Shown piece after piece: positions 1-64,000 of a stretch of DNA of 64,000 nt. Under the pieces are notes generated by a model that saw only the letters and a list, made by a program, of their open reading frames with translations, had not been told where the DNA came from and made no database searches. Source of the stretch: Planctomycetota bacterium (lineage in GTDB: Bacteria; Planctomycetota; Planctomycetia; Pirellulales; Pirellulaceae); the NCBI GenBank assembly GCA_016872725.1, contig VGZC01000005.1, forward strand, positions 62,001 through 126,000, in the 5' to 3' direction. Positions within the stretch are counted from its first letter, which is position 1. The number at the start of each line of letters is the position of its first letter. A program made the position numbers and the translations under genes.

Positions 1-340
1 GCATGAACGCGAACCGATGGCAGAACCGGCTCGCGCGATGGACATTGCCCGTCGCCCGCGTATCGATCCAGAAATGGACGCCGTCGCTTTCGTCGAGCCG
101 CGAGGCGCGGCACCAGGGCACTTGTTTCTTGCCGACGACCCGCGCGCTGAACGCGAGCCCTTCCTCGCTCCACGCGCCGCGAAGGTCGGCGAAGATCCGC
201 TTGCCTTCGAGCTCCCCGAAGCTCGGCAACCGATATCGCTTGTCCAGGTCCCGAGGTCCCTTGCGCGCGGCGTCGGACCGGTAACGGAGCAAGGCGGCGA
301 ATCGGAACAGGAACGTCTTGGGAATCAGCGATTCACTCAT
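1..340 (-). CDS. Carbohydrate-binding (CBM9/DOMON-like) protein, N-terminal part
   Basis: The first 113 codons of a gene that continues past the left edge. The start is ATG at 340, five bases after the uvrA stop codon, so it is the last visible gene of the ribD-uvrA operon. The segment SDGVHFWIDTR followed by HRASRFCHRF resembles the CBM9-like/DOMON sugar- or heme-binding fold that many planctomycetes encode as stand-alone proteins. No signal peptide is visible, so it may act in the cytoplasm. The close packing with uvrA suggests co-transcription, but the sequence gives no functional link to DNA repair. The family assignment is from remembered motif similarity; ligand unknown. Confidence 0.6.
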   Translation of the reverse strand, partial: MSESLIPKTFLFRFAALLRYRSDAARKGPRDLDKRYRLPSFGELEGKRIFADLRGAWSEEGLAFSARVVGKKQVPWCRASRLDESDGVHFWIDTRATGNVHRASRFCHRFAFM

Positions 341-345
341 GGGTG

Positions 346-7266
<6,921 letters not shown>

Positions 7267-7280
7267 GCGCCGATCACGGT

Positions 7281-8435
7281 TCACGCGGTGGGTTGGGGCG
7301 ATGGCCGCTCGCGTCGGACGCGGCCGCGAACATACAGATCGTCGTCGAGGACTTCAAGGGCCAACCGATCGATCCAGGCGGCGTCGGCCAGAGAATCGGG
7401 TCCGCGGCCCGCGACGGGGGAAACGGCGAGCGATCCGCCGATCCACCGAGGCGCGAGGAACAGATGCACCTCGTCGATCCGATCCGCGTCGCGCAGGCTA
7501 CCGATCACGTGGCCGCCGCCTTCGACGAGGACATTCGTCATTCCGCGGCGGGCCAATTCGCCGAGCAGGCGGTCGAGCCGCGCGGCGCGATCGGCCGGTC
7601 CCGCCCAAACCTCGCACCCGGCATCGCCGAGCCGATCGACGGCGCGCGGATCGGCCGACTCGGACACGGCGACCAATACGGGCGTTTCGCGGGCCGAGCG
7701 AACGAGTCGGCTGTCGAGTGGGAGGCGGCCTTGCGAATCGAGGATGACGCGCGTGGCGACACGCGGACCCGGAGGGCGCGCCGTCAGAAGCGGGTCATCG
7801 CGCTCGGCCGTTCCGATTCCCACAAGTACCGCGTCGACTCGGCCGCGCAGCGCGTGCGCGACCGCGCGCGACGACTCGCCCGAGATCCACCGGCTGTCGC
7901 CCGAGCGCGTCGCGATCTTTCCGTCCCAACTCATGGCGACCTTGACCAGAATCCAAGGCCGTCCCTTCTCGATCCGCGTGCGATACGGCGCAAGCAACTC
8001 GGCAGCCTCTTCACGGCAAACACCCTCGATGACCTCGACACCCATCGCGCGCAGTTTCGCGACGCCGCGACCGGCGACTTCGGGATACGGGTCGGGATGC
8101 GCGACGAAAACGCGACCGATTCCCGACCGACCGATCGCGTCGGTGCAAGGAGGCGTCTTTCCATGGTGACAACAAGGTTCGAGCGTGACGTAGAGCGCGG
8201 CGTCGGCGGGCGAGCCGTCGAAACGGGCAAGCGCCTCGACCTCCGCATGCGCGCCTCCGAATCGCCCATGCTGGCCCTCGGCGACGATCGACCCGCCGCG
8301 CGCGATCACACACCCCACCATCGGATTCGGTTCCACACGCCCCTCACCACGCATCGCGAGCTCCAAGGCGCGCAGCATGCAACGGCGATCCGTGACCTCA
8401 TCGCGGGGTATGGGGAATCCAAGCCCGTCATTCAT
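7281..8435 (-). CDS. ribD: Bifunctional riboflavin biosynthesis deaminase/reductase RibD
   Basis: RibD carries out two successive steps of riboflavin synthesis: deamination of the diaminopyrimidine made from GTP, then NADPH-dependent reduction of the ribose side chain. The N-terminal deaminase domain shows the zinc site: HAE at residues 63-65 (H63 ligand, E65 catalytic) and PCCHHGKTPPC at 87-97 (C88 and C97 ligands). The reductase domain starts near residue 160 (WILVKVAMSWDGKIA) and includes LVEGGG. The length of 384 residues is normal for the fused enzyme. The gene starts three bases after the preceding SEC-C gene, and its stop codon overlaps a possible GTG start of uvrA, so the genes form one transcription unit. 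No other riboflavin gene is in the window. Confidence 0.95.
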   Translation of the reverse strand: MNDGLGFPIPRDEVTDRRCMLRALELAMRGEGRVEPNPMVGCVIARGGSIVAEGQHGRFGGAHAEVEALARFDGSPADAALYVTLEPCCHHGKTPPCTDAIGRSGIGRVFVAHPDPYPEVAGRGVAKLRAMGVEVIEGVCREEAAELLAPYRTRIEKGRPWILVKVAMSWDGKIATRSGDSRWISGESSRAVAHALRGRVDAVLVGIGTAERDDPLLTARPPGPRVATRVILDSQGRLPLDSRLVRSARETPVLVAVSESADPRAVDRLGDAGCEVWAGPADRAARLDRLLGELARRGMTNVLVEGGGHVIGSLRDADRIDEVHLFLAPRWIGGSLAVSPVAGRGPDSLADAAWIDRLALEVLDDDLYVRGRVRRERPSPQPTA

Positions 8436-8438
8436 GGC

Positions 8439-10613
8439 TCACGAGCCGGGAAGCCAGAGTTTCGAGGGTGCGCCTGCCGTCGAAGGTTGCGGCGCCGGCC
8501 GGTCGGGAGTCCAGATCGCGCCGGTACCGTCCGACGGTCCTCGCGAGGCCTGGTCCATGGTTCGGGCGATCTCCGGAACGAGCGGCCGTCCCGACTCGTC
8601 CATGAAACCCATCGCCTGCAGGCGCATGGCGACCAAATGCATGATGGACTGGTTGCCCCGATAGGTCGTCATGATCTCTTGAAGCCGTTCAATGGCGGCG
8701 GCCGGACGCCTCGCGCGGATCAGCGTATCGAATAATTGCAGCTTCCATAGGCCGACCACGTCGGCCGGCTCGCCGGGCCTCGACGCGATCGCCCGTTCGA
8801 GCAGATCGATGCGCATGGTCGGACTCGTCGCCGCGATGGCCGCTTGCATCACCAAGGTGCGCGTTTCGTTCGTGTTGGGGAGCCGTTCCCGGTCCAGGAC
8901 TTCCATCACCAAACGAACGGCCGCCGGCGGCACGCAATAGCTCGCCGCCGCCGCCGAGAATTCGAGAAGCTCCGGATCCGAGCACTTCTTGGGGTCGACG
9001 CGCGCGAGCGCGGTCAAGCCGAGTTCCTCGAACGGCGGGTAGCGGTTGCCGTCCGCCGCGGAGTCCTTCGCCAAGTCGCGGCGAAGCCCCAACCGTTCCC
9101 AAAGTCCGGTGAAATCGCCGGTCCACTCGCTCCCGGGCGCCGTCGTTTCGAGGAGGAGCAACACGGCGGTCAGCGGAATGCGCCATTCCGGCGTTCCGAC
9201 CAGTTCGATCGGCCGTTTGCCGTCCAAGTAGGGGTGTCGCTGGTCCGGCCACCCGCGCACCCCTTCGTCGATCAGCGCGTTGTGGAGCGTCGGAACGTCG
9301 AACGACGTGGCACCCCGGAAATAGCGATCGCGGATCAGGCCGTTTCCGATCGGAAGGATCACGTCCGTCGTTTGCTCGTCCGTTTGCGGTCCGATGAGTC
9401 CGCTTGGAAATGACGCGGCGATCGCGGCGCCCGCCTTGTTGTTCTGGTCCTCCGCGATCTGAATCATCATGCGCGCGGCGCGATCGGTTTGGCGGCCGAA
9501 CACGACGATCGAGCCGATCAGGATCGGCAGCTCGCCCAGATCCAGGCCGTTCATGTCGACGGGTATCGGTCGATCGCAAACATGGTACGCGGCCTTGGGA
9601 GGCGGTTCGCCTTCCTCGGCCAACAGCCTCGGATCCTCGGCGAGTACGGCGAATCGCCGGTCCGAGGCGAGATACTCGATCAGCCGGTCCACGTCGGCCA
9701 CCTCGAACTCGCGCAAAACCAACATCCGATCGAATTCAAAATCCGTGGTGCCGTGGTACTTCGCGAGCAGGAACGCGTCGACCGCGAGGCACTCGGGCGC
9801 CTCGGCCATTTGCGCGACTTCGCGGAATCGAGCGGCGGCGTCGGCGAATCGGCCAAGGCAGACTTCGGTCAGGCCCGTGAAGAAACGGGCGTACGGGTTA
9901 CGGGGCTCCCGATCCTGAAGGGCGATCGACTCGCCGCGAAGTTCCCGGAATCGGCACATGATGAATCGCGGAAGCCAATCCGCGATCGCCGCCAACGCGG
10001 GTTGTTCGCACAACCGTTCGACAAAGAACTCGTTGATGACGGGCGGCTTGTTAGAGTCCGTTTGAATCTCACGGAGGATGTTCAGTACGCGTTCATTCGC
10101 GCCGCGCAATTGGCCCTCGGGCGTTGTTCGCTGCTGAATGTAGCAGCGCGCGTACATCATCGCGGCGAACACGGCGCCGTTCGAGAAGCAACTGAAGATG
10201 ACCGCTTCCAGCGCCCAGGAGATGAGATAGCTGATCCCCATGGGGGACCGCTCGAACGCGTCCTGGAGAAGGTCGATCGCGGCGTGTGAGTCGCCCTCGG
10301 AGGCCGAAATCAGGGCGAGCGCCGCGTGTCCGTTGGGGTGTTTCGGCGCCACGGCCCGAAGATGGTTGGCGAGTTCCGCGATTCGGTCCAACTCGCCCAT
10401 TTCGAACAGCAGGTGGAGCTGAAGCGTGAGGAAGCAGGCTTGATTCGGATTCCGGACCAGGATCCGTTCGCACGCGTCCAACGCGGCAGCCCGCTGCTCC
10501 CCGTCGATCAGGCCCAGAACCCGTTCAAAATCAGCGTGGAGTTCCTTCGGGCAGCAGAACTTGTATTTTTCCCCCGAACCACACGGGCAGGGGGCATAGG
10601 CGTCCAGAGCCAT
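8439..10613 (-). CDS. SEC-C motif protein with TPR-like helical repeats
   Basis: A 724-residue cytoplasmic protein. Residues 9-21 are a SEC-C zinc motif (CPCGSGEKYKFCC), the same metal-binding element found at the C-terminus of SecA. Most of the rest is helical and reads like TPR repeats (for example HPNGHAALALISASEGDSHAAIDLLQDAFE near residues 95-125). The ATG at 10613 is chosen because AAGGAG lies about eight bases upstream and the SEC-C motif then starts at the extreme N-terminus; an upstream extension exists but lacks such support. It is the first gene of the operon with ribD and uvrA. Proteins of this layout are recurrent in planctomycetes; their function is not established, and I do not assign one. 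Confidence 0.8.
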   Translation of the reverse strand: MALDAYAPCPCGSGEKYKFCCPKELHADFERVLGLIDGEQRAAALDACERILVRNPNQACFLTLQLHLLFEMGELDRIAELANHLRAVAPKHPNGHAALALISASEGDSHAAIDLLQDAFERSPMGISYLISWALEAVIFSCFSNGAVFAAMMYARCYIQQRTTPEGQLRGANERVLNILREIQTDSNKPPVINEFFVERLCEQPALAAIADWLPRFIMCRFRELRGESIALQDREPRNPYARFFTGLTEVCLGRFADAAARFREVAQMAEAPECLAVDAFLLAKYHGTTDFEFDRMLVLREFEVADVDRLIEYLASDRRFAVLAEDPRLLAEEGEPPPKAAYHVCDRPIPVDMNGLDLGELPILIGSIVVFGRQTDRAARMMIQIAEDQNNKAGAAIAASFPSGLIGPQTDEQTTDVILPIGNGLIRDRYFRGATSFDVPTLHNALIDEGVRGWPDQRHPYLDGKRPIELVGTPEWRIPLTAVLLLLETTAPGSEWTGDFTGLWERLGLRRDLAKDSAADGNRYPPFEELGLTALARVDPKKCSDPELLEFSAAAASYCVPPAAVRLVMEVLDRERLPNTNETRTLVMQAAIAATSPTMRIDLLERAIASRPGEPADVVGLWKLQLFDTLIRARRPAAAIERLQEIMTTYRGNQSIMHLVAMRLQAMGFMDESGRPLVPEIARTMDQASRGPSDGTGAIWTPDRPAPQPSTAGAPSKLWLPGS

Positions 10614-10764
10614 GGCGGCCGCTCCTTGGGTTGGTGCCCAACGCAAACCACCGATCGTATCAAATCGCCGGCGGAGTGGCGACCAGTGGACACGAACGCC
10701 CGGAGGCGGATCGGAGGCGGATCGGCCCAAGCCGATCGGCGACCGTGATTCCGAAAGACGAAAA

Positions 10765-11122
10765 TAGGACCGGCAGGATTCGAACCTGCAACCAAGGGAT
10801 TATGCGTGCCACTTCGGCTTTCGCCGCCCCTTTCGAGTTCGTGGTCTGGACCATCCCTTCGCTTTACGCGTCTGCCGTCTGGTCTCTACACCTTCCGCCG
10901 CGCGGCGGCTTGGCTCGGGATTGGCCTGGCTCGATCGAGCGGTAGCGTTCCCCGAGTTTGGCAGATTCTACCGATGGCCTCGACGTTCGGCGTCCTGGCC
11001 GGACGCCGCGCGAAACGAAGCCGTCGGCAACCCGTCGAGGCGCGCCGTGCGGAACGCGGAAACGCGTTCCGGGTAGGCGATCCCCAAGAAGTCCCCTGCT
11101 CTAACCGTTGAGCTACGGTCCC
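10765..11122 (-). tRNA. trnI-CAU: tRNA-Ile(CAU), interrupted by a group I intron
   Basis: The two exons (11122-11090 and 10804-10765) join to a 73-nt cloverleaf: acceptor GGGACCG with CGGTCCT (G1-U72 wobble, discriminator A), D arm GCTC/GAGC, anticodon stem GGGGA/TCCCT, loop CTCATAA, T arm GCAGG-TTCGAAT-CCTGC. CCA is not encoded. The anticodon arm and flanks closely match the known minor isoleucine tRNA (tRNA-Ile2) of bacteria, whose C34 is changed to lysidine by TilS so that it reads AUA. Among the possible splice frames only the one giving CAU leaves an intron ending in G, as group I introns require. The gene would be the source of AUA decoding and therefore essential if single-copy. Confidence 0.92.
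10805..11089 (-). ncRNA. Group I self-splicing intron in tRNA-Ile(CAU)
   Basis: A 285-nt intron without an open reading frame, inserted between U33 and C34. Core helices can be paired by eye: P3 (10960-10965 with 10871-10876, UCUGCC/GGCAGA), P4 (10951-10956 with 10914-10919, CUCGGG/CCCGAG), P7 (10880-10884 with 10849-10853, GACCA/UGGUC), a short P6, P8 and a P9 hairpin capped by GAAA. A nine-base-pair hairpin at 11050-11071 fits P2. Conserved stretches such as GAAGGTGTAGAGAC and CCGAGCCAAGC match, from memory, the Azoarcus tRNA-Ile intron, with compensatory changes in P4 and P7. The last base is G, as required. P1 is less clear: GACU at the exon end can pair with GGAUC in the intron if one A bulges. 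Subgroup IC3 is likely by resemblance. Confidence 0.92.
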
Positions 11123-11345
11123 ATGGGGGAGCCCGGCTTGACCGGCCCCCGGAATGTGGATTGTGACACACCACGCGCCGCGCCGCCACCCGCCGCGCGG
11201 CCCCCGCTGACTGGCATGCGGATCAAAAAGGAGGCACAATCATGCGGAGTTCATGGGACGAGGTGGGGTGTGGCGACGCGTGGAACGCGCGGGATTCCAT
11301 TTGACGTCCAAGAAGACGCAACCGCTGTGAAAAGGGGTCGGGTCG
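11123..11345. other. Intergenic region between the divergent tRNA and propeller genes
   Basis: This spacer must contain the tRNA promoter on the minus strand, but no convincing -35/-10 pair was found; a CACAAT on the minus strand near 11162 is the best -10 candidate. On the plus strand a 20-codon open frame (11242-11304) is preceded by a strong ribosome-binding sequence and is listed separately. The region is rich in C and G runs and shows no other recognisable element. Confidence 0.4.
11242..11304 (+). CDS. Possible 20-residue leader peptide
   Basis: ATG at 11242 follows AAAAAGGAGG with seven bases between, one of the best ribosome-binding sites in the window. The frame encodes MRSSWDEVGCGDAWNARDSI and ends at 11304, 41 bases before the propeller protein start. 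It has no resemblance to a known leader peptide. It may be a translated upstream frame or a chance match. Confidence 0.25.
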   Translation: MRSSWDEVGCGDAWNARDSI

Positions 11346-12575
11346 ATGTCGATTCGTTCGCATGTCCGTCGTATGGGCGCATTCGTGTCGATCGTGATCG
11401 CGGCCGGTTCGCTCGGCGCGGAAGAGCAATGGCCGCGTTGGCGCGGTCCGTCGCAGGACGGGCACGCCGCATCGACGGCCATGCCGACCGAATGGTCCGC
11501 GTCGTCCGTCGTATGGCGCACGCCGCTCAAGGGCCGAGGCCAATCCTCGCCCATCGTCTGGAACGGCCGGATCTTCCTGACGACCGATCTCGAGGACGGT
11601 AAGGAGCGGTTCGTTTTCGCCGTCGATGGTTCGACGGGCAAAGTCGTTTGGGAACACAAGGCGTGGGAGGGGACGCCCGAGCCTTCGCACGTCATGAACG
11701 GGTGGGCATCCGCGTCGTGCGCGACGGACGGTGAAGTGGTCGCCGCCTTTTTTGGAAAGGGCGGCCTGCATGTCTTGACCACCGACGGTCGCCCGCTCTG
11801 GTCGACCCTGTTGGGCGCTTTCGAGAATCCCTGGGGAACGGCCGCGTGCCCGATCCTGGTCGGCGATCTGCTGATTCAGAACGGCGATTCCGATGTCGGC
11901 GCGTTCCTGGCCGCGTTCGACAAGAAGACGGGCAAGCCCGTGTGGCGCACAAAACGTCCGGACTTCCGAGGTTGGAGCACGCCGATCGTGCTCGATACGG
12001 GGGGCGCGTCGACGGTGATCGCGTTGAACGGGCATGAAGGCGTCATCGCCTACGATGCGGCGACCGGCCGCGAACTATGGCGCACGTCGAGCAACAATGG
12101 GCGGGGCGAGCCCTCATTGACGCCCGGCGCCGGGCTGCTCTTCGTCGTCTGTGGCTTGGCGGGCGACATGGTCGCGCTGCGGCCCGCCACCGATCCGCGC
12201 CAACCTCCCGAGCGCGTCTGGTCGTCGAACCGGCGTGGAGGCCGCGATCTTCCGTCGCCGATCGTCGTCGGATCGTATGTGCTCGTCTCGTCGCTCAACG
12301 GAATCATGACCTGCTACGACACGGCGTCGGGCAATATTGCCTGGAAGGAACGCCTCGAAGGTCAATTCAGCAGTTCGCCGATCGCGATCGGCGACCGAAT
12401 CCTCCATCAATCGGAATCCGGTGAGACGTTCGTGATCGAACCGGGCCCCGCGCTCAAGATCGTCGCGCGGAACAAGATCGGCGAGGGTGCGGACGAGCTG
12501 TTCCGCGCGTCGCTCACTCCGATCGGCAAACGGATCTACGCGCGCTCCAACAAGTTCCTCTACGGTATCGAATGA
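11346..12575 (+). CDS. Secreted PQQ-like beta-propeller protein
   Basis: A 409-residue protein with an N-terminal signal peptide (basic MSIRSHVRR, hydrophobic stretch to about residue 25). The mature part opens with QWPRWRGPSQDG, the usual start of planctomycete PQQ-like propellers, and contains repeated blades with the pattern fVFAVDGSTGKVVWEH, FDKKTGKPVWRTK, YDAATGRELWRT, YDTASGNIAWKE. These blades resemble BamB and quinoprotein dehydrogenases. No catalytic residues for a PQQ alcohol dehydrogenase are evident, so an enzymatic role is not supported; binding or scaffold functions are possible. The start has AAAAGGGG just upstream. It stands alone between the tRNA gene and a convergent gene. 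Confidence 0.8.
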   Translation: MSIRSHVRRMGAFVSIVIAAGSLGAEEQWPRWRGPSQDGHAASTAMPTEWSASSVVWRTPLKGRGQSSPIVWNGRIFLTTDLEDGKERFVFAVDGSTGKVVWEHKAWEGTPEPSHVMNGWASASCATDGEVVAAFFGKGGLHVLTTDGRPLWSTLLGAFENPWGTAACPILVGDLLIQNGDSDVGAFLAAFDKKTGKPVWRTKRPDFRGWSTPIVLDTGGASTVIALNGHEGVIAYDAATGRELWRTSSNNGRGEPSLTPGAGLLFVVCGLAGDMVALRPATDPRQPPERVWSSNRRGGRDLPSPIVVGSYVLVSSLNGIMTCYDTASGNIAWKERLEGQFSSSPIAIGDRILHQSESGETFVIEPGPALKIVARNKIGEGADELFRASLTPIGKRIYARSNKFLYGIE

Positions 12576-12613
12576 GTGGACCGACGGTCCCCGGTCGTTC
12601 GCACTGCGCCGCT

Positions 12614-12669
12614 TCAGCCGCGCCCCCGGTCGGCCGCGCCGCGCGCGACCTCGGCTTCGGGTTTCACGA
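12614..12669 (-). repeat. Copy of the folC 3' end (left direct repeat)
   Basis: This 56-base stretch repeats the last codons of folC, including the in-frame TGA, found again at 13451-13512. The copies agree at all but one base except for a six-base deletion here. Read on the minus strand it still encodes VKPEAEVARGAADRGRG and a stop. The nucleotidyltransferase gene lies between the two copies. Confidence 0.8.
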
Positions 12670-12702
12670 AGGCGCCGATCCAACGTCGCCGTGATTGCGA
12701 GT

Positions 12703-13305
12703 TCATCGGTCGTCGTCGATCTGCGCGGCCCGCCAGAGTTCGCGGTATTTCTCGTGGACGTATGGATTCAGCGATTCCACATAGTCGAGGGACAATCGAT
12801 TCACGCGGATCAACTGAATGACATCATCCAAGTCGCGCGGACGATGGGGGGCCGTCATACCGCTCGCCATCTTCAGTTCCAATAGCGCGGCGAGCGAAAC
12901 ATAGGGAATACCGTCGGCACCGATTTCCCGAACATCCTCGGGACACGGAAACGCCACGGGTTTGGGTAGGCCGTCGCCTGGATATTCTCCGACCAGCAAC
13001 ACGTCGATATTGACGTCGCACACCGCGTCGCGGAAGTTCTTGGAACCACCGAATTTGTCGACCCACCCCCTCCCGCGATACCGTTGCTTGAAACAGTCCA
13101 GATCCTCCCCCCGAATCAATATGTCGACGTCGGCCGTCGTACGCCGATGGCCATGCGCGTTGGCGGCCATGGCGCCCGCGACGGCGAATGCGATCCGCAT
13201 CTCGCCGAGCGTACTGGCGAGTCGCCGCATGGATGCGTGAATCGCTGACGTTCCCATAAAGAACTCCTCCGTGAGCTTGGCGACTTCGAGAATGGACTTC
13301 GGCAT
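12703..13305 (-). CDS. Orphan nucleotidyltransferase (MNT/AbiEii-like fold)
   Basis: A 200-residue protein with the nucleotidyltransferase core: a Gly-Ala patch at residues 44-50, then HGHRRTTADVDIL, giving the DxD metal pair D59 and D61. Such proteins occur as antitoxins of HEPN/MNT pairs, as AbiEii-type toxins, and as stand-alone enzymes in planctomycetes. No HEPN or AbiEi-like partner is next to it, so a toxin-antitoxin role is not supported by context. GAGG lies six bases before the ATG at 13305. It is bracketed by two copies of the folC tail, which suggests that a local duplication or insertion placed it here. Confidence 0.75.
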   Translation of the reverse strand: MPKSILEVAKLTEEFFMGTSAIHASMRRLASTLGEMRIAFAVAGAMAANAHGHRRTTADVDILIRGEDLDCFKQRYRGRGWVDKFGGSKNFRDAVCDVNIDVLLVGEYPGDGLPKPVAFPCPEDVREIGADGIPYVSLAALLELKMASGMTAPHRPRDLDDVIQLIRVNRLSLDYVESLNPYVHEKYRELWRAAQIDDDR

Positions 13306-13450
13306 ACGGCGCCTCGCATCGCGACGAACCCCGCGGCGCGCCGGATCGGCCCACGCGGAATACGCTCATTCTAGTCGCGCCCAACCCAACAGGACTACGG
13401 CGCACGGTCGACCGCGGCCGAATCCCGCCGCATGACGAACGCTCGCCCGT

Positions 13451-13512
13451 TCAACCGCGCCCCCGGTCGTCCGCGGCCGCGCCGCGCGCGACCTCGGCTT
13501 CGGGTTTCACGA
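13451..13512 (-). repeat. folC 3' end (right direct repeat)
   Basis: The original copy of the repeat, forming the end of folC from its stop codon inward. It matches 12614-12669 apart from one substitution and six additional bases. Confidence 0.8.
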
Positions 13513-14929
13513 GGAGACGCGCCGGTTCGGTCTCGCGGCGCGCGATGGAACGCAGTTCGGCGGCCAGGAAGAACGAGCCGGCGATGCAGATCATCGAGCC
13601 GTCGCTCGACGATTCCAAAGCGGCCCGCCACGCGGAAAGACTGTCCCCGGAGACCTCGACGCGCGGCGTCCTCCCGCAATGCGAAGCGACCGATCGAGCG
13701 ATCGCCGCGAGATGGTCCGGATCGGCGCTTCGCGGATTCGATCGGAATCGCGTCGCGATGAGCCGATCGCATGCGGGCACAAGCCTCCGCAACATGCCGT
13801 CCACATCCTTGTCCTGGCTCACCGCCACCACAAAGGTCCGCGATCGATTCGGATAATGGGCATCCAAGCAGTCGACAAGCGCGTCGATCGAGGCGACGTT
13901 GTGCGCGACGTCGATGATCACGAGCGGCTCGAGCGAAAGGCATTCGATCCGCGCCGGGGCCTTGGCCCGCGCGAGGCCTTGACGAATCGATGTGTCGGGA
14001 ATCGACCAGCCCCGCTCCCGCAACCGACAAAGCGCGGCGATCGCGACGGCCGCGTTCCGCGCCTGATGCCCGCCGATCATGCCGAGCTCGATTCCGTCGA
14101 GCTCGAACGGCGCCGATTCCGTTCGTTCCGCGTAACGCAATGCGCCGATCGCACCGCGCCGCGGGACCGAGTCCGACCGCTCGATGAGCTCGAATTCCCG
14201 GCCCAATCGAAACAGGGGCGCGCCCGCCTCGGCCGCGCGCCGCTCGATCACGTCGAGCGGCTCGGAGGCCCGAACGCCGCTGACCGCCGGAACGCCGGCT
14301 TTCAGAATGCCCGCCTTTTCCAGGGCGATCTTGGCGAGCGTATCGCCGAGCTGTCGGGTATGGTCGAGGCTGATCGACGTGATGACCGAAACGTCGGGCC
14401 GGCAGACGTTCGTCGAATCGAGCCGGCCTCCCATGCCCACTTCGAGTACGGCCAGATCGACCGACATCTCCGCGAAATACTGAAACGCCATCGCCGTCGT
14501 GATCTCAAAAAACGTCGGGCCGGGTTGCCCGTCCCGCGATGGCTCCCGATCGAGCCGCTCGACGACCGGTCGAAGGCGATGGACGAGCCGCACCCACGTC
14601 TCCGGAGCGACGGGCACTCCGTCCACGGCAATCCGCTCCTCGGGCCGTTCAAGATGCGGCGACGTGTAGAGCCCCGTGCGGTAACCGGCCGCCGCGAGCG
14701 ACTCGGCGATCATCGCGGCGGTCGACCCCTTCCCCTTGGTCCCCGCGACATGGACCACCCGCACTTGGGAGTGTGGGTCATCCAGTCGAGCGAGCAGGTT
14801 CCGCATCCGGTTGAGTCCGAACGCGCGGGAGTGGTATGGAACGGCCGCGGCCCGCTCGTAATCGATGCGGTCGTACAAGAATCGCTGGGCTTCCGAATGG
14901 GCGGAATCGACGGGCGGAAACGGTGGCAT
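13451..14929 (-). CDS. folC: Folylpolyglutamate synthase / dihydrofolate synthase
   Basis: FolC adds glutamate to folates and in many bacteria also makes dihydrofolate from dihydropteroate. The 492-residue protein has the Mur-ligase fold: P-loop GTKGKGST at residues 63-70, LYTSPHLERPEERI with the conserved SPH, and EVGMGGRLDSTN. ATG 14929 is chosen because AGGA is six bases upstream and because the upstream extension is low-complexity. The C-terminal tail VKPEAEVARGAA is beyond the conserved fold and is the part duplicated downstream. The gene is divergent from the ABC transporter operon. Confidence 0.92.
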   Translation of the reverse strand: MPPFPPVDSAHSEAQRFLYDRIDYERAAAVPYHSRAFGLNRMRNLLARLDDPHSQVRVVHVAGTKGKGSTAAMIAESLAAAGYRTGLYTSPHLERPEERIAVDGVPVAPETWVRLVHRLRPVVERLDREPSRDGQPGPTFFEITTAMAFQYFAEMSVDLAVLEVGMGGRLDSTNVCRPDVSVITSISLDHTRQLGDTLAKIALEKAGILKAGVPAVSGVRASEPLDVIERRAAEAGAPLFRLGREFELIERSDSVPRRGAIGALRYAERTESAPFELDGIELGMIGGHQARNAAVAIAALCRLRERGWSIPDTSIRQGLARAKAPARIECLSLEPLVIIDVAHNVASIDALVDCLDAHYPNRSRTFVVAVSQDKDVDGMLRRLVPACDRLIATRFRSNPRSADPDHLAAIARSVASHCGRTPRVEVSGDSLSAWRAALESSSDGSMICIAGSFFLAAELRSIARRETEPARLLVKPEAEVARGAAADDRGRG

Positions 14930-14972
14930 GGGGCTTCCTGCGCGAGACGAAACGGAGCGCGACGATCGAACC

Positions 14973-15001
14973 TTGCGGCCTTGTCGCGTCACACTTATAG
15001 T
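14973..15001 (+). promoter_or_regulatory. Sigma70-type promoter of the ABC transporter operon
   Basis: TTGCGG at 14973-14978 and TATAGT at 14996-15001 are separated by 17 bases. Transcription would start near 15008 and leave a leader of about 170 bases before the ATPase gene. Confidence 0.55.
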
Positions 15002-15180
15002 TGATAGATGCCGTTGGAAGCCCGCGAAAGGCCCGATAGGGTCGCGTGGAACGCTTTTTTCCGGCGGCATGAACCGTTTCCCGGCCCGACTCGTACGGAC
15101 GTTGCCGCAAAGTGTGCCCGGCCCCGGTGCCGCGGCGGCGGGCAACGCCGATCGGGAAACCCCCTTCTCGGAGTCCTTTC

Positions 15181-16116
15181 ATGCCAGGTCCCGCCGCCGC
15201 GGAGCAGACCGCTGCTCGAACGGCCTCGCCTCCCGTCGCGGACATCGTGATTGAGACGCGGAGTTTGAGCAAGGTTTATCGCGATTTCTGGGGTCGCCAG
15301 AAGGTCCGGGCGCTCAAGGCCCTCGATCTGCACGTCAAGCGCGGCGAGATCTTCGGCCTGCTAGGGCCGAACGGATCGGGGAAATCGACGACGATCAAGC
15401 TGCTGCTCGGCTTGCTCTTTCCCACGAGCGGTCAGGCGCTTGTCTTCGACCGGGACGCGACCGACGTCGAGAACAAGGACAAGATCGGCTATCTGCCCGA
15501 GGAGTCGTATCTCTACAAGTTCCTCAACGCCGAGGAAACGCTCGACTTCTACGGGAGGCTTTTCAATATGCCGGCCGATCGCCGGAAGGCCCGCATCCAG
15601 GAATTGATCGACATGGTCGACTTGAACTGGGCGAAGCGCCGCCAATTGAAGGAGTATTCGAAAGGGATGACGCGTCGCATCGGGTTGGCTCAAGCGCTGA
15701 TCAACGATCCCGAGTTGATCATGCTGGACGAACCGACGACGGGCCTGGACCCGATCGGCACGCGTCAGATGAAGGACCTGATCTTGGACTTGAAGGCGAG
15801 GGGCAAGACGGTCCTCATGTGCAGCCACCTCTTGGCGGACGTGCAGGACGTCTGCGACCGCATCGCCATCTTGCATCAGGGCGAGCTCAAGGAACTCGGG
15901 CGCGTCGACATGCTGCTTTCGGTCCAGGACGTGACGCAAGTCCGCGCGAAGGGCCTGTCGAAGGAGGCGGAGGCGGAGATCCGCGCGGTGATCGAGCGGC
16001 ACGGCGGCGAGTTGCTCGCGATGGAGAATCCGCGAACGACGCTCGAGGAACTCTTCCTGAACATCGTGCAGGACGCGGGCGCGCGGCCTGGACGCCGCGC
16101 GGCGCGGGATGCTTGA
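15181..16116 (+). CDS. ABC transporter ATP-binding protein (ABC-2 type exporter)
   Basis: A 311-residue ATPase energising the permease encoded next. Walker [10 protein letters not shown] is at residues 62-70, the signature YSKGM near 158 and Walker [12 protein letters not shown] near 180, followed by the switch histidine in CSHLLADV. The layout resembles the CcmA/NosF-like ATPases of exporters. The start at 15181 is preceded by CGGAG with eight bases between; a longer upstream frame lacks support. The substrate cannot be told from sequence. The three genes 15181-19694 are consecutive and the last two overlap, so they probably form one complex. Confidence 0.92.
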
Positions 16117-16149
16117 ACGGGCATCGCGGTACGAATGATCGGATAGGCC

Positions 16150-18060
16150 ATGGTTGTCGAAAAAGAAGTCTTGCCGTATTTGCAGTGGCTCCTGTTCAGC
16201 AACCAGGGTTACGGAGCCTTGTTCGCGTTCCTGTTGCTCGTATCGGCGGCCTCGCTCGTCGGCATCCTCGTGTGCTACGCGGTCACGTCGGCGCGGATCG
16301 GACTGTGGGAAGCGTTCTACGCGGTGGCGCAGACGATCGCGAACGCGTTCCCCGACTTCCGCCGTACGTCGTTCGGACGCGTCGCCGCCCTTTCCCGTTT
16401 GGCCATTCAGGAATCGATCCGACGCAAGGTGCTCGTCGCCTTCGCCATCTTCGCGGTCATCTTGCTCTACGCCGGCTGGTTCCTCGATGTGCGCACCGAC
16501 CATCCCGCGCGGCTCTATTTGAGTTTCGCGCTGACGGCGACGAACTACCTGATTCTGGTGATGGCCCTGTTTCTGAGTACGTTCAGCCTTCCGAACGACA
16601 TCAAGAACCGGACGATGTACACGGTCGCGACGAAGCCCGTGCGGGCGACCGAGATCGTCCTCGGGCGCATCGTGGGCTTTTCGATCGTGGGGACCGCGAT
16701 GCTCGCCCTGATGGGCATCGTCAGCTACGGATTCGTGGTCCGCAATCTCAGCCACAACCACACGCTCGACGCCGACCCCGCCGAGATCGAGGCGTCGCTC
16801 GCCAAGGACGGCGTCTGGGAAGGCGAAACGTCGCCCGACGCCAAAGGCCTCCACCGACACCCGATCCGGATCGACCGCCGCCGGCTCGATGAGGGCGGCG
16901 ACATCACGACCGAACTCGAACGGGGCCATTGGCACGTCGTTCGCCGGACGGGTGAGGGGGCCGCGGCGCGATACGCGATCGGACCTCCCGAGGGACAGCT
17001 CCAGGCGCGCGTCCCCGTCTATGGGAAACTCAGCTTCCTATCGCGGACGGGCACGGCGGGCGACGGCGTGAATGTCGGCAGCGAGTGGGGATATCGCAAG
17101 TACATCGAGGGCGGCACGCTCGCGTCGGCCGTTTGGACGTTCGAGAACATCACGCCCGAACGATTCCCCGACGGATTGCCGCTCGAATTGAACCTCAGCA
17201 TCTTCCGCACGCACAAGGGCAACATCGAGAAGACCGTTCTCGGGACGCTCTTCGTGAAGAGTCCGAACCGCGGCGCCAAGATCCGGAGCAGCACGCCCCG
17301 CAATTTCCACGCGCAGGAGTTCGTCGTCGACCGCCAACGGATCCCGAGGAAACTCCAGGCGATCGACGGCGAGACCTCGACGATCAAGGACATCGACCTG
17401 TTCGATCTCGTCGAGGACGGGAAGCTCGAAGTCTGGCTTCAATGCGCCGAACGGGGCCAGTACTTCGGCGTCGCGCAGGCCGACCTCTATGTCCGCTCGG
17501 CCAACCGGCCCTTCTGGCTCAATTTCATCAAGGGGTACGCGGGCATCTGGCTCCAGATGGTCCTGATCGTCGGGTTCGGCGTGACGGCGAGCACGTTCCT
17601 GAGCGGTCCGATCGCCATGCTCGGAACCTTGGGAGCCGTCGTGCTCGGTCTTTCGGCGACGTTTGTGTTCGGCGTGTTCGGCGGCGCGATCCAGGCGAAC
17701 CCGATCCTGGGTCCGATCGTCGGCACGATCATCAGTGAGGAGAAGGCGATGCCGGGCGGCGGGCCGATCGAGTCGCTCGTGCGGCTCGTGACGCAGAAGA
17801 ACATCATGATCGAGCTGGATTTTCCGTGGCTGGCCGAGTTGATCATCAAATCGCTCGACGCCGCCATGCTCGGTTCCATGCTCGCCGTGACCCGCATGCT
17901 GCCCGACTTCGCGTTCTTTGACACGACGAAATACCTCGCCTACGGATTCGATATCGACAACGCGCTGCTGGCCCAGCAGGCCACGATCGTCGCGGGGTAT
18001 ATGCTCGTCCTGACGATCGTCGGCTATTTCTTCCTGAAGACGAGGGAGCTTGCGGCATGA
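16150..18060 (+). CDS. ABC-2 type permease with a large soluble domain
   Basis: A 636-residue membrane protein. Hydrophobic segments near the N-terminus (FAFLLLVSAASLVGILVCY), around residues 95-190, and in the C-terminal third (from about 465) flank a hydrophilic part of roughly 270 residues rich in beta-type sequence. ESIRRKVLVAF and the following helices resemble ABC-2 permeases of the NosY type. The large extracytoplasmic domain is unusual compared with the usual 250-400-residue permeases. The stop codon overlaps the next start as ATGA, implying coupled translation with the 545-residue partner. Confidence 0.85.
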   Translation: MVVEKEVLPYLQWLLFSNQGYGALFAFLLLVSAASLVGILVCYAVTSARIGLWEAFYAVAQTIANAFPDFRRTSFGRVAALSRLAIQESIRRKVLVAFAIFAVILLYAGWFLDVRTDHPARLYLSFALTATNYLILVMALFLSTFSLPNDIKNRTMYTVATKPVRATEIVLGRIVGFSIVGTAMLALMGIVSYGFVVRNLSHNHTLDADPAEIEASLAKDGVWEGETSPDAKGLHRHPIRIDRRRLDEGGDITTELERGHWHVVRRTGEGAAARYAIGPPEGQLQARVPVYGKLSFLSRTGTAGDGVNVGSEWGYRKYIEGGTLASAVWTFENITPERFPDGLPLELNLSIFRTHKGNIEKTVLGTLFVKSPNRGAKIRSSTPRNFHAQEFVVDRQRIPRKLQAIDGETSTIKDIDLFDLVEDGKLEVWLQCAERGQYFGVAQADLYVRSANRPFWLNFIKGYAGIWLQMVLIVGFGVTASTFLSGPIAMLGTLGAVVLGLSATFVFGVFGGAIQANPILGPIVGTIISEEKAMPGGGPIESLVRLVTQKNIMIELDFPWLAELIIKSLDAAMLGSMLAVTRMLPDFAFFDTTKYLAYGFDIDNALLAQQATIVAGYMLVLTIVGYFFLKTRELAA

Positions 18061-19694
18061 ACTGGAACGCTCCATTCGCTCGGAAGATCGTCTACGGCGT
18101 GCTCATCGTCGTGCTGCTCATCCCCCTGTTCCGGCTCGGCCAACCGGCGTCGTACGACGCGAACGGCGAGTTCAAGAGCGCGGGCATGCTCGCCAACATG
18201 CGCATCGAATACGATCTGGCCCAGGCGAATCTCGGCGAAATCGACCCGGCGAGCGAGTCGATGAAGCTGGCGACGCTCGGACTCCGCGGCGTCGCCGCCA
18301 GCATCCTCTGGCAGAAGTCCAACGAATACAAGAAGAAAGAGGATTGGGACAACCTCTCCGCCACGCTCAACCAGATCACCAAACTGCAACCGAACTTCAT
18401 CGGCGTCTGGGAGTTCCAAGGCCATAACCTCGCGTACAACGTTTCGGTCGAATTCGACAACTACCGGCATCGGTACCACTGGGTGAAGAAGGGGATCGAG
18501 TTCCTGATCAAGGGGACGGAATACAACAGCAAGGAGGCCCGCCTCTTCCACAACGTCGGTTGGTTCTTCGGACAGAAGATCGGCCGCGCCGACGAACACG
18601 AACAGTTCCGCCGGCTGTTCCGGGAGGACGCCGACTTCCACGCGTCGCTTTCGCCCTATGTGGACATGGAAAGCAGCGAGGCGCGGTCCCGCCACGATCA
18701 GTTGCCCGATAATTGGCTCGTCAGCCGCCTCTGGTACATCCGGGCCGCCGACATCGTCGATTCGGGACTCAAGCCGCTGCGCGGCAAGAGCCCGCTTGTC
18801 TTCCATTCCGACCGCCCCAAGGCGTACATGAATCACGCCGAGGCGATCGAGACCGAAGGGCACTTCGGCGAAGTGGCCCGCGCGGCGTGGGCCGATGGAC
18901 TCCGCGAGTGGACCGCGTTCGGCAGTCGCGAAATCCCATCCACCTGGGGCGTGCTCATCCGCTTGAACGAATACGCCGCGACGTCCGAGGAAATCCAAAA
19001 CCTCACGCGCGAACTCGACACGCTCGCCCCGACCGCTCGAGCCGACATCGCGAAGGAGAGACGGGAGGCGTTGACCGCCGAGGAAGCCGAGTTGATCCAG
19101 ACGCCCGAGGCCGTGAGGAACGAGCGGTTCACCGAGAAACAGTGGATGGCCTACCAGGCGATCATGAGCCGCCTGTTCGTTTCGGATGACGATGTTGTGA
19201 CGCGCGTTCCGACCGAGCACCGTTCATCGGCCGAACGGATCGCGCGCAAACTGAGCTCGGCTCGGCTGATGATCGAACGGATCGATCGGTACCGCAATCA
19301 AGTGGCGTTCGCGTATTGGAAGACGCGATGCGAGGTCGAGCAGACCGAACGGGCCGCGAAAGCCCGCGAGCACCTCTACCAGGCCGATCGGGATCTCGAA
19401 AACGCCAAGCTGGAAGAGGCGAAGAAGAACTTCGAACTCGCCTGGGACCTCTGGGCCGCATTGTTCGCCGAGAATCCCGAGCTCAAGGATGACCTCGCGC
19501 AATCCGATCTGCGCCGACCGTTCGAGTTCTACCGCATAACGCTCAGCCAACTCGGCGAGGACTTGCCGAAGGATTTCAAGCTCCCCTGGCTTGTCGAAAA
19601 ATTCTCGGTTCCCGAGGTCATGTCGCAGGACTACGCGCCGATCGAGCCCCAGGTGATCCGCGAGGATCCGGCGAAGGGCGTGAATCCGAAGTAG
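18057..19694 (+). CDS. Membrane-anchored protein co-encoded with the ABC transporter
   Basis: A 545-residue protein with one N-terminal membrane segment (KIVYGVLIVVLLIPLF, residues 10-25) followed by a long charged, mostly helical domain. A stretch near residues 75-130 (AASILWQKSNEYKKKEDWDNLSATLNQIT) reads like a TPR. No enzyme motif was recognised. The start ATG overlaps the permease stop (ATGA). Homologues with this ABC operon are common in planctomycetes to my memory, but I know no assigned function. An accessory or periplasmic adaptor of the exporter is the simplest inference. Confidence 0.75.
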   Translation: MNWNAPFARKIVYGVLIVVLLIPLFRLGQPASYDANGEFKSAGMLANMRIEYDLAQANLGEIDPASESMKLATLGLRGVAASILWQKSNEYKKKEDWDNLSATLNQITKLQPNFIGVWEFQGHNLAYNVSVEFDNYRHRYHWVKKGIEFLIKGTEYNSKEARLFHNVGWFFGQKIGRADEHEQFRRLFREDADFHASLSPYVDMESSEARSRHDQLPDNWLVSRLWYIRAADIVDSGLKPLRGKSPLVFHSDRPKAYMNHAEAIETEGHFGEVARAAWADGLREWTAFGSREIPSTWGVLIRLNEYAATSEEIQNLTRELDTLAPTARADIAKERREALTAEEAELIQTPEAVRNERFTEKQWMAYQAIMSRLFVSDDDVVTRVPTEHRSSAERIARKLSSARLMIERIDRYRNQVAFAYWKTRCEVEQTERAAKAREHLYQADRDLENAKLEEAKKNFELAWDLWAALFAENPELKDDLAQSDLRRPFEFYRITLSQLGEDLPKDFKLPWLVEKFSVPEVMSQDYAPIEPQVIREDPAKGVNPK

Positions 19695-19751
19695 GTCCGA
19701 GCGCATCGCCCCGGGCGCATCGCCCGGGCGCGGGTCCGCCTCGCATGGTGA

Positions 19752-20984
19752 TCAGCGCGTGTCGGCCGAACCGTGGTCCGGAGCGGGTACGGAACGGAGG
19801 ATGAGCCGCGTGAGTTCCGGCCGGCACCCGAATCGCACCGGGTGCAGCGCGCTGATCCCACGGCTCACGTGCAAGGCGGTCGGCCGTTCATAAAAGACGC
19901 CGCACGCGTACCGGGTTCCGTTGCGGCTGGGCGTCAATACCGCGCCAACTCCCGGCAGACGGACCTGACCGCCGTGCGTATGGCCGGCGAGGGCGAGCTG
20001 GAATCCGAGCCGGCGGGCCCAGGGGAGCTGATCGGGCGAGTGGATCAGGGCGACGCGCAGCGCGGCGGGACCGGGCGGCAGCGGCTCGGACGGAGGCGGC
20101 CCGATCCAAGGCATCTCGTTGCCGGCGATCAAGACGGTCCGCCCCCGCCAGGCCGCGTGCGCCGCAATTCCCCCGATGGAAGTCCATCCGCGGGCCCGTA
20201 GCCGCCTCCGCACGATTTCGACATGTCCCACGCGCTTGTCGTGGTTGCCGAGCACGAAATAGACGCCGTTTTCAGCCTGAAGTCCTCCGAGCAGATCGAG
20301 CCAATCGATGTGGCGGGCGACGTCGATGATGTCGCCCGTCACGGCGATCGACTCGGCGTTCAGCGCGAGGGTCTCGTGCACGACGCGCCGATAGAAGTCA
20401 CGGTCCATCCGACCCGTGATATGAAGGTCGGAAAGGTGCGCGATCGTGAACCCGTCGAGTTCCGCGGACATGCCGGGAATCCGCAGGTGCTTCTCGTTGA
20501 TCTCCAGTTCACAGATTTCATTCATCGGCAACGCGGCCAACACGCGTGTCATCGCGCCCAATACGGGCCGCGACCCGTCATCGCGGCGGATCGCTCGAAC
20601 GCGCCTCGATGTCGGCACGCGCACTTCGGTCGACCACCACCGGCGCGTGGCGACACGCGCGGCCGCGCCGAGCATCACGAGGGCGCACGCATACGCATAG
20701 GCGGAGAAGGCGATCGACCGAACGTGCGACGCCGACCGATCGCCGAACGCGGACTCGAACCACCCCAGTCCCACAATCGCGGGGCCCGCGGCGGCGATGA
20801 GAAGGAACCCTTTTTCGGCGGACCGCGTGACGAACGACGGGAAATCGCGGGCCGACACTTGATTGACGAGAAACGTCCAGAGCACGACGTGGCCGACGAG
20901 CGCGCAGCATCCAGTCACCGCGAAACCAGCGACGTTCCAAGGTCCACCGGCGGCGGCGATCCACGATTCCATCCCCATCCCCAT
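19752..20984 (-). CDS. Membrane-bound calcineurin-like metallophosphoesterase
   Basis: A 410-residue protein with about four hydrophobic N-terminal segments (residues 15-125) and a C-terminal phosphoesterase domain. Metal-binding motifs occur in the normal order: SDLHITG, TGDIID, LGNHD and GHTHGGQ. The layout resembles YkuE/YaeI-type enzymes, some of which act on lipid A precursors such as UDP-diacylglucosamine; which substrate is used here is not clear. It lies 60 bases after the PAS-GAF-receiver gene on the same strand and is probably co-transcribed. Confidence 0.88.
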   Translation of the reverse strand: MGMGMESWIAAAGGPWNVAGFAVTGCCALVGHVVLWTFLVNQVSARDFPSFVTRSAEKGFLLIAAAGPAIVGLGWFESAFGDRSASHVRSIAFSAYAYACALVMLGAAARVATRRWWSTEVRVPTSRRVRAIRRDDGSRPVLGAMTRVLAALPMNEICELEINEKHLRIPGMSAELDGFTIAHLSDLHITGRMDRDFYRRVVHETLALNAESIAVTGDIIDVARHIDWLDLLGGLQAENGVYFVLGNHDKRVGHVEIVRRRLRARGWTSIGGIAAHAAWRGRTVLIAGNEMPWIGPPPSEPLPPGPAALRVALIHSPDQLPWARRLGFQLALAGHTHGGQVRLPGVGAVLTPSRNGTRYACGVFYERPTALHVSRGISALHPVRFGCRPELTRLILRSVPAPDHGSADTR

Positions 20985-21044
20985 CGCCCACCGAAACGGC
21001 CACCGTCGAAGGGTTCCTCTTCCGCCCTCGGCGCGGCTGCCGCG

Positions 21045-22772
21045 TCAGGCCGGCGCCACGCGCTTCGCGTGTTCCATCACCATCTCCACGGTCTCGAGCA
21101 GTTGTTCGAGACGGAACGGCTTATAGAGGACGGCCTTGGGAAGGAGGCCGGCGAGCCTCGCCTTGACGATGGAGTGGCCCGGATCCCAGCCGAAACCGGT
21201 CATCAGGATGAGAGGCACGGGGTCGAGCGTCGCTTTGAGCTTCGTGAGCAGCTCGTGGCCCGACGTGTCGGGAAGCCGGATGTCGCTGATGATCGCGTCA
21301 TACGTCTCGCCCGGCCCGCAACTGCGCACCATGAAGATCGCTTCACCTCCCGTATGCGCCGTTTCCACGATGCAGCCGTACCGTTCGAGCAGCGCATGCG
21401 CGTCATTGCGCACCGATTCGTCGGCGTCCACGACCAGAACGCGGCTCCCACGCAGCGTGGGACGCAGCGACGGCGTGACGCCGGGAGGAACCGCCTTGGT
21501 CGGCGTCATCTTCTGGCCGACTTTGTGGATCACCTGCTTGATGTCCCGCGCGTTGCGCAGGATCCGCTGCAACCGCTCGACCACCTCGGGCTCGTGGCCG
21601 ATGTAACGCTCCATGACGTTGACGACGTCGTTGAGGATTTCGTCCATCGGCCTGGCGACCGCGCTGTGGATCGCCTCGACGCTGCGCAGCGCGGCGTTCG
21701 CCTGCTGGGCGACGAGCAATTCCAGCGTATTGAGGGCGACCGCGATGTCCCTCGAAAACATCTCCAGGAACTGCAGGTCACTCTCCGTGAACGCCCGTGT
21801 CTCGGGACTCTCCACGTTGAACGTTCCGATCACCTGGTCGTGCAGCATGAGGGGAACGGTCAGCGAACTGCGGGCTCCCTTGAAGCCTTCGATGAACAAC
21901 GGATCCTCGCGCGTGTCCTCGCACAGGTAGCTCTTGCCCGTCGCCGCCACGAAACCGGTCACTCCGTTTCCCTGCGACCGGGCGAACAGACGCCGATCCC
22001 GCGATTCGGGGTCCAAACCGACGGCGAGAAGAGGCACCAAGGCTCCCGATTCGGGATCGAGCAGGCGGATCTCCACGACATCGAAATGGAGCAGGTCCTG
22101 CGTGTAGTGCAGGATGTTCGATTTGAGAATCTCAACCCGTTCCTCCACCCCCATGTGGAAGATCTCTTCAGGTTTCAAATCGGCCAGTTCCATCCCCGCC
22201 TTGTGGATGGCGGCGAGCTTCTGCTGCTGCACGACTTCGGCCGTGATGTCGCGAATACTCACGATCAGGAATCGCGGCGTTCCGGACGGTTCCAGAACGG
22301 GCGCCGCATGAACCTGGAAGTAACGGTTGTCGCCGGCCCGCAATGTCGAGACGCTCGGCGTTCCCGTCGCCATCGCCGTGTGGAACGGACAAAAATCGGG
22401 GCCGAGAATCTCGGGACTGCCAAGCGACGCGTAGAAGCCGAGTCCCCGCACGTCCGACCGCCCCGCCCATTCGGCGAACCGCCGGTTCGTCCAGCGGATC
22501 AGATTCTCGGAATCCAACAAGACGACACCGTCGGGGAGGTCGTCGAGAACCTGTTCATTCTGAATGAGTTGGCCGATCTTGGCGGCGTCGCGCAAGTGCG
22601 TCGAGCCGACCATGACGGCCGAATACCCGTCCTGGGCCAGGGCCCGCATCACTTCGGCGACACTCGCGACCCGATGGAATTCGACCGCGTCGGAATCCCA
22701 TGCCATCCAAGAAAGACTGGGAGCCTCGCACGTTGGCTCGCACAGACAGAGGATTCTGGGTTTGCCGGACAA
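21045..22772 (-). CDS. PAS-GAF-receiver signalling protein without a kinase ATPase domain
   Basis: A 575-residue cytoplasmic protein. A PAS domain (LDDLPDGVVLLDSENLIRW near residue 85) is followed by a GAF domain (about 200-360), a helical segment whose HSAVARPMDEIL looks like a degenerate histidine-kinase H-box, and a C-terminal receiver domain with VVDADES, the acceptor Asp in ISDIRLP, MTGFG and the Lys in YKPFR. No HATPase domain is present, so it cannot autophosphorylate. TTG 22772 is chosen as start: GGAG lies eight bases upstream and a near-perfect promoter lies just beyond; the longer frame would begin upstream of that promoter. Confidence 0.85.
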   Translation of the reverse strand: MSGKPRILCLCEPTCEAPSLSWMAWDSDAVEFHRVASVAEVMRALAQDGYSAVMVGSTHLRDAAKIGQLIQNEQVLDDLPDGVVLLDSENLIRWTNRRFAEWAGRSDVRGLGFYASLGSPEILGPDFCPFHTAMATGTPSVSTLRAGDNRYFQVHAAPVLEPSGTPRFLIVSIRDITAEVVQQQKLAAIHKAGMELADLKPEEIFHMGVEERVEILKSNILHYTQDLLHFDVVEIRLLDPESGALVPLLAVGLDPESRDRRLFARSQGNGVTGFVAATGKSYLCEDTREDPLFIEGFKGARSSLTVPLMLHDQVIGTFNVESPETRAFTESDLQFLEMFSRDIAVALNTLELLVAQQANAALRSVEAIHSAVARPMDEILNDVVNVMERYIGHEPEVVERLQRILRNARDIKQVIHKVGQKMTPTKAVPPGVTPSLRPTLRGSRVLVVDADESVRNDAHALLERYGCIVETAHTGGEAIFMVRSCGPGETYDAIISDIRLPDTSGHELLTKLKATLDPVPLILMTGFGWDPGHSIVKARLAGLLPKAVLYKPFRLEQLLETVEMVMEHAKRVAPA

Positions 22773-22808
22773 GCCCCAAACTCCGCGTGAACGGAACGCC
22801 CCGCCGTG

Positions 22809-22837
22809 ATTATAGGACGCCGTCCGGAATCCAACAA
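22809..22837 (-). promoter_or_regulatory. Sigma70-type promoter of the PAS-GAF-receiver gene
   Basis: On the minus strand, TTGTTG (22837-22832) and a consensus TATAAT (22814-22809) are 17 bases apart. The start site would fall near 22802, about 30 bases before the TTG codon. This placement decides the gene start. Confidence 0.7.
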
Positions 22838-23033
22838 CCGGACGCGTCAACCTCCGCGTATCTGGCATCGGCTGCCGCATCGATCAATCTTCACACGCGA
22901 TGGGCAAGTCCCGGCGCGGCGCGAATCGCGTCGAAACGGGCCCGTCGAAACGGATTGGAGAGGGAGCCGCGAAACGGCCGATGGTACGACTAAGGACGGT
23001 TGGCCGCGCGGCCGCCGAAGGAGGTCGGGCACG

Positions 23034-23288
23034 ATGATGCGCGCGTTCTTTCTCGCCATAGGCATGGCGCTGGTCATTCTGGGATTGGAATGCCTCATCA
23101 TCGAACGCGCCGTGCTCCATCGCACGGCCGCGGCCGCCATCCCTTTGTCCAAGGACAAGGCCCCTTCGGCGGAGACCGCCAAGGAAGTCGTCGTGCAGCC
23201 TCCGGAATGGGTCCCCTGGACGTTCCTTTCCGCGGGCGCGGTCGTCATCCTCTATTCGTTCACCATCCCCCGCCGAGTGAACGGCTGA
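23034..23288 (+). CDS. Small two-helix membrane protein
   Basis: An 84-residue protein starting at ATG 23034, eight bases after a perfect AAGGAGG. Residues 3-22 (RAFFLAIGMALVILGLECLI) and about 60-76 (WTFLSAGAVVILYSF) are membrane segments joined by a hydrophilic loop. Very similar small proteins recur in planctomycetes as I remember, without known function. It stands alone, between two divergently placed transcription units. Confidence 0.75.
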   Translation: MMRAFFLAIGMALVILGLECLIIERAVLHRTAAAAIPLSKDKAPSAETAKEVVVQPPEWVPWTFLSAGAVVILYSFTIPRRVNG

Positions 23289-23362
23289 ACCCGGAGCGCC
23301 ATGCGGCGCCTCGTTCGTTCGCATCCGGCGCCGATGTGCGATCGAGGACAATCGCCTACGTA

Positions 23363-23390
23363 GGACGACGGTCCCCGTCGTCCCTCTTCG
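23363..23390 (+). terminator. Hairpin between the small membrane protein and asnS
   Basis: GGACGACGG and CCGTCGTCC form a perfect nine-base-pair stem with loop TCC, followed by CTCTTCG. It sits between two convergent genes and could end either transcript. The same kind of palindrome is often dispersed in planctomycete genomes, so it may instead be a repeat element. Confidence 0.5.
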
Positions 23391-23397
23391 CGGCACG

Positions 23398-24789
23398 CTA
23401 GAAATCGGCCGAGCCGGGCGTGCGAGGGAATGGGATGACGTCGCGGATGTTCGCCATGCCGGTGAGGAATTGGATCACCCGCTCGAATCCGAGCCCGAAT
23501 CCCGCGTGGGGTACGGTGCCGAACCGCCTCAGATCGAGATACCACCAATAATCGCGCGCATCGAGGTTCTGCTCGCGCATTCGCCCTTCGAGGACGTCGA
23601 GCCGTTCCTCGCGCTGGCTTCCGCCGATGATCTCGCCGACTTTGGGAACCAGCACATCCATGGCGCGGACCGTCCGGCCGTCGTCGTTGACCCGCATGTA
23701 GAACGGTTTGATCGATCGAGGATAGTCGTAAAGGACGACGGGCGTGCCGAACACCGTTTCCGTCAGATACCGTTCGTGTTCCGATTGCAGGTCGGCGCCC
23801 CACCGCACGGGGTATTCAAACTCGGCGCCGCATCGTTCCAGAATGCCGATCGCCTCGGTGTAGCTGACTCGCCGAAACGCGCTCGACGCGACACCTTCGA
23901 GCGTCGTGAGGAGCCCCGGTTCGATGAACTGCTCAAAGAACCGCATGTCCTCGGCGCATTGATCGAGCGTGTCGCGGACGAGTCGGCGCAGAAACCGCTC
24001 GGCGAGATCCATGTTGTCGTTCAGGTCGAAGAACGCCATCTCCGGCTCGATCATCCAGAATTCGGCCAAGTGCCTTGACGTATTCGAATTCTCGGCGCGG
24101 AACGTCGGCCCGAACGTATACACTTTGCCGAGCGATGTGGCGAAGATCTCGGCTTCCAGTTGGCCGCTGACGGTCAGGTAGGTCGGCCGTCCGAAGAAGT
24201 CGGCCGCGTGGTCGACTTTGCCGTCCCGTCGAGGCGGGTTGTCGAGCGGCAGGGTCGTGACGCGGAACATCGCGCCGGCTCCCTCGCAGTCGCTCGCCGT
24301 GATGATCGGCGTCTGGACATAGAGGAATCCCTCGTCCTGGAAGAAGCGGTGGATCGAGTTCGCGACGCAGTTGCGGACTCGCATCACGGCGCCGAACGTA
24401 TTGGTGCGGGGCCGGAGATGGGCCCATTCCCGGAGTTTTTCGAACGAATGCCGCTTCTTCTGGAGCGGATACTGTTCGGGATCGGCCATACCGAGCACGC
24501 GGATCGAGGCCGCCTTGAGTTCGGTCGTCTGGCCATGCCCCGACGACGCGAGCAATGCGCCTTCGACCGAAACGCCGCAACCCGACGACAGCCGAAGCAC
24601 GTCCGTTTCGTAATTGGGCAGCGACCCGTCCGCGACGACCTGGAGGTTGCCGAGGCACGATCCGTCGTTGAGTTCGAGGAAGCTGAACCCGCCTTTCGAG
24701 TCGCGGCGCGTGCGGACCCAGCCCTCGATGCGGGCGTTCCGTCCGATCGATTCGGGCCGTCGAGCGACCGCCACCGTGAGTTTCTCCAT
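23398..24789 (-). CDS. asnS: Asparaginyl-tRNA synthetase
   Basis: Charges tRNA-Asn with asparagine. The 463-residue protein has an OB-fold anticodon-binding domain ([24 protein letters not shown], residues 20-43), then the class II catalytic core with motif 2 ([16 protein letters not shown]) and motif 3 ([13 protein letters not shown]) near the C-terminus. AsnRS rather than AspRS is indicated by ENSNTSRHL and by the overall length. ATG 24789 has GAGGA eight bases upstream. It is the last gene of the rpsB-tsf-pyrH-frr-trxB-asnS series, 29 bases after trxB. Confidence 0.95.
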
Positions 24790-24818
24790 GATCGGGTCCT
24801 CGATCGCCCTGTGCGGTT

Positions 24819-25889
24819 CTAGAGATTCCGTTCGGCGAGCCACCGTTCGGCGTCCAGTGCGGCCATGCATCCGGTGCCCGCGGACGTGATGGCCTGGCGG
24901 TAGCGGTCATCGGCGACGTCGCCCGCGGCGAACACGCCGTCCACGCTTGTCGCCGTTCGGAATGCCTTTTTCCAGACGACGTGGCCTTTGTCGTTCAAGT
25001 CCAGCTTTCCTTCGAGGAACCGCGTGTTGGGGGTGTGGCCGATCGCGACGAACATGCCGCGCGCCGGGAGCTCGCGCGTCGCGCCCGTTTCCGCATGGCG
25101 GATCCGCACGGCCGTCAGGCCATCCTTATCGTTCCCCATCACTTCATCCACGACATGGAACCAGACCAGATCGATCTTGGCGTGGTTTTGGGCCCGCTCC
25201 CGCATGATGCGGGACGCGCGCAACTCGCCGCGCCGATGGACCAGATGGACGACGGACGCGTATTTCGTGAGATGGGTCGCCTCCTCCACGGCCGAGTCAC
25301 CGCCTCCCACGACGACGACCGGTTGGTTGCGGAATCGGGGAAGCGCGCCGTCGCAAACCGCACACGCGCTGACGCCCCGGTTCTTGAACTCGGTTTCCGA
25401 CGGCAGGCCGAGGTAGTTCGCGCGGGCTCCGGTCGCGATGATGACCGCCTGCGCTCGGTGCGTTCGGCCTTCGAGCGTTCGGAGCGTGAAAGGCCGGGAC
25501 GCGAAATCGACATCCACGACATCGTCGGTCACGATCCGCGTTCCGAAATTCTTCGCCTGCTGACGCATCAGATGCATCAGCTCGGGACCCGTCACCGCGT
25601 GCGGACGCTCGTCGAACGGTTCAAGCATCGGCCGGTAGGAATCGTCGATCGCCGTTCGCAGGAACTCGGCGAGCTTTCCGGCGGGGAATCCCGCGTAGTT
25701 CTCGACCTCGGTGGTCAGGCTGAGCTGTCCGAGGGGCAACGTTCCGCCGAGTCGGTTCTCCTCCGTCGCCGCGCCTTCGAACGTGAGCGGATCCAGGTTC
25801 GCGCGCGCCGCGTAGATCGACGCGGACCAGCCCGCCGGGCCGCTTCCGATGATGACGACCTTCTCGACCGCTTGCTCGCTGTTCGACAC
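24819..25889 (-). CDS. trxB: Thioredoxin reductase
   Basis: FAD/NADPH-dependent reductase of thioredoxin. The 356-residue sequence has the FAD-binding GSGPAG at residues 15-20, the redox-active CAVC at 176-179, the NADPH-binding GGGDSAVEE and the C-terminal FAD motif GVFAAGDV. It is about 35 residues longer than typical bacterial TrxB; the extra residues lie in loops, mainly in the N-terminal half. The start is GTG at 25889, with GGAG about ten bases upstream. It is embedded in the translation gene cluster, 54 bases after frr. Confidence 0.94.
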
Positions 25890-25943
25890 GCGTTGATTCT
25901 CCGTGGAATGCCGGAACGGGAATGGGAAGCGGGGCCGACGCGC

Positions 25944-26504
25944 TCAATCGGACATCACATCCGCCTCGCGCTTCTTGGCCAGGTCGTTGGCGAGATCCTC
26001 GAATTTCCTGGTGAGCTTCTGGATTTCCTCCTTGAGCTGGTCGCGTTCGTCCTCGCTCATCTCCTTGTCCTTCTCGGACTGGTCGGCCGCCTTGTTGCCG
26101 TCCCGGCGGACATTACGGATCGCGACCCTCGCCTCTTCCGTGAGATCCTTGATCCGCGAGACCATCTTGCGGCGGACCTCGGTCGAAAGGGGCGGGATGT
26201 TGATGCGGATGAGCTTGCCGTCGTTTTGAGGATTGAAGCCGAGCTCGCTTGCGATAATCGCCTTTTCGATATCTTTCAGCGTGCCCGGGTCGTATGGCCG
26301 TATGACGATCTGCGTCGGTTCGGGCGCGGCGACCGAGGCGAGCTGCTTGATCGGAGTCGGCGAGCCGTAGGCGTCGACGCGCAGCGAATCGACAAGACCC
26401 GGATTGGCTCGACCCGTCCGGATTCCGGCGAGCGCGGACTTGAGCACGGTGATCGCTTTTTCCATGCGGTCATCGACATCGAGCAGGACGTCGTCGGATG
26501 CCAT
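25944..26504 (-). CDS. frr: Ribosome recycling factor
   Basis: Releases ribosomes from mRNA after termination together with EF-G. The 186 residues show the family hallmarks GIRTGRANPGLVD (residues 27-39), RPYDPGTLKDIEKAI and the conserved C-terminal helix KLTRKFEDLANDLAKKRE. AGGAGG lies six bases before ATG 26504. It follows pyrH at a distance of 70 bases in the usual bacterial order. Confidence 0.97.
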   Translation of the reverse strand: MASDDVLLDVDDRMEKAITVLKSALAGIRTGRANPGLVDSLRVDAYGSPTPIKQLASVAAPEPTQIVIRPYDPGTLKDIEKAIIASELGFNPQNDGKLIRINIPPLSTEVRRKMVSRIKDLTEEARVAIRNVRRDGNKAADQSEKDKEMSEDERDQLKEEIQKLTRKFEDLANDLAKKREADVMSD

Positions 26505-26574
26505 GGAACACCTCCTCGGGAAATTCGAATCCTCAACCTCGACGCGCGGACCGGGACGACGTTTCGGGGCGCCG

Positions 26575-27336
26575 TCAACCGACGGGCGCCGCGCGACGGC
26601 CTTCGGAAGAAATCATGGTTCCGAGCCTTTCTCCCATGACGGCCCGCTGGATATTGCCTTCCTTGAGATAGTTGAACACGAGGATCGGAAGGCGATGTTC
26701 CATGCAATGCGTGATGGCCGTTCCGTCCATGACCCGCAATTTCTGATCGATGACCGCGTGGTAGGTCAGCTCATTGTACAGGACGGCGTGCGGGTTGAGT
26801 TCGGGGTCGTCGCTGTAAACGCCGTCGACGCGCGTCGCCTTCATCAGGATGTCGGCTTCGAGTTCGCGGGCGCGCAGCGCGGCGGCCGTGTCGGTCGTGA
26901 CGAACGGGCCTCCGGTCCCCGCCGCGAGGATGATGATGCGGCCCTTCTCGAGATGCCGGGACGCCCTCCTGCGGATATACGGCTCACACACTCCGTCCAT
27001 GCGGATCGCGGACAACAAACGCGTACTGCAGCCGAGCGACTCGAGCGCGTCCTGCAGGGCCAGCCCGTTGATCACCGTGGCGATCATGCCCATGTAGTGC
27101 GCGGTCGCTTCCTGGATGGCCGAGTTCGTTCCTTTGAATTGGGCGCCGCGCAGGATGTTGCCTCCGCCGATCACGACGGCCAATGCGCAGCCGAGGTCTC
27201 GGGCATGCTTCACCTGGCGGGAGATCTTCAAGACCTCCTCCATCACGATGCCCCGTTCACCCGCCCGAACGAAACTCTCTCCCGAAAGCTTCAATACGAC
27301 TCGGCGATACCTCGGACCCGGCGTCTCGCTGTCCAT
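26575..27336 (-). CDS. pyrH: Uridylate kinase
   Basis: Phosphorylates UMP to UDP in pyrimidine nucleotide synthesis. The 253-residue protein belongs to the amino-acid kinase fold: [10 protein letters not shown] at residues 13-22, [10 protein letters not shown], and [26 protein letters not shown] lies ten bases upstream of ATG 27336. The placement between tsf and frr is the common bacterial order. Confidence 0.97.
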
Positions 27337-27445
27337 CGACGTGTGGCTCCCCGGTCTTCCCGAATGGACTCCCGCCGGTCGGCGGGAGCGGTTTGCGTTC
27401 GACGCGAACGACGCGCGTTCGTTGCGATTCCGACTCGTCGCTCGG

Positions 27446-28270
27446 CTATTCGCGGCCGAGCACCTGATGCGCGAATCGCCGCAACACGATGCCCGCCTGC
27501 TTCGCGTAGGCGCCGACGGAGATCGCCGAGTCCTTGACGAAGGGCTGTTCGAGCAGGACGCGCTCGGCGTAGAAGGTCTTCAGCCGCCCCTCGACCATCT
27601 TGTCGACGATGTTCACCGGTTTGCCTTCCTTGAGCGCGGCTTCCCTCAGGATGGACCGCTCGTTGTCGACCACCGCCCGATCCAACTCGTCCACCGTCAA
27701 CGCGCTCGGCGCCATCGCCGCGATGTGCATGCAGATGTCCTTGAGCTGTTCGGGCGTTCCGCCGGTCGCCTGGACGAGCACGCCGTGGACGACCGAACCC
27801 ATGTGGAGGTAACCGGCGCACCGTCCGTCGAACCGCACCATGCGCCCGACATTGAAGACCTCGCGGATCCGGTTGAACAGCTCGTCCTTCCGCTCCTTCA
27901 GCGTCGAACCCTCGCGGCCCGGCGAAGGCTGGGCGAGCAGATCGTCGGCCGAGGCGGCGCCGGAGCCTGTCGCGAGCCGCTCCGCGAGGTCCCGCGCCAA
28001 CGCGATGAACGCGTCGTTCTGAGTGACCGGAGCGCTCTCGCACTTGAGTTCGACCATCGCGCCGACCGAGTCGTTAAAGAACAACCCGAACCGTCCGAAT
28101 TCGGTCACCCGGTCGGCTCGGCCGGTTTGGATCTTGACGCCGTTCTCGCGAAGCCAGCGGATCGCGCCGTCGAAATCCCCGCTCGATTCGGTGAGCGCCT
28201 TCTTGCAATCCATCAGCGGCAAGCCGGTCTTCTCCCGCAACTTCTTGACCTCTTCGGCTGTGATCGCCAT
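27446..28270 (-). CDS. tsf: Translation elongation factor Ts
   Basis: Guanine nucleotide exchange factor of EF-Tu. The 274-residue sequence opens with a UBA-like domain ([25 protein letters not shown]) and contains the TDFV-region equivalent [10 protein letters not shown], here less conserved than usual, then the core and coiled-coil subdomain. ATG 28270 is preferred over GTG 28273 because GGGAG then lies seven bases upstream. The gene is 269 bases after rpsB and is preceded by a tandem 11-base repeat. Confidence 0.96.
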
Positions 28271-28539
28271 CACGGTTCTCCCTTATTGTCGAAATCAGCA
28301 TGTCGAAATCATCTGTCGGAATATGGAATGGTCGGGCGTCGGAAACCGGAAACGACGGATTCGAACGGACGGCGGCCGGCCACATCGCGGACGAGTCGCG
28401 CGGGCAATCCGTTCCCGCGCCTCGGAACGCCGCCTGGCGGACGTCGATCACGCTCGGGAAACCCACCCGCCGGCCGATCGCCTCGCTCGTCGCGGCGCGC
28501 GGATCGTCCCGCCGGCTCCGGCACATTCCGTCGGCCCGA
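28271..28539 (-). other. rpsB-tsf spacer with a tandem 11-base repeat
   Basis: TGATTTCGACA occurs twice on the minus strand (28311-28301 and 28297-28287), three bases apart, ending 17 bases before the tsf start. The rest of the 269-base spacer shows no terminator or gene. The repeat may be a regulator site or an mRNA element; nothing in the sequence decides. Confidence 0.45.
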
Positions 28540-29292
28540 TTATCGACTCCCGCCGACCCCGACCGGTTCGGGGTTCGCGGCGTCTTTGGCTTGGACGGCG
28601 ACCGATTGTTTCCCTTCGAGTACGGCGTCGGCGAGATGCCGCAGAACGAGTTCGATCGAACGGATGCCGTCGTCATTGCCGGGGATCGGAAGATCCACGC
28701 TGTCCGGGTCGCAATCGGTGTCGATCAGCGCGACCGTGGTGACGCCGAGCTTGCGGGCTTCCTTGATCGCGTTGTGTTCCTTGTTCGGATCGATGATCAC
28801 CAGGCACTCGGGGATCCGGTTCATGGTCCGGAGGCCGTTGAGGTTCCGGTACATTTTGCGGTATTCGCGGCCGAGCGCGGACTGCATTTTCTTGGAGTAG
28901 GTTCCCAATTCGTCTCCGCCGCGCAGCCGTTCGAGGTCTTCGAGTCGTCCGAGCCGGCTTCGGATGGTGCGGAAATTGGTGAGCGTTCCGCCGAGCCAGC
29001 GTTCGGCGACGAACGGCATGCCCGCTCGCAACGACTCGCGCTCGATCGCCGCCGCCGCCTGGCGTTTCGTGCCGACAAAAAGGACCAGGCTCCCGCCCGC
29101 CGCGACCTGGGTGAGATATTTCTTGGCCCACAGCAGACCGCGAACCGTCTCGCGCACATCAATGATGTGGATCATGTTCTTTCGGCCGTAGATATAGCGC
29201 GCCATCTTGGGATTCCAACGGCTCGCGCGGTGGCCGAAATGAACGCCCGACTGGACTAGCTCCTCGACGATCGACTGCGTGGCTTGCGACAC
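28540..29292 (-). CDS. rpsB: Ribosomal protein S2
   Basis: Small-subunit ribosomal protein. The 250-residue sequence has the S2 signatures [26 protein letters not shown] near the N-terminus and [39 protein letters not shown] 29292 is taken as start because a strong GGAGGGAG stands seven bases upstream and the family begins about here; an upstream ATG would add 59 residues lying in the mRNA leader. A promoter at 29460-29488 and a hairpin at 29321-29345 precede it. Confidence 0.96.
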
Positions 29293-29320
29293 GAACGTAC
29301 TCCCTCCGCGGGCGAATACC

Positions 29321-29345
29321 CGCATCCATCCGAATGATGGATGCG
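29321..29345 (-). promoter_or_regulatory. Hairpin in the rpsB mRNA leader
   Basis: CGCATCCATC and GATGGATGCG form a perfect ten-base-pair stem around a five-base loop, about 15 bases before the ribosome-binding site. There is no following U run, so it is not a simple terminator. S2 operon leaders in other bacteria bind S2 for feedback control; a similar role here is inference. Confidence 0.5.
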
Positions 29346-29459
29346 CGTACAGGTGAACCCTTCGCCCTCTGGTAAACGAAACGAATGCGGCAACCGGAAC
29401 CCATCGACGCTCGGGGCCGACGACAGCCGAGTTCGGTCCCATCGCGGCCCAATCGGGTA

Positions 29460-29488
29460 AACCTAACAATTCCCCCGTTTCGGGTCAA
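29460..29488 (-). promoter_or_regulatory. Sigma70-type promoter of the rpsB operon
   Basis: TTGACC (29488-29483) and TAGGTT (29465-29460) on the minus strand are 17 bases apart. The transcript would start near 29453, giving a leader of about 160 bases. The -10 resembles that before the pilin riboswitch. Confidence 0.5.
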
Positions 29489-29709
29489 CGGCGCGAGCGC
29501 GCGGCGCCCCGGTCAACGTCCGGCGGGTTGCGTCCTTGACGGCGGGGGCGTCTTGGGGCGAGACGTCCGATCGACGTCCCACGGATAAGAGCTCGCGGCC
29601 GATAGATTCCGGTGCCGGCAAGACGGGGCGGCGTTCAAGCCGCTCTCGCGTTCCCCGTCGCGAAGCGACCGTCCCATCAAAGCCCGGGGGCAGCTCGACG
29701 CGCGTTTGC
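29489..29709. other. Spacer upstream of the rpsB promoter
   Basis: No gene or motif was recognised between the rpsB promoter and the end of the TerB-like gene. The whole stretch without a coding gene runs from 29293 to 29709 and otherwise holds the rpsB leader, hairpin and promoter listed separately. Confidence 0.4.
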
Positions 29710-30072
29710 CTAGGCCCCGGTTTGGCCGAGTTCGCGGAGCGTATCGTCGATCAGTTGGTCGATTTGCTCCTGGGAAAACCGCATGGCCACCGCGGCGGTG
29801 GCGAAGATGCGTTTTTCCGTCTCGGCCAACGTGCCATCGGCCGCCATCATCTTGAGCAGTTCCTTGAGGAGTTCCACGCGGTCGGGATGGCTCTTGGGCA
29901 GTGTGAGTCGGCAGTCGCGCGAGAGCGCGTACCGGATGGCCGACGCGAACGCGGCGTCGTCAATGCCCCAGGCCTTGGCTTTGGCGGAGAGCATGCCGAT
30001 TTCCGACTCCGTCAGGCTCCCGTCGGAGGCCGCCATCACGATCATGTCGCGAAACAAGGTCACTCGGTCCAT
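29710..30072 (-). CDS. TerB-like all-helical protein
   Basis: A 120-residue protein. FRDMIVMAASDGSLTESEIGMLSAKAKAWGI (residues 7-37) and a second similar unit MMAADGTLAETEKRIF give the internal duplication typical of the tellurite-resistance TerB/DjlA N-terminal domain, which binds metal through acidic residues. ATG 30072 is used; an ATG 42 bases upstream is an alternative, and GGGAG lies 13 bases before the chosen start. No tellurium-resistance genes are nearby, so the role is unknown. Confidence 0.75.
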   Translation of the reverse strand: MDRVTLFRDMIVMAASDGSLTESEIGMLSAKAKAWGIDDAAFASAIRYALSRDCRLTLPKSHPDRVELLKELLKMMAADGTLAETEKRIFATAAVAMRFSQEQIDQLIDDTLRELGQTGA

Positions 30073-30348
30073 AGGGTCCACGCGCTCCCTGACACGATGA
30101 TGAGGCGGACGCATTGCGCGAACGCGCCGCGATCATACCGGTTTCCTCGGAGCGAGGGAACCTGGGAGCGGGGGTGTCGGAGCCGCGACGCATGGCGCGG
30201 CGACCGGACCCGTTGTGACGATGGCGCGGCGCCGCCGCGAATTCCTCACACGACCCTCGACGGCCCGACGATACGAGCGGATGACGGACGCTCCGCTCTC
30301 GAGATGGATCTCGGTCCATTTCGAACACCCATGCTCGGGAGCCTTCCC

Positions 30349-30558
30349 ATGCGTCGGTCATTTCTCGCGGGCGCGCTTTGCGCGCTCGGAGTTCTTGGGA
30401 TCGTGAAAGCGTGTCTTTCGCGCCGATCGCCGTCGATCGAGCCGAATCCTCCACCCCGCGCCGCGATATCGTTCCGCGCGGGGTCTGCCCGCGAATGGTT
30501 GCATGAGGATCCAACCCAACTGCACCACGCCGTCCTGCGCCGCGAAAACGGCCGTTGA
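30349..30558 (+). CDS. Possible small exported protein
   Basis: A 69-residue frame starting at ATG 30349, seven bases after GGGAG. Residues 2-19 (RRSFLAGALCALGVLGIV) look like a signal or anchor sequence, followed by AC at about residue 21 that could be a weak lipobox. The remainder is hydrophilic and proline-rich with no recognised motif. It ends 21 bases before the convergent RluA gene. It could be a chance frame. Confidence 0.4.
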   Translation: MRRSFLAGALCALGVLGIVKACLSRRSPSIEPNPPPRAAISFRAGSAREWLHEDPTQLHHAVLRRENGR

Positions 30559-30578
30559 CCGTCGCTCGACGTCGCCGT

Positions 30579-31568
30579 TCAACCGGGTCGGTGCCGTCGA
30601 GGCGGGGATCGTTTCGGCGGGCGATGCGCGTCGGACCGCTCCGAAGCACGGCGGGCCGCGCGCACGAACGCGACGAATTCGGGCGGCCAAGGCGCGGTGA
30701 ATCGGAGCGGGGCACCCGTGACCGGGTGCGCGAACCCGAGCGATTCGGCGTGCAAGGCGATCCGCCGATACGGCCATTTCGGATCGCTCGCCGTCCCCCC
30801 GCCGTAGCGCGGATCACCCAACACGGCGTGGCCCGCCTCGGCGAAATGCACGCGGATCTGGTTGCGCCGGCCTGTTTCGAGCACGACCTGAACGAGCGTC
30901 GCGTCGTCGAACCGCTCGACCACCGTGTAGTGCGTGATCGCGAGTTCGCCGCGCTCCGGGTCGTCCGTGGAATGCCGATGCAGCGACGGGTCGGTCACCA
31001 GTCGTGACCGGAATGTGCCGGACGGACGTTCGATGACGGCACGCACCAGAGCCACATACCGCCGGTCCGGTTTCCGGTCGGCGAACTGGTCTCGAAGCGA
31101 TTCGGCGACCGGTACGCCCTTCGCGAACGCGACCAATCCCGATACGCCCCGATCGAGCCGATGGACGGGGCAGATCACCGGATCGCGGCGCGCGGCTCGC
31201 TCAGTCCGGCGCTGCAGCAGGGTGAGCGCCGTGTTGCGCTCGCGATTCGGAGTCGGCACCGTCAGCAACTGGGGCGGCTTGTTCACGACGATCAACGCGT
31301 CGTCCTCGAAGACGATTTCGATCGGTTGATACGGCGCGGAAACGCGGCGCGGCGCGTCGCGCGCCGGATCGAATTCGACTTCGAGCCGATCGCCGAGCCG
31401 CAGGAGGGCGTGGGGTGATCGCACAACGTATTGGTTGACGCGAACCAAACCGTCATGGATGGCTTGCCTCGCCGCGGACTTCGAGGTCCCGATGAGTTGT
31501 TGGACCAACGGGAGCAGGCGCCGCGCCGGTTCGGGCCACCGCTCATCCACGACCACCGACTTCCTCAT
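30579..31568 (-). CDS. RluA-family pseudouridine synthase
   Basis: Converts specific uridines in rRNA or tRNA to pseudouridine. The 329-residue protein has an S4 RNA-binding domain (TSKSAARQAIHDGLVRVNQ, residues 28-46) and the catalytic core with the active-site Asp139 in HRLDRGVSG, a variant of the usual HRLDxxTSG. Downstream motifs GRRNQIRVHFAEAGHAVLGDPRYGG are normal. The target (RluA, RluC or RluD type) cannot be told. It follows the DUF362 gene by 45 bases. Confidence 0.92.
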   Translation of the reverse strand: MRKSVVVDERWPEPARRLLPLVQQLIGTSKSAARQAIHDGLVRVNQYVVRSPHALLRLGDRLEVEFDPARDAPRRVSAPYQPIEIVFEDDALIVVNKPPQLLTVPTPNRERNTALTLLQRRTERAARRDPVICPVHRLDRGVSGLVAFAKGVPVAESLRDQFADRKPDRRYVALVRAVIERPSGTFRSRLVTDPSLHRHSTDDPERGELAITHYTVVERFDDATLVQVVLETGRRNQIRVHFAEAGHAVLGDPRYGGGTASDPKWPYRRIALHAESLGFAHPVTGAPLRFTAPWPPEFVAFVRAARRASERSDAHRPPKRSPPRRHRPG

Positions 31569-31613
31569 CGACGCGATCGCCGTGAGGCGATTCCCGGCCG
31601 CGTTTCCGCGCTG

Positions 31614-32681
31614 TTACGGCGTGCCGGACCCGGGCTCGCCCAAACGGAGCCCGTGAAGATGGGGCACGTCCAGCAGTGTAAACGGTCTCGCGAGGGTCCG
31701 CCAATCGTCGCCGCGAGGCTCGATCCGCGCCGCGTCGATCGGGCCGAGCCGGTCCGCGGCGAGCGCCAGGTATCCGATCCGTTCGGGCGCAACGCCCATC
31801 AGACGGCAAACGGTGGCATCGACGGCGGCGCCGTTCGTGCCCACCACGATGGCGCCCATCGGTTTGGGGGTTCCCATGATCGGACCGTCCCCTTCCATGC
31901 ACTCGATGCCGTCCACGATGGCGATCATGCGGGGCAGCGACGCGTTGATGTCGAACACCGATTGGGGAATGCCCGCGTGATGAAGCACGTTCTTGGGCCA
32001 ACCGTAGCGGATACCGGGGATCGTGCCGTAGAGGTTCTTGAGCGACGCGGTGACGCCCGTCCAATGATGGGTTTTCATCTTTGGCATGGACACGATCAGA
32101 TCGGCTTCGAGCACACTTCGGGGGAAATGGAATCCGTCGAGTCGGCTGGTTCGACCCGAGTTGGGACGCCACCCGGTCTCTTCGTAGTTGAGGTCGGCGA
32201 ACGGGATGCGGTCTTCAACAAGAACCGCGTTCAGGCCGGATGCGTCCAAGGCCATGTCGGTGTCGCGGACATGCCCCGGGCCTTCGCCGACGACGACGTG
32301 GGCGCCCGCCGAGCGGAAGACGTCGGCGGCGGCGCGGACGACCCGCGGGTCGGTCGTGACGTACGGCGCCGCGCGCGTCGGCTCGACGAGGTTCGGCTTG
32401 AGCAGCACGCGTTTTCCCCGCATTGCCGCGAGGTCCAGGCCGCCGGCGATCAGCCCGTCGCGCAGCGTCGCGACGAGCGGTCCGTCGTAGGTCTGCCGTC
32501 CCGCGACAAAGACGGGCGAACGACCTCGCCGCCCGAGTTTCCGGCACGACCCGGTGAGCAGTCCGGCGGCTGCCAGCGATCCACCGACCAAGAGCGCTCG
32601 GCGGTCGATGCGGATTCCCGAGCACGGCGCGTCGCGCCCGCCCGCGTTCGAAGGTCTCTCGTCGCTCATGCGTGTCGCCAT
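31614..32681 (-). CDS. DUF362 protein with a Tat-type signal
   Basis: A 355-residue protein. Near the N-terminus, DRRALLVGGSLAAAGLLTGSC combines a twin-arginine-like motif with a Cys that could be lipidated. The body is the DUF362 domain (KRVLLKPNLVEPTRAAPYVTTDPRVVRAAADVFRSAG, then MPKMKTHHWTGVTASLKNLYG), common in planctomycetes and sometimes fused to ferredoxins; its activity is not known to me. ATG 32681 begins four bases after the stop of the preceding gene; ATG 32669 is an alternative. Confidence 0.85.
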   Translation of the reverse strand: MATRMSDERPSNAGGRDAPCSGIRIDRRALLVGGSLAAAGLLTGSCRKLGRRGRSPVFVAGRQTYDGPLVATLRDGLIAGGLDLAAMRGKRVLLKPNLVEPTRAAPYVTTDPRVVRAAADVFRSAGAHVVVGEGPGHVRDTDMALDASGLNAVLVEDRIPFADLNYEETGWRPNSGRTSRLDGFHFPRSVLEADLIVSMPKMKTHHWTGVTASLKNLYGTIPGIRYGWPKNVLHHAGIPQSVFDINASLPRMIAIVDGIECMEGDGPIMGTPKPMGAIVVGTNGAAVDATVCRLMGVAPERIGYLALAADRLGPIDAARIEPRGDDWRTLARPFTLLDVPHLHGLRLGEPGSGTP

Positions 32682-32685
32682 CGGC

Positions 32686-33645
32686 TTACTCGACTTCCCT
32701 TTCTTCCGATCGGAGTCGCACGGCATGCTCCCGAATCGATTCGTCCGCGTCGGTTCCGGCGCGGCGCACATCCTCGAGCCAGGGATTGGAAGGTCCGGTC
32801 GCGGCGAGCGTCAGGAGACCGATGTGGTATTCGCCGAAACCCGCCGCGGACGGCGATCGGGCCGCTTGGCCAAGGGCGTCGTTCGCGCCGCGAGGCCATG
32901 CGCCGTGCGCGGTGAGCCCCATGAGGATCCAGCCGAGCGATGGGGCGGTCCTCGCCGCCCTCCAATGCCGGACCGCGAAATCGAGCGTGCGGACCCGCTC
33001 GGAACGCGACGGTTCGCCTATCCACGCGACGAGCGCCATGCCCGTCGGTTGCAGGTGAGCGCGAAGCACCTGGCCGAGCACGACCGTGTTTCCGTAGTTG
33101 CAGCCGCCGCCCGGCAACTGGCGGTCCTCGATCAGTCGAACGCCGTTTCGAGCGCGTCGGTCGTCGAATCGTCCGACCGCCTTCAGCGCCAGCACGCCGA
33201 GCGCGGTGGGTTCGAGCCACGAATGCGTGCCGTCCACCCAAGGCCAAGCGATCAACGTCGGGTCGTGTCCGACGAACGACTGCGTCTCGCCGCCGTCTTT
33301 CCCGCTCGACGCCATCAAGACTCGGAGCGCCTCTTTCGCCGACGCGTCCCTCCGACGCGCGCCCGGTTCGCCCCGGCGATCGGCGAACGCCCATGCCGAC
33401 AAGGCCCATGCCGATTCCCAGGCGAGTCGGGCCGGCTCGCGATCGGTCGCGCCGCGGTTCGCGGCCCCGTGGAGGCGTTCGAGTTCATCGAGCGCGCGAG
33501 TCGCTTCGGCGATCCGTCCGTGCGCGATCAGGGCGAGGGCCGAGACGGCGGCCGGCTCCGATGCGCTCGGCAAGCCCGGCCGGTAGGCGAACACGTCGCG
33601 CGCCGCCAACCGATCCAGGCAATCATCCAGCCACGTTCGCGTCAT
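32686..33645 (-). CDS. Terpenoid-cyclase-like alpha/alpha-toroid protein
   Basis: A 319-residue protein with repeats like those of prenyltransferases and squalene cyclases: WPWVDGTHSWLEPTALGVLAL followed by GVRLIEDRQLPGGGCNYGN, the QxxxG(G)xxxxG-type pattern. The catalytic DxDD motif of cyclases was not seen, so a binding or structural alpha/alpha-toroid is more likely than an active cyclase. ATG 33645 has GGAG about 11 bases upstream; the longer frame has no support. It heads a three-gene group with the DUF362 and RluA genes. Confidence 0.65.
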   Translation of the reverse strand: MTRTWLDDCLDRLAARDVFAYRPGLPSASEPAAVSALALIAHGRIAEATRALDELERLHGAANRGATDREPARLAWESAWALSAWAFADRRGEPGARRRDASAKEALRVLMASSGKDGGETQSFVGHDPTLIAWPWVDGTHSWLEPTALGVLALKAVGRFDDRRARNGVRLIEDRQLPGGGCNYGNTVVLGQVLRAHLQPTGMALVAWIGEPSRSERVRTLDFAVRHWRAARTAPSLGWILMGLTAHGAWPRGANDALGQAARSPSAAGFGEYHIGLLTLAATGPSNPWLEDVRRAGTDADESIREHAVRLRSEEREVE

Positions 33646-33786
33646 CGATCCGATACTCCGGAAGGGAACGCGGTGCGGGCCGTCACGGGGCCGCACGCAC
33701 GAGGAAAAGATAGCTCGCGGTGGTCGGCTTCCGTCGGCGCGTTCCGACTTCTTGGGGATTTTCCCGCGATGCGCCAAGGAAATCGT

Positions 33787-33814
33787 TTGACATCGGCGGG
33801 ATACGACCTAGGTT
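33787..33814 (+). promoter_or_regulatory. Promoter candidate for the riboswitch-pilin transcript
   Basis: TTGACA (33787-33792), a 16-base spacer and TAGGTT (33809-33814). The -35 is a perfect match and the -10 is the same as that before rpsB. It lies about 180 bases before the riboswitch, so a closer promoter is possible. Confidence 0.45.
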
Positions 33815-33819
33815 TCGAG

Positions 33820-33985
33820 TACCGGGGAGAAACGAACGCGTCGGAACGCGACGCCGAATGGGTCTTCACCGGCGAATACTCGGCTCGTCCTGAACCGATC
33901 GACTTGTCGCAAACAACCGGCCTGTTCCAATGCCGGCACCCATTGAATCCACGGCGTCCTTCGAGACGCTTGGTGCAACCTCTCA
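33820..33985 (+). other. Leader segment between the promoter candidate and the riboswitch
   Basis: About 165 bases with no gene, no second aptamer and no obvious terminator. Together with the riboswitch and its downstream leader it makes up the gene-free stretch 33646-34283. Confidence 0.4.
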
Positions 33986-33990
33986 TCCTC

Positions 33991-34068
33991 GATAAGGGCA
34001 AACCGGTCGAAAGGCCGGGGCGCAAAGCCATGGGCCGACGACCGTCGGTCGCCAGGCTGCCGAAAGGG
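33991..34068 (+). promoter_or_regulatory. Class I cyclic-di-GMP riboswitch (GEMM-I)
   Basis: The conserved blocks of the GEMM-I aptamer are all present in order: AAGGGCAAACC, a GAAA-capped stem (CCGGUC/GGCCGG), GGGGCGCAAAGCC, a variable stem (GACGACC region), and the receptor side GCCAGGCUGCCG. Known class I aptamers bind cyclic di-GMP between these helices. The outer P1 helix is short here (GGCA/UGCC). The next gene, 215 bases downstream, is the Flp pilin, so the switch most likely sets pilus expression according to cyclic di-GMP. ON or OFF polarity cannot be read directly; the strong hairpin at 34081-34110 is the probable output element. Confidence 0.85.
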
Positions 34069-34080
34069 TGATCCACCGTT

Positions 34081-34110
34081 CGCCGCGTCCGAAGTGGTCG
34101 GATCGCGGCG
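34081..34110 (+). promoter_or_regulatory. Hairpin downstream of the riboswitch, possible expression platform
   Basis: CGCCGCG-TCCGA and TCGGA-T-CGCGGCG form a 12-base-pair stem with a five-base loop and one bulge, 13 bases after the aptamer. No U run follows, so termination would need another factor. It is the only strong structure between aptamer and pilin start in this immediate region. Confidence 0.5.
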
Positions 34111-34283
34111 CATGGAGACACGACCGAGACGAGGGCGAGGTGTTTTGGAAAGGAGCTTCCGCCGTTGAGGCGGGCGCATCGCGGATGCGCGAAGGGAGCT
34201 CGCCGCCTGTCGTGGTGTTTCGTTGTTTCATGTTGGGATCCTGGCCGAGACCGGCCCGGTGATGTCGCACCTTGGAGGAAGCT

Positions 34284-34472
34284 ATGAAGAGTCTCGTGAA
34301 CAAAGTGCAGCGATTCCTGATTTCGGAAGACGGCCCCACCGCGGTGGAATACGCCGTCATGTTGGCGCTGATCGTCATCGTGTGCCTCGCGGCCATCCAG
34401 GCGATCGGAACGAACACCAGGACGGTCTTCAACAATGTCGCCACGCAGATCAGCAGCACGTCGGGCAGTTAA
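34284..34472 (+). CDS. flp: Flp-type pilin (Tad pilus major subunit)
   Basis: A 62-residue prepilin. The leader ends in EDG and cleavage before PTAVEYAVM gives Glu5 and Tyr6, the hallmark of Flp pilins, followed by a hydrophobic helix (MLALIVIVCLAAIQAIG). TTGGAGGAAGC just before ATG 34284 is a strong ribosome-binding site. A perfect terminator follows within 40 bases, so pilin is made mainly from its own short transcript while some readthrough reaches the assembly genes. The cyclic-di-GMP riboswitch lies in its leader. Confidence 0.95.
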   Translation: MKSLVNKVQRFLISEDGPTAVEYAVMLALIVIVCLAAIQAIGTNTRTVFNNVATQISSTSGS

Positions 34473-34503
34473 CGGCGACGCCCGATCGAACCGACTTCAC
34501 GCG

Positions 34504-34541
34504 CCCCCGCGATGCGGCCGCCGCATCGCGGGGGTTTCTCT
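34504..34541 (+). terminator. Rho-independent terminator after the pilin gene
   Basis: A perfect 14-base-pair stem (CCCCCGCGATGCGG / CCGCATCGCGGGGG) with loop CCG, followed by TTTCTCT. It separates the pilin from the assembly genes and explains how the subunit can be made in excess. Confidence 0.9.
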
Positions 34542-34653
34542 GTTGACGTCGGCCGCGGCGCGCGAGCCGACGCGGATCGCGCGGAAACGGACGGCGGATC
34601 GCCCCGCTCGCGTCGAAAACGCATCCCATACTTGGGAATGGAGGACCGCGACC

Positions 34654-34764
34654 ATGATCAGCCTTGTTCCAGCCGATTGTCCGGCGATCGCCGCCCAAGC
34701 GGCGTGCTACGTTTGCATGGCGGTGATGGCCGTCGTGAGTTGGTTTGTCACGCTGCGCGCGTAG
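34654..34764 (+). CDS. 36-residue membrane peptide in the Tad locus
   Basis: ATG 34654 follows GGAGG with eight bases between. The peptide MISLVPADCPAIAAQAACYV continues into a hydrophobic stretch ending WFVTLRA, so one membrane helix is likely; three cysteines are present. It lies between the pilin terminator and the prepilin peptidase gene. It does not look like a pilin (no Gly-Glu5 leader). No known family was recognised; a small accessory subunit is a guess from position. Confidence 0.5.
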   Translation: MISLVPADCPAIAAQAACYVCMAVMAVVSWFVTLRA

Positions 34765-34873
34765 CGCGGCGGCTCGTGCCCGCGACGAGGGCGCGGGATT
34801 TCCATTCGGCGGGCGGACAATCCGCCGACGATTCCGCGGACGAATCGCGCCGCGTGTGGAGACATCTTCAGCC

Positions 34874-35473
34874 ATGGACTATTTCGCGACACTCGGCACG
34901 GGCATCGTCGAACACTGGCCCGTCTGGTTGGTTACCTTCACGCTGATCCTCGCCGCCGTCATCGACGGCGCGCGGCTCCGCGTTCCCAATTGGATCACCT
35001 TCCCACTCATTCTGTCCGGCTGGGCGTGCGGCGGTCTTTGGTTCGGCTGGGCGGGGCTGGGCGCGAGCTTCGCCGCGTCGGTCGTCGGCCTGCTCCTGCT
35101 GCTCCCCGCCTACGCGATCGGCGGAATGGGAGCGGGCGACGTCAAGCTGCTCGCCGGCGTCGGCGCCTGGATGGTCTTGATGCTGGAAGCATGCGATCTG
35201 TCCGTCAGCCCGACCTCGGCCATGTTCGTCTCGTTCGGCATCTCCGCCGTCGTCGGCGCTGTGATCGCGATCGCCATGACACTCTGGCGCCGCGCGTTCG
35301 CGAAGCACGCCAACCAGTTCTGGATGATCCTGGGCGAGATCCTCACGATCCGAAACCCGACCCAACTCGCGGAGATCGCGGCCGACCGCAAACCCAGCAT
35401 GTTGCTCCTTCCCTATGGAATCCCGATCGCGATCGGAACGATCGCCTACTTCTGTTGGATGGGGATGCTTCTA
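34874..35473 (+). CDS. tadV: Type IV prepilin peptidase (TadV/CpaA)
   Basis: Cleaves and matures Flp and TadE-type prepilins. About 200 residues with several membrane segments. The two catalytic aspartates are in IDGARLRVPNW and GMGAGDVKLLAG, the GxGD motif of A24 peptidases. The N-terminal methylase half of larger peptidases is absent, as in TadV. ATG 34874 is chosen by family length; the ribosome-binding site is weak. The stop codon (34474 frame end at 35476) overlaps the next ATG as ATGA, so the coding region effectively extends to 35476. Confidence 0.92.
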
Positions 35474-36003
35474 TGAACGTCGCCCGAATGACCCTGGGGA
35501 GAATAGGCAATCCGGCGCGGTGGGTGGGGTTACGACGGTCGCGCGCGACTCTCACGACACCGCGAACGGGGATGAACGGCCGGACGGCCGCGATCCGAAA
35601 TAGACGATTGGGCGCGTCGGCGGTCGAATTCGCCGTCGTTGCGCCGGTCTTCTTCCTGCTGATTTTCGGAATGATCGAATACGGGCGGCTGGTCATGGTA
35701 CAGCAGGTGCTCACAAACGCGACGCGCGAAGGCGCCCGCCGGGCCGTCCTGCAGGACGCGACGTCCAACGCCGTGACCACGACCATCCGCGACTATCTGA
35801 CGAACGCGTCGATCAACGGAAACAATCCGCATCTGGCCATCACGGTCAGTCCCGCGCCGGAATCGGCCCAGCCGACCGACGAAAGCATCACGGTCACCCT
35901 GACGCTGCCGTTCGCGGACATCAGTTGGTTGCCGTCGCCTATGTTCCTCGGCACGACGACATTGACGGCTCGTTCGGTGATGAGGCGTGAGACCTTTGAG
36001 TGA
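35473..36003 (+). CDS. tadE: TadE-like pseudopilin
   Basis: A 176-residue minor pilin-like protein. RRLGASAVEFAVVAPVFFLLIFGMIEYGRL (from about residue 45) is the TadE signature; processing before ASAVE would place Glu at position 5 as in pilins. The ATG overlaps the prepilin peptidase stop (ATGA). An internal ATG at 35572 is an alternative start and would remove 33 residues ahead of the motif. The stop overlaps a GTG that could start cpaB. Confidence 0.88.
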   Translation: MNVARMTLGRIGNPARWVGLRRSRATLTTPRTGMNGRTAAIRNRRLGASAVEFAVVAPVFFLLIFGMIEYGRLVMVQQVLTNATREGARRAVLQDATSNAVTTTIRDYLTNASINGNNPHLAITVSPAPESAQPTDESITVTLTLPFADISWLPSPMFLGTTTLTARSVMRRETFE

Positions 36004-36026
36004 TCGGTGACGCGAGGGCACGGGCG

Positions 36027-37127
36027 ATGCGAGTCAAGTCGATGGTTCTGGTCACGATCGCCATGGTCTGCGGACTCTTGGCGACGATCGGCATCAGCCA
36101 GGTGATCGACCGTCAGAACAGGAACCAGGTCGCGACGGAGATGGTCAAGATCTTCGTCGCGGCGGCCGACGTCGACATCGGCGCCGCGCTCAACGCCCAG
36201 AACGTGAAGCTCGAGGAATGGCCGAAGGACCGCATCCCCGAAGGCGCGGTCACGAAACTCGAAGATCTCGAGAACCGGTTCGCCCGCCAGCGGCTCTTTC
36301 CCGGCGAACCGATCCTCACGATCAAGTTGATGGACTCGAACGCCGACACGACACTGACGATTCCCGAGGGATATCGGGCGGCGAGCATCAAGGTGTCGGG
36401 CGAGGTCGTCGTCGGAAACCTCGTCAAACCGGGGGATCGGGTCGATGTGATCGTCTTCCTGAGACGCGGAAGCGACGTGCCGTTCACGGGTACGCGGACG
36501 ATCCTGCGCGACGTGCGCGTGTGGGCGGTCAATGCGAAGACCGAACGATCGGTCGACGATCAAGGTCAGCCGACGATGGCCCAGACGGTCTCGCTGCTCG
36601 TGACACCCAAGCAGGTGGAACTGCTGACGCTCGCCTCGGAGCTCGGCCAGTTGCGTCTTTCGCTCCGACGCCCCAACGATCTGAAGGAAACGACCGACGA
36701 GGGCACCGACGTCGATTCGTTCCTCGCCGAAGGCGCGCAACCCCGCCACCTGAACCACCCTTCGGCGTCGCCGCAGTCCGACGCCAAGCCGTCGAGCCAC
36801 CTTTTCGACCTTCTCGAACAGATGAAGAAGGGACCGAGCACGGCTGAGGCGCCCGTTTCGATCCTCGATCCGGCGGCATCCGCGCCGAAAGTCGAAGTCA
36901 ATCCGGTGCGATTCTCGATGTTCGTCCATTCGCCGCAGGGCCTCGTGCGGTACGACTGGATGGATGAGGAGGACGTTCCGCAGATGGTGTCGCTGATCGC
37001 GAATCCGGCCTCCGCGCCGGCCGCGTTCGGGCCCCCGCCCGCGTCCGGTTCGGCTCCCCCGTCGGGAGGGACCGGCGTGAAGTCCGATCTTGACGACAAG
37101 GCGGGAACGAAGATCAACGTTCCGTAG
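36027..37127 (+). CDS. cpaB: Flp pilus assembly protein CpaB/RcpC
   Basis: Periplasmic part of the Tad secretion machine. After a membrane segment (residues 6-24) comes a SAF domain (IFVAAADVDIGAALNAQNVKLEEWP), then IPEGYRAASIKVSGEVVVGNLVKPGDRVDVIVFL, the RcpC/CpaB domain. The C-terminal part from about residue 215 is Pro/Ser-rich and of low conservation. ATG 36027 has GAGG nine bases upstream; GTG 36000, overlapping the TadE stop, is an alternative. Length 366 is somewhat above the usual 250-300. Confidence 0.92.
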   Translation: MRVKSMVLVTIAMVCGLLATIGISQVIDRQNRNQVATEMVKIFVAAADVDIGAALNAQNVKLEEWPKDRIPEGAVTKLEDLENRFARQRLFPGEPILTIKLMDSNADTTLTIPEGYRAASIKVSGEVVVGNLVKPGDRVDVIVFLRRGSDVPFTGTRTILRDVRVWAVNAKTERSVDDQGQPTMAQTVSLLVTPKQVELLTLASELGQLRLSLRRPNDLKETTDEGTDVDSFLAEGAQPRHLNHPSASPQSDAKPSSHLFDLLEQMKKGPSTAEAPVSILDPAASAPKVEVNPVRFSMFVHSPQGLVRYDWMDEEDVPQMVSLIANPASAPAAFGPPPASGSAPPSGGTGVKSDLDDKAGTKINVP

Positions 37128-37214
37128 CGGTCGGGCCGATGATACCAAGAACGGGGGCCGCTCCCGTCCAGGATTGCGGCGCGCCGAGAAGTCGCTCGGT
37201 TTGAGGAACCACGG

Positions 37215-38783
37215 ATGGCAACCGGAAAGACAGGGGCCAGGGTTGGCCCGGGATCGATCGGCCTGATTGCGGTCGCCCTGTTGGCGACGGCCGTGCGGGC
37301 GGCGCCCGCGCAGGACGCCGCGCTGGGTTCCGCGTCCCCGCGGTTCCGCGTGCGCGAGGCGAACCAGCGGCTCGAGATGATCGTGAACACGAGCCGCATC
37401 CTTGAAATGGAATTCAAGGTCCCCCGGATGCTCGTGAACAACCCGGAGGTGCTCCAGGCGACGCCCTTGTCTCCGAACGAGGTCCAGATTTCGGCGCTCA
37501 AACCGGGCGTCACGAATCTGAATCTCTGGGACGAGCAGAAACGGGTGCACTCGCTCGACGTGCTCGTGATCGGCGACGCGCGCGAACTCGACGCGCTGCT
37601 CGAATCCCAATTCCCCGACGCGTCGCTCAAGGTGACGCCCCTCTCGACCAATGTCGTGATCTCGGGATTCGCGCCGAGCGCGGACATGGTCAGCCGCATC
37701 ATCCAGATGGCGGAGGACTACTACCCCGAGGTGATCAACAACATCACGGTCGGCGGCGCTCAAATGGTGCTCCTCCAGGTGAAAGTGTACGAAGTCTCGC
37801 GGACGAAACTGCGGCGGGCCGGTTTCGATTGGAGCCACTTCAACGGCAACGACGGGATCGTGCAGAACGCGGCGGGAGTCGTCCAGACCTACAGCCTCGC
37901 GGGCGGCATCAACCCGACGACGGGTCCGAACATCGCGGTCAACGTCATGGACGGCGCCGAGTCGTTCTTCGGGTTCATGGAAGCCTTGCGGCAATACAAC
38001 TTGGTCAAGGTGCTCGCCGAACCGAACTTGGCCGCGGTGAGCGGCCGTTCCGCCCGGTTCACGTCGGGAGGCGAGTTCCCGATCCTGATTCCCCAGTCGC
38101 TTGGCACGATCTCGGTCGAGTTCCGCGAGTTTGGTACGCGGCTCGACTTCGTGCCGCTTGTGCTCGGAAACGGCTACCTGCGGCTCGAAGTGCGTCCCGA
38201 GGTGAGCGAGATCGATCCGGCGCGGTCGGTCGTGATCCAGAACGTCACGGTGCCCGGTCTGCGGACGCGATCGGTCGACACGGCCGTCGAAATGCGCTGC
38301 GGCCAAACGCTCGCCATCGCCGGCCTATTGCAGAGCCGCGTCGAGGCGCAGAACAAGGGGATCCCGTTGCTCGCCGATTTGCCTTGGATCGGCTCGGCGT
38401 TCCGACGCGTCGAGGAATCGCAGAACGACATCGAACTCCTGATAATGGTGACCCCCGAGTTCGTCGACGCGGTCGACCCGCACGAAATCCCCTCCTGTTT
38501 CCCCGGCCAATTGACCGTATCGCCGACGGATGTCGAGCTTTTCGCGAAGGGGTATCTCGAGGTGCCGCGGTGCGCGGAAAACGAGTGCCGGTCCGTCTCG
38601 GCGTCGGACGCCGAGCCTCTCGCGGCGCCGACGCCGGCGGGCGTGCCCGCGGAGTCGCCCGGTCTTGCGGGTTCCTCGCGTCGAACGGAACGAGGGGGCG
38701 CGCGTCCGGATGGTGGACGTATGACGATTGAGGACGGCCGGCCCAGGCTGATTGGTCCGGTCGGATATCAGCCTCTGAAATAG
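37215..38783 (+). CDS. cpaC: Tad pilus secretin CpaC/RcpA
   Basis: Outer-membrane channel of the Tad pilus. The 522-residue protein has a signal peptide ending near APAQD (residue 35), an N-terminal pilus-assembly domain (LEMIVNTSRILEMEFKVPRMLV), a BON-like unit (VTPLSTNVVISGFAPS) and the secretin domain with the conserved C-terminal block GIPLLADLPWIGSAFR. The last 90 residues are Pro/Ala-rich. GAGG lies eight bases before ATG 37215. It follows cpaB by 87 bases. Confidence 0.95.
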   Translation: MATGKTGARVGPGSIGLIAVALLATAVRAAPAQDAALGSASPRFRVREANQRLEMIVNTSRILEMEFKVPRMLVNNPEVLQATPLSPNEVQISALKPGVTNLNLWDEQKRVHSLDVLVIGDARELDALLESQFPDASLKVTPLSTNVVISGFAPSADMVSRIIQMAEDYYPEVINNITVGGAQMVLLQVKVYEVSRTKLRRAGFDWSHFNGNDGIVQNAAGVVQTYSLAGGINPTTGPNIAVNVMDGAESFFGFMEALRQYNLVKVLAEPNLAAVSGRSARFTSGGEFPILIPQSLGTISVEFREFGTRLDFVPLVLGNGYLRLEVRPEVSEIDPARSVVIQNVTVPGLRTRSVDTAVEMRCGQTLAIAGLLQSRVEAQNKGIPLLADLPWIGSAFRRVEESQNDIELLIMVTPEFVDAVDPHEIPSCFPGQLTVSPTDVELFAKGYLEVPRCAENECRSVSASDAEPLAAPTPAGVPAESPGLAGSSRRTERGGARPDGGRMTIEDGRPRLIGPVGYQPLK

Positions 38784-38883
38784 CCGATGCGCATCCATGT
38801 CGTATGCTTGATCATGCCGGGACACGCGCCGCCGGCCCGGGCTGTGCACGCTTCCTCGGACCGCAACGGACCGCGCCGACGCC

Positions 38884-40128
38884 ATGAGCAACGTACTTCG
38901 ACTGGCCATCGTTGACCCGCACGACGCGTCGCGCGAAACGCTCAAGAACCTCCTCTTGGGCATGGACATGATCTGGCTCGAGGCCGAGTGTTCGCGGTAC
39001 GAATTTTTCGCGGACGTGGTCGGGCAGACGCACCCGGACATCGGCGTGGTGAACGTCGACGCCGACCACGACAAGTCGCTTTCCCTGATCAGCCGTCTGC
39101 GCGAGGCGTCGCCCGATTGCGCGATCCTCGTCATCAGCAGCGCGGGTGACGGCCAGTTGATCCTGAAGGCCATGCGCGCGGGGGCGAAGGAGTTCCTGAC
39201 GCAGCCGATCAAGGGCGAGGATCTGGCCGCCGCGCTCGAACGGTTGGGGAGCCAGCGTTTCGGCGGCGACGGACGCGCGCGGGGCAGCACGGTGATCGCG
39301 CTCGCCGGAGTGACCGGCGGGGTGGGAACGACGAGCCTCGCGGTCAATCTCGGCTGCGCGTTGGCGGCCGACCCCAAGAACAGCGTCGCGCTCCTCGACC
39401 TCGACCTCGCGCTCGGCGACGCCGACGTCTTCCTCGACACGATCCCCGACTACACGTTGATCGACGTCGCGCAGAACATCTCGCGGCTCGATTTCACGCT
39501 GCTCAAGCGGTCGCTGACCAAACACGCGTCGGGGCTCTATTTGCTCCCGAGGCCCGTGCAGCTCCAAGACGCCCGCGCGATCGACTCGGAGAGCCTTCGG
39601 CGCGTCATCGGCCTTCTCAAGGCGACGTTCTCGCACCTGATCGTCGATACGTCGAAGGCGTTCAGCGAGACCGACATGGTCGCGCTCGAAGCCGCCAAGC
39701 ACATTCTGCTCGTCACCCAGCTCGACCTCCCCTGCCTCCGCAACGTCGTTCGACTCATGATGTCGTTCGAAGCCTACGAAGGGCTCAAGGAGCGGGTCAA
39801 GGTGATCGTGAATCGAGCCGGTCTCGGCAGCGGCCAGATCAGCCTCAAGAAGGCTCAGGAGACGTTCGGCCAGGAAATCTATTGGCAGGTTCCCAACGAC
39901 TATCGCACGATGGTCGACGTGCGCAACAACGGCGTGCCGCTCACCGAATACGCGCCGCGCGCCGCGATCACCCAGTCGATTCTCGCGCTCGCCCTCGCCA
40001 TCACGGACGCTCCGCCGAAGGAAGAGGCGGACGAGCCGGACGACGCGGCGGCGGCGAGCGGAAAGTGGCGCGGATTCTGGGCCCGGCGGGGCCGCGCGCC
40101 GAAAGCCAAGACGGGCGACGAGCCCTAG
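38884..40128 (+). CDS. cpaE: Tad pilus localisation ATPase CpaE/TadZ
   Basis: A 414-residue protein that in other bacteria places the Tad machine at the pole. Residues 1-120 form a receiver-like domain without a clear phospho-acceptor Asp. From about residue 135 comes a MinD/ParA-type ATPase with the deviant Walker A GVTGGVGTTS and LLDLDLALGDAD, and further on LIVDTSKAFSETD. The C-terminus is charged. No strong ribosome-binding site precedes ATG 38884. It lies 100 bases after the secretin gene. Confidence 0.93.
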   Translation: MSNVLRLAIVDPHDASRETLKNLLLGMDMIWLEAECSRYEFFADVVGQTHPDIGVVNVDADHDKSLSLISRLREASPDCAILVISSAGDGQLILKAMRAGAKEFLTQPIKGEDLAAALERLGSQRFGGDGRARGSTVIALAGVTGGVGTTSLAVNLGCALAADPKNSVALLDLDLALGDADVFLDTIPDYTLIDVAQNISRLDFTLLKRSLTKHASGLYLLPRPVQLQDARAIDSESLRRVIGLLKATFSHLIVDTSKAFSETDMVALEAAKHILLVTQLDLPCLRNVVRLMMSFEAYEGLKERVKVIVNRAGLGSGQISLKKAQETFGQEIYWQVPNDYRTMVDVRNNGVPLTEYAPRAAITQSILALALAITDAPPKEEADEPDDAAAASGKWRGFWARRGRAPKAKTGDEP

Positions 40129-40268
40129 GGCGTTCGCCCGATCGGGCGCGATTCGGGACCCGGCCGGATTCCGGTCCGGCGCGCGAAGCGGCGTGAGCTA
40201 TGTTTGGGTGTGGCGCCGCGCGTTTTGTCGGCGGCGCGAGCCCCTTACCGCTTCGATCGGGGTGTCCG

Positions 40269-41606
<1,338 letters not shown>

Positions 41607-41654
41607 CCGCGCGTCCTGCGTGTTCCCCGGAGAGACTGACGGAGATCGGCGACC

Positions 41655-42614
41655 ATGCCCATCCACCTGATCCTCATCGCGACATTCGTGGGAGTCGCCG
41701 CGCTGGTCGCGGGCGCGTTCCTGCTCTTCTCGCGCGAACCGCGCGATCGAGTCGAGGACCGACTCGACCTGCTCACGAACCATGCCACGGCCCGTCGGGG
41801 CGCCGCGGCGGCGGTGAGCGTTCTCGTGCAGCCGCTCGACGAACGCGCGGGTGCCGCCGAGGTGTTCGTATCGAGGTTCTTCAACATCCGGCGGTTGATC
41901 GACCAATCGGGGTTGTCGATGAGCGTTCCGCAACTCCTGCTCTTCATGGCGATCGCGGCGGGGGCGGCGGGAGCCATCACGGCCCTATGCCACCGCTGGG
42001 TCTTCGCGCCGCCCGCGGCGGCCGTCGCGGGCCTCCTGCCGATCGGATTCGTGCTGTTCAAGCGAAAGCGGCGCCTTGCGAAATTCGCGAGGCAATTGCC
42101 CGAAGCGCTCGAACTCATCTCGCGCGCGCTGCGCGCCGGACACAGCCTCGCCGCCGGAATCAGCCTGGTCGCCGACGAGATGCCCGCGCCGATCGCGACG
42201 GAATTCGGACGCTGCTACGAGGAACAGAACCTCGGGATCCCGCTCGACCGGGCCCTCGATCAAATGACCGATCGGGTGCCGAATCTCGACCTCCGATTCC
42301 TCGCGACGGCGATCATCCTCCAGCGCCAGACCGGCGGGGATCTCGCCGAAATCCTCGACAAGATCGGCTACCTCGTACGTGAACGATTCAAGATCTGGGG
42401 CGCCATTCAGGCCCTGACCGGCGAAGGCCGGCTGTCGGGAATCGTCTTGCTCGCCCTGCCGCCCGTCCTGTTCGCGGTCATGTATCGCCTGAACCCCGAC
42501 TATTGCAAGGTGCTCTTCAACGATCCGCTCGGCCAACGCATGCTGCTCGGCGCCATCGCCATGCAGCTCATGGGCGCCTACGTGATCCGAAAAATCATCC
42601 GCATCAAGGTGTGA
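41655..42614 (+). CDS. tadB: Tad pilus inner-membrane protein TadB
   Basis: Inner-membrane platform protein of the GspF family. The 319 residues contain an N-terminal membrane segment, two more around residues 95-140, the cytoplasmic T2SSF domain (LPEALELISRALRAGHSLAAGI and RFLATAIILQRQTGGDLAEILD) and two C-terminal helices. GGAG lies about ten bases before ATG 41655. It is followed directly by tadC. Confidence 0.95.
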   Translation: MPIHLILIATFVGVAALVAGAFLLFSREPRDRVEDRLDLLTNHATARRGAAAAVSVLVQPLDERAGAAEVFVSRFFNIRRLIDQSGLSMSVPQLLLFMAIAAGAAGAITALCHRWVFAPPAAAVAGLLPIGFVLFKRKRRLAKFARQLPEALELISRALRAGHSLAAGISLVADEMPAPIATEFGRCYEEQNLGIPLDRALDQMTDRVPNLDLRFLATAIILQRQTGGDLAEILDKIGYLVRERFKIWGAIQALTGEGRLSGIVLLALPPVLFAVMYRLNPDYCKVLFNDPLGQRMLLGAIAMQLMGAYVIRKIIRIKV

Positions 42615-42622
42615 GGACATCC

Positions 42623-43612
42623 ATGTCCGCGAGCTTGTCGCCGGCTCTCGTCGCCGCATTCGATCCGCTCTCGCTCACGCCGTTCGCCGTGTTCCTCGCG
42701 GTCGGTGCGATCGCGTGGCTCGTGCTTGACGTCGTGACGCGCGAGAAACCCCGCGCGGAACAGAGGCTTGACGAGTTCAGCGGCCCGGCGCGGCGTCGCG
42801 GCCAGGAAGCCGGCCGTACGGGCGACACCATGACGCGCGTGCTCGAAAAGGCGACACCCGCGCTCGCCAAGCCGCTCCAATCCAAGAACGTCGCGGAGGC
42901 GACCAAACTGCGCAATCGACTCACGCAGGCGGGGTTCCGCGGCGAGTCGGCGACGACCATGTTCCTCGGCCTCAAGTTCGCCGGACTGCTCGCCGGCCTT
43001 GCCGCCGGCGGAGGTATTGCCCTCCTGACGACGGGTTTCCACCAATCCTCGATCTATACGTGCATGGTCGCGGCGGGCCTCCTTTTCTACCTGCCCGACC
43101 TCGCGATCCTCTTCCTCGGACGCAAACGCAAGGACGCGATCTTCCTGGGTCTTCCCGACGCACTCGATCTGCTCGTCGTCTGCGTCGAAGCCGGACTCGG
43201 ACTCGATCAGGCCCTGCGAAAAGTCTCCGAGGAAATGAAACGCACGTTTCCGGTCATCTGCGAGGAATTCGGCCTCAGCAACCTGCATCTCCAGATGGGA
43301 CGGCCTCGTACCGAAGTCCTTCAGGATCTCGGAAACCGGACGGGCGTCGACGACCTCCGCGCGCTCGCTTCGATCCTGATCCAGGCCGACAAGTTCGGGT
43401 CGAGCATCGCCCAGGCGCTGCGCGTCCAAAGCGATTCGATGCGAACGCGACGAAAGCAGATCGCCGAGGAAAAGGCGGCGAAAACGGCCGTCAAACTCAT
43501 CTTCCCGCTCGTGATCTTCATCTTCCCGGGCATCTTCGTCGTGCTCGTCGGACCGGCCGCCATCACCATGATGCGCGAGATGTTCCCGGCCATGGGCGCC
43601 AACGGCGGATGA
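42623..43612 (+). CDS. tadC: Tad pilus inner-membrane protein TadC
   Basis: Second GspF-type platform protein. The 329-residue sequence has the T2SSF domain (LPDALDLLVVCVEAGLGLDQALRKVSEEM and DDLRALASILIQADKFGSSIAQALR) with flanking membrane helices, and ends in GANGG. GAGGA precedes ATG 42623 by about six bases, only eight bases after the tadB stop, so the two are translated together. Confidence 0.95.
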   Translation: MSASLSPALVAAFDPLSLTPFAVFLAVGAIAWLVLDVVTREKPRAEQRLDEFSGPARRRGQEAGRTGDTMTRVLEKATPALAKPLQSKNVAEATKLRNRLTQAGFRGESATTMFLGLKFAGLLAGLAAGGGIALLTTGFHQSSIYTCMVAAGLLFYLPDLAILFLGRKRKDAIFLGLPDALDLLVVCVEAGLGLDQALRKVSEEMKRTFPVICEEFGLSNLHLQMGRPRTEVLQDLGNRTGVDDLRALASILIQADKFGSSIAQALRVQSDSMRTRRKQIAEEKAAKTAVKLIFPLVIFIFPGIFVVLVGPAAITMMREMFPAMGANGG

Positions 43613-43869
43613 GCGGTCCGCGCTCTCCGGGCGAGGGGAATCCAGGCGGTTTGCAGGAACCGGCGACGCGGCGCGGGACGGCGGGATCTGGGGCGAGCCT
43701 GACGGGCGGATCAGTTCCCGCGAAGGGGACCGTTCCGACGCGTCGATACCGAACGGGAGGAACGCCGCGCGATCTCCGTCGACCCACCCGTCGGAGCGGA
43801 CGCGGCGAATCGGAGCGGTCGGCGTTCCCGCGTCTTGACCCGCGTCCCGCCGCACGGAGGCGATGGCCC

Positions 43870-44430
43870 ATGAAACGTGTCGTAATCCTGTCGGTCCTTG
43901 CCCTCGTCCTGACGGCCGATTCGGCGACGGCCGGTTGGTCCGAATTCTGGCGGCAATTCCACGTCGACGCGCGGCGCGTCAACTGCTGGCCCGATCCGTT
44001 CCGGGGCGCCGACGACGCGGTGACGCGCAGCCCGTTCGAGACGCACATCGCGGCGGGATGGCGGCTTGAGAACACGCTCGTCGGTCCCTTGTTCGACGAG
44101 AACCACGAGCTTACGTACGCGGGAAAACTCAAGGTCCGACAGATCCTCACCCAAGTCCCGGCGCACCGCCGATCGCTGTACGTGCTCGAAGGTGATACGC
44201 CCGAAATCACGGAACGGCGAGTCGATTCGGTGCAGCGGGCCGTCGCCGCGGTCATTCCGGGCGCCCCGATGCCTCCCGTGATGGTAACGTCGATTGAACC
44301 CCGGTCCGGGACGGGGGACTACCTCAACCTCGTCACACGACGCTATCGGGACTCGATGCCCGCCCCCGTCCTTCCCACGTCGGATGGAGGCGGAAGTACG
44401 GGCGGCGGTTCGTCCGAGGGGTCGAACTGA
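43870..44430 (+). CDS. Small exported protein in the Tad locus
   Basis: A 186-residue protein with a signal peptide (KRVVILSVLALVLTADSATA, residues 2-21). The body contains HELTYAGKLKVRQILTQVPAHRRSLYVLEG, then a run resembling an OmpA-like or BON-like fold, and a Gly/Ser-rich tail. I recall similar proteins beside planctomycete Tad operons but know no function. GGAGG lies nine bases before ATG 43870. The frame is open further upstream to the tadC stop, but that part is arginine-rich and unlikely to be translated. Confidence 0.75.
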   Translation: MKRVVILSVLALVLTADSATAGWSEFWRQFHVDARRVNCWPDPFRGADDAVTRSPFETHIAAGWRLENTLVGPLFDENHELTYAGKLKVRQILTQVPAHRRSLYVLEGDTPEITERRVDSVQRAVAAVIPGAPMPPVMVTSIEPRSGTGDYLNLVTRRYRDSMPAPVLPTSDGGGSTGGGSSEGSN

Positions 44431-44528
44431 GATCGAGGAGGTTGCGAAGTTCACACGGACGAGGGACCAGGTCGGCGCGGCGCACGATGCGCGGCGGACA
44501 GGCGGCGGGCAGGCGGGGAGGAGAACGG

Positions 44529-45674
44529 GTGGCCTTAAGGACGCGTAGAGGGCGCTGGTGCGTCTTGTGGATCGCGGCGAGCATCGGTTGTTCGAGCGCG
44601 CGCGCGCCGCTGAGCGCGCCGCCGCCGATGATGGCGAACCCTGGGAGCATTCCGACGGCATCCCAATCGGGCAACCTGTCGGCACCGTTGTGGACGCCGT
44701 GGCGGTCCGGACAGGTGAACGCGGCCAATGCGGCGACCGCGAAGGCGGCCCAGTCGGTGCTCGAGGACGATCCGTTGAGCCTCCGGCACATGCCTTCGCA
44801 ATTGGGGCCCGAGGTGCACGTCCGCGCGGCGCGCGTTTTCGAAACGCGGAACCGGTTTGACGAGGCGCTTGAATCGTACGGCAAGGCGCTCGAATCGCAA
44901 CCGACCGACCTGGGCGCGATCGTCGGCATCGCGAGGCTCCATGATCGGCTCGGCCACTTCGACGAATCGAACCGATGGTATCAGCATGCGGTCGCGCTCC
45001 ATCCGTCGGTCGCGGCCGTCCATAACGATTTCGGATTGTGTCTGGCGCGGCAAGGCAATCTGCCGCGGGCGATCGAGGTCATGCAACAGGCCGTGCGTCT
45101 GGATCCGCGTCAGGCGCTCTATCGCAACAACATCGCGAAGATGCTCGTCCAAGGCGGCCGAGTGGACGAATCGCTCGAACATCTCGTCGCCGTCTTTCCG
45201 CCGGCGGCCGCGCACTACAACTTGGGATGTCTGCTGGACGACGTCGGGCAAACCGACGTCGCCGCGCTCGCGTTCCGCCGCTCGCTCGAAATCGACCCCG
45301 CATTCTCGCGGGCCGGTCAGGCGCTTGCCGCGCGATCGCTCCCCGCCCCGGCGGGACCGCCGACCGAATCGAGTCCGGCGATTCCACCCCGCATCGCGGC
45401 GAACGGGGCGACGCCCGCGTTTCCCACTCCGTCCGCCGCGCCCCCGGCTCCTCAAGCGCCCGCGCAAGGACCGTCGTCCGTGATGCCGACCTGGCCGGGC
45501 GCACCGGGTCCGACACGATTGCCGCCGCCCTCCGCGCCGACACCCGTCCAGGGACCTTCGATCACGAACGGCGATCCGACGCAAACGACGCCAAGCGCGG
45601 CGGGGTGGAGCCCATCTCCGCAGGTTCCGCCGGGCGGTCCCTCCCCGTCGGTGTCGCGGTATTCGCAGCCGTGA
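44529..45674 (+). CDS. TadD-like TPR lipoprotein
   Basis: A 381-residue protein with several TPR units (for example VRAARVFETRNRFDEALESYGKALE and HNDFGLCLARQGNLPRAIEVMQQAV). Start is GTG 44529, seven bases after a GGAGGAG-type site; the N-terminus (RGRWCVLWIAASIGCSS) then reads as a lipoprotein signal with Cys near residue 20. The last 120 residues are Pro/Ala/Ser-rich. In Tad systems TadD is a TPR lipoprotein that helps the secretin assemble; position at the end of the locus fits that. Confidence 0.8.
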   Translation: MALRTRRGRWCVLWIAASIGCSSARAPLSAPPPMMANPGSIPTASQSGNLSAPLWTPWRSGQVNAANAATAKAAQSVLEDDPLSLRHMPSQLGPEVHVRAARVFETRNRFDEALESYGKALESQPTDLGAIVGIARLHDRLGHFDESNRWYQHAVALHPSVAAVHNDFGLCLARQGNLPRAIEVMQQAVRLDPRQALYRNNIAKMLVQGGRVDESLEHLVAVFPPAAAHYNLGCLLDDVGQTDVAALAFRRSLEIDPAFSRAGQALAARSLPAPAGPPTESSPAIPPRIAANGATPAFPTPSAAPPAPQAPAQGPSSVMPTWPGAPGPTRLPPPSAPTPVQGPSITNGDPTQTTPSAAGWSPSPQVPPGGPSPSVSRYSQP

Positions 45675-45705
45675 ATTCGAACAGATCCCACGACCGCCGC
45701 GTGGT

Positions 45706-45733
45706 TTGAACGCGGTTCGGGATCTGCTAAGGT
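45706..45733 (+). promoter_or_regulatory. Promoter candidate for the giant cytochrome gene
   Basis: TTGAAC (45706-45711), a 16-base spacer and TAAGGT (45728-45733). Transcription would start near 45740, about 150 bases before the gene. The -10 is weak. Confidence 0.4.
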
Positions 45734-45892
45734 GTTCGTGCCGAACCCGAACAATCGTCGGGTCCGCTCGACGCCGCTCGGATCCTCCATCGCATCACGC
45801 GGCGGCCGCGTCGTTTCGTCGTTCGATCCCCGCGAGGATCCGCGGTCCTACCGCATTCGGAACAGCCTTTTCCCCACGAAGGAACCTGATCG

Positions 45893-48800
45893 ATGGCACG
45901 CAACCTGTGGATCGCCCTTGGGATCGCGGCGGGGATCGGACTCGCGCTCTGCGGAACCGTCGACTCGGCCGAACGCCGGCTTCACACATTCGAACGCATC
46001 GCCCTGACGGACGTCTACTATTCGGAGGGCGCGAACGCCGGCGATCTGAACGGCGACGGCGCGCTCGATGTCGTGTACGGCCCGTTCTGGTTCGAAGGCC
46101 CCGATTTCATCCGGAAGCACGAAATCCACCCACCCGTCCCACAGGATGTGAACGCCTACGCCGATCACTTCTTCGCGTGGATCCGTGATTTCAACGGAGA
46201 CGGCCGCAACGACGTGTTCGTCGTCGGATTCCCCGGCAAACCGGCCCATGTCTACGAGAACCCCGGACCCGACGGATGGAACGCGCATTGGAAGAAGCAC
46301 GAAGTGCTCGACTGGGTCTCGAACGAGTCTCCCCAGTTGACGAATCTGGTCGGCGACGAGCGGCCGGAGGTCGTCTTCACGCGCGACGGTTTTTTCGGAT
46401 TCGCGACGATCCCCGACGACGATCCGTTCGGCGCGTGGACGTTCCATCCCGTTTCGGAGAAGGTGGCGGCGACGAAGTTCGGCCATGGGTTGGGGATCGG
46501 GGACGTGAATGGTGACGGCCGCAACGACATCCTTCATGCCGGCGGCTGGTTCGAGCAACCCGAATCGGACGCGGCCGCGTCGCGATGGCTCTTCCATCCG
46601 CGGGCGTTCTCGACGGCGTACGGCGGGGCCGAAATGTACGCCTACGATGTCGACGGCGACGGCGACAACGACGTGATCACGAGCCACGCCGCCCACGATT
46701 TCGGGCTCGGCTGGTATGAACAGACTCGCGAGAACGGCGAGATCGCGTTCACACACCACCTGATCATGGGCTCCCACCCGTCGGAGAACAAATACGGCGT
46801 CGTTTTCAGCGAACCCCACTCGGTGAATCTCGCCGACATCGACGGCGACGGCCTCAAGGACATCGTCACCGGCAAGACCTATTGGTCGCACCACAAGAAA
46901 AGTCCGATGTGGGACGCGGGCGCCGTCGTCTATTGGTTCAAACTGGTTCGAAACGCCGACGGGGTCGACTGGATTCCGTACCAGGCGGACGGCGAATCCG
47001 GGGTCGGCCGCCAACTCTCGGTCGTCGATGTCAACGCCGATGGGCTGCTCGATCTGGTGGTCGGCGGCATGAAGGGCTCGCATGTCTTGATCCATCGATC
47101 GGCCGCGGCCTCCGAGGAGCAATGGAAGGCCGCCCAGCCGTCCGTCTATCAAGGTCCGAAACCGGTTTCGCCCGAAAAGGGTCCGAAGCCGGCGATCGAC
47201 GGGCGCGCGGGCCGAGTCGACGGGGCGCTGGAAGGCGAAGGGCTGCCGTTTCGCGTCTCGGGCGGAAAGGCGCGATCGCAGCCGATGGGCCGTTTCGGGG
47301 GCGATCGGTGGAGCGGCGACGCGCAGTGGTATTGGACCGGCGCGAAAGCCGGCGATACGGTCGCGTTCGACCTGCCGCCGTTCACGGGCACCGTCGACAT
47401 CGAGCTTGTGCTGACCCGGGCGCCCGACTACGGGATCGTGCAATGGTCGCTCGATGATCGGCCGCTGGGGCCTCCCATCGACGGCTACCACACCGAAGTC
47501 GCGACGACCGGCGTCCTGACGTTCGCGGGCGTCGAGGCCGTGGGTGACAAGCACGCGCTGAACGGCCGCGTGATCGGCTCGAATCCCCGCGCCGTGCCGT
47601 CATTGATGTGCGGCGTCGATTTCATCCGAGTGAAGCGGGCCGATGGGTCCGTCGTCGCGTCGGCCGCCGCGGAGCGTCCCGAGTCCGGACCCGAGCCGCG
47701 CGGCAATGAGTACGTCGCGGCCGGACGGGACGGCCGAGCTCTCAATCTCGACTTCGAAACGGGAAATCTCGACGACTGGACGGCCGAGGGAAACGCGTTC
47801 GACGGCCAGCCGATCCAGGGCGATGCGGTCGTGACCCGGCGGGGCGACATGCGGAGCGGCCATCAAGGGCGGTACTGGATCGGCGGATTCGAGAAGGTTC
47901 GCGACGCGGGCACGGGCACGCTCACGTCGGACGTTTTTCCGGCCTCGCACGCCTATGCGAGCTTCCTCATGAATGGAGGGAATCACGAGAACACGCGGGT
48001 CGAGATGATCCGCGAGGATACGGGCGACGTCTTTTTTCGAATCGCCGGGACGAACGACGAGACGATGCGGCCCGTCATCGTCGATCTGCGCGCCCATCTT
48101 GGAAAACCGATCCGAATCCGGCTCGTCGATGAGAACCGGGGTGGCTGGGGCCATATCAACTTCGACCATTTTCGAATGCACGATGATCGCCCCGCTCCAC
48201 TGACACCTCCGATGGTGGCGCTCGTTCCCGACGAATATCCCCATAGCGGGCTGAGTGCCGCCGAGGCGGCCGCCGCCATGGACGCTCCCGAGGGATTCTC
48301 GATCCTGGTCGGCGCTTCGGAGCCCGACGTCAAACAGCCGATCGCCATGGCGCTCGACGACCGCGGCCGTGTTTGGATCGCGGAGGCGTACGAATATCCG
48401 GTGCGGGCGAAAGGGGATCGAGGCCGCGATCGGATCCTGATCTTCGAGGACACCGACGGCGACGGAACGCTCGACAAGCGGTCGATCTTCACCGAAGGAC
48501 TGAATCTGGTCAGCGGCCTCGAAGTGGGTTTTGGTGGCGTGTGGGTCGGCGCCGCGCCCTACTTGCTCTTCATTCCGGACGCGGACCGGGACGACAAACC
48601 CGACGGCGATCCGCAAGTCCTGCTCGACGGCTGGGGGTATCAGGATACGCACGAGACGGCGAACGCGTTCATCTGGGGTCCGGACGGGTGGCTCTATGGA
48701 TGCCATGGGGTCTTCACGCATTCGCGCGTGGGCAGGCCCGGAACGCCCGACGAACAGCGCGTGCCGCTCAACGCCGCCGTCTGGAGGTACCACCCGACTC

Positions 48801-51697
48801 GGCATGCGTTCGAGGTCTTCGCCCACGGGACGAGCAACCCTTGGGGCGTCGACTTCAACGATCACGGCCAGGCGTTCGTGACGGCTTGCGTGATTCCCCA
48901 CCTCTTCCACATCATCCAAGGCGCGCGGTATCAGCGTCAGGGCGGGCAGCATTTCAATCCGTACACGTACCGCGACATCGTCACGATCGCCGACCATTTG
49001 CATTATCTCGGCGCGACGCCCCATGGAGGCAACAGCAAGTCGGACGGGGCGGGAGGCGGGCACGCGCATGCGGGCGCGATGATCTATCTGGGCGACCGCT
49101 GGCCCGCGAGCTACCGCGATCAGCTCTTCATGAACAACATCCATGGCCAACGGCTGAATGTCGATTGGCTCGAACCGCGCGGCTCGGGGTATGTGGGGCG
49201 CCACGGTCCCGACTTCCTTTTGACCGGCGACAAGGCATCGCAGATCCTCAATCTCCGGTATGGGCCCGACGGCAATGCGTGGATGATCGACTGGTACGAC
49301 ATGCAGGCGTGCCACCGAACCGAAGTCGAGATCCACGACCGGACCAACGGCCGGATCTACAAAGTCGCGTACGGAAACCCGAAGGACGCGTTTCAGCCGA
49401 TCGACGCGTCGGCCCGGACCGACCTCGAGTTGGCCGAATGGACGCTGCATGCGAACGACTGGTATGTCCGGCATGCGCGCCGCGTATTGCAGGAGCGGGC
49501 CTCGTCGAGCTCGATCGCGCCCGAAGCGATCGACCGGCTGGCCTCGATCGCGACGGCGCACTCCGACGATACGCGGCGGCTTCGGGCCCTTTGGGCACTG
49601 CACGTGACAGGCCGGCTCACGGACGCAATCGCCGGCCGATTGCTCGCGGATGCGAGCCCTTACGTGCGGGGATGGGCCGTCCAGTTGATGCTGGAACGGT
49701 TTGCCGCCGAGTCGCCTGGCGCGGCGCCGCCCGCGCCGTTCCTCGATCGGCTCGCGGCGATGTCGCGCGACGACGAGTCGCCGATCGTCCGGCTCTATCT
49801 GGCGTCGGCCGCCCAGCGCTTGCCGCTCGACGCGCGATGGACCATCCTGGAAGGGCTCGCGCGGCATGCCGCCGATGCCGAGGACCCGAATCTCCCGCTG
49901 ATGTACTGGTACGCCGCGGAACCGCTCGCCGACGTCGATACGTCGCGCGCGTTGGCGTTCGCGATGTCGGCGGGCGAGTCGATTCCCTTGCTTCGGGAAT
50001 TCATGTTGCGGCGCATCGGGAGTTCCGATTCGGGCGCGTCGCTGGACGTTCTGGCCAAGGGCCTCGAGACGGCGGAAACGTCCGAGTTGCGTTTGGCCTT
50101 CCTGCAGGCCCTTCGCGCGGCGCTGCGCGGACAGCGCCGCGCCGCGCCGCCCGAACGTTGGGCGGCCGTCTCGGAACGCGTGCTCGGCGACGCCGACGAG
50201 CGTGTGCGGCTGCACGCGACGGTGGTCGGCGTCGCGTTCGGCGACTCCGCGGCGCTCGAAGCCATGCGGACGCGGGCCGCCGAACGGTCGACCCCCCTCG
50301 ATACCAGGCTCGCCGCGCTCCAGGCTCTCCTCGATGCCGGAGACGCCGGTTCGGTTCCCCTGCTCCGCGCCATGCTCGACGAACCGGGACCGATCCAGGA
50401 ATCGGCGATTCGGGGCCTCGCTCAATTCGACGATCCCGCGGTCTCGGCCGACTTGCTCAACGTCTATGCGACGTTGTCCCAGCAAGCCAAACGTCTCGCG
50501 CTCGGCACGCTCTGCGCGCGAACCAACTCCGCCCTCGCCCTGCTCGGCGCGATTCGCGATAAACGGGTGCCGGGAACCGACCTCACCGCCGACCTGGTGC
50601 GCGGCCTTCAGTTGCTCAAGAACGACCAGGTCGACGCGCTCCTGACCGAGGCGTGGGGCACGGTCCGCGAATCGGAGGCGGACCGAAAGGCCATGATCGT
50701 CGAACTCACGCGACTCGTCGAAAGCCCCGATCATCCAGCGGCGGACCCCGCGCTGGGCCGCGCCGTATTCGCGAAGACGTGCATGAAATGCCATGCGCTC
50801 TTCGGCGTGGGTGAGACGATCGGACCGGATCTGACCGGTTCGAACCGCGCGAATCTCGATTACCTTCTGAGCAACATCGTCGATCCGAGTGCCGTGATGG
50901 CCCGCGAGTACCGACCGACGATCGTGGTCACGACCGACGGCCGCGTCGTCACGGGGTTGATCCAGGCCGAGGACGAACGGTCGGTGACCCTACGGACCGG
51001 CGACGGCGTCGTCGTCGTGCCGAAGGCGGAAGTGGATACCCGCTCCGAAAGCGAGAAGTCGATGATGCCCGACGACCAGCTTCGTCCGTTCACCGAGCAT
51101 GAAGTCCGTTCGCTCGTGTCGTACGTGCGCGGTCCGCGTCAATCGCCGATTCTCGCGACGGCCGAGAATCGCGGCGCCCTTTTCAACGGCCGCGACCTGA
51201 CGGGTTGGTCGGGCACGGACGGACTTTGGTCCGTGGAAAACGGCGAAATCGTGGGACGCACCGAGGGCCTCGCGCGGAACGAATGGCTCGTCAGCGACCT
51301 GGCGGTCGACGATTTCCGATTGACGCTCGACGTCAAACTCGTCGACAACGCGGGCAACAGCGGCGTCCAGTTCCGAAGCCGCGCGAACGACGGCGAGGTG
51401 GCCGGCTATCAGGCCGACATCGGCGCGGGCTGGTGGGGGAAGCTCTATGAGGAACACGGTCGAGCCTTGCTGTGGGACAAGTCGGGTGAGGCTCACATCA
51501 GGCCGGGGGAATGGACGACCTACGAGATCACGGCGCGAGGCCATCACATCCAGACGTTTCTGAACGGCGCGCCAGGCGTCGACCTCGAAGACCCCACCGG
51601 CGCGACGCGGGGCGTCATCGCGTTTCAGCTTCACAGCGGCGGCAAGACCGAAGTTCGGTTCCGCAACCTGAGGCTTGAAGTCCTCGAATCGAAGTGA
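45893..51697 (+). CDS. Giant secreted FG-GAP / PVC dehydrogenase / cytochrome c / DUF1080 protein
   Basis: A 1934-residue exported protein with a signal peptide (residues 1-25). Residues about 30-430 are FG-GAP/VCBS repeats rich in DLNGDGALDVV-type calcium motifs. After two beta-rich stretches comes the PVC-type membrane-bound dehydrogenase propeller (about 790-1165), then HEAT-like repeats (about 1170-1610). A cytochrome c domain follows with the heme site CMKCH at 1630-1634, and residues about 1760-1934 are a DUF1080 (3-keto-disaccharide hydrolase-like) domain. These modules usually occur in separate or smaller proteins in planctomycetes and are thought to act on sugars outside the cytoplasm. 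AAGGAA precedes ATG 45893. Substrate and electron partner are unknown. Confidence 0.93.
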   Translation: MARNLWIALGIAAGIGLALCGTVDSAERRLHTFERIALTDVYYSEGANAGDLNGDGALDVVYGPFWFEGPDFIRKHEIHPPVPQDVNAYADHFFAWIRDFNGDGRNDVFVVGFPGKPAHVYENPGPDGWNAHWKKHEVLDWVSNESPQLTNLVGDERPEVVFTRDGFFGFATIPDDDPFGAWTFHPVSEKVAATKFGHGLGIGDVNGDGRNDILHAGGWFEQPESDAAASRWLFHPRAFSTAYGGAEMYAYDVDGDGDNDVITSHAAHDFGLGWYEQTRENGEIAFTHHLIMGSHPSENKYGVVFSEPHSVNLADIDGDGLKDIVTGKTYWSHHKKSPMWDAGAVVYWFKLVRNADGVDWIPYQADGESGVGRQLSVVDVNADGLLDLVVGGMKGSHVLIHRSAAASEEQWKAAQPSVYQGPKPVSPEKGPKPAIDGRAGRVDGALEGEGLPFRVSGGKARSQPMGRFGGDRWSGDAQWYWTGAKAGDTVAFDLPPFTGTVDIELVLTRAPDYGIVQWSLDDRPLGPPIDGYHTEVATTGVLTFAGVEAVGDKHALNGRVIGSNPRAVPSLMCGVDFIRVKRADGSVVASAAAERPESGPEPRGNEYVAAGRDGRALNLDFETGNLDDWTAEGNAFDGQPIQGDAVVTRRGDMRSGHQGRYWIGGFEKVRDAGTGTLTSDVFPASHAYASFLMNGGNHENTRVEMIREDTGDVFFRIAGTNDETMRPVIVDLRAHLGKPIRIRLVDENRGGWGHINFDHFRMHDDRPAPLTPPMVALVPDEYPHSGLSAAEAAAAMDAPEGFSILVGASEPDVKQPIAMALDDRGRVWIAEAYEYPVRAKGDRGRDRILIFEDTDGDGTLDKRSIFTEGLNLVSGLEVGFGGVWVGAAPYLLFIPDADRDDKPDGDPQVLLDGWGYQDTHETANAFIWGPDGWLYGCHGVFTHSRVGRPGTPDEQRVPLNAAVWRYHPTRHAFEVFAHGTSNPWGVDFNDHGQAFVTACVIPHLFHIIQGARYQRQGGQHFNPYTYRDIVTIADHLHYLGATPHGGNSKSDGAGGGHAHAGAMIYLGDRWPASYRDQLFMNNIHGQRLNVDWLEPRGSGYVGRHGPDFLLTGDKASQILNLRYGPDGNAWMIDWYDMQACHRTEVEIHDRTNGRIYKVAYGNPKDAFQPIDASARTDLELAEWTLHANDWYVRHARRVLQERASSSSIAPEAIDRLASIATAHSDDTRRLRALWALHVTGRLTDAIAGRLLADASPYVRGWAVQLMLERFAAESPGAAPPAPFLDRLAAMSRDDESPIVRLYLASAAQRLPLDARWTILEGLARHAADAEDPNLPLMYWYAAEPLADVDTSRALAFAMSAGESIPLLREFMLRRIGSSDSGASLDVLAKGLETAETSELRLAFLQALRAALRGQRRAAPPERWAAVSERVLGDADERVRLHATVVGVAFGDSAALEAMRTRAAERSTPLDTRLAALQALLDAGDAGSVPLLRAMLDEPGPIQESAIRGLAQFDDPAVSADLLNVYATLSQQAKRLALGTLCARTNSALALLGAIRDKRVPGTDLTADLVRGLQLLKNDQVDALLTEAWGTVRESEADRKAMIVELTRLVESPDHPAADPALGRAVFAKTCMKCHALFGVGETIGPDLTGSNRANLDYLLSNIVDPSAVMAREYRPTIVVTTDGRVVTGLIQAEDERSVTLRTGDGVVVVPKAEVDTRSESEKSMMPDDQLRPFTEHEVRSLVSYVRGPRQSPILATAENRGALFNGRDLTGWSGTDGLWSVENGEIVGRTEGLARNEWLVSDLAVDDFRLTLDVKLVDNAGNSGVQFRSRANDGEVAGYQADIGAGWWGKLYEEHGRALLWDKSGEAHIRPGEWTTYEITARGHHIQTFLNGAPGVDLEDPTGATRGVIAFQLHSGGKTEVRFRNLRLEVLESK

Positions 51698-52010
51698 CCA
51701 TCCGACCCTGGCCGAACGGCTGGATGGGCGGCAATTCCCCGAATGGGAACTGCCAACGACCACGATCGCGGTGTTTCGATCGGGTGAGTCCAGGCCGCGC
51801 GGCCCCCGCGCGGTCCACGCGGACGGGCCTCCGTTCTTCCCGAATACGGCTTGAAAAGAAACGGCCGCTGTGTCACACCGCCCGGTGAGTTGATCGCAAC
51901 GGCGCGCCGCCGACCCGGGCGGGAACTCCGGTTCGGCGGGCGACCGCATCCGCGGACCGCGGGAGTCGATCTTCCGCGGTCCGCCTCGTTTCTTGACGCT
52001 CGGCGGCCCG
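51698..52010. other. Spacer between convergent genes
   Basis: Contains the terminator at 51952-51995 and a weaker hairpin near 51731-51757 (GGCAATTCCC and GGGAACTGCC with one mismatch). No gene was recognised. Confidence 0.5.
51952..51995 (+). terminator. Terminator of the giant cytochrome gene
   Basis: GCGGACCGCGG and CCGCGGTCCGC form a perfect 11-base-pair stem with an 11-base loop, followed by CTCGTTTCTTG. The T-rich side is on the plus strand, matching the giant gene's direction. Confidence 0.75.
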
Positions 52011-52610
52011 CTACAGGATACCGGCGCCGAAATCGTCGCCTCCTTTGCGCCGCGGCGCGCTTTCGGCGGGACGATCGCCGCTCTTGGACATGTGCGGCGG
52101 TCGAGGCTCCGATCCGGCGGGCTGGATCGCCTTGGTCTTCGGCGGGCGCATCGGGCCCGTGTCCTCGGGACCCGCGTCGATGATCGGGACCTCGTCGCCG
52201 TACGCCTCGTCGTACCGCGACCGATAGCCCGGCTGCTTCGACTGTTCCACTTCGACTCGGAACGCCGCGATCACCCGTTCCTGGATCATCTCCCGGCATT
52301 TGGAATTGATCGGGTGGGCGATATCGGCGTATAGCTTCGTGCGGCCGTCGGCGTCGCGGATCGCGCGATCCTCCTTGAGTCGCGCGCCGCATTGGTTGCA
52401 GTACGCCGATCGCAAGTGGTTCTTGCAACCGCACTGAGGACAATGCGACGTCAGCTTACGGCTCGGCATGGCCACGAACGGTCCGTTCGAACCGTCAATG
52501 ATCTTGAGGTCCCGAATGACGAAGCAATCGTCCAACGTTACGGAACAGAACGCCTGAAGCCGATCGTCCGAGTCATCCATGAGCTTGATGCGAACTTCGG
52601 TGATCTCCAT
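52011..52610 (-). CDS. spoVG: SpoVG-domain protein with a C-terminal zinc ribbon
   Basis: SpoVG proteins are small nucleic-acid-binding regulators of septation and virulence genes in Firmicutes and other groups. Here residues 1-80 match the family (MEITEVRIKLMDDSDDRLQAF, then DLKIIDGSNGPFVAMPSRK). A CPQCGCKNH and YCNQCGARL pair follows in the usual SpoVG C-terminal region, forming a likely four-Cys zinc ribbon, and the remaining 80 residues are charged and low-complexity. AAGGAGG lies five bases before ATG 52610. It is downstream of ispE with a 127-base gap, an association also seen in Firmicutes, where spoVG lies near ispE. Confidence 0.9.
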   Translation of the reverse strand: MEITEVRIKLMDDSDDRLQAFCSVTLDDCFVIRDLKIIDGSNGPFVAMPSRKLTSHCPQCGCKNHLRSAYCNQCGARLKEDRAIRDADGRTKLYADIAHPINSKCREMIQERVIAAFRVEVEQSKQPGYRSRYDEAYGDEVPIIDAGPEDTGPMRPPKTKAIQPAGSEPRPPHMSKSGDRPAESAPRRKGGDDFGAGIL

Positions 52611-52737
52611 CACGGCCTCCTTCTCCGACGTCCCGACGACTCGAAGCCGGCGCGAGTCGCGAAACGCGTGATCCCTGAGTGGTTGCTCGATTGTTGTCCT
52701 CAAACCGCCATCCGCCGCGATTGGGCCCTCGTGGTGC

Positions 52738-53763
52738 TCAGGAAACGGCAAACCCGCCCGATCGATCGCCGGGCGGGAACGACTGCATCGACTCGGAACG
52801 GGCGAGGGGCGTCGGGATCGGAAAATGGGTCGACGCGGCGAAAGCCGCGCCGCCGATCACGGCGTTCAGCCGGGTCGCCGTTCGCCGCGCGTGGCGCGCG
52901 TTGCGGCAGACTCCGAAATAACTCGTTCCGCTCCCGCTCAGTTCGTGGCCCGGCAGATCGAGTTCCGCGAAAAGCCGCCTCATGCGGCTCACCCACGGAC
53001 TCAATCGCTCGGCGGGCTCCCGCAATCGATTGTGAAGGGCTCGCCCCAACCGGTTGGGATCTCCGGATTCGAATGAGCGCCGCGCGGATGCGACGTCGCG
53101 CGGCGCTTCAGGAACCCGGACATGCCGGTAAACCTCGGCGGTCGAAAGACCGGCCGGCGGCCGCACGACCACGAAGTGGAATCGAGGCGCCGATTCCAAC
53201 GTCTCGACCCGCTCGCCGCGCCCTCGGCAGACGGCGGCGGCCGCGCCTTGGACGAGCCCGCGATGGAAGAAGGCGACATCGCTCCCCGTTTGCTCGGCCG
53301 CCGCGCGAACCGCTCGGCTGTCCGGCCCGACATTCCACGCGGTCGCGGCCGCAACCAGCGCGGCCGCCGCGTCGCTTGACGCGCCGCCAAGTCCGGCCGC
53401 CGACGGTATGCGCTTGTGCAACAAGGCTCTGGCACCCATCTCGAGTCCCGCATCCACCCGCAGGCGATCGAGTGCGCCGGAGGCGAGGTTGCGGGAACCG
53501 TCGGGTATCGCTTCCCAAACCGCGTCCTGATCGGGAACCCCGGCGATTCGCCCCGCTTCCCTCCCGGGCGACCAACCGCATCGCAGGCGGATTCCGCCGG
53601 TCGGATCCGGCGAAACCACCACCGTGTCGTATATCGTGATGGCCACCATGAGCGTTTCGAGCTCGTGGAAGCCGTCATCGCGTCGTGACAGGATCTCGAG
53701 AAACAGGTTGAGCTTCGCGGGCGCCTGTATGAGAACCGTATTGTCCGTTCGCCCTATCCTCAT
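52738..53763 (-). CDS. ispE: 4-diphosphocytidyl-2-C-methylerythritol kinase
   Basis: GHMP kinase of the non-mevalonate isoprenoid pathway. QAPAKLNLFLEI near residue 13 is the N-terminal motif with the catalytic Lys, and PSAAGLGGASSDAAAAL the ATP-binding loop; GHELSGSGTSYFG is the C-terminal glycine motif. At 341 residues it is about 50 longer than usual, mostly through a tail. A promoter with good -35 and -10 boxes lies 56-83 bases upstream. Confidence 0.95.
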   Translation of the reverse strand: MRIGRTDNTVLIQAPAKLNLFLEILSRRDDGFHELETLMVAITIYDTVVVSPDPTGGIRLRCGWSPGREAGRIAGVPDQDAVWEAIPDGSRNLASGALDRLRVDAGLEMGARALLHKRIPSAAGLGGASSDAAAALVAAATAWNVGPDSRAVRAAAEQTGSDVAFFHRGLVQGAAAAVCRGRGERVETLESAPRFHFVVVRPPAGLSTAEVYRHVRVPEAPRDVASARRSFESGDPNRLGRALHNRLREPAERLSPWVSRMRRLFAELDLPGHELSGSGTSYFGVCRNARHARRTATRLNAVIGGAAFAASTHFPIPTPLARSESMQSFPPGDRSGGFAVS

Positions 53764-53818
53764 TGATTCGCGCCCGGTCCTGGCCCCGGGCCAAGGTCAT
53801 TCGGGACCACGAGCGACG

Positions 53819-53846
53819 ATTGTACGAATCGGCGGCGAAGGGTCAA
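53819..53846 (-). promoter_or_regulatory. Sigma70-type promoter of ispE
   Basis: TTGACC (53846-53841) and TACAAT (53824-53819) on the minus strand with a 16-base spacer. Transcription would start near 53812 and give a leader of about 50 bases. Both hexamers match consensus at five of six positions. Confidence 0.7.
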
Positions 53847-53942
53847 CAGAAATCTCCCTCGCCGCCCTTGACCCGGCCGAGGAGCGGCCTCGTTCGGCGC
53901 GCTCCGCGACCTGGATCCGCTCGCATTTCGGCCGGAATCGCG

Positions 53943-55397
53943 TCAGACGTATTTCGCGTCGGGTATTTCGAAACCGGCCCGATTGGCGTCCTTGAGAAGC
54001 CGGTTGGCGTCTTCCGCGTGTTCCCCCGTGTGCCGTTCGATCTTGGGGTCGTACGTGAGCCATGGTCCGACGACATACTCGGCGTTGTCCTGCACCCCGA
54101 CACCCTTTTGCATGATCTCGTGCAGCTTCAGGAAGTGGTCGCTCGCATCCGAATGATCGGCGAATCCGCCGGCTTTCGCATTGAAGGGGACTTTGGCGCC
54201 GAGCCGGTACGAGTTGTTCATGAGGTGTCCGAGCACGCACGCGTAGTGGGCGTCGAGCGCGGTGCCGTTGGCCATCGCCGGATTCCCTGCCCGCACGGCG
54301 GCGATGAACGCGCCCCAATTGCCGCCTGGCGTCACCTTGCCCGGAGGCAGTTTGACGTCCTCGCCCTTGGTCTCGCCCTTCGCGTAGAGCTTGTCGCGGA
54401 TGATCCGCGACCCGTCCGCGAAATAGTATTCGTTCTCGACTTGATGCTGGTATCCCTCGTAGTTGACGTTGCGCACGTTGAAGAAGACATGTTGGCCGTT
54501 GGGGTATTCCGCGATACCCATCATCGTGTTGGGCGTTTCACCCTGGTCGTTCCACTGGAACCGGCCGCCGAGCGCCATCACGCGCACCGGATGGGTCTGG
54601 TCGGTGTTGAGGGCCCACCGGGCGATGTCAAGCTGATGGGTGCCCTGGTTGTTCATGTCGCCGTTGCCGCTCTTCCAAAACCAGTGCCAGTTGTAATGCA
54701 CGTAGTTGGCGTGGAATGCGTCGATTTGAGCCGGGCCGCGCCACAAATTCCAATCGAGCTGGCTCGGCGGATCACCGGCATCCTTGTGTCCGATGCTCCC
54801 GCGCGGTTTGCAGCAATAGCCGTACGAGATCTTGAGCGGACCGAACTTGCCGGCCTGGATCGCTTCGTGGAGCCCGGCGATCGCCGCGCTGCTTCGGCTC
54901 TGTGTGCCGTGCTGAATCACCACGCCGTACTTCTTCTGCGCTTCGACGACGACGCGCCCCTCGTCGCAGTCGTGGCTCATCGGCTTCTCGACGTAAACAT
55001 GCTTGCCGGCCTGCGCAGCCCAGATCGTGATGAGCGAATGCCAGTGGTTCGGCGTCGCGACGGAGACGGCATCGACATTCTTGTCCGCGATCGCTTCGCG
55101 CACGTCCGCGGCGCCTCGCGTCGTGAACGGGCCCTTGACTCGGCTTTCCAGCGATTTCAGCGTGCGGGCGAGCACGTCCCGGTCGGGGTCGATGACGTAT
55201 GCGATCTCGACGTTCTCCTGGTCCAGCCAGCCGTCGATGTGGCTTTTGCCCCGGCCGTTGAGTCCGGCGACGGCGATCCGGATTTTCTCGTTCGCGCCGC
55301 GGACGTCGCCCGAGGCCCGAGTTCCCGTGATGAGCAGTGAGGCTCCGGCGGCGGCCGTGGTCGTTCGCAGGAAATCGCGTCGGCTGAGATTCGACAT
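53943..55397 (-). CDS. Tat-exported Gfo/Idh/MocA family oxidoreductase
   Basis: A 484-residue NAD(P)-dependent oxidoreductase. The N-terminus SRRDFLRTTTAAAGASLLI is a textbook twin-arginine signal, so the protein is exported folded, probably with its cofactor. The Rossmann domain begins IRIAVAGLNGRGKSH and includes the family motif EKPMSHD (EKP). The C-terminal domain has GGNWGAFIAAVRAG. Such exported paralogues are numerous in planctomycetes and are thought to act on sugars or sugar alcohols; the substrate here is unknown. GGGAG lies eight bases before ATG 55397. Confidence 0.92.
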   Translation of the reverse strand: MSNLSRRDFLRTTTAAAGASLLITGTRASGDVRGANEKIRIAVAGLNGRGKSHIDGWLDQENVEIAYVIDPDRDVLARTLKSLESRVKGPFTTRGAADVREAIADKNVDAVSVATPNHWHSLITIWAAQAGKHVYVEKPMSHDCDEGRVVVEAQKKYGVVIQHGTQSRSSAAIAGLHEAIQAGKFGPLKISYGYCCKPRGSIGHKDAGDPPSQLDWNLWRGPAQIDAFHANYVHYNWHWFWKSGNGDMNNQGTHQLDIARWALNTDQTHPVRVMALGGRFQWNDQGETPNTMMGIAEYPNGQHVFFNVRNVNYEGYQHQVENEYYFADGSRIIRDKLYAKGETKGEDVKLPPGKVTPGGNWGAFIAAVRAGNPAMANGTALDAHYACVLGHLMNNSYRLGAKVPFNAKAGGFADHSDASDHFLKLHEIMQKGVGVQDNAEYVVGPWLTYDPKIERHTGEHAEDANRLLKDANRAGFEIPDAKYV

Positions 55398-55724
55398 AAC
55401 GCACACTCCCGTTCAGAGGTTCGAGCGTCCAGAATGTCCGACGATGCCGGCCGGACGCGTCGATGATACGGCAAACGCGGCCCGGACACAAACACGTCTT
55501 GGATTTTGGAACGGAGTTCCCGGATTCCCGTGCGAGCGCGGCCGAACGGGGTTCGCGAACGGCCCGGTCCCGCATGCGGCGCTCGGCCCGCATATGGTAC
55601 GATCCCCGGTTTGACGAAGGCCGGCGCTCGAGGTCCATCCGAGTCGGTCGGGTCGGTCGGATCCGAGTGCGGCGGCGCGCGAATCGCGGGTCCAAGAGGT
55701 CTTATTGCGGGGAGGCACGGATCG

Positions 55725-56471
55725 ATGGGCGACAAGGGACAGGTAGCGCTGATCACCGGTTCCGCGACGGGCGTGGGCCGTGCCTGCGCGGTTCGTTTCG
55801 CTCAGCGCGGTTTCGACGTCTGTGTGAACTACTCCCGGAGCGAGGCGGAGGCGCGAGAGACGGCTGAATCGGTCGAACGGTCGGGAGGCCGCGCGATCGT
55901 CGCGCGATGCGATGTTTCCGACGACGCGCAGGTCCGCGCGATGCTCGCCGAAGTCGAACGGGCATTCGGGCGACTCGATGTGCTCGTCAATAACGCGGCC
56001 CGAACGCACTTCGTTCCCCATGCGAAGCTCGATGACTTATCCGAAAGCCAATGGGACGAGATCCTGGGCGTCAATCTGAAAGGCCCCTTCTTCGTGACGC
56101 GAGCCGCCGTTCCCCTCCTCAGGAAATCGCCCCGCGCCGCGATCGTCAACGTGAGTTCGGTCGCCGGCGTCTCGGGGATGGGTTCGTCGATCGCCTATTG
56201 CGCGAGCAAGGGAGGTCTGAACACGCTCACCCGGTCGCTCGCCCGCGCACTTGCTCCGATCCGCGTCAACGCCGTCTGTCCGGGGCCCATCGATTCGCGT
56301 TGGCTGCGCGCCGTCATGACCGAGGAACAGCTCAACGCGCTGGTCGCCGACTACCCGCTCGCCCGCGCGGCGACCCCCGACGATATCGCGGACACCGTGC
56401 TCTACCTGGCCGCCGGGACGTCGCTCACCACGGGCCAATGCCTCGTCGTCGACGGGGGACGAACCATTTGA
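55725..56471 (+). CDS. Short-chain dehydrogenase/reductase
   Basis: A 248-residue classical SDR. The cofactor motif is TGSATGVGRA (residues 11-20, TGxxxGxG), NNAART is the NNAG-type motif, and the catalytic Ser-Tyr-Lys are in NVSSVAG and YCASK. Similar enzymes include FabG-like 3-oxoacyl reductases and sugar dehydrogenases; the exact substrate is not evident. GGGGAGG precedes ATG 55725 by nine bases. It is transcribed divergently from the Gfo/Idh/MocA gene. Confidence 0.92.
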   Translation: MGDKGQVALITGSATGVGRACAVRFAQRGFDVCVNYSRSEAEARETAESVERSGGRAIVARCDVSDDAQVRAMLAEVERAFGRLDVLVNNAARTHFVPHAKLDDLSESQWDEILGVNLKGPFFVTRAAVPLLRKSPRAAIVNVSSVAGVSGMGSSIAYCASKGGLNTLTRSLARALAPIRVNAVCPGPIDSRWLRAVMTEEQLNALVADYPLARAATPDDIADTVLYLAAGTSLTTGQCLVVDGGRTI

Positions 56472-56624
56472 CGGGTCCCTACCATCCACGCATGGCACCG
56501 CGCGACCACTTCCTCTTCGTAGCCAGGCTCGCCAGAGCGTGGATTGCGTCGGAGCGCGCTTCGGCCACCGTCTGGCGACGGTGGCTACCGCCAGTGGATG
56601 CCGCCCTGAGCCACGCTCGCCAGG
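56472..56624. repeat. Intergenic inverted-repeat region, possible dispersed element
   Basis: Between convergent genes. GAGCGTGG at 56535-56542 and CCACGCTC at 56611-56618 are inverted copies, each next to CGCCAG/CGCCAGG, and a further small stem (CTGGCG/CGCCAG) lies between them. The arrangement can fold into a branched structure. From memory, sequences like this are dispersed in planctomycete genomes; only one copy is seen in this window. Confidence 0.4.
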
Positions 56625-58118
56625 TCAGCGGGCGATTGTGTGGTGGTACATGTTCCGCGCGTTGTCGTCGCACAGACCGACCGAATTGAACGGCGCGATC
56701 GCTTCGCGGAACGCGCGGCGCGCGTCCTCGATGGAGGGCTCGTCGTCCAAACGGGTTGAGGCGTCGAGCAGCGTTGCGTAGAGCCGTTCGAGCACGGGGC
56801 GCAGTTCGGGGTCGTTCGCGCACAGGAACGAATCATGGCGGCCCGCCTTGCGCCGCTGCTCGTACGTCACAACGGCCGTGAAATAGAGCATGGCGGCCAG
56901 GACGAAGAGCGGGAACGAGCCCATCGTCGCATAGACGGCGTGGATCAGTCGATCGGCCATGTCGAATTCGGCGCGGATGGCCCGCTCGTACGCGAGCAAC
57001 TCGGGATCGAGCGACGAACCGATCCCGTGACGGTCGATCGCGATCGCCAGCCGCTCGATCGCGCTCAGCGTGAACGCGATTCCCATGCTGTGCATCGGAT
57101 CGATGAACCCGTAGGCGAACGGAAGCGACGCCCAGCCAGGCCCGGCCGCCCGTTCGCATCGCCGCTGCAAACGGTCTTCGACGATCCACCGGCCGGGAAT
57201 CGGCGCGAGCCGGGCGGCGCCGAGCTGATCGGCGAGGCTTGGATAGCGATCGAGCCACGCGCGCCAAACCGCATCGGGATCGTGGATCGCCAGCGTGTCG
57301 TGTTTTCGGCCGAGCGCCAACCCCACGCTGACCCGACCGCAGTCGAAGGGCAACATCCACATCCAGGCATCGTCGAAGATGTGGTGCAATGCCGCGTCGT
57401 CGCACGGGAATGGATGATCGTCGAGCCGCGCGCCGCGCGAGGCCAATACGTCGGCCCATCGCCCGACATCGTCGAAGTGCGTATAGATCGACCTCGAATA
57501 GGCGCGCATCGACGGCGTATCGTCGCCCGCGTCCAGCCACCGTCGACCGAAACCGCCGCTCCCCGACGCGTCGATCAGCAGGTCCGATTCGATATCCCAG
57601 CTCCGCGCCGGGTCGCGCAGCCGCAATCCCCATCGAATCCCCGCATCGCAGGCCTCGACCGTCGTTCGCTCGTGCAGGACCGTTCCGAGCTCGACCGCTT
57701 CGCGCGCGAGGAACTGATCGACGTCGGCCCGCAGCCAGTGCGTGTCGCACCGGTCATCGTCGCCGCTCGCGGCGACAAGCAACTCGTTGCCGTGCTCGGG
57801 CGACGCCTGGAACGCGCGCCCCGGCTCGTGCCGGAAGTAACTAAACCCGCGTTTCCGGCCCCGCTCGATCCCAGGGTAGGTTCGGCGCCACGATCCATAC
57901 TGGGCGAGCGGCGCGATCCTGGGAAGGTCGTAGCGCGAGGCCAGATCGGCGAGGATCATGTCGGCGATCGGCGTCGACGATTCGCCGATCGCGAACCGCG
58001 GATGACACGTCCGTTCCACCAGGACCACGCGTTTTCCCAATCGAGTGAGTACCATGGCGAGCAGACTGCCGCCGAAGCCCGACCCGATGATCGCGACGTC
58101 GTATCGTGAGGCTCCCAT
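56625..58118 (-). CDS. Halogenase-like FAD-dependent monooxygenase
   Basis: A 497-residue flavoprotein. GSGFGGS near residue 13 is the FAD dinucleotide motif and GESSTP follows where tryptophan-halogenase-type enzymes have their conserved GExT/S. WMWMLPF resembles the WxWxIP motif of flavin-dependent halogenases, and GFIDPMHSMGIAF the C-terminal FAD site. The catalytic Lys of true halogenases was not found at the expected place. A hydrophobic stretch (LFVLAAMLYFTAVV) lies near residue 415. ATG 58118 is chosen because the longer frame starts inside its own ribosome-binding site. A reductase or dehydrogenase of the same fold is equally possible. Confidence 0.8.
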   Translation of the reverse strand: MGASRYDVAIIGSGFGGSLLAMVLTRLGKRVVLVERTCHPRFAIGESSTPIADMILADLASRYDLPRIAPLAQYGSWRRTYPGIERGRKRGFSYFRHEPGRAFQASPEHGNELLVAASGDDDRCDTHWLRADVDQFLAREAVELGTVLHERTTVEACDAGIRWGLRLRDPARSWDIESDLLIDASGSGGFGRRWLDAGDDTPSMRAYSRSIYTHFDDVGRWADVLASRGARLDDHPFPCDDAALHHIFDDAWMWMLPFDCGRVSVGLALGRKHDTLAIHDPDAVWRAWLDRYPSLADQLGAARLAPIPGRWIVEDRLQRRCERAAGPGWASLPFAYGFIDPMHSMGIAFTLSAIERLAIAIDRHGIGSSLDPELLAYERAIRAEFDMADRLIHAVYATMGSFPLFVLAAMLYFTAVVTYEQRRKAGRHDSFLCANDPELRPVLERLYATLLDASTRLDDEPSIEDARRAFREAIAPFNSVGLCDDNARNMYHHTIAR

Positions 58119-58268
58119 TCCGCGCGTTTCCTCCACGGCGCGGCGCCGCCGCGCGGTCCCCCGCTCACCGACCTCGAAAACCGCCGAGGCTCCATGGCGA
58201 GCGGCGCAGCGATTCTACCAACGGCCGGTTCGCGCCGCAAACGGCCCATCCCTGTCGCCGACGCCCAC

Positions 58269-59210
58269 TCAATGACTCTTCGAGGCGGAATGGGGTTTCG
58301 ACGAGCCCTTGGACGTGGAGCTCTTGGACGACGAGCCTTTTGATGACTTCGAGCCGTGTGATTTCGACGACCCGGACCCGGAGGCGCGCGACTTGGAGGA
58401 ACCGGATCGCGGCGCATGCGACTCCGACGAGCTCGAACCCGTTGCATGGGAATCGCCGGAGCCGGCTTTGACGGGATGGGCGGTCGAGGACGAGGACGCG
58501 TGGCCCGCGTTGGCCGGATCCTCCCGCATGAAGCGCCCTTCCCGCTCGGATTCGGTGCCGACCAGATGGGTCGCCAATTCGTTAAGCAGGAAGATCTCGA
58601 CCGACGAATTGCGCCGCATCAGGTTGGGGTCCGTGCCGATCGTGAACGGTTCGTGTGAGCCGGCGGACGTGAGTCGGATCCGCTCGGAGGGTATCCCCCG
58701 CGCTTCGAGATGGCGCAGCACCGCAACGGCCCGCTCGTAACTCAGATGCCACGCGTCCCGGTACGGTCCATCGGGGGGCAATGGACGACGGGACGCGTGT
58801 CCGCGGAGTTCGATCTTCTGCGGCCTGCCCACGATCCTCGGGATCAGTTCGTCGAGCCGCTTCTTGGCGTCCTCGGTCAATTCGGCCGTTGTTTCGTCGA
58901 ACAGGACGATCTCTCCGACCGCGCTCCGATTGCCGCGGTCCGGGTCGAACTCGGGAGGAATGTCCTGATTCTCGGTGCTGAGCTGGCCGGGGTTCTTGGG
59001 CGCTTCGGGCGCGAGGCCGTCCTTGGGATAGAGGTCGATGAGCGGCGGAAGGAGTTGGCCGTTGGACGGAGGTTCGCGGAAGTGCTTGGCGACCGCCTCC
59101 TTCACCTTTTCACTTTGCGAAATGAGCCACATGACCATGAAGAACGCCATCATGGCCGTCACAAAGTCGGCATACGCCACCTTCCAGGCTCCGCCACCAT
59201 GACCCGCCAT
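58269..59210 (-). CDS. motB: MotB/OmpA-family stator protein with a low-complexity tail
   Basis: A 313-residue inner-membrane protein. The membrane helix near the N-terminus contains AYADFVTAMMAFFMVMW, including the proton-binding Asp of MotB (here D15). An OmpA-like peptidoglycan-binding domain follows (ELRGHASRR, SYERAVAVLRHLEARGI, LTSAGSHEP). The last 75 residues are almost entirely Ser, Lys, His and Gly, which is unusual. GGAG lies ten bases before ATG 59210. The gene directly follows motA. No flagellar genes are in the window. Confidence 0.92.
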   Translation of the reverse strand: MAGHGGGAWKVAYADFVTAMMAFFMVMWLISQSEKVKEAVAKHFREPPSNGQLLPPLIDLYPKDGLAPEAPKNPGQLSTENQDIPPEFDPDRGNRSAVGEIVLFDETTAELTEDAKKRLDELIPRIVGRPQKIELRGHASRRPLPPDGPYRDAWHLSYERAVAVLRHLEARGIPSERIRLTSAGSHEPFTIGTDPNLMRRNSSVEIFLLNELATHLVGTESEREGRFMREDPANAGHASSSSTAHPVKAGSGDSHATGSSSSESHAPRSGSSKSRASGSGSSKSHGSKSSKGSSSKSSTSKGSSKPHSASKSH

Positions 59211-59267
59211 TCGCGTTGCACTCCCGGCGCCGTGTTGAGTTCGCTGAATACGTTCGCGTCGCGTCGT

Positions 59268-60155
59268 CTAGCCGATTTCCTTGAGGATCGATTCCATTTC
59301 CTCCTGGCTCGGCCGCACGTCGCTCGGCACGCCTCGCCGAGCTTTCTCGACGATGACCTTCGGAGGCACACTGTTGGCCATCTCCTCGATCATCGAACCG
59401 ATCGTCCGGTAGTAGGCGAGTTCCGCGAGTCCGAGGAACTCCATCTGCACGCCGAGCGGCGCGAAGAAGCCGTACGACAGGAGGATCCCGAGGAACGTTC
59501 CGACCAGCGCGGCTCCGACCTTGTGCCCGATCTCCTCGACCGGCCCGTCGATCGCCCCCATCGTGATGACGATCCCCATGACGGCGGCGACGATCCCGAA
59601 TCCGGGGAGCCCGTCGGCCGTCTTTCCAAGCACGGTGAGCGGCCCGTGGTGTTCGGCCTCCATCGTTCGCAGCTCCGCGTTGATCAGCTTGGGAATCTGA
59701 TCCGGCGCGACGGCGCCGTCGACGAGGAGAGTCAGCGTTCCGCAAATGAACTTGATCGTGTGGTGGTTCTTTTCAACCGTCGGGTATTTCGAGAAGATGT
59801 TGCTTTCATGCGGATTGCTGAGATGGCTTTCCAGGGCGAGCATGCCGTTGCGTCGAGCCTCGGACATCAGCTCGTACATGACCTTGAATAGTTCGACATA
59901 CGCCTTCTTGTTGAATGGAGCTCCCTTGAGCGTCTGCAATACGCCCTTGACCAGGTCGATCAGGACTTTCTTGGGCGACATGACGATGAGCGCGCCGAGC
60001 GCCGCTCCGCCGATCGTGACCAGTTCGGAGGGGTGGACCAGCGCGTGCATGTGGCCGCCGGCCATCGCGAAGCCGCCGAGCACCGATGCGAGAACGACGA
60101 TGAATCCGACGATGACGATCATGACGGTTTTGCCCGCGGACGATGGGGGTGGCAT
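59268..60155 (-). CDS. motA: MotA-family stator proton channel
   Basis: A 295-residue membrane protein with four predicted helices. Typical features are an N-terminal helix (VMIVIVGFIVVLASVLGGF), SELVTIGGAALGALIVM, PGFGIVAAVMGIVITMG and LVGTFLGILLSYGFFAPLG. It would form the proton channel with MotB and power flagellar rotation. No strong ribosome-binding site precedes ATG 60155. The gene is divergent from the glycosylase gene. Confidence 0.95.
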   Translation of the reverse strand: MPPPSSAGKTVMIVIVGFIVVLASVLGGFAMAGGHMHALVHPSELVTIGGAALGALIVMSPKKVLIDLVKGVLQTLKGAPFNKKAYVELFKVMYELMSEARRNGMLALESHLSNPHESNIFSKYPTVEKNHHTIKFICGTLTLLVDGAVAPDQIPKLINAELRTMEAEHHGPLTVLGKTADGLPGFGIVAAVMGIVITMGAIDGPVEEIGHKVGAALVGTFLGILLSYGFFAPLGVQMEFLGLAELAYYRTIGSMIEEMANSVPPKVIVEKARRGVPSDVRPSQEEMESILKEIG

Positions 60156-60266
60156 TCAACGAGCAAGTGTAGGTCACGGTGCGACGCGCGGCGCGGCGCG
60201 GGGTAAGGTCCCGGCGCGGCGCGGAATCGGCGGGGACCTCGATCGGACGTTGCGGAGGCGCCGCCC

Positions 60267-60899
60267 ATGCGTTTGACCGCCGAGCGAATCCGGGTGGCCT
60301 GCCGCCACCTGCGGACACGCGACCCCGTCATGCGCGCCATGATCGATAAGGTCGGCCCGTTCACGCTGCGATTCAACGACGACCGATTCGCCATGCTCGT
60401 CCGCTCGATCATCTCCCAGCAGATCTCGACCACCGCCGCGACCCGTATTCGCGACCGCCTGATCGAACGAGCGGGCGACGAGGGTGTGACGGCCGAGTGG
60501 ATCGCGCGGCGCGATCCCGACGAACTGCGGGCGGTCGGCCTCTCGTCCCAGAAGACCACCTACCTGCTCGACCTCGCCGACAAAGTGAGGTCCGGAGACA
60601 TTGAGCTGAGGACCATCGGACGGTTGTCGGACGAGCGGATCATCGAGATGTTGACTCGCGTGCGAGGGATCGGAGTCTGGACCGCGCAGATGTTCTTGAT
60701 CTTCTCGCTCGGTCGTCCGGACGTCTTTCCGCACGGAGACCTGGGCATCCGGGTCTCGATCCGCGACCGCTACGGCCTCGCCGATCTGCCCGACATGAAG
60801 ACCGGACTGACGATCGCGGCCCCCTGGCGCCCCTACGCGACCGTCGCGAGTTGGTATTGCTGGCGCATGCTCGAAGCCGAACCCAAGCCAAGACCCTGA
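60267..60899 (+). CDS. AlkA-type DNA-3-methyladenine glycosylase
   Basis: Removes alkylated bases in base-excision repair. The 210-residue protein is an HhH-GPD enzyme: ISQQISTTAATRIRDRL near residue 50, the helix-hairpin-helix RVRGIGVWTAQMF (about 131-143) and the catalytic Asp in FPHGDLGI. It lacks the N-terminal domain of E. coli AlkA, like the shorter Mag1-type enzymes. GGAGG lies eight bases before ATG 60267. Confidence 0.9.
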   Translation: MRLTAERIRVACRHLRTRDPVMRAMIDKVGPFTLRFNDDRFAMLVRSIISQQISTTAATRIRDRLIERAGDEGVTAEWIARRDPDELRAVGLSSQKTTYLLDLADKVRSGDIELRTIGRLSDERIIEMLTRVRGIGVWTAQMFLIFSLGRPDVFPHGDLGIRVSIRDRYGLADLPDMKTGLTIAAPWRPYATVASWYCWRMLEAEPKPRP

Positions 60900-61195
60900 C
60901 GCACGCCGGAATCCACCCGTAGGGCAAGCATCCTGCCTGCCGATCCGACAACCGACTACGATCCGCACCTCGCGGACAAGGAGCTCGACCGCATGTATCG
61001 CGCCCAACGGCGATCCGTCCCACTCGGTTCGTCGCGGATCCCGTTCACCGCGATTGGCTTGATCCAGGGACTTGTCGGTGATCTGGGCGGAGTCGTTTTG
61101 GACCTTGAATATGAACCGGTGGCGGGCGCCGACGTATTCTCGCACCGGCCGAACGAAACCGATTTCCTGGCGCGTCGCACCGGTTGGACCTGACG
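60900..61195. other. Spacer with no confident gene
   Basis: Open frames occur on both strands but none has a ribosome-binding site or recognisable motif. CCGTAGGGCAAGCATCCTGCC at 60918-60938 resembles, from memory, a short sequence dispersed in planctomycete and related genomes. Confidence 0.4.
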
Positions 61196-61950
61196 ATGCG
61201 AGTGGACAGTCTCTCCGAGTCACTCTCGTATTCCAGCAAGTATGCGTTTCATAGTCCGGGAGGCATCGATCGCGACGTGTGGATCTTCGCCGTTCCTCCC
61301 GTGCACATGAGCCGGCTGCGGATCGAACCCGTGTTGGACGAAGCGTTCTATTTCCCCGACGGTTCGCACGCGGGGTACGCGTGGCATCATGGTTTCTGGC
61401 GGATCATCGACGCGTGGCGCCGCCCCAAGCCCGAATGGTGGATCACGAAACGAGTCTTCTCGCCCGTCTGGTTTCCCGTCCGCGAACTCGGCGCGGTTTC
61501 CGCGAACGGGGGCCTCGATATTCCGGTCGAGAATCGGTACTCCTTCACGAACTTCCGGGATCTCCCGGTCCCGGCGGGACCCGCGCCGCGCGTCACGGAT
61601 GATGGGACGCGGTCCGTTACCGAAGGTTCGGGATTCTCGCTCGTGTTTGATCGTGGCCGAGGTGAATTCGAGGCCGGCGATCCGAGGCATCGCGCCGTGC
61701 GGGAGAACGGCATCGAGCTGATTGTCGAGGAGCATTACGATCGGCTCGCGGGGACGATGCGCTGGCGAATGGACGGTTCGGGACGAGGCACCGTTGCGTT
61801 TCCATGTGCTCATGCGCTGCGAACTCGGACAAACCGTGCTCCGCGACGGCGATCTGCTTGAAGGGGATTGTGTCGTTGAATTGACGGATGTCGCACGGCT
61901 CTCCGAGCCGAGCTGCGGCGCGATACGCTATGGGTTCGGGAACTCGAAGG
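61196..61950 (+). pseudogene. Decayed GH2-type glycosidase remnant
   Basis: The frame from 61196 reads SPGGIDRDVWIFAVPPVHMSRLRIEP, the usual end of a GH2 sugar-binding domain, then within about 20 residues jumps to WHHGFWRIIDAWRRPKPEWW and NRYSFTNFRDL, the end of a GH2 catalytic barrel and the following Ig-like domain. The several hundred residues expected between are missing. Near 61790 the tail shifts frame: the later beta-sandwich sequence (RFHVLMRCELG to GFGNSKEHVV) continues in another frame up to about 61950. The signals point to a broken gene with an internal deletion and a frameshift, next to rhamnulokinase. Confidence 0.55.
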
Positions 61951-61961
61951 AGCATGTCGTA

Positions 61962-63470
61962 ATGGGTCGGACACATCGAGTCTACTTGGCCGTGGATTTG
62001 GGCGCGTCGAGCGGTCGGGTGGTCGCGGGCCTGTTCGATGGAGCTCGATTGGCGATCGAAGAGGTCCATCGATTCGAGAACGGGGGTGTGCTCGCCAACG
62101 ATCGCCTCTATTGGGACATCCTGGGACTATGGCAGCGGATTCAAGACGGATTGAGAGCGGCCTCGAATCGATACGGTGACCGGATCGCCAGCGTCGGCGT
62201 CGACACCTGGGGCGTCGACTTCGGACTCCTGGGGGAACACGATGAGTTGCTCGGCAATCCGTACCACTACCGCGACCGACATACCGATGGCGTGATGGAG
62301 AAGGTTGTTGCTCGGATCGGCCGCGAGACGATCTTTCAAGAGACCGGACTCCAGTTCCTCCCGTTCAACACGCTTTTCCAGTGGGTCGCCCTTCGGGAGG
62401 CGCGGTCGCCTCTGCTGAGGCATGCGAAGTCGTTCCTCATGATTCCCGATCTTTTCCATTGGCTGCTGACGGGAATCCGATCGAGCGAGTACACGAACGC
62501 GACAACCACCCAGTTCTTCAATCCAACGACCCGGGATTGGGCTCGAAGTCTGCTCGACCGTCTCGAGCTTCCTTCGCGCATGTTGGGCGAGATTCTCGAA
62601 CCGGGGACGCGCATTGGGAAGGTGCGTTCCAGCGTCGCCGGCGAGACCGGGTTGCGGGGCGTTGATGTCGTCTTGCCGGGGACGCACGATACGGCGAGCG
62701 CGGTGATGGCCGTGCCGGCGCGGGGGACGATCGGCGACGCGCCCGATTGGTGTTATTTGAGCAGCGGTACGTGGTCGCTGATGGGCGTCGAGCTGCGGCG
62801 CCCCGTCATCGATCGGCTTTGCGTCGAACGCAACTTCACGAACGAGGGCGGTGTCGGCGGGACCGTGCGGCTGCTCAAGAATATCGCCGGGCTTTGGCTC
62901 GTGCAGGAATGCCGTAGGATCTGGAAGCGCGAGGGTCGCGACCTGGATTGGGACGCACTGACCCGAGCCGCGTCCCAGTCGCCCGGCGGCCTTTCGCTCA
63001 TCGATCCCGATCATCCGCGATTCCTCGCCCCCGCCGACATGCCGGCGGAAATCCGCGCCGCGTGCCGCGAGACCCATCAGCCCGTTCCCGATACCGACGG
63101 CGCCGTCATTCGATGCGCGCTCGATAGCCTTGCCCTGCGTTATCGCGACGTCACGCGATGGCTTGAACAACTGACCGGCAGGCCGATCGACGTCGTCCAT
63201 GTCGTCGGAGGCGGATCGCGAAACCAGTTGCTCACCCAACGGACGGCCGATCTCTGCGGACGCATGGTCCTCGCCGGCCCCTCCGAGGCGACGGCCGTCG
63301 GAAATCTGATGATGCAGGCCGTCGCGGCCGGCGACGTGGCCGGAATCCCCGAGGCGCGCGACGTCATTCGGGCAAGCTTCCCGTTGATCGCGTGCGAGCC
63401 GAGCCCGGTGCCCGCATTCGACGAACTCGTTGCCCGCTTTGAGCAGGTCGTCGCGCAAATGGGCCGCTAG
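61962..63470 (+). CDS. rhaB: Rhamnulokinase (FGGY family)
   Basis: Phosphorylates L-rhamnulose to rhamnulose 1-phosphate. The 502-residue protein has AVDLGASSGRVVAG near the N-terminus, GVDTWGVDFGLL, GTHDTASAV and GGGSRNQLLTQRTADL, in the order and with the wording typical of RhaB rather than glycerol or xylulose kinases. AAGGAG lies nine bases before ATG 61962. The frame is open further upstream but that part is the tail of the GH2 remnant. No other rhamnose gene is in the window. Confidence 0.92.
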   Translation: MGRTHRVYLAVDLGASSGRVVAGLFDGARLAIEEVHRFENGGVLANDRLYWDILGLWQRIQDGLRAASNRYGDRIASVGVDTWGVDFGLLGEHDELLGNPYHYRDRHTDGVMEKVVARIGRETIFQETGLQFLPFNTLFQWVALREARSPLLRHAKSFLMIPDLFHWLLTGIRSSEYTNATTTQFFNPTTRDWARSLLDRLELPSRMLGEILEPGTRIGKVRSSVAGETGLRGVDVVLPGTHDTASAVMAVPARGTIGDAPDWCYLSSGTWSLMGVELRRPVIDRLCVERNFTNEGGVGGTVRLLKNIAGLWLVQECRRIWKREGRDLDWDALTRAASQSPGGLSLIDPDHPRFLAPADMPAEIRAACRETHQPVPDTDGAVIRCALDSLALRYRDVTRWLEQLTGRPIDVVHVVGGGSRNQLLTQRTADLCGRMVLAGPSEATAVGNLMMQAVAAGDVAGIPEARDVIRASFPLIACEPSPVPAFDELVARFEQVVAQMGR

Positions 63471-63505
63471 CCATAGCCCAGCTCGGGGCCCCGTACCATC
63501 GCCAT

Positions 63506-64000
63506 TCACCGACGGATTCGAGCGGAAAAGTCGGGGGCATCGGCGAATTGCCGAGCCAAGTCGTTGATGCGGGCGTTGGCGCGGGCTTGTTCGAACGGAA
63601 GGGCCGTGTCGATCAGGCCCAGGTCGTAGGCAAGCCGATCCGAATGGCCCGTGAGCACAACGGAAAGCGAGCGCGGGATGCGACCCGGCCGGATTCGATT
63701 GACGTGCGCGACGATATTCGTTGTGCAGTTGTTTCGCAGCGTGTCGTAGAACTCGGCCTGTTTCGCGATCGCATTCACGCGCCGCATGACGTCGACGAAC
63801 AACTCGCCGACCTGCTCGCGCTCGACGCGCGTGCGGTAGACGAGCACATCGACGTTGCGGTGGTCGGTTCGCAGCTTGACGACGTCGCGTTCGTCGGCCA
63901 CCACGTACATCAGTTCGTATTGCCGCGCGGCACCCAGCCACGCCGAATACGTCTCGCCTTCCTCGAGCCGCGCTTCCACCGAGACCGCCAGATAGTCGCC
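63506..64000 (-). CDS. DUF4105-type protein, C-terminal part
   Basis: A gene that enters from the right edge; only the last 164 codons are visible, beginning GDYLAVSVEARLEEGETYSAW. The Cys in LRNNCTTNI and the flanking VNAIAKQAEFYDTL resemble the papain-like C-terminal block of the DUF4105 family, a membrane or periplasmic protein group. The start lies outside the window. It is convergent with rhaB. Confidence 0.75.
   Translation of the reverse strand, partial: GDYLAVSVEARLEEGETYSAWLGAARQYELMYVVADERDVVKLRTDHRNVDVLVYRTRVEREQVGELFVDVMRRVNAIAKQAEFYDTLRNNCTTNIVAHVNRIRPGRIPRSLSVVLTGHSDRLAYDLGLIDTALPFEQARANARINDLARQFADAPDFSARIRR

Follow-up and report, generated by a model that had tools for sequence, protein, structure and literature searches.

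The introns of bacterial tRNAs belong to subgroup IC3 of the group I introns, and the one that interrupts tRNA-Ile in Azoarcus is, we take it, inserted between U36 and A37 (U36/A37). Most bacterial and plastid tRNA introns lie just 3' of the anticodon, according to the pertinent section of a review (PMC4033280). The intron in the initiator tRNA-fMet gene of Synechocystis is listed with a PD-(D/E)XK endonuclease gene located in its P1 element (PMC3073962), and the passage on hidden tRNAs in the description of tRNAscan-SE 2.0 mentions 36 genomes in which a group I intron conceals an fMet or Ile2 gene, Acidovorax and Burkholderia being named for Ile2 (PMC8450103).

The locus described here lies in a 64-kb stretch of planctomycete DNA, probably of the Pirellulaceae (the window, at its full length). 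It resembles the tRNAscan-SE 2.0 cases in that a group I intron hides a gene of the fMet/Ile2 kind; the passage on those cases is silent about where the introns are inserted and mentions no Planctomycetota (PMC8450103). A search by title and beginning of the abstract, covering few subscription papers, returned neither introns between U33 and C34 (U33/C34) in tRNA-Ile nor group I introns in planctomycete tRNAs. The kind of intron is known; the lineage to which this one belongs, its range across phyla, the matching of its guide to exon base 31 and a proposed contact in its P1 extension appear undescribed as far as the literature was searched. We consider it highly probable that the sole tRNA-Ile(CAU) gene found in this genome carries a group I intron at U33/C34 that splices to restore the AUA-reading tRNA. 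From the position and structure of the intron, covariation, P1 pairing, intact homologues, the lack of a second gene and the presence of TilS, all read at the sequence level, we infer self-splicing, the order of its steps, the essentiality of the process and the modification that would follow it.

The interrupted gene and its splice sites

The initial annotation had read this region as a tRNA-Ile(CAU) with a complete cloverleaf, split between U33 and C34 by a group I intron with P3, P4 and P7 helices, a GAAA-capped P9 and a terminal G. Each of these elements was recovered, and P9 proved to carry two GAAA-capped hairpins. The features are:

11090 to 11122, minus strand: tRNA-Ile(CAU) 5' exon, nucleotides 1-33, ending in GGGGACU33 (ARAGORN and intact homologue L053)
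10805 to 11089, minus strand: group I intron, 285 nt, with the omega-G at 10805 (ARAGORN intron mode, covariance models)
11035 to 11087, minus strand: P1 extension hairpin with an internal loop at the position of the relatives' tetraloop receptor, here degenerate (CCUACC, 11077-11072, opposite GCACGG, 11050-11045)
11029 to 11033, minus strand: internal guide GGGUU, pairing with G30 A31 C32 U33 and, across the splice site, U+1 to form P1, with a U33·G wobble at the splice site (53 introns, fold)
10970 to 11028, minus strand: P2, extended (single-sequence fold)
10960 to 10965, minus strand: P3 5' strand UCUGCC, partner 10871-10876 (6 pairs, 100% of cells paired, 3 changed on both sides)
10951 to 10956, minus strand: P4 5' strand, partner 10914-10919 (one pair alternates between G-C, 20 introns, and U-A, 19)
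10924 to 10946, minus strand: P5 and P5a (of the helices, P5a is least often paired, 75% of cells)
10895 to 10908, minus strand: P6 (core alignment)
10880 to 10884, minus strand: P7 5' strand GACCA, partner UGGUC 10849-10853 (100% of cells paired, 2 pairs changed on both sides)
10860 to 10870, minus strand: P8, short (core alignment)
10809 to 10844, minus strand: P9 base stem around P9a (GAAA, 10828-10837) and P9b (GAAA, 10815-10826) (core alignment)
10765 to 10804, minus strand: tRNA-Ile(CAU) 3' exon, beginning C34 A35 U36 (ARAGORN and intact homologue L053)

In its normal mode ARAGORN finds no tRNA in the 64-kb window; in intron mode it sets the boundaries as ggact, a 285-nt intron and cataa, and from the exons, once joined, it builds a cloverleaf whose anticodon is CAU. 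The joined exons are identical at 73 of 73 positions to an uninterrupted tRNA (L053) from another genus of the same family, retrieved by BLAST among 60 related genomes. When the boundaries are slid by up to 6 bases in either direction, only U33/C34 leaves a U at the end of the first exon and a G at the end of the intron, the latter being the terminal guanosine expected of group I introns.

Splice sites elsewhere, for instance at U36/A37 with another anticodon, are what ARAGORN gives for many relatives: among the matches listed from the genome scan described below, it gives a different intron position for 23 of 36 U33/C34 tRNAs, calling the wrong amino acid in 22 of them, with intron bases taken as the anticodon, and the right amino acid with the wrong site in one more. 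Its site was overruled where a nearby one leaves a U before the intron, a G at the intron end and CAUAA thereafter. For the window such a displacement is almost certainly wrong, given the outcome of sliding the boundaries and the fit of both the P1 pairing and the intact homologues to U33/C34. The comparison exposes an annotation error in the intron mode of ARAGORN for tRNAs split at this position.

A covariance-model search, suggested by the initial annotation, gave a divided answer. RF00028 recognizes the intron region on the correct strand with 25.6 bits (E 1.9e-4 in a search of 601 bases) and misses its gathering score of 50; over the whole genome it has no match at E <= 0.001, and Rfam at gathering scores reports no intron anywhere in the window. 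A model made from 11 initiator-tRNA introns alone, with the window intron excluded, has a single match in the 64 kb at E <= 10, and this match, with 116.3 bits (E 1.6e-30), bears out the group I assignment together with the core helices and their P7 pseudoknot. This separate model was made because a larger set of 39 U33/C34 introns already includes the window intron. As a side observation on the tRNA itself, its pair 1-72 is G·U, as it is, by eye, in 13 of the 14 uninterrupted homologues shown from the same family.

Relatives of the intron and the core tree

BLAST of the 60 related genomes yielded two related introns (L051 and L052), both again at U33/C34, in tRNAs for which ARAGORN calls Leu(UAA) and Gln(UUG). 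When GTDB genomes were scanned with a 22-base block of the intron core, which favours close matches to that block, at least 120 stretches were returned. Among the matches listed, ARAGORN resolves 111 of 120 as intron-bearing tRNAs, which we read as CAU tRNAs split at U33/C34 (36) or at U36/A37 (32), tRNA-Arg split at position 36 (24), tRNA-Leu split at position 34 (7), and 12 left unassigned; the 32 U36/A37 cases comprise, by record title, 31 Pseudomonadota and 1 member of the Chloroflexota. A covariance model built from 39 U33/C34 introns (R1) was run on 241 genomes of the window's family and matches 21. Nineteen of these matches resolve to U33/C34, 17 of them in Ile2 and 2 in initiator tRNAs, and no tRNA was seen at the two remaining, weak matches (33 bits). 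In a sample of the phylum, 10 of 392 genomes match R1. Four of these matches are the window genome itself, an initiator tRNA split at U33/C34 (L221), a tRNA-Asn split at U33/G34 (L225) and L222; the other six, all from a single further family, are partial and can be read as tRNAs only with uncertainty. The tRNA-Asn(GUU) case comes from the same class as the window genome and its intron matches weakly (40 bits); since it sits at U33/G34, the U33 site may not be confined to CAU tRNAs.

At least 53 distinct introns at U33/C34 of CAU tRNAs were collected, 39 from non-initiator and 14 from initiator tRNAs, and all 14 of the collected fMet introns occupy this site. Among the 39, 29 have A at exon base 31 and resemble the window's Ile2, and 10 have G31 (3 from Chloroflexota and 5 from candidate phyla by title) and may be Ile2 or elongator Met. 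On these counts the U33/C34 site is neither unusual nor unique, and the predicted introns form a widespread, little-noticed lineage that occurs in several phyla. Three of the CAU-tRNA introns (L086, L111, L136) are 615-651 nt long and have P1 loops of about 400 nt with starts that look alike; none contains a long ORF under table 11.

The same 22-base core was also matched 74 times in 73 IMG/VR contigs (L231-L303), whose phage status is that given by IMG/VR. ARAGORN places 66 of the 74 matches in intron-bearing tRNAs, of which 42 are tRNA-Leu(UAA) split at U34/A35 and 8 are CAU tRNAs split at U36/A37; none of the 66 resolved tRNA introns is a CAU U33/C34 intron (8 matches were unresolved), and no phage carrier was found among these viral contigs. 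In a viral contig of 94.5 kb (L281), roughly 0.6 kb separates two intron-bearing tRNA genes that are read as CAU and Leu(UAA). The phage introns seen by 2014 all lay in protein genes, according to a review of that year (PMC3984707).

A tree of 116 intron cores, computed with P1, P2 and P9a left out and rooted at its midpoint, contains a bipartition with support 98/100 that sets 53 U33/C34 introns, 3 Arg and 2 Leu introns against 32 U36/A37 CAU introns, 21 Arg and 5 Leu introns; it should be noted that the bootstrap was unsettled and that some long branches meet. The 29 Ile2 introns with A31 (21 Planctomycetota, 8 Pseudomonadota) group together with support 99/97, nested in a larger assemblage (96/88) to which three initiator introns also belong, and the nearest rows to the window intron are the planctomycete Ile2 introns L154, L163 and L193. 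In AU tests a single clade was not rejected for the Ile2 introns (p 0.235) or the fMet introns (p 0.307) at position 33, and p was 0.052 for the Ile2 introns at position 36. By its site, its covariation with exon base 31 and its place in the tree, the window intron is classed as a member of the U33/C34 CAU-tRNA lineage.

The initial annotation had compared the intron with that of Azoarcus while noting that the latter follows the anticodon, and this last point holds, since 32 of the 111 tRNAs among the matches listed are CAU tRNAs split at U36/A37. Azoarcus-type introns reside in the same tRNA, have the P7/P3 core block in common with the window intron and are likewise short and without an ORF. 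They differ in their U36/A37 site (32 collected) and lie on the opposite side of the core tree; read from the collected sequences, they have the guide GUG and no P9a, whereas the window intron has GGGUU and a GAAA-capped P9a and lacks the traits that define the Azoarcus type. The common tRNA and the common 22-base core block might be explained by an Azoarcus-type intron whose splice site has moved three bases upstream. Such a shift is extremely unlikely: the 53 U33/C34 and the 32 U36/A37 CAU introns fall on opposite sides of the tree, the guide, the P1 extension and P9a differ, and U33/C34 introns occur in initiator tRNAs as well. The view of the window intron as an Azoarcus variant is accordingly given up, because the core tree separates the two lineages and puts the window intron in one half with the introns of initiator tRNA-fMet at this site.

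Those fMet introns lead to the intron of Synechocystis PCC 6803, known here by its description as a CAU-tRNA intron with an endonuclease gene (I-Ssp6803I) in P1. Five collected initiator introns (L129, L145, L152, L217, L221) carry ORFs in their P1 loops that look similar by eye, and that of L129, the one used in a search, matches PDB entry 2ost_A (E 5.2e-48), which we take to be I-Ssp6803I. The window intron differs from the fMet introns in its Ile2 isoacceptor, in having no ORF, in its guide (GGGUU instead of GGGC), and in its long P1 extension and GAAA-capped P9a. It has no PD-(D/E)XK endonuclease gene in P1, since its 56-nt P1 loop is too short for one.

Ribozyme core, guide and P1 extension

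The window intron has the P3-P4-P6-P7-P8 core of a group I intron, with P7 pseudoknotted with P3. Across 39 introns, the window's included, 95.8% of the cells in the 41 named core pairs from P3 to P9, P7 pseudoknot among them, are paired. Changes on both sides occur in 28 of the 41 pairs, against a mean of 20.3 after shuffling and 9-17 when the partners are slid by 1-3 columns. A plain minimum-free-energy fold of the entire intron misses some core helices, as is expected because of the pseudoknot, and P5 of the window copy departs, by eye, from that of its relatives.

The guide is located 57-61 nt into the intron, just before P2 and behind the 53-nt P1 extension; a guide near the start of the intron had been considered as well, and no consistent pairing was seen there. 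Chosen with the exon known, the guide forms standard pairs with bases +1, 33 and 31 in 53 of 53 collected introns, with base 32 in 52 and with base 30 in 49. When it is picked without regard to the exon, by taking the last GGG(C/T) in the 30-75 nt before P3, it is GGGT in 28 of 29 introns with A31 and GGGC in 24 of 24 with G31. Exon base 31 covaries with the guide (A31 with GGGUU, G31 with GGGC), which fixes the predicted 5' splice site. Folded without constraints, the final six bases of the exon together with the 5' part of the intron yield exactly the same P1 in the window, with the U·G wobble between splice site and guide that is expected of group I introns. P10 is weak; 34 of the 53 introns, though not that of the window, could form a second P10 pair. 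The collected introns form a natural series with one ribozyme core, two tRNAs and a one-base change in the guide, and guide retargeting is directly testable because one core serves two tRNAs through that change.

Among the 45 introns with a P1 loop shorter than 110 nt, P9a is capped by GAAA in 30. The motif CUAA(A/G), which we assume to be the 5' half of the 11-nt GAAA tetraloop receptor, is present in the P1 loop of 26 of these 30 and in 0 of the 15 others (Fisher 1.1e-8), both the motif and the test having been picked after inspection of the data. The association is also seen within the non-initiator introns (26 of 30 versus 0 of 6, Fisher 1.1e-4). In 20 of the 26 introns with the 5' receptor half there is, in addition, a fitting 3' half with both flanking pairs, and shuffled P1 loops contain the motif in a mean of 3.2 and a maximum of 10 of 30 introns (2000 draws). 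Corrected for kinship, the association comes down to 3 independent pairs on well-supported branches (5 on all branches), with p 0.25 in a sign test. Eight introns with P1 loops of at least 400 nt were left out of this count; two of them have a GAAA P9a, L111 without the motif and L136 with it. We tentatively suggest, on few independent events, that the GAAA-capped P9a may dock into a receptor in the P1 extension. A literature search of limited coverage returned no paper that mentions both the GAAA tetraloop receptor and the P1 extension of a group I intron. The putative contact would allow a new peripheral architecture to be tested by simple mutations.

The window copy is one of the four introns that have a GAAA P9a and no receptor motif (CCUACC/GCACGG in its place). 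Because this motif and P5 depart from those of the relatives, the window copy may splice less well or need a protein.

A broader scenario, to which we give about an even chance, is that this lineage kept its position in the anticodon loop while passing between tRNA-fMet and tRNA-Ile2, its guide being adapted each time to exon base 31, and that the Ile2 branch lost the endonuclease and gained a GAAA-capped P9a that docks into an 11-nt receptor in the P1 extension. Many bacteria would then depend on a ribozyme for AUA decoding, largely unseen because gene finders can take the first intron bases as the anticodon.

Probable splicing and the decoding of AUA

Decoding of AUA normally needs tRNA-Ile2 together with TilS. 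The window genome has 47 tRNAs at the Rfam cut-off, and the CAU genes among them are an elongator Met (L012) and an initiator (L037), the latter with a 1-72 mismatch and A11-U24. The interrupted gene is a third CAU tRNA beside these two, as expected of tRNA-Ile2, and the genome also encodes TilS (163.5 bits against a cut-off of 93.6). Among the 671 Ile codons of 27 long ORFs, chosen mechanically within the window, 21 are AUA. The initial annotation had named a second, uninterrupted tRNA-Ile(CAU) gene as the finding that would make the interrupted one dispensable. None was found among the 47 tRNAs (assembly of 100 contigs, completeness 95.8%), and with the intact tRNA as query the genome gave four matches, namely the two halves of the intron locus and two weak, partial ones to other tRNAs. 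An uninterrupted copy was seen in 0 of the 17 family genomes with an Ile2 intron (76-100% complete, window genome included) versus 3 of 3 intron-less controls.

Given that a further Ile(CAU) gene was looked for and not found, that the genome has TilS and that AUA codons occur, splicing is presumably essential for the reading of AUA in this host, which agrees with the dependence on splicing that had been proposed at the outset. AUA decoding here seems to require a ribozyme too, lodged in the single copy of the gene that was found, and the same applies to all 17 family genomes that have the Ile2 intron. The interrupted gene might instead be a dying relic whose intron no longer splices, with AUA read by another tRNA missing from the assembly. 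The draft nature of the assembly, from which a second gene could be absent, the loss of the consensus receptor motif in the window copy and the rarity of AUA would all suit such a relic; the exons identical to those of an intact homologue, the intact core helices and the lack of a second copy in all 17 family genomes speak against it, and we regard it as very unlikely. The group I intron at this locus is real and very likely functional, and the tRNA that it interrupts looks essential.

If the intron does splice, it would fold after transcription, and the guide GGGUU would form P1 by pairing with bases 30-33 of the exon and base +1 of the intron; in this helix the U33·G wobble would mark the 5' splice site. 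A guanosine bound in P7 would attack after U33; U33 would then attack after the terminal G and join C34, restoring the CAU anticodon loop. TilS could thereafter modify C34, so that the tRNA would read AUA as isoleucine.

Two minor observations concern the surroundings of the locus. The product of the gene 3' of the tRNA (window 8439-10613, minus strand) has a SEC-C motif at its N-terminus (CPCGSGEKYKFCC); used as the single marker of a shared neighbourhood, such a downstream SEC-C motif gene was absent from all 24 other loci that could be oriented out of 26 tried. The sole match in the window at Rfam gathering scores is a c-di-GMP-I-GGC riboswitch aptamer at 33988-34065 on the plus strand, with 73.3 bits against a gathering score of 59.
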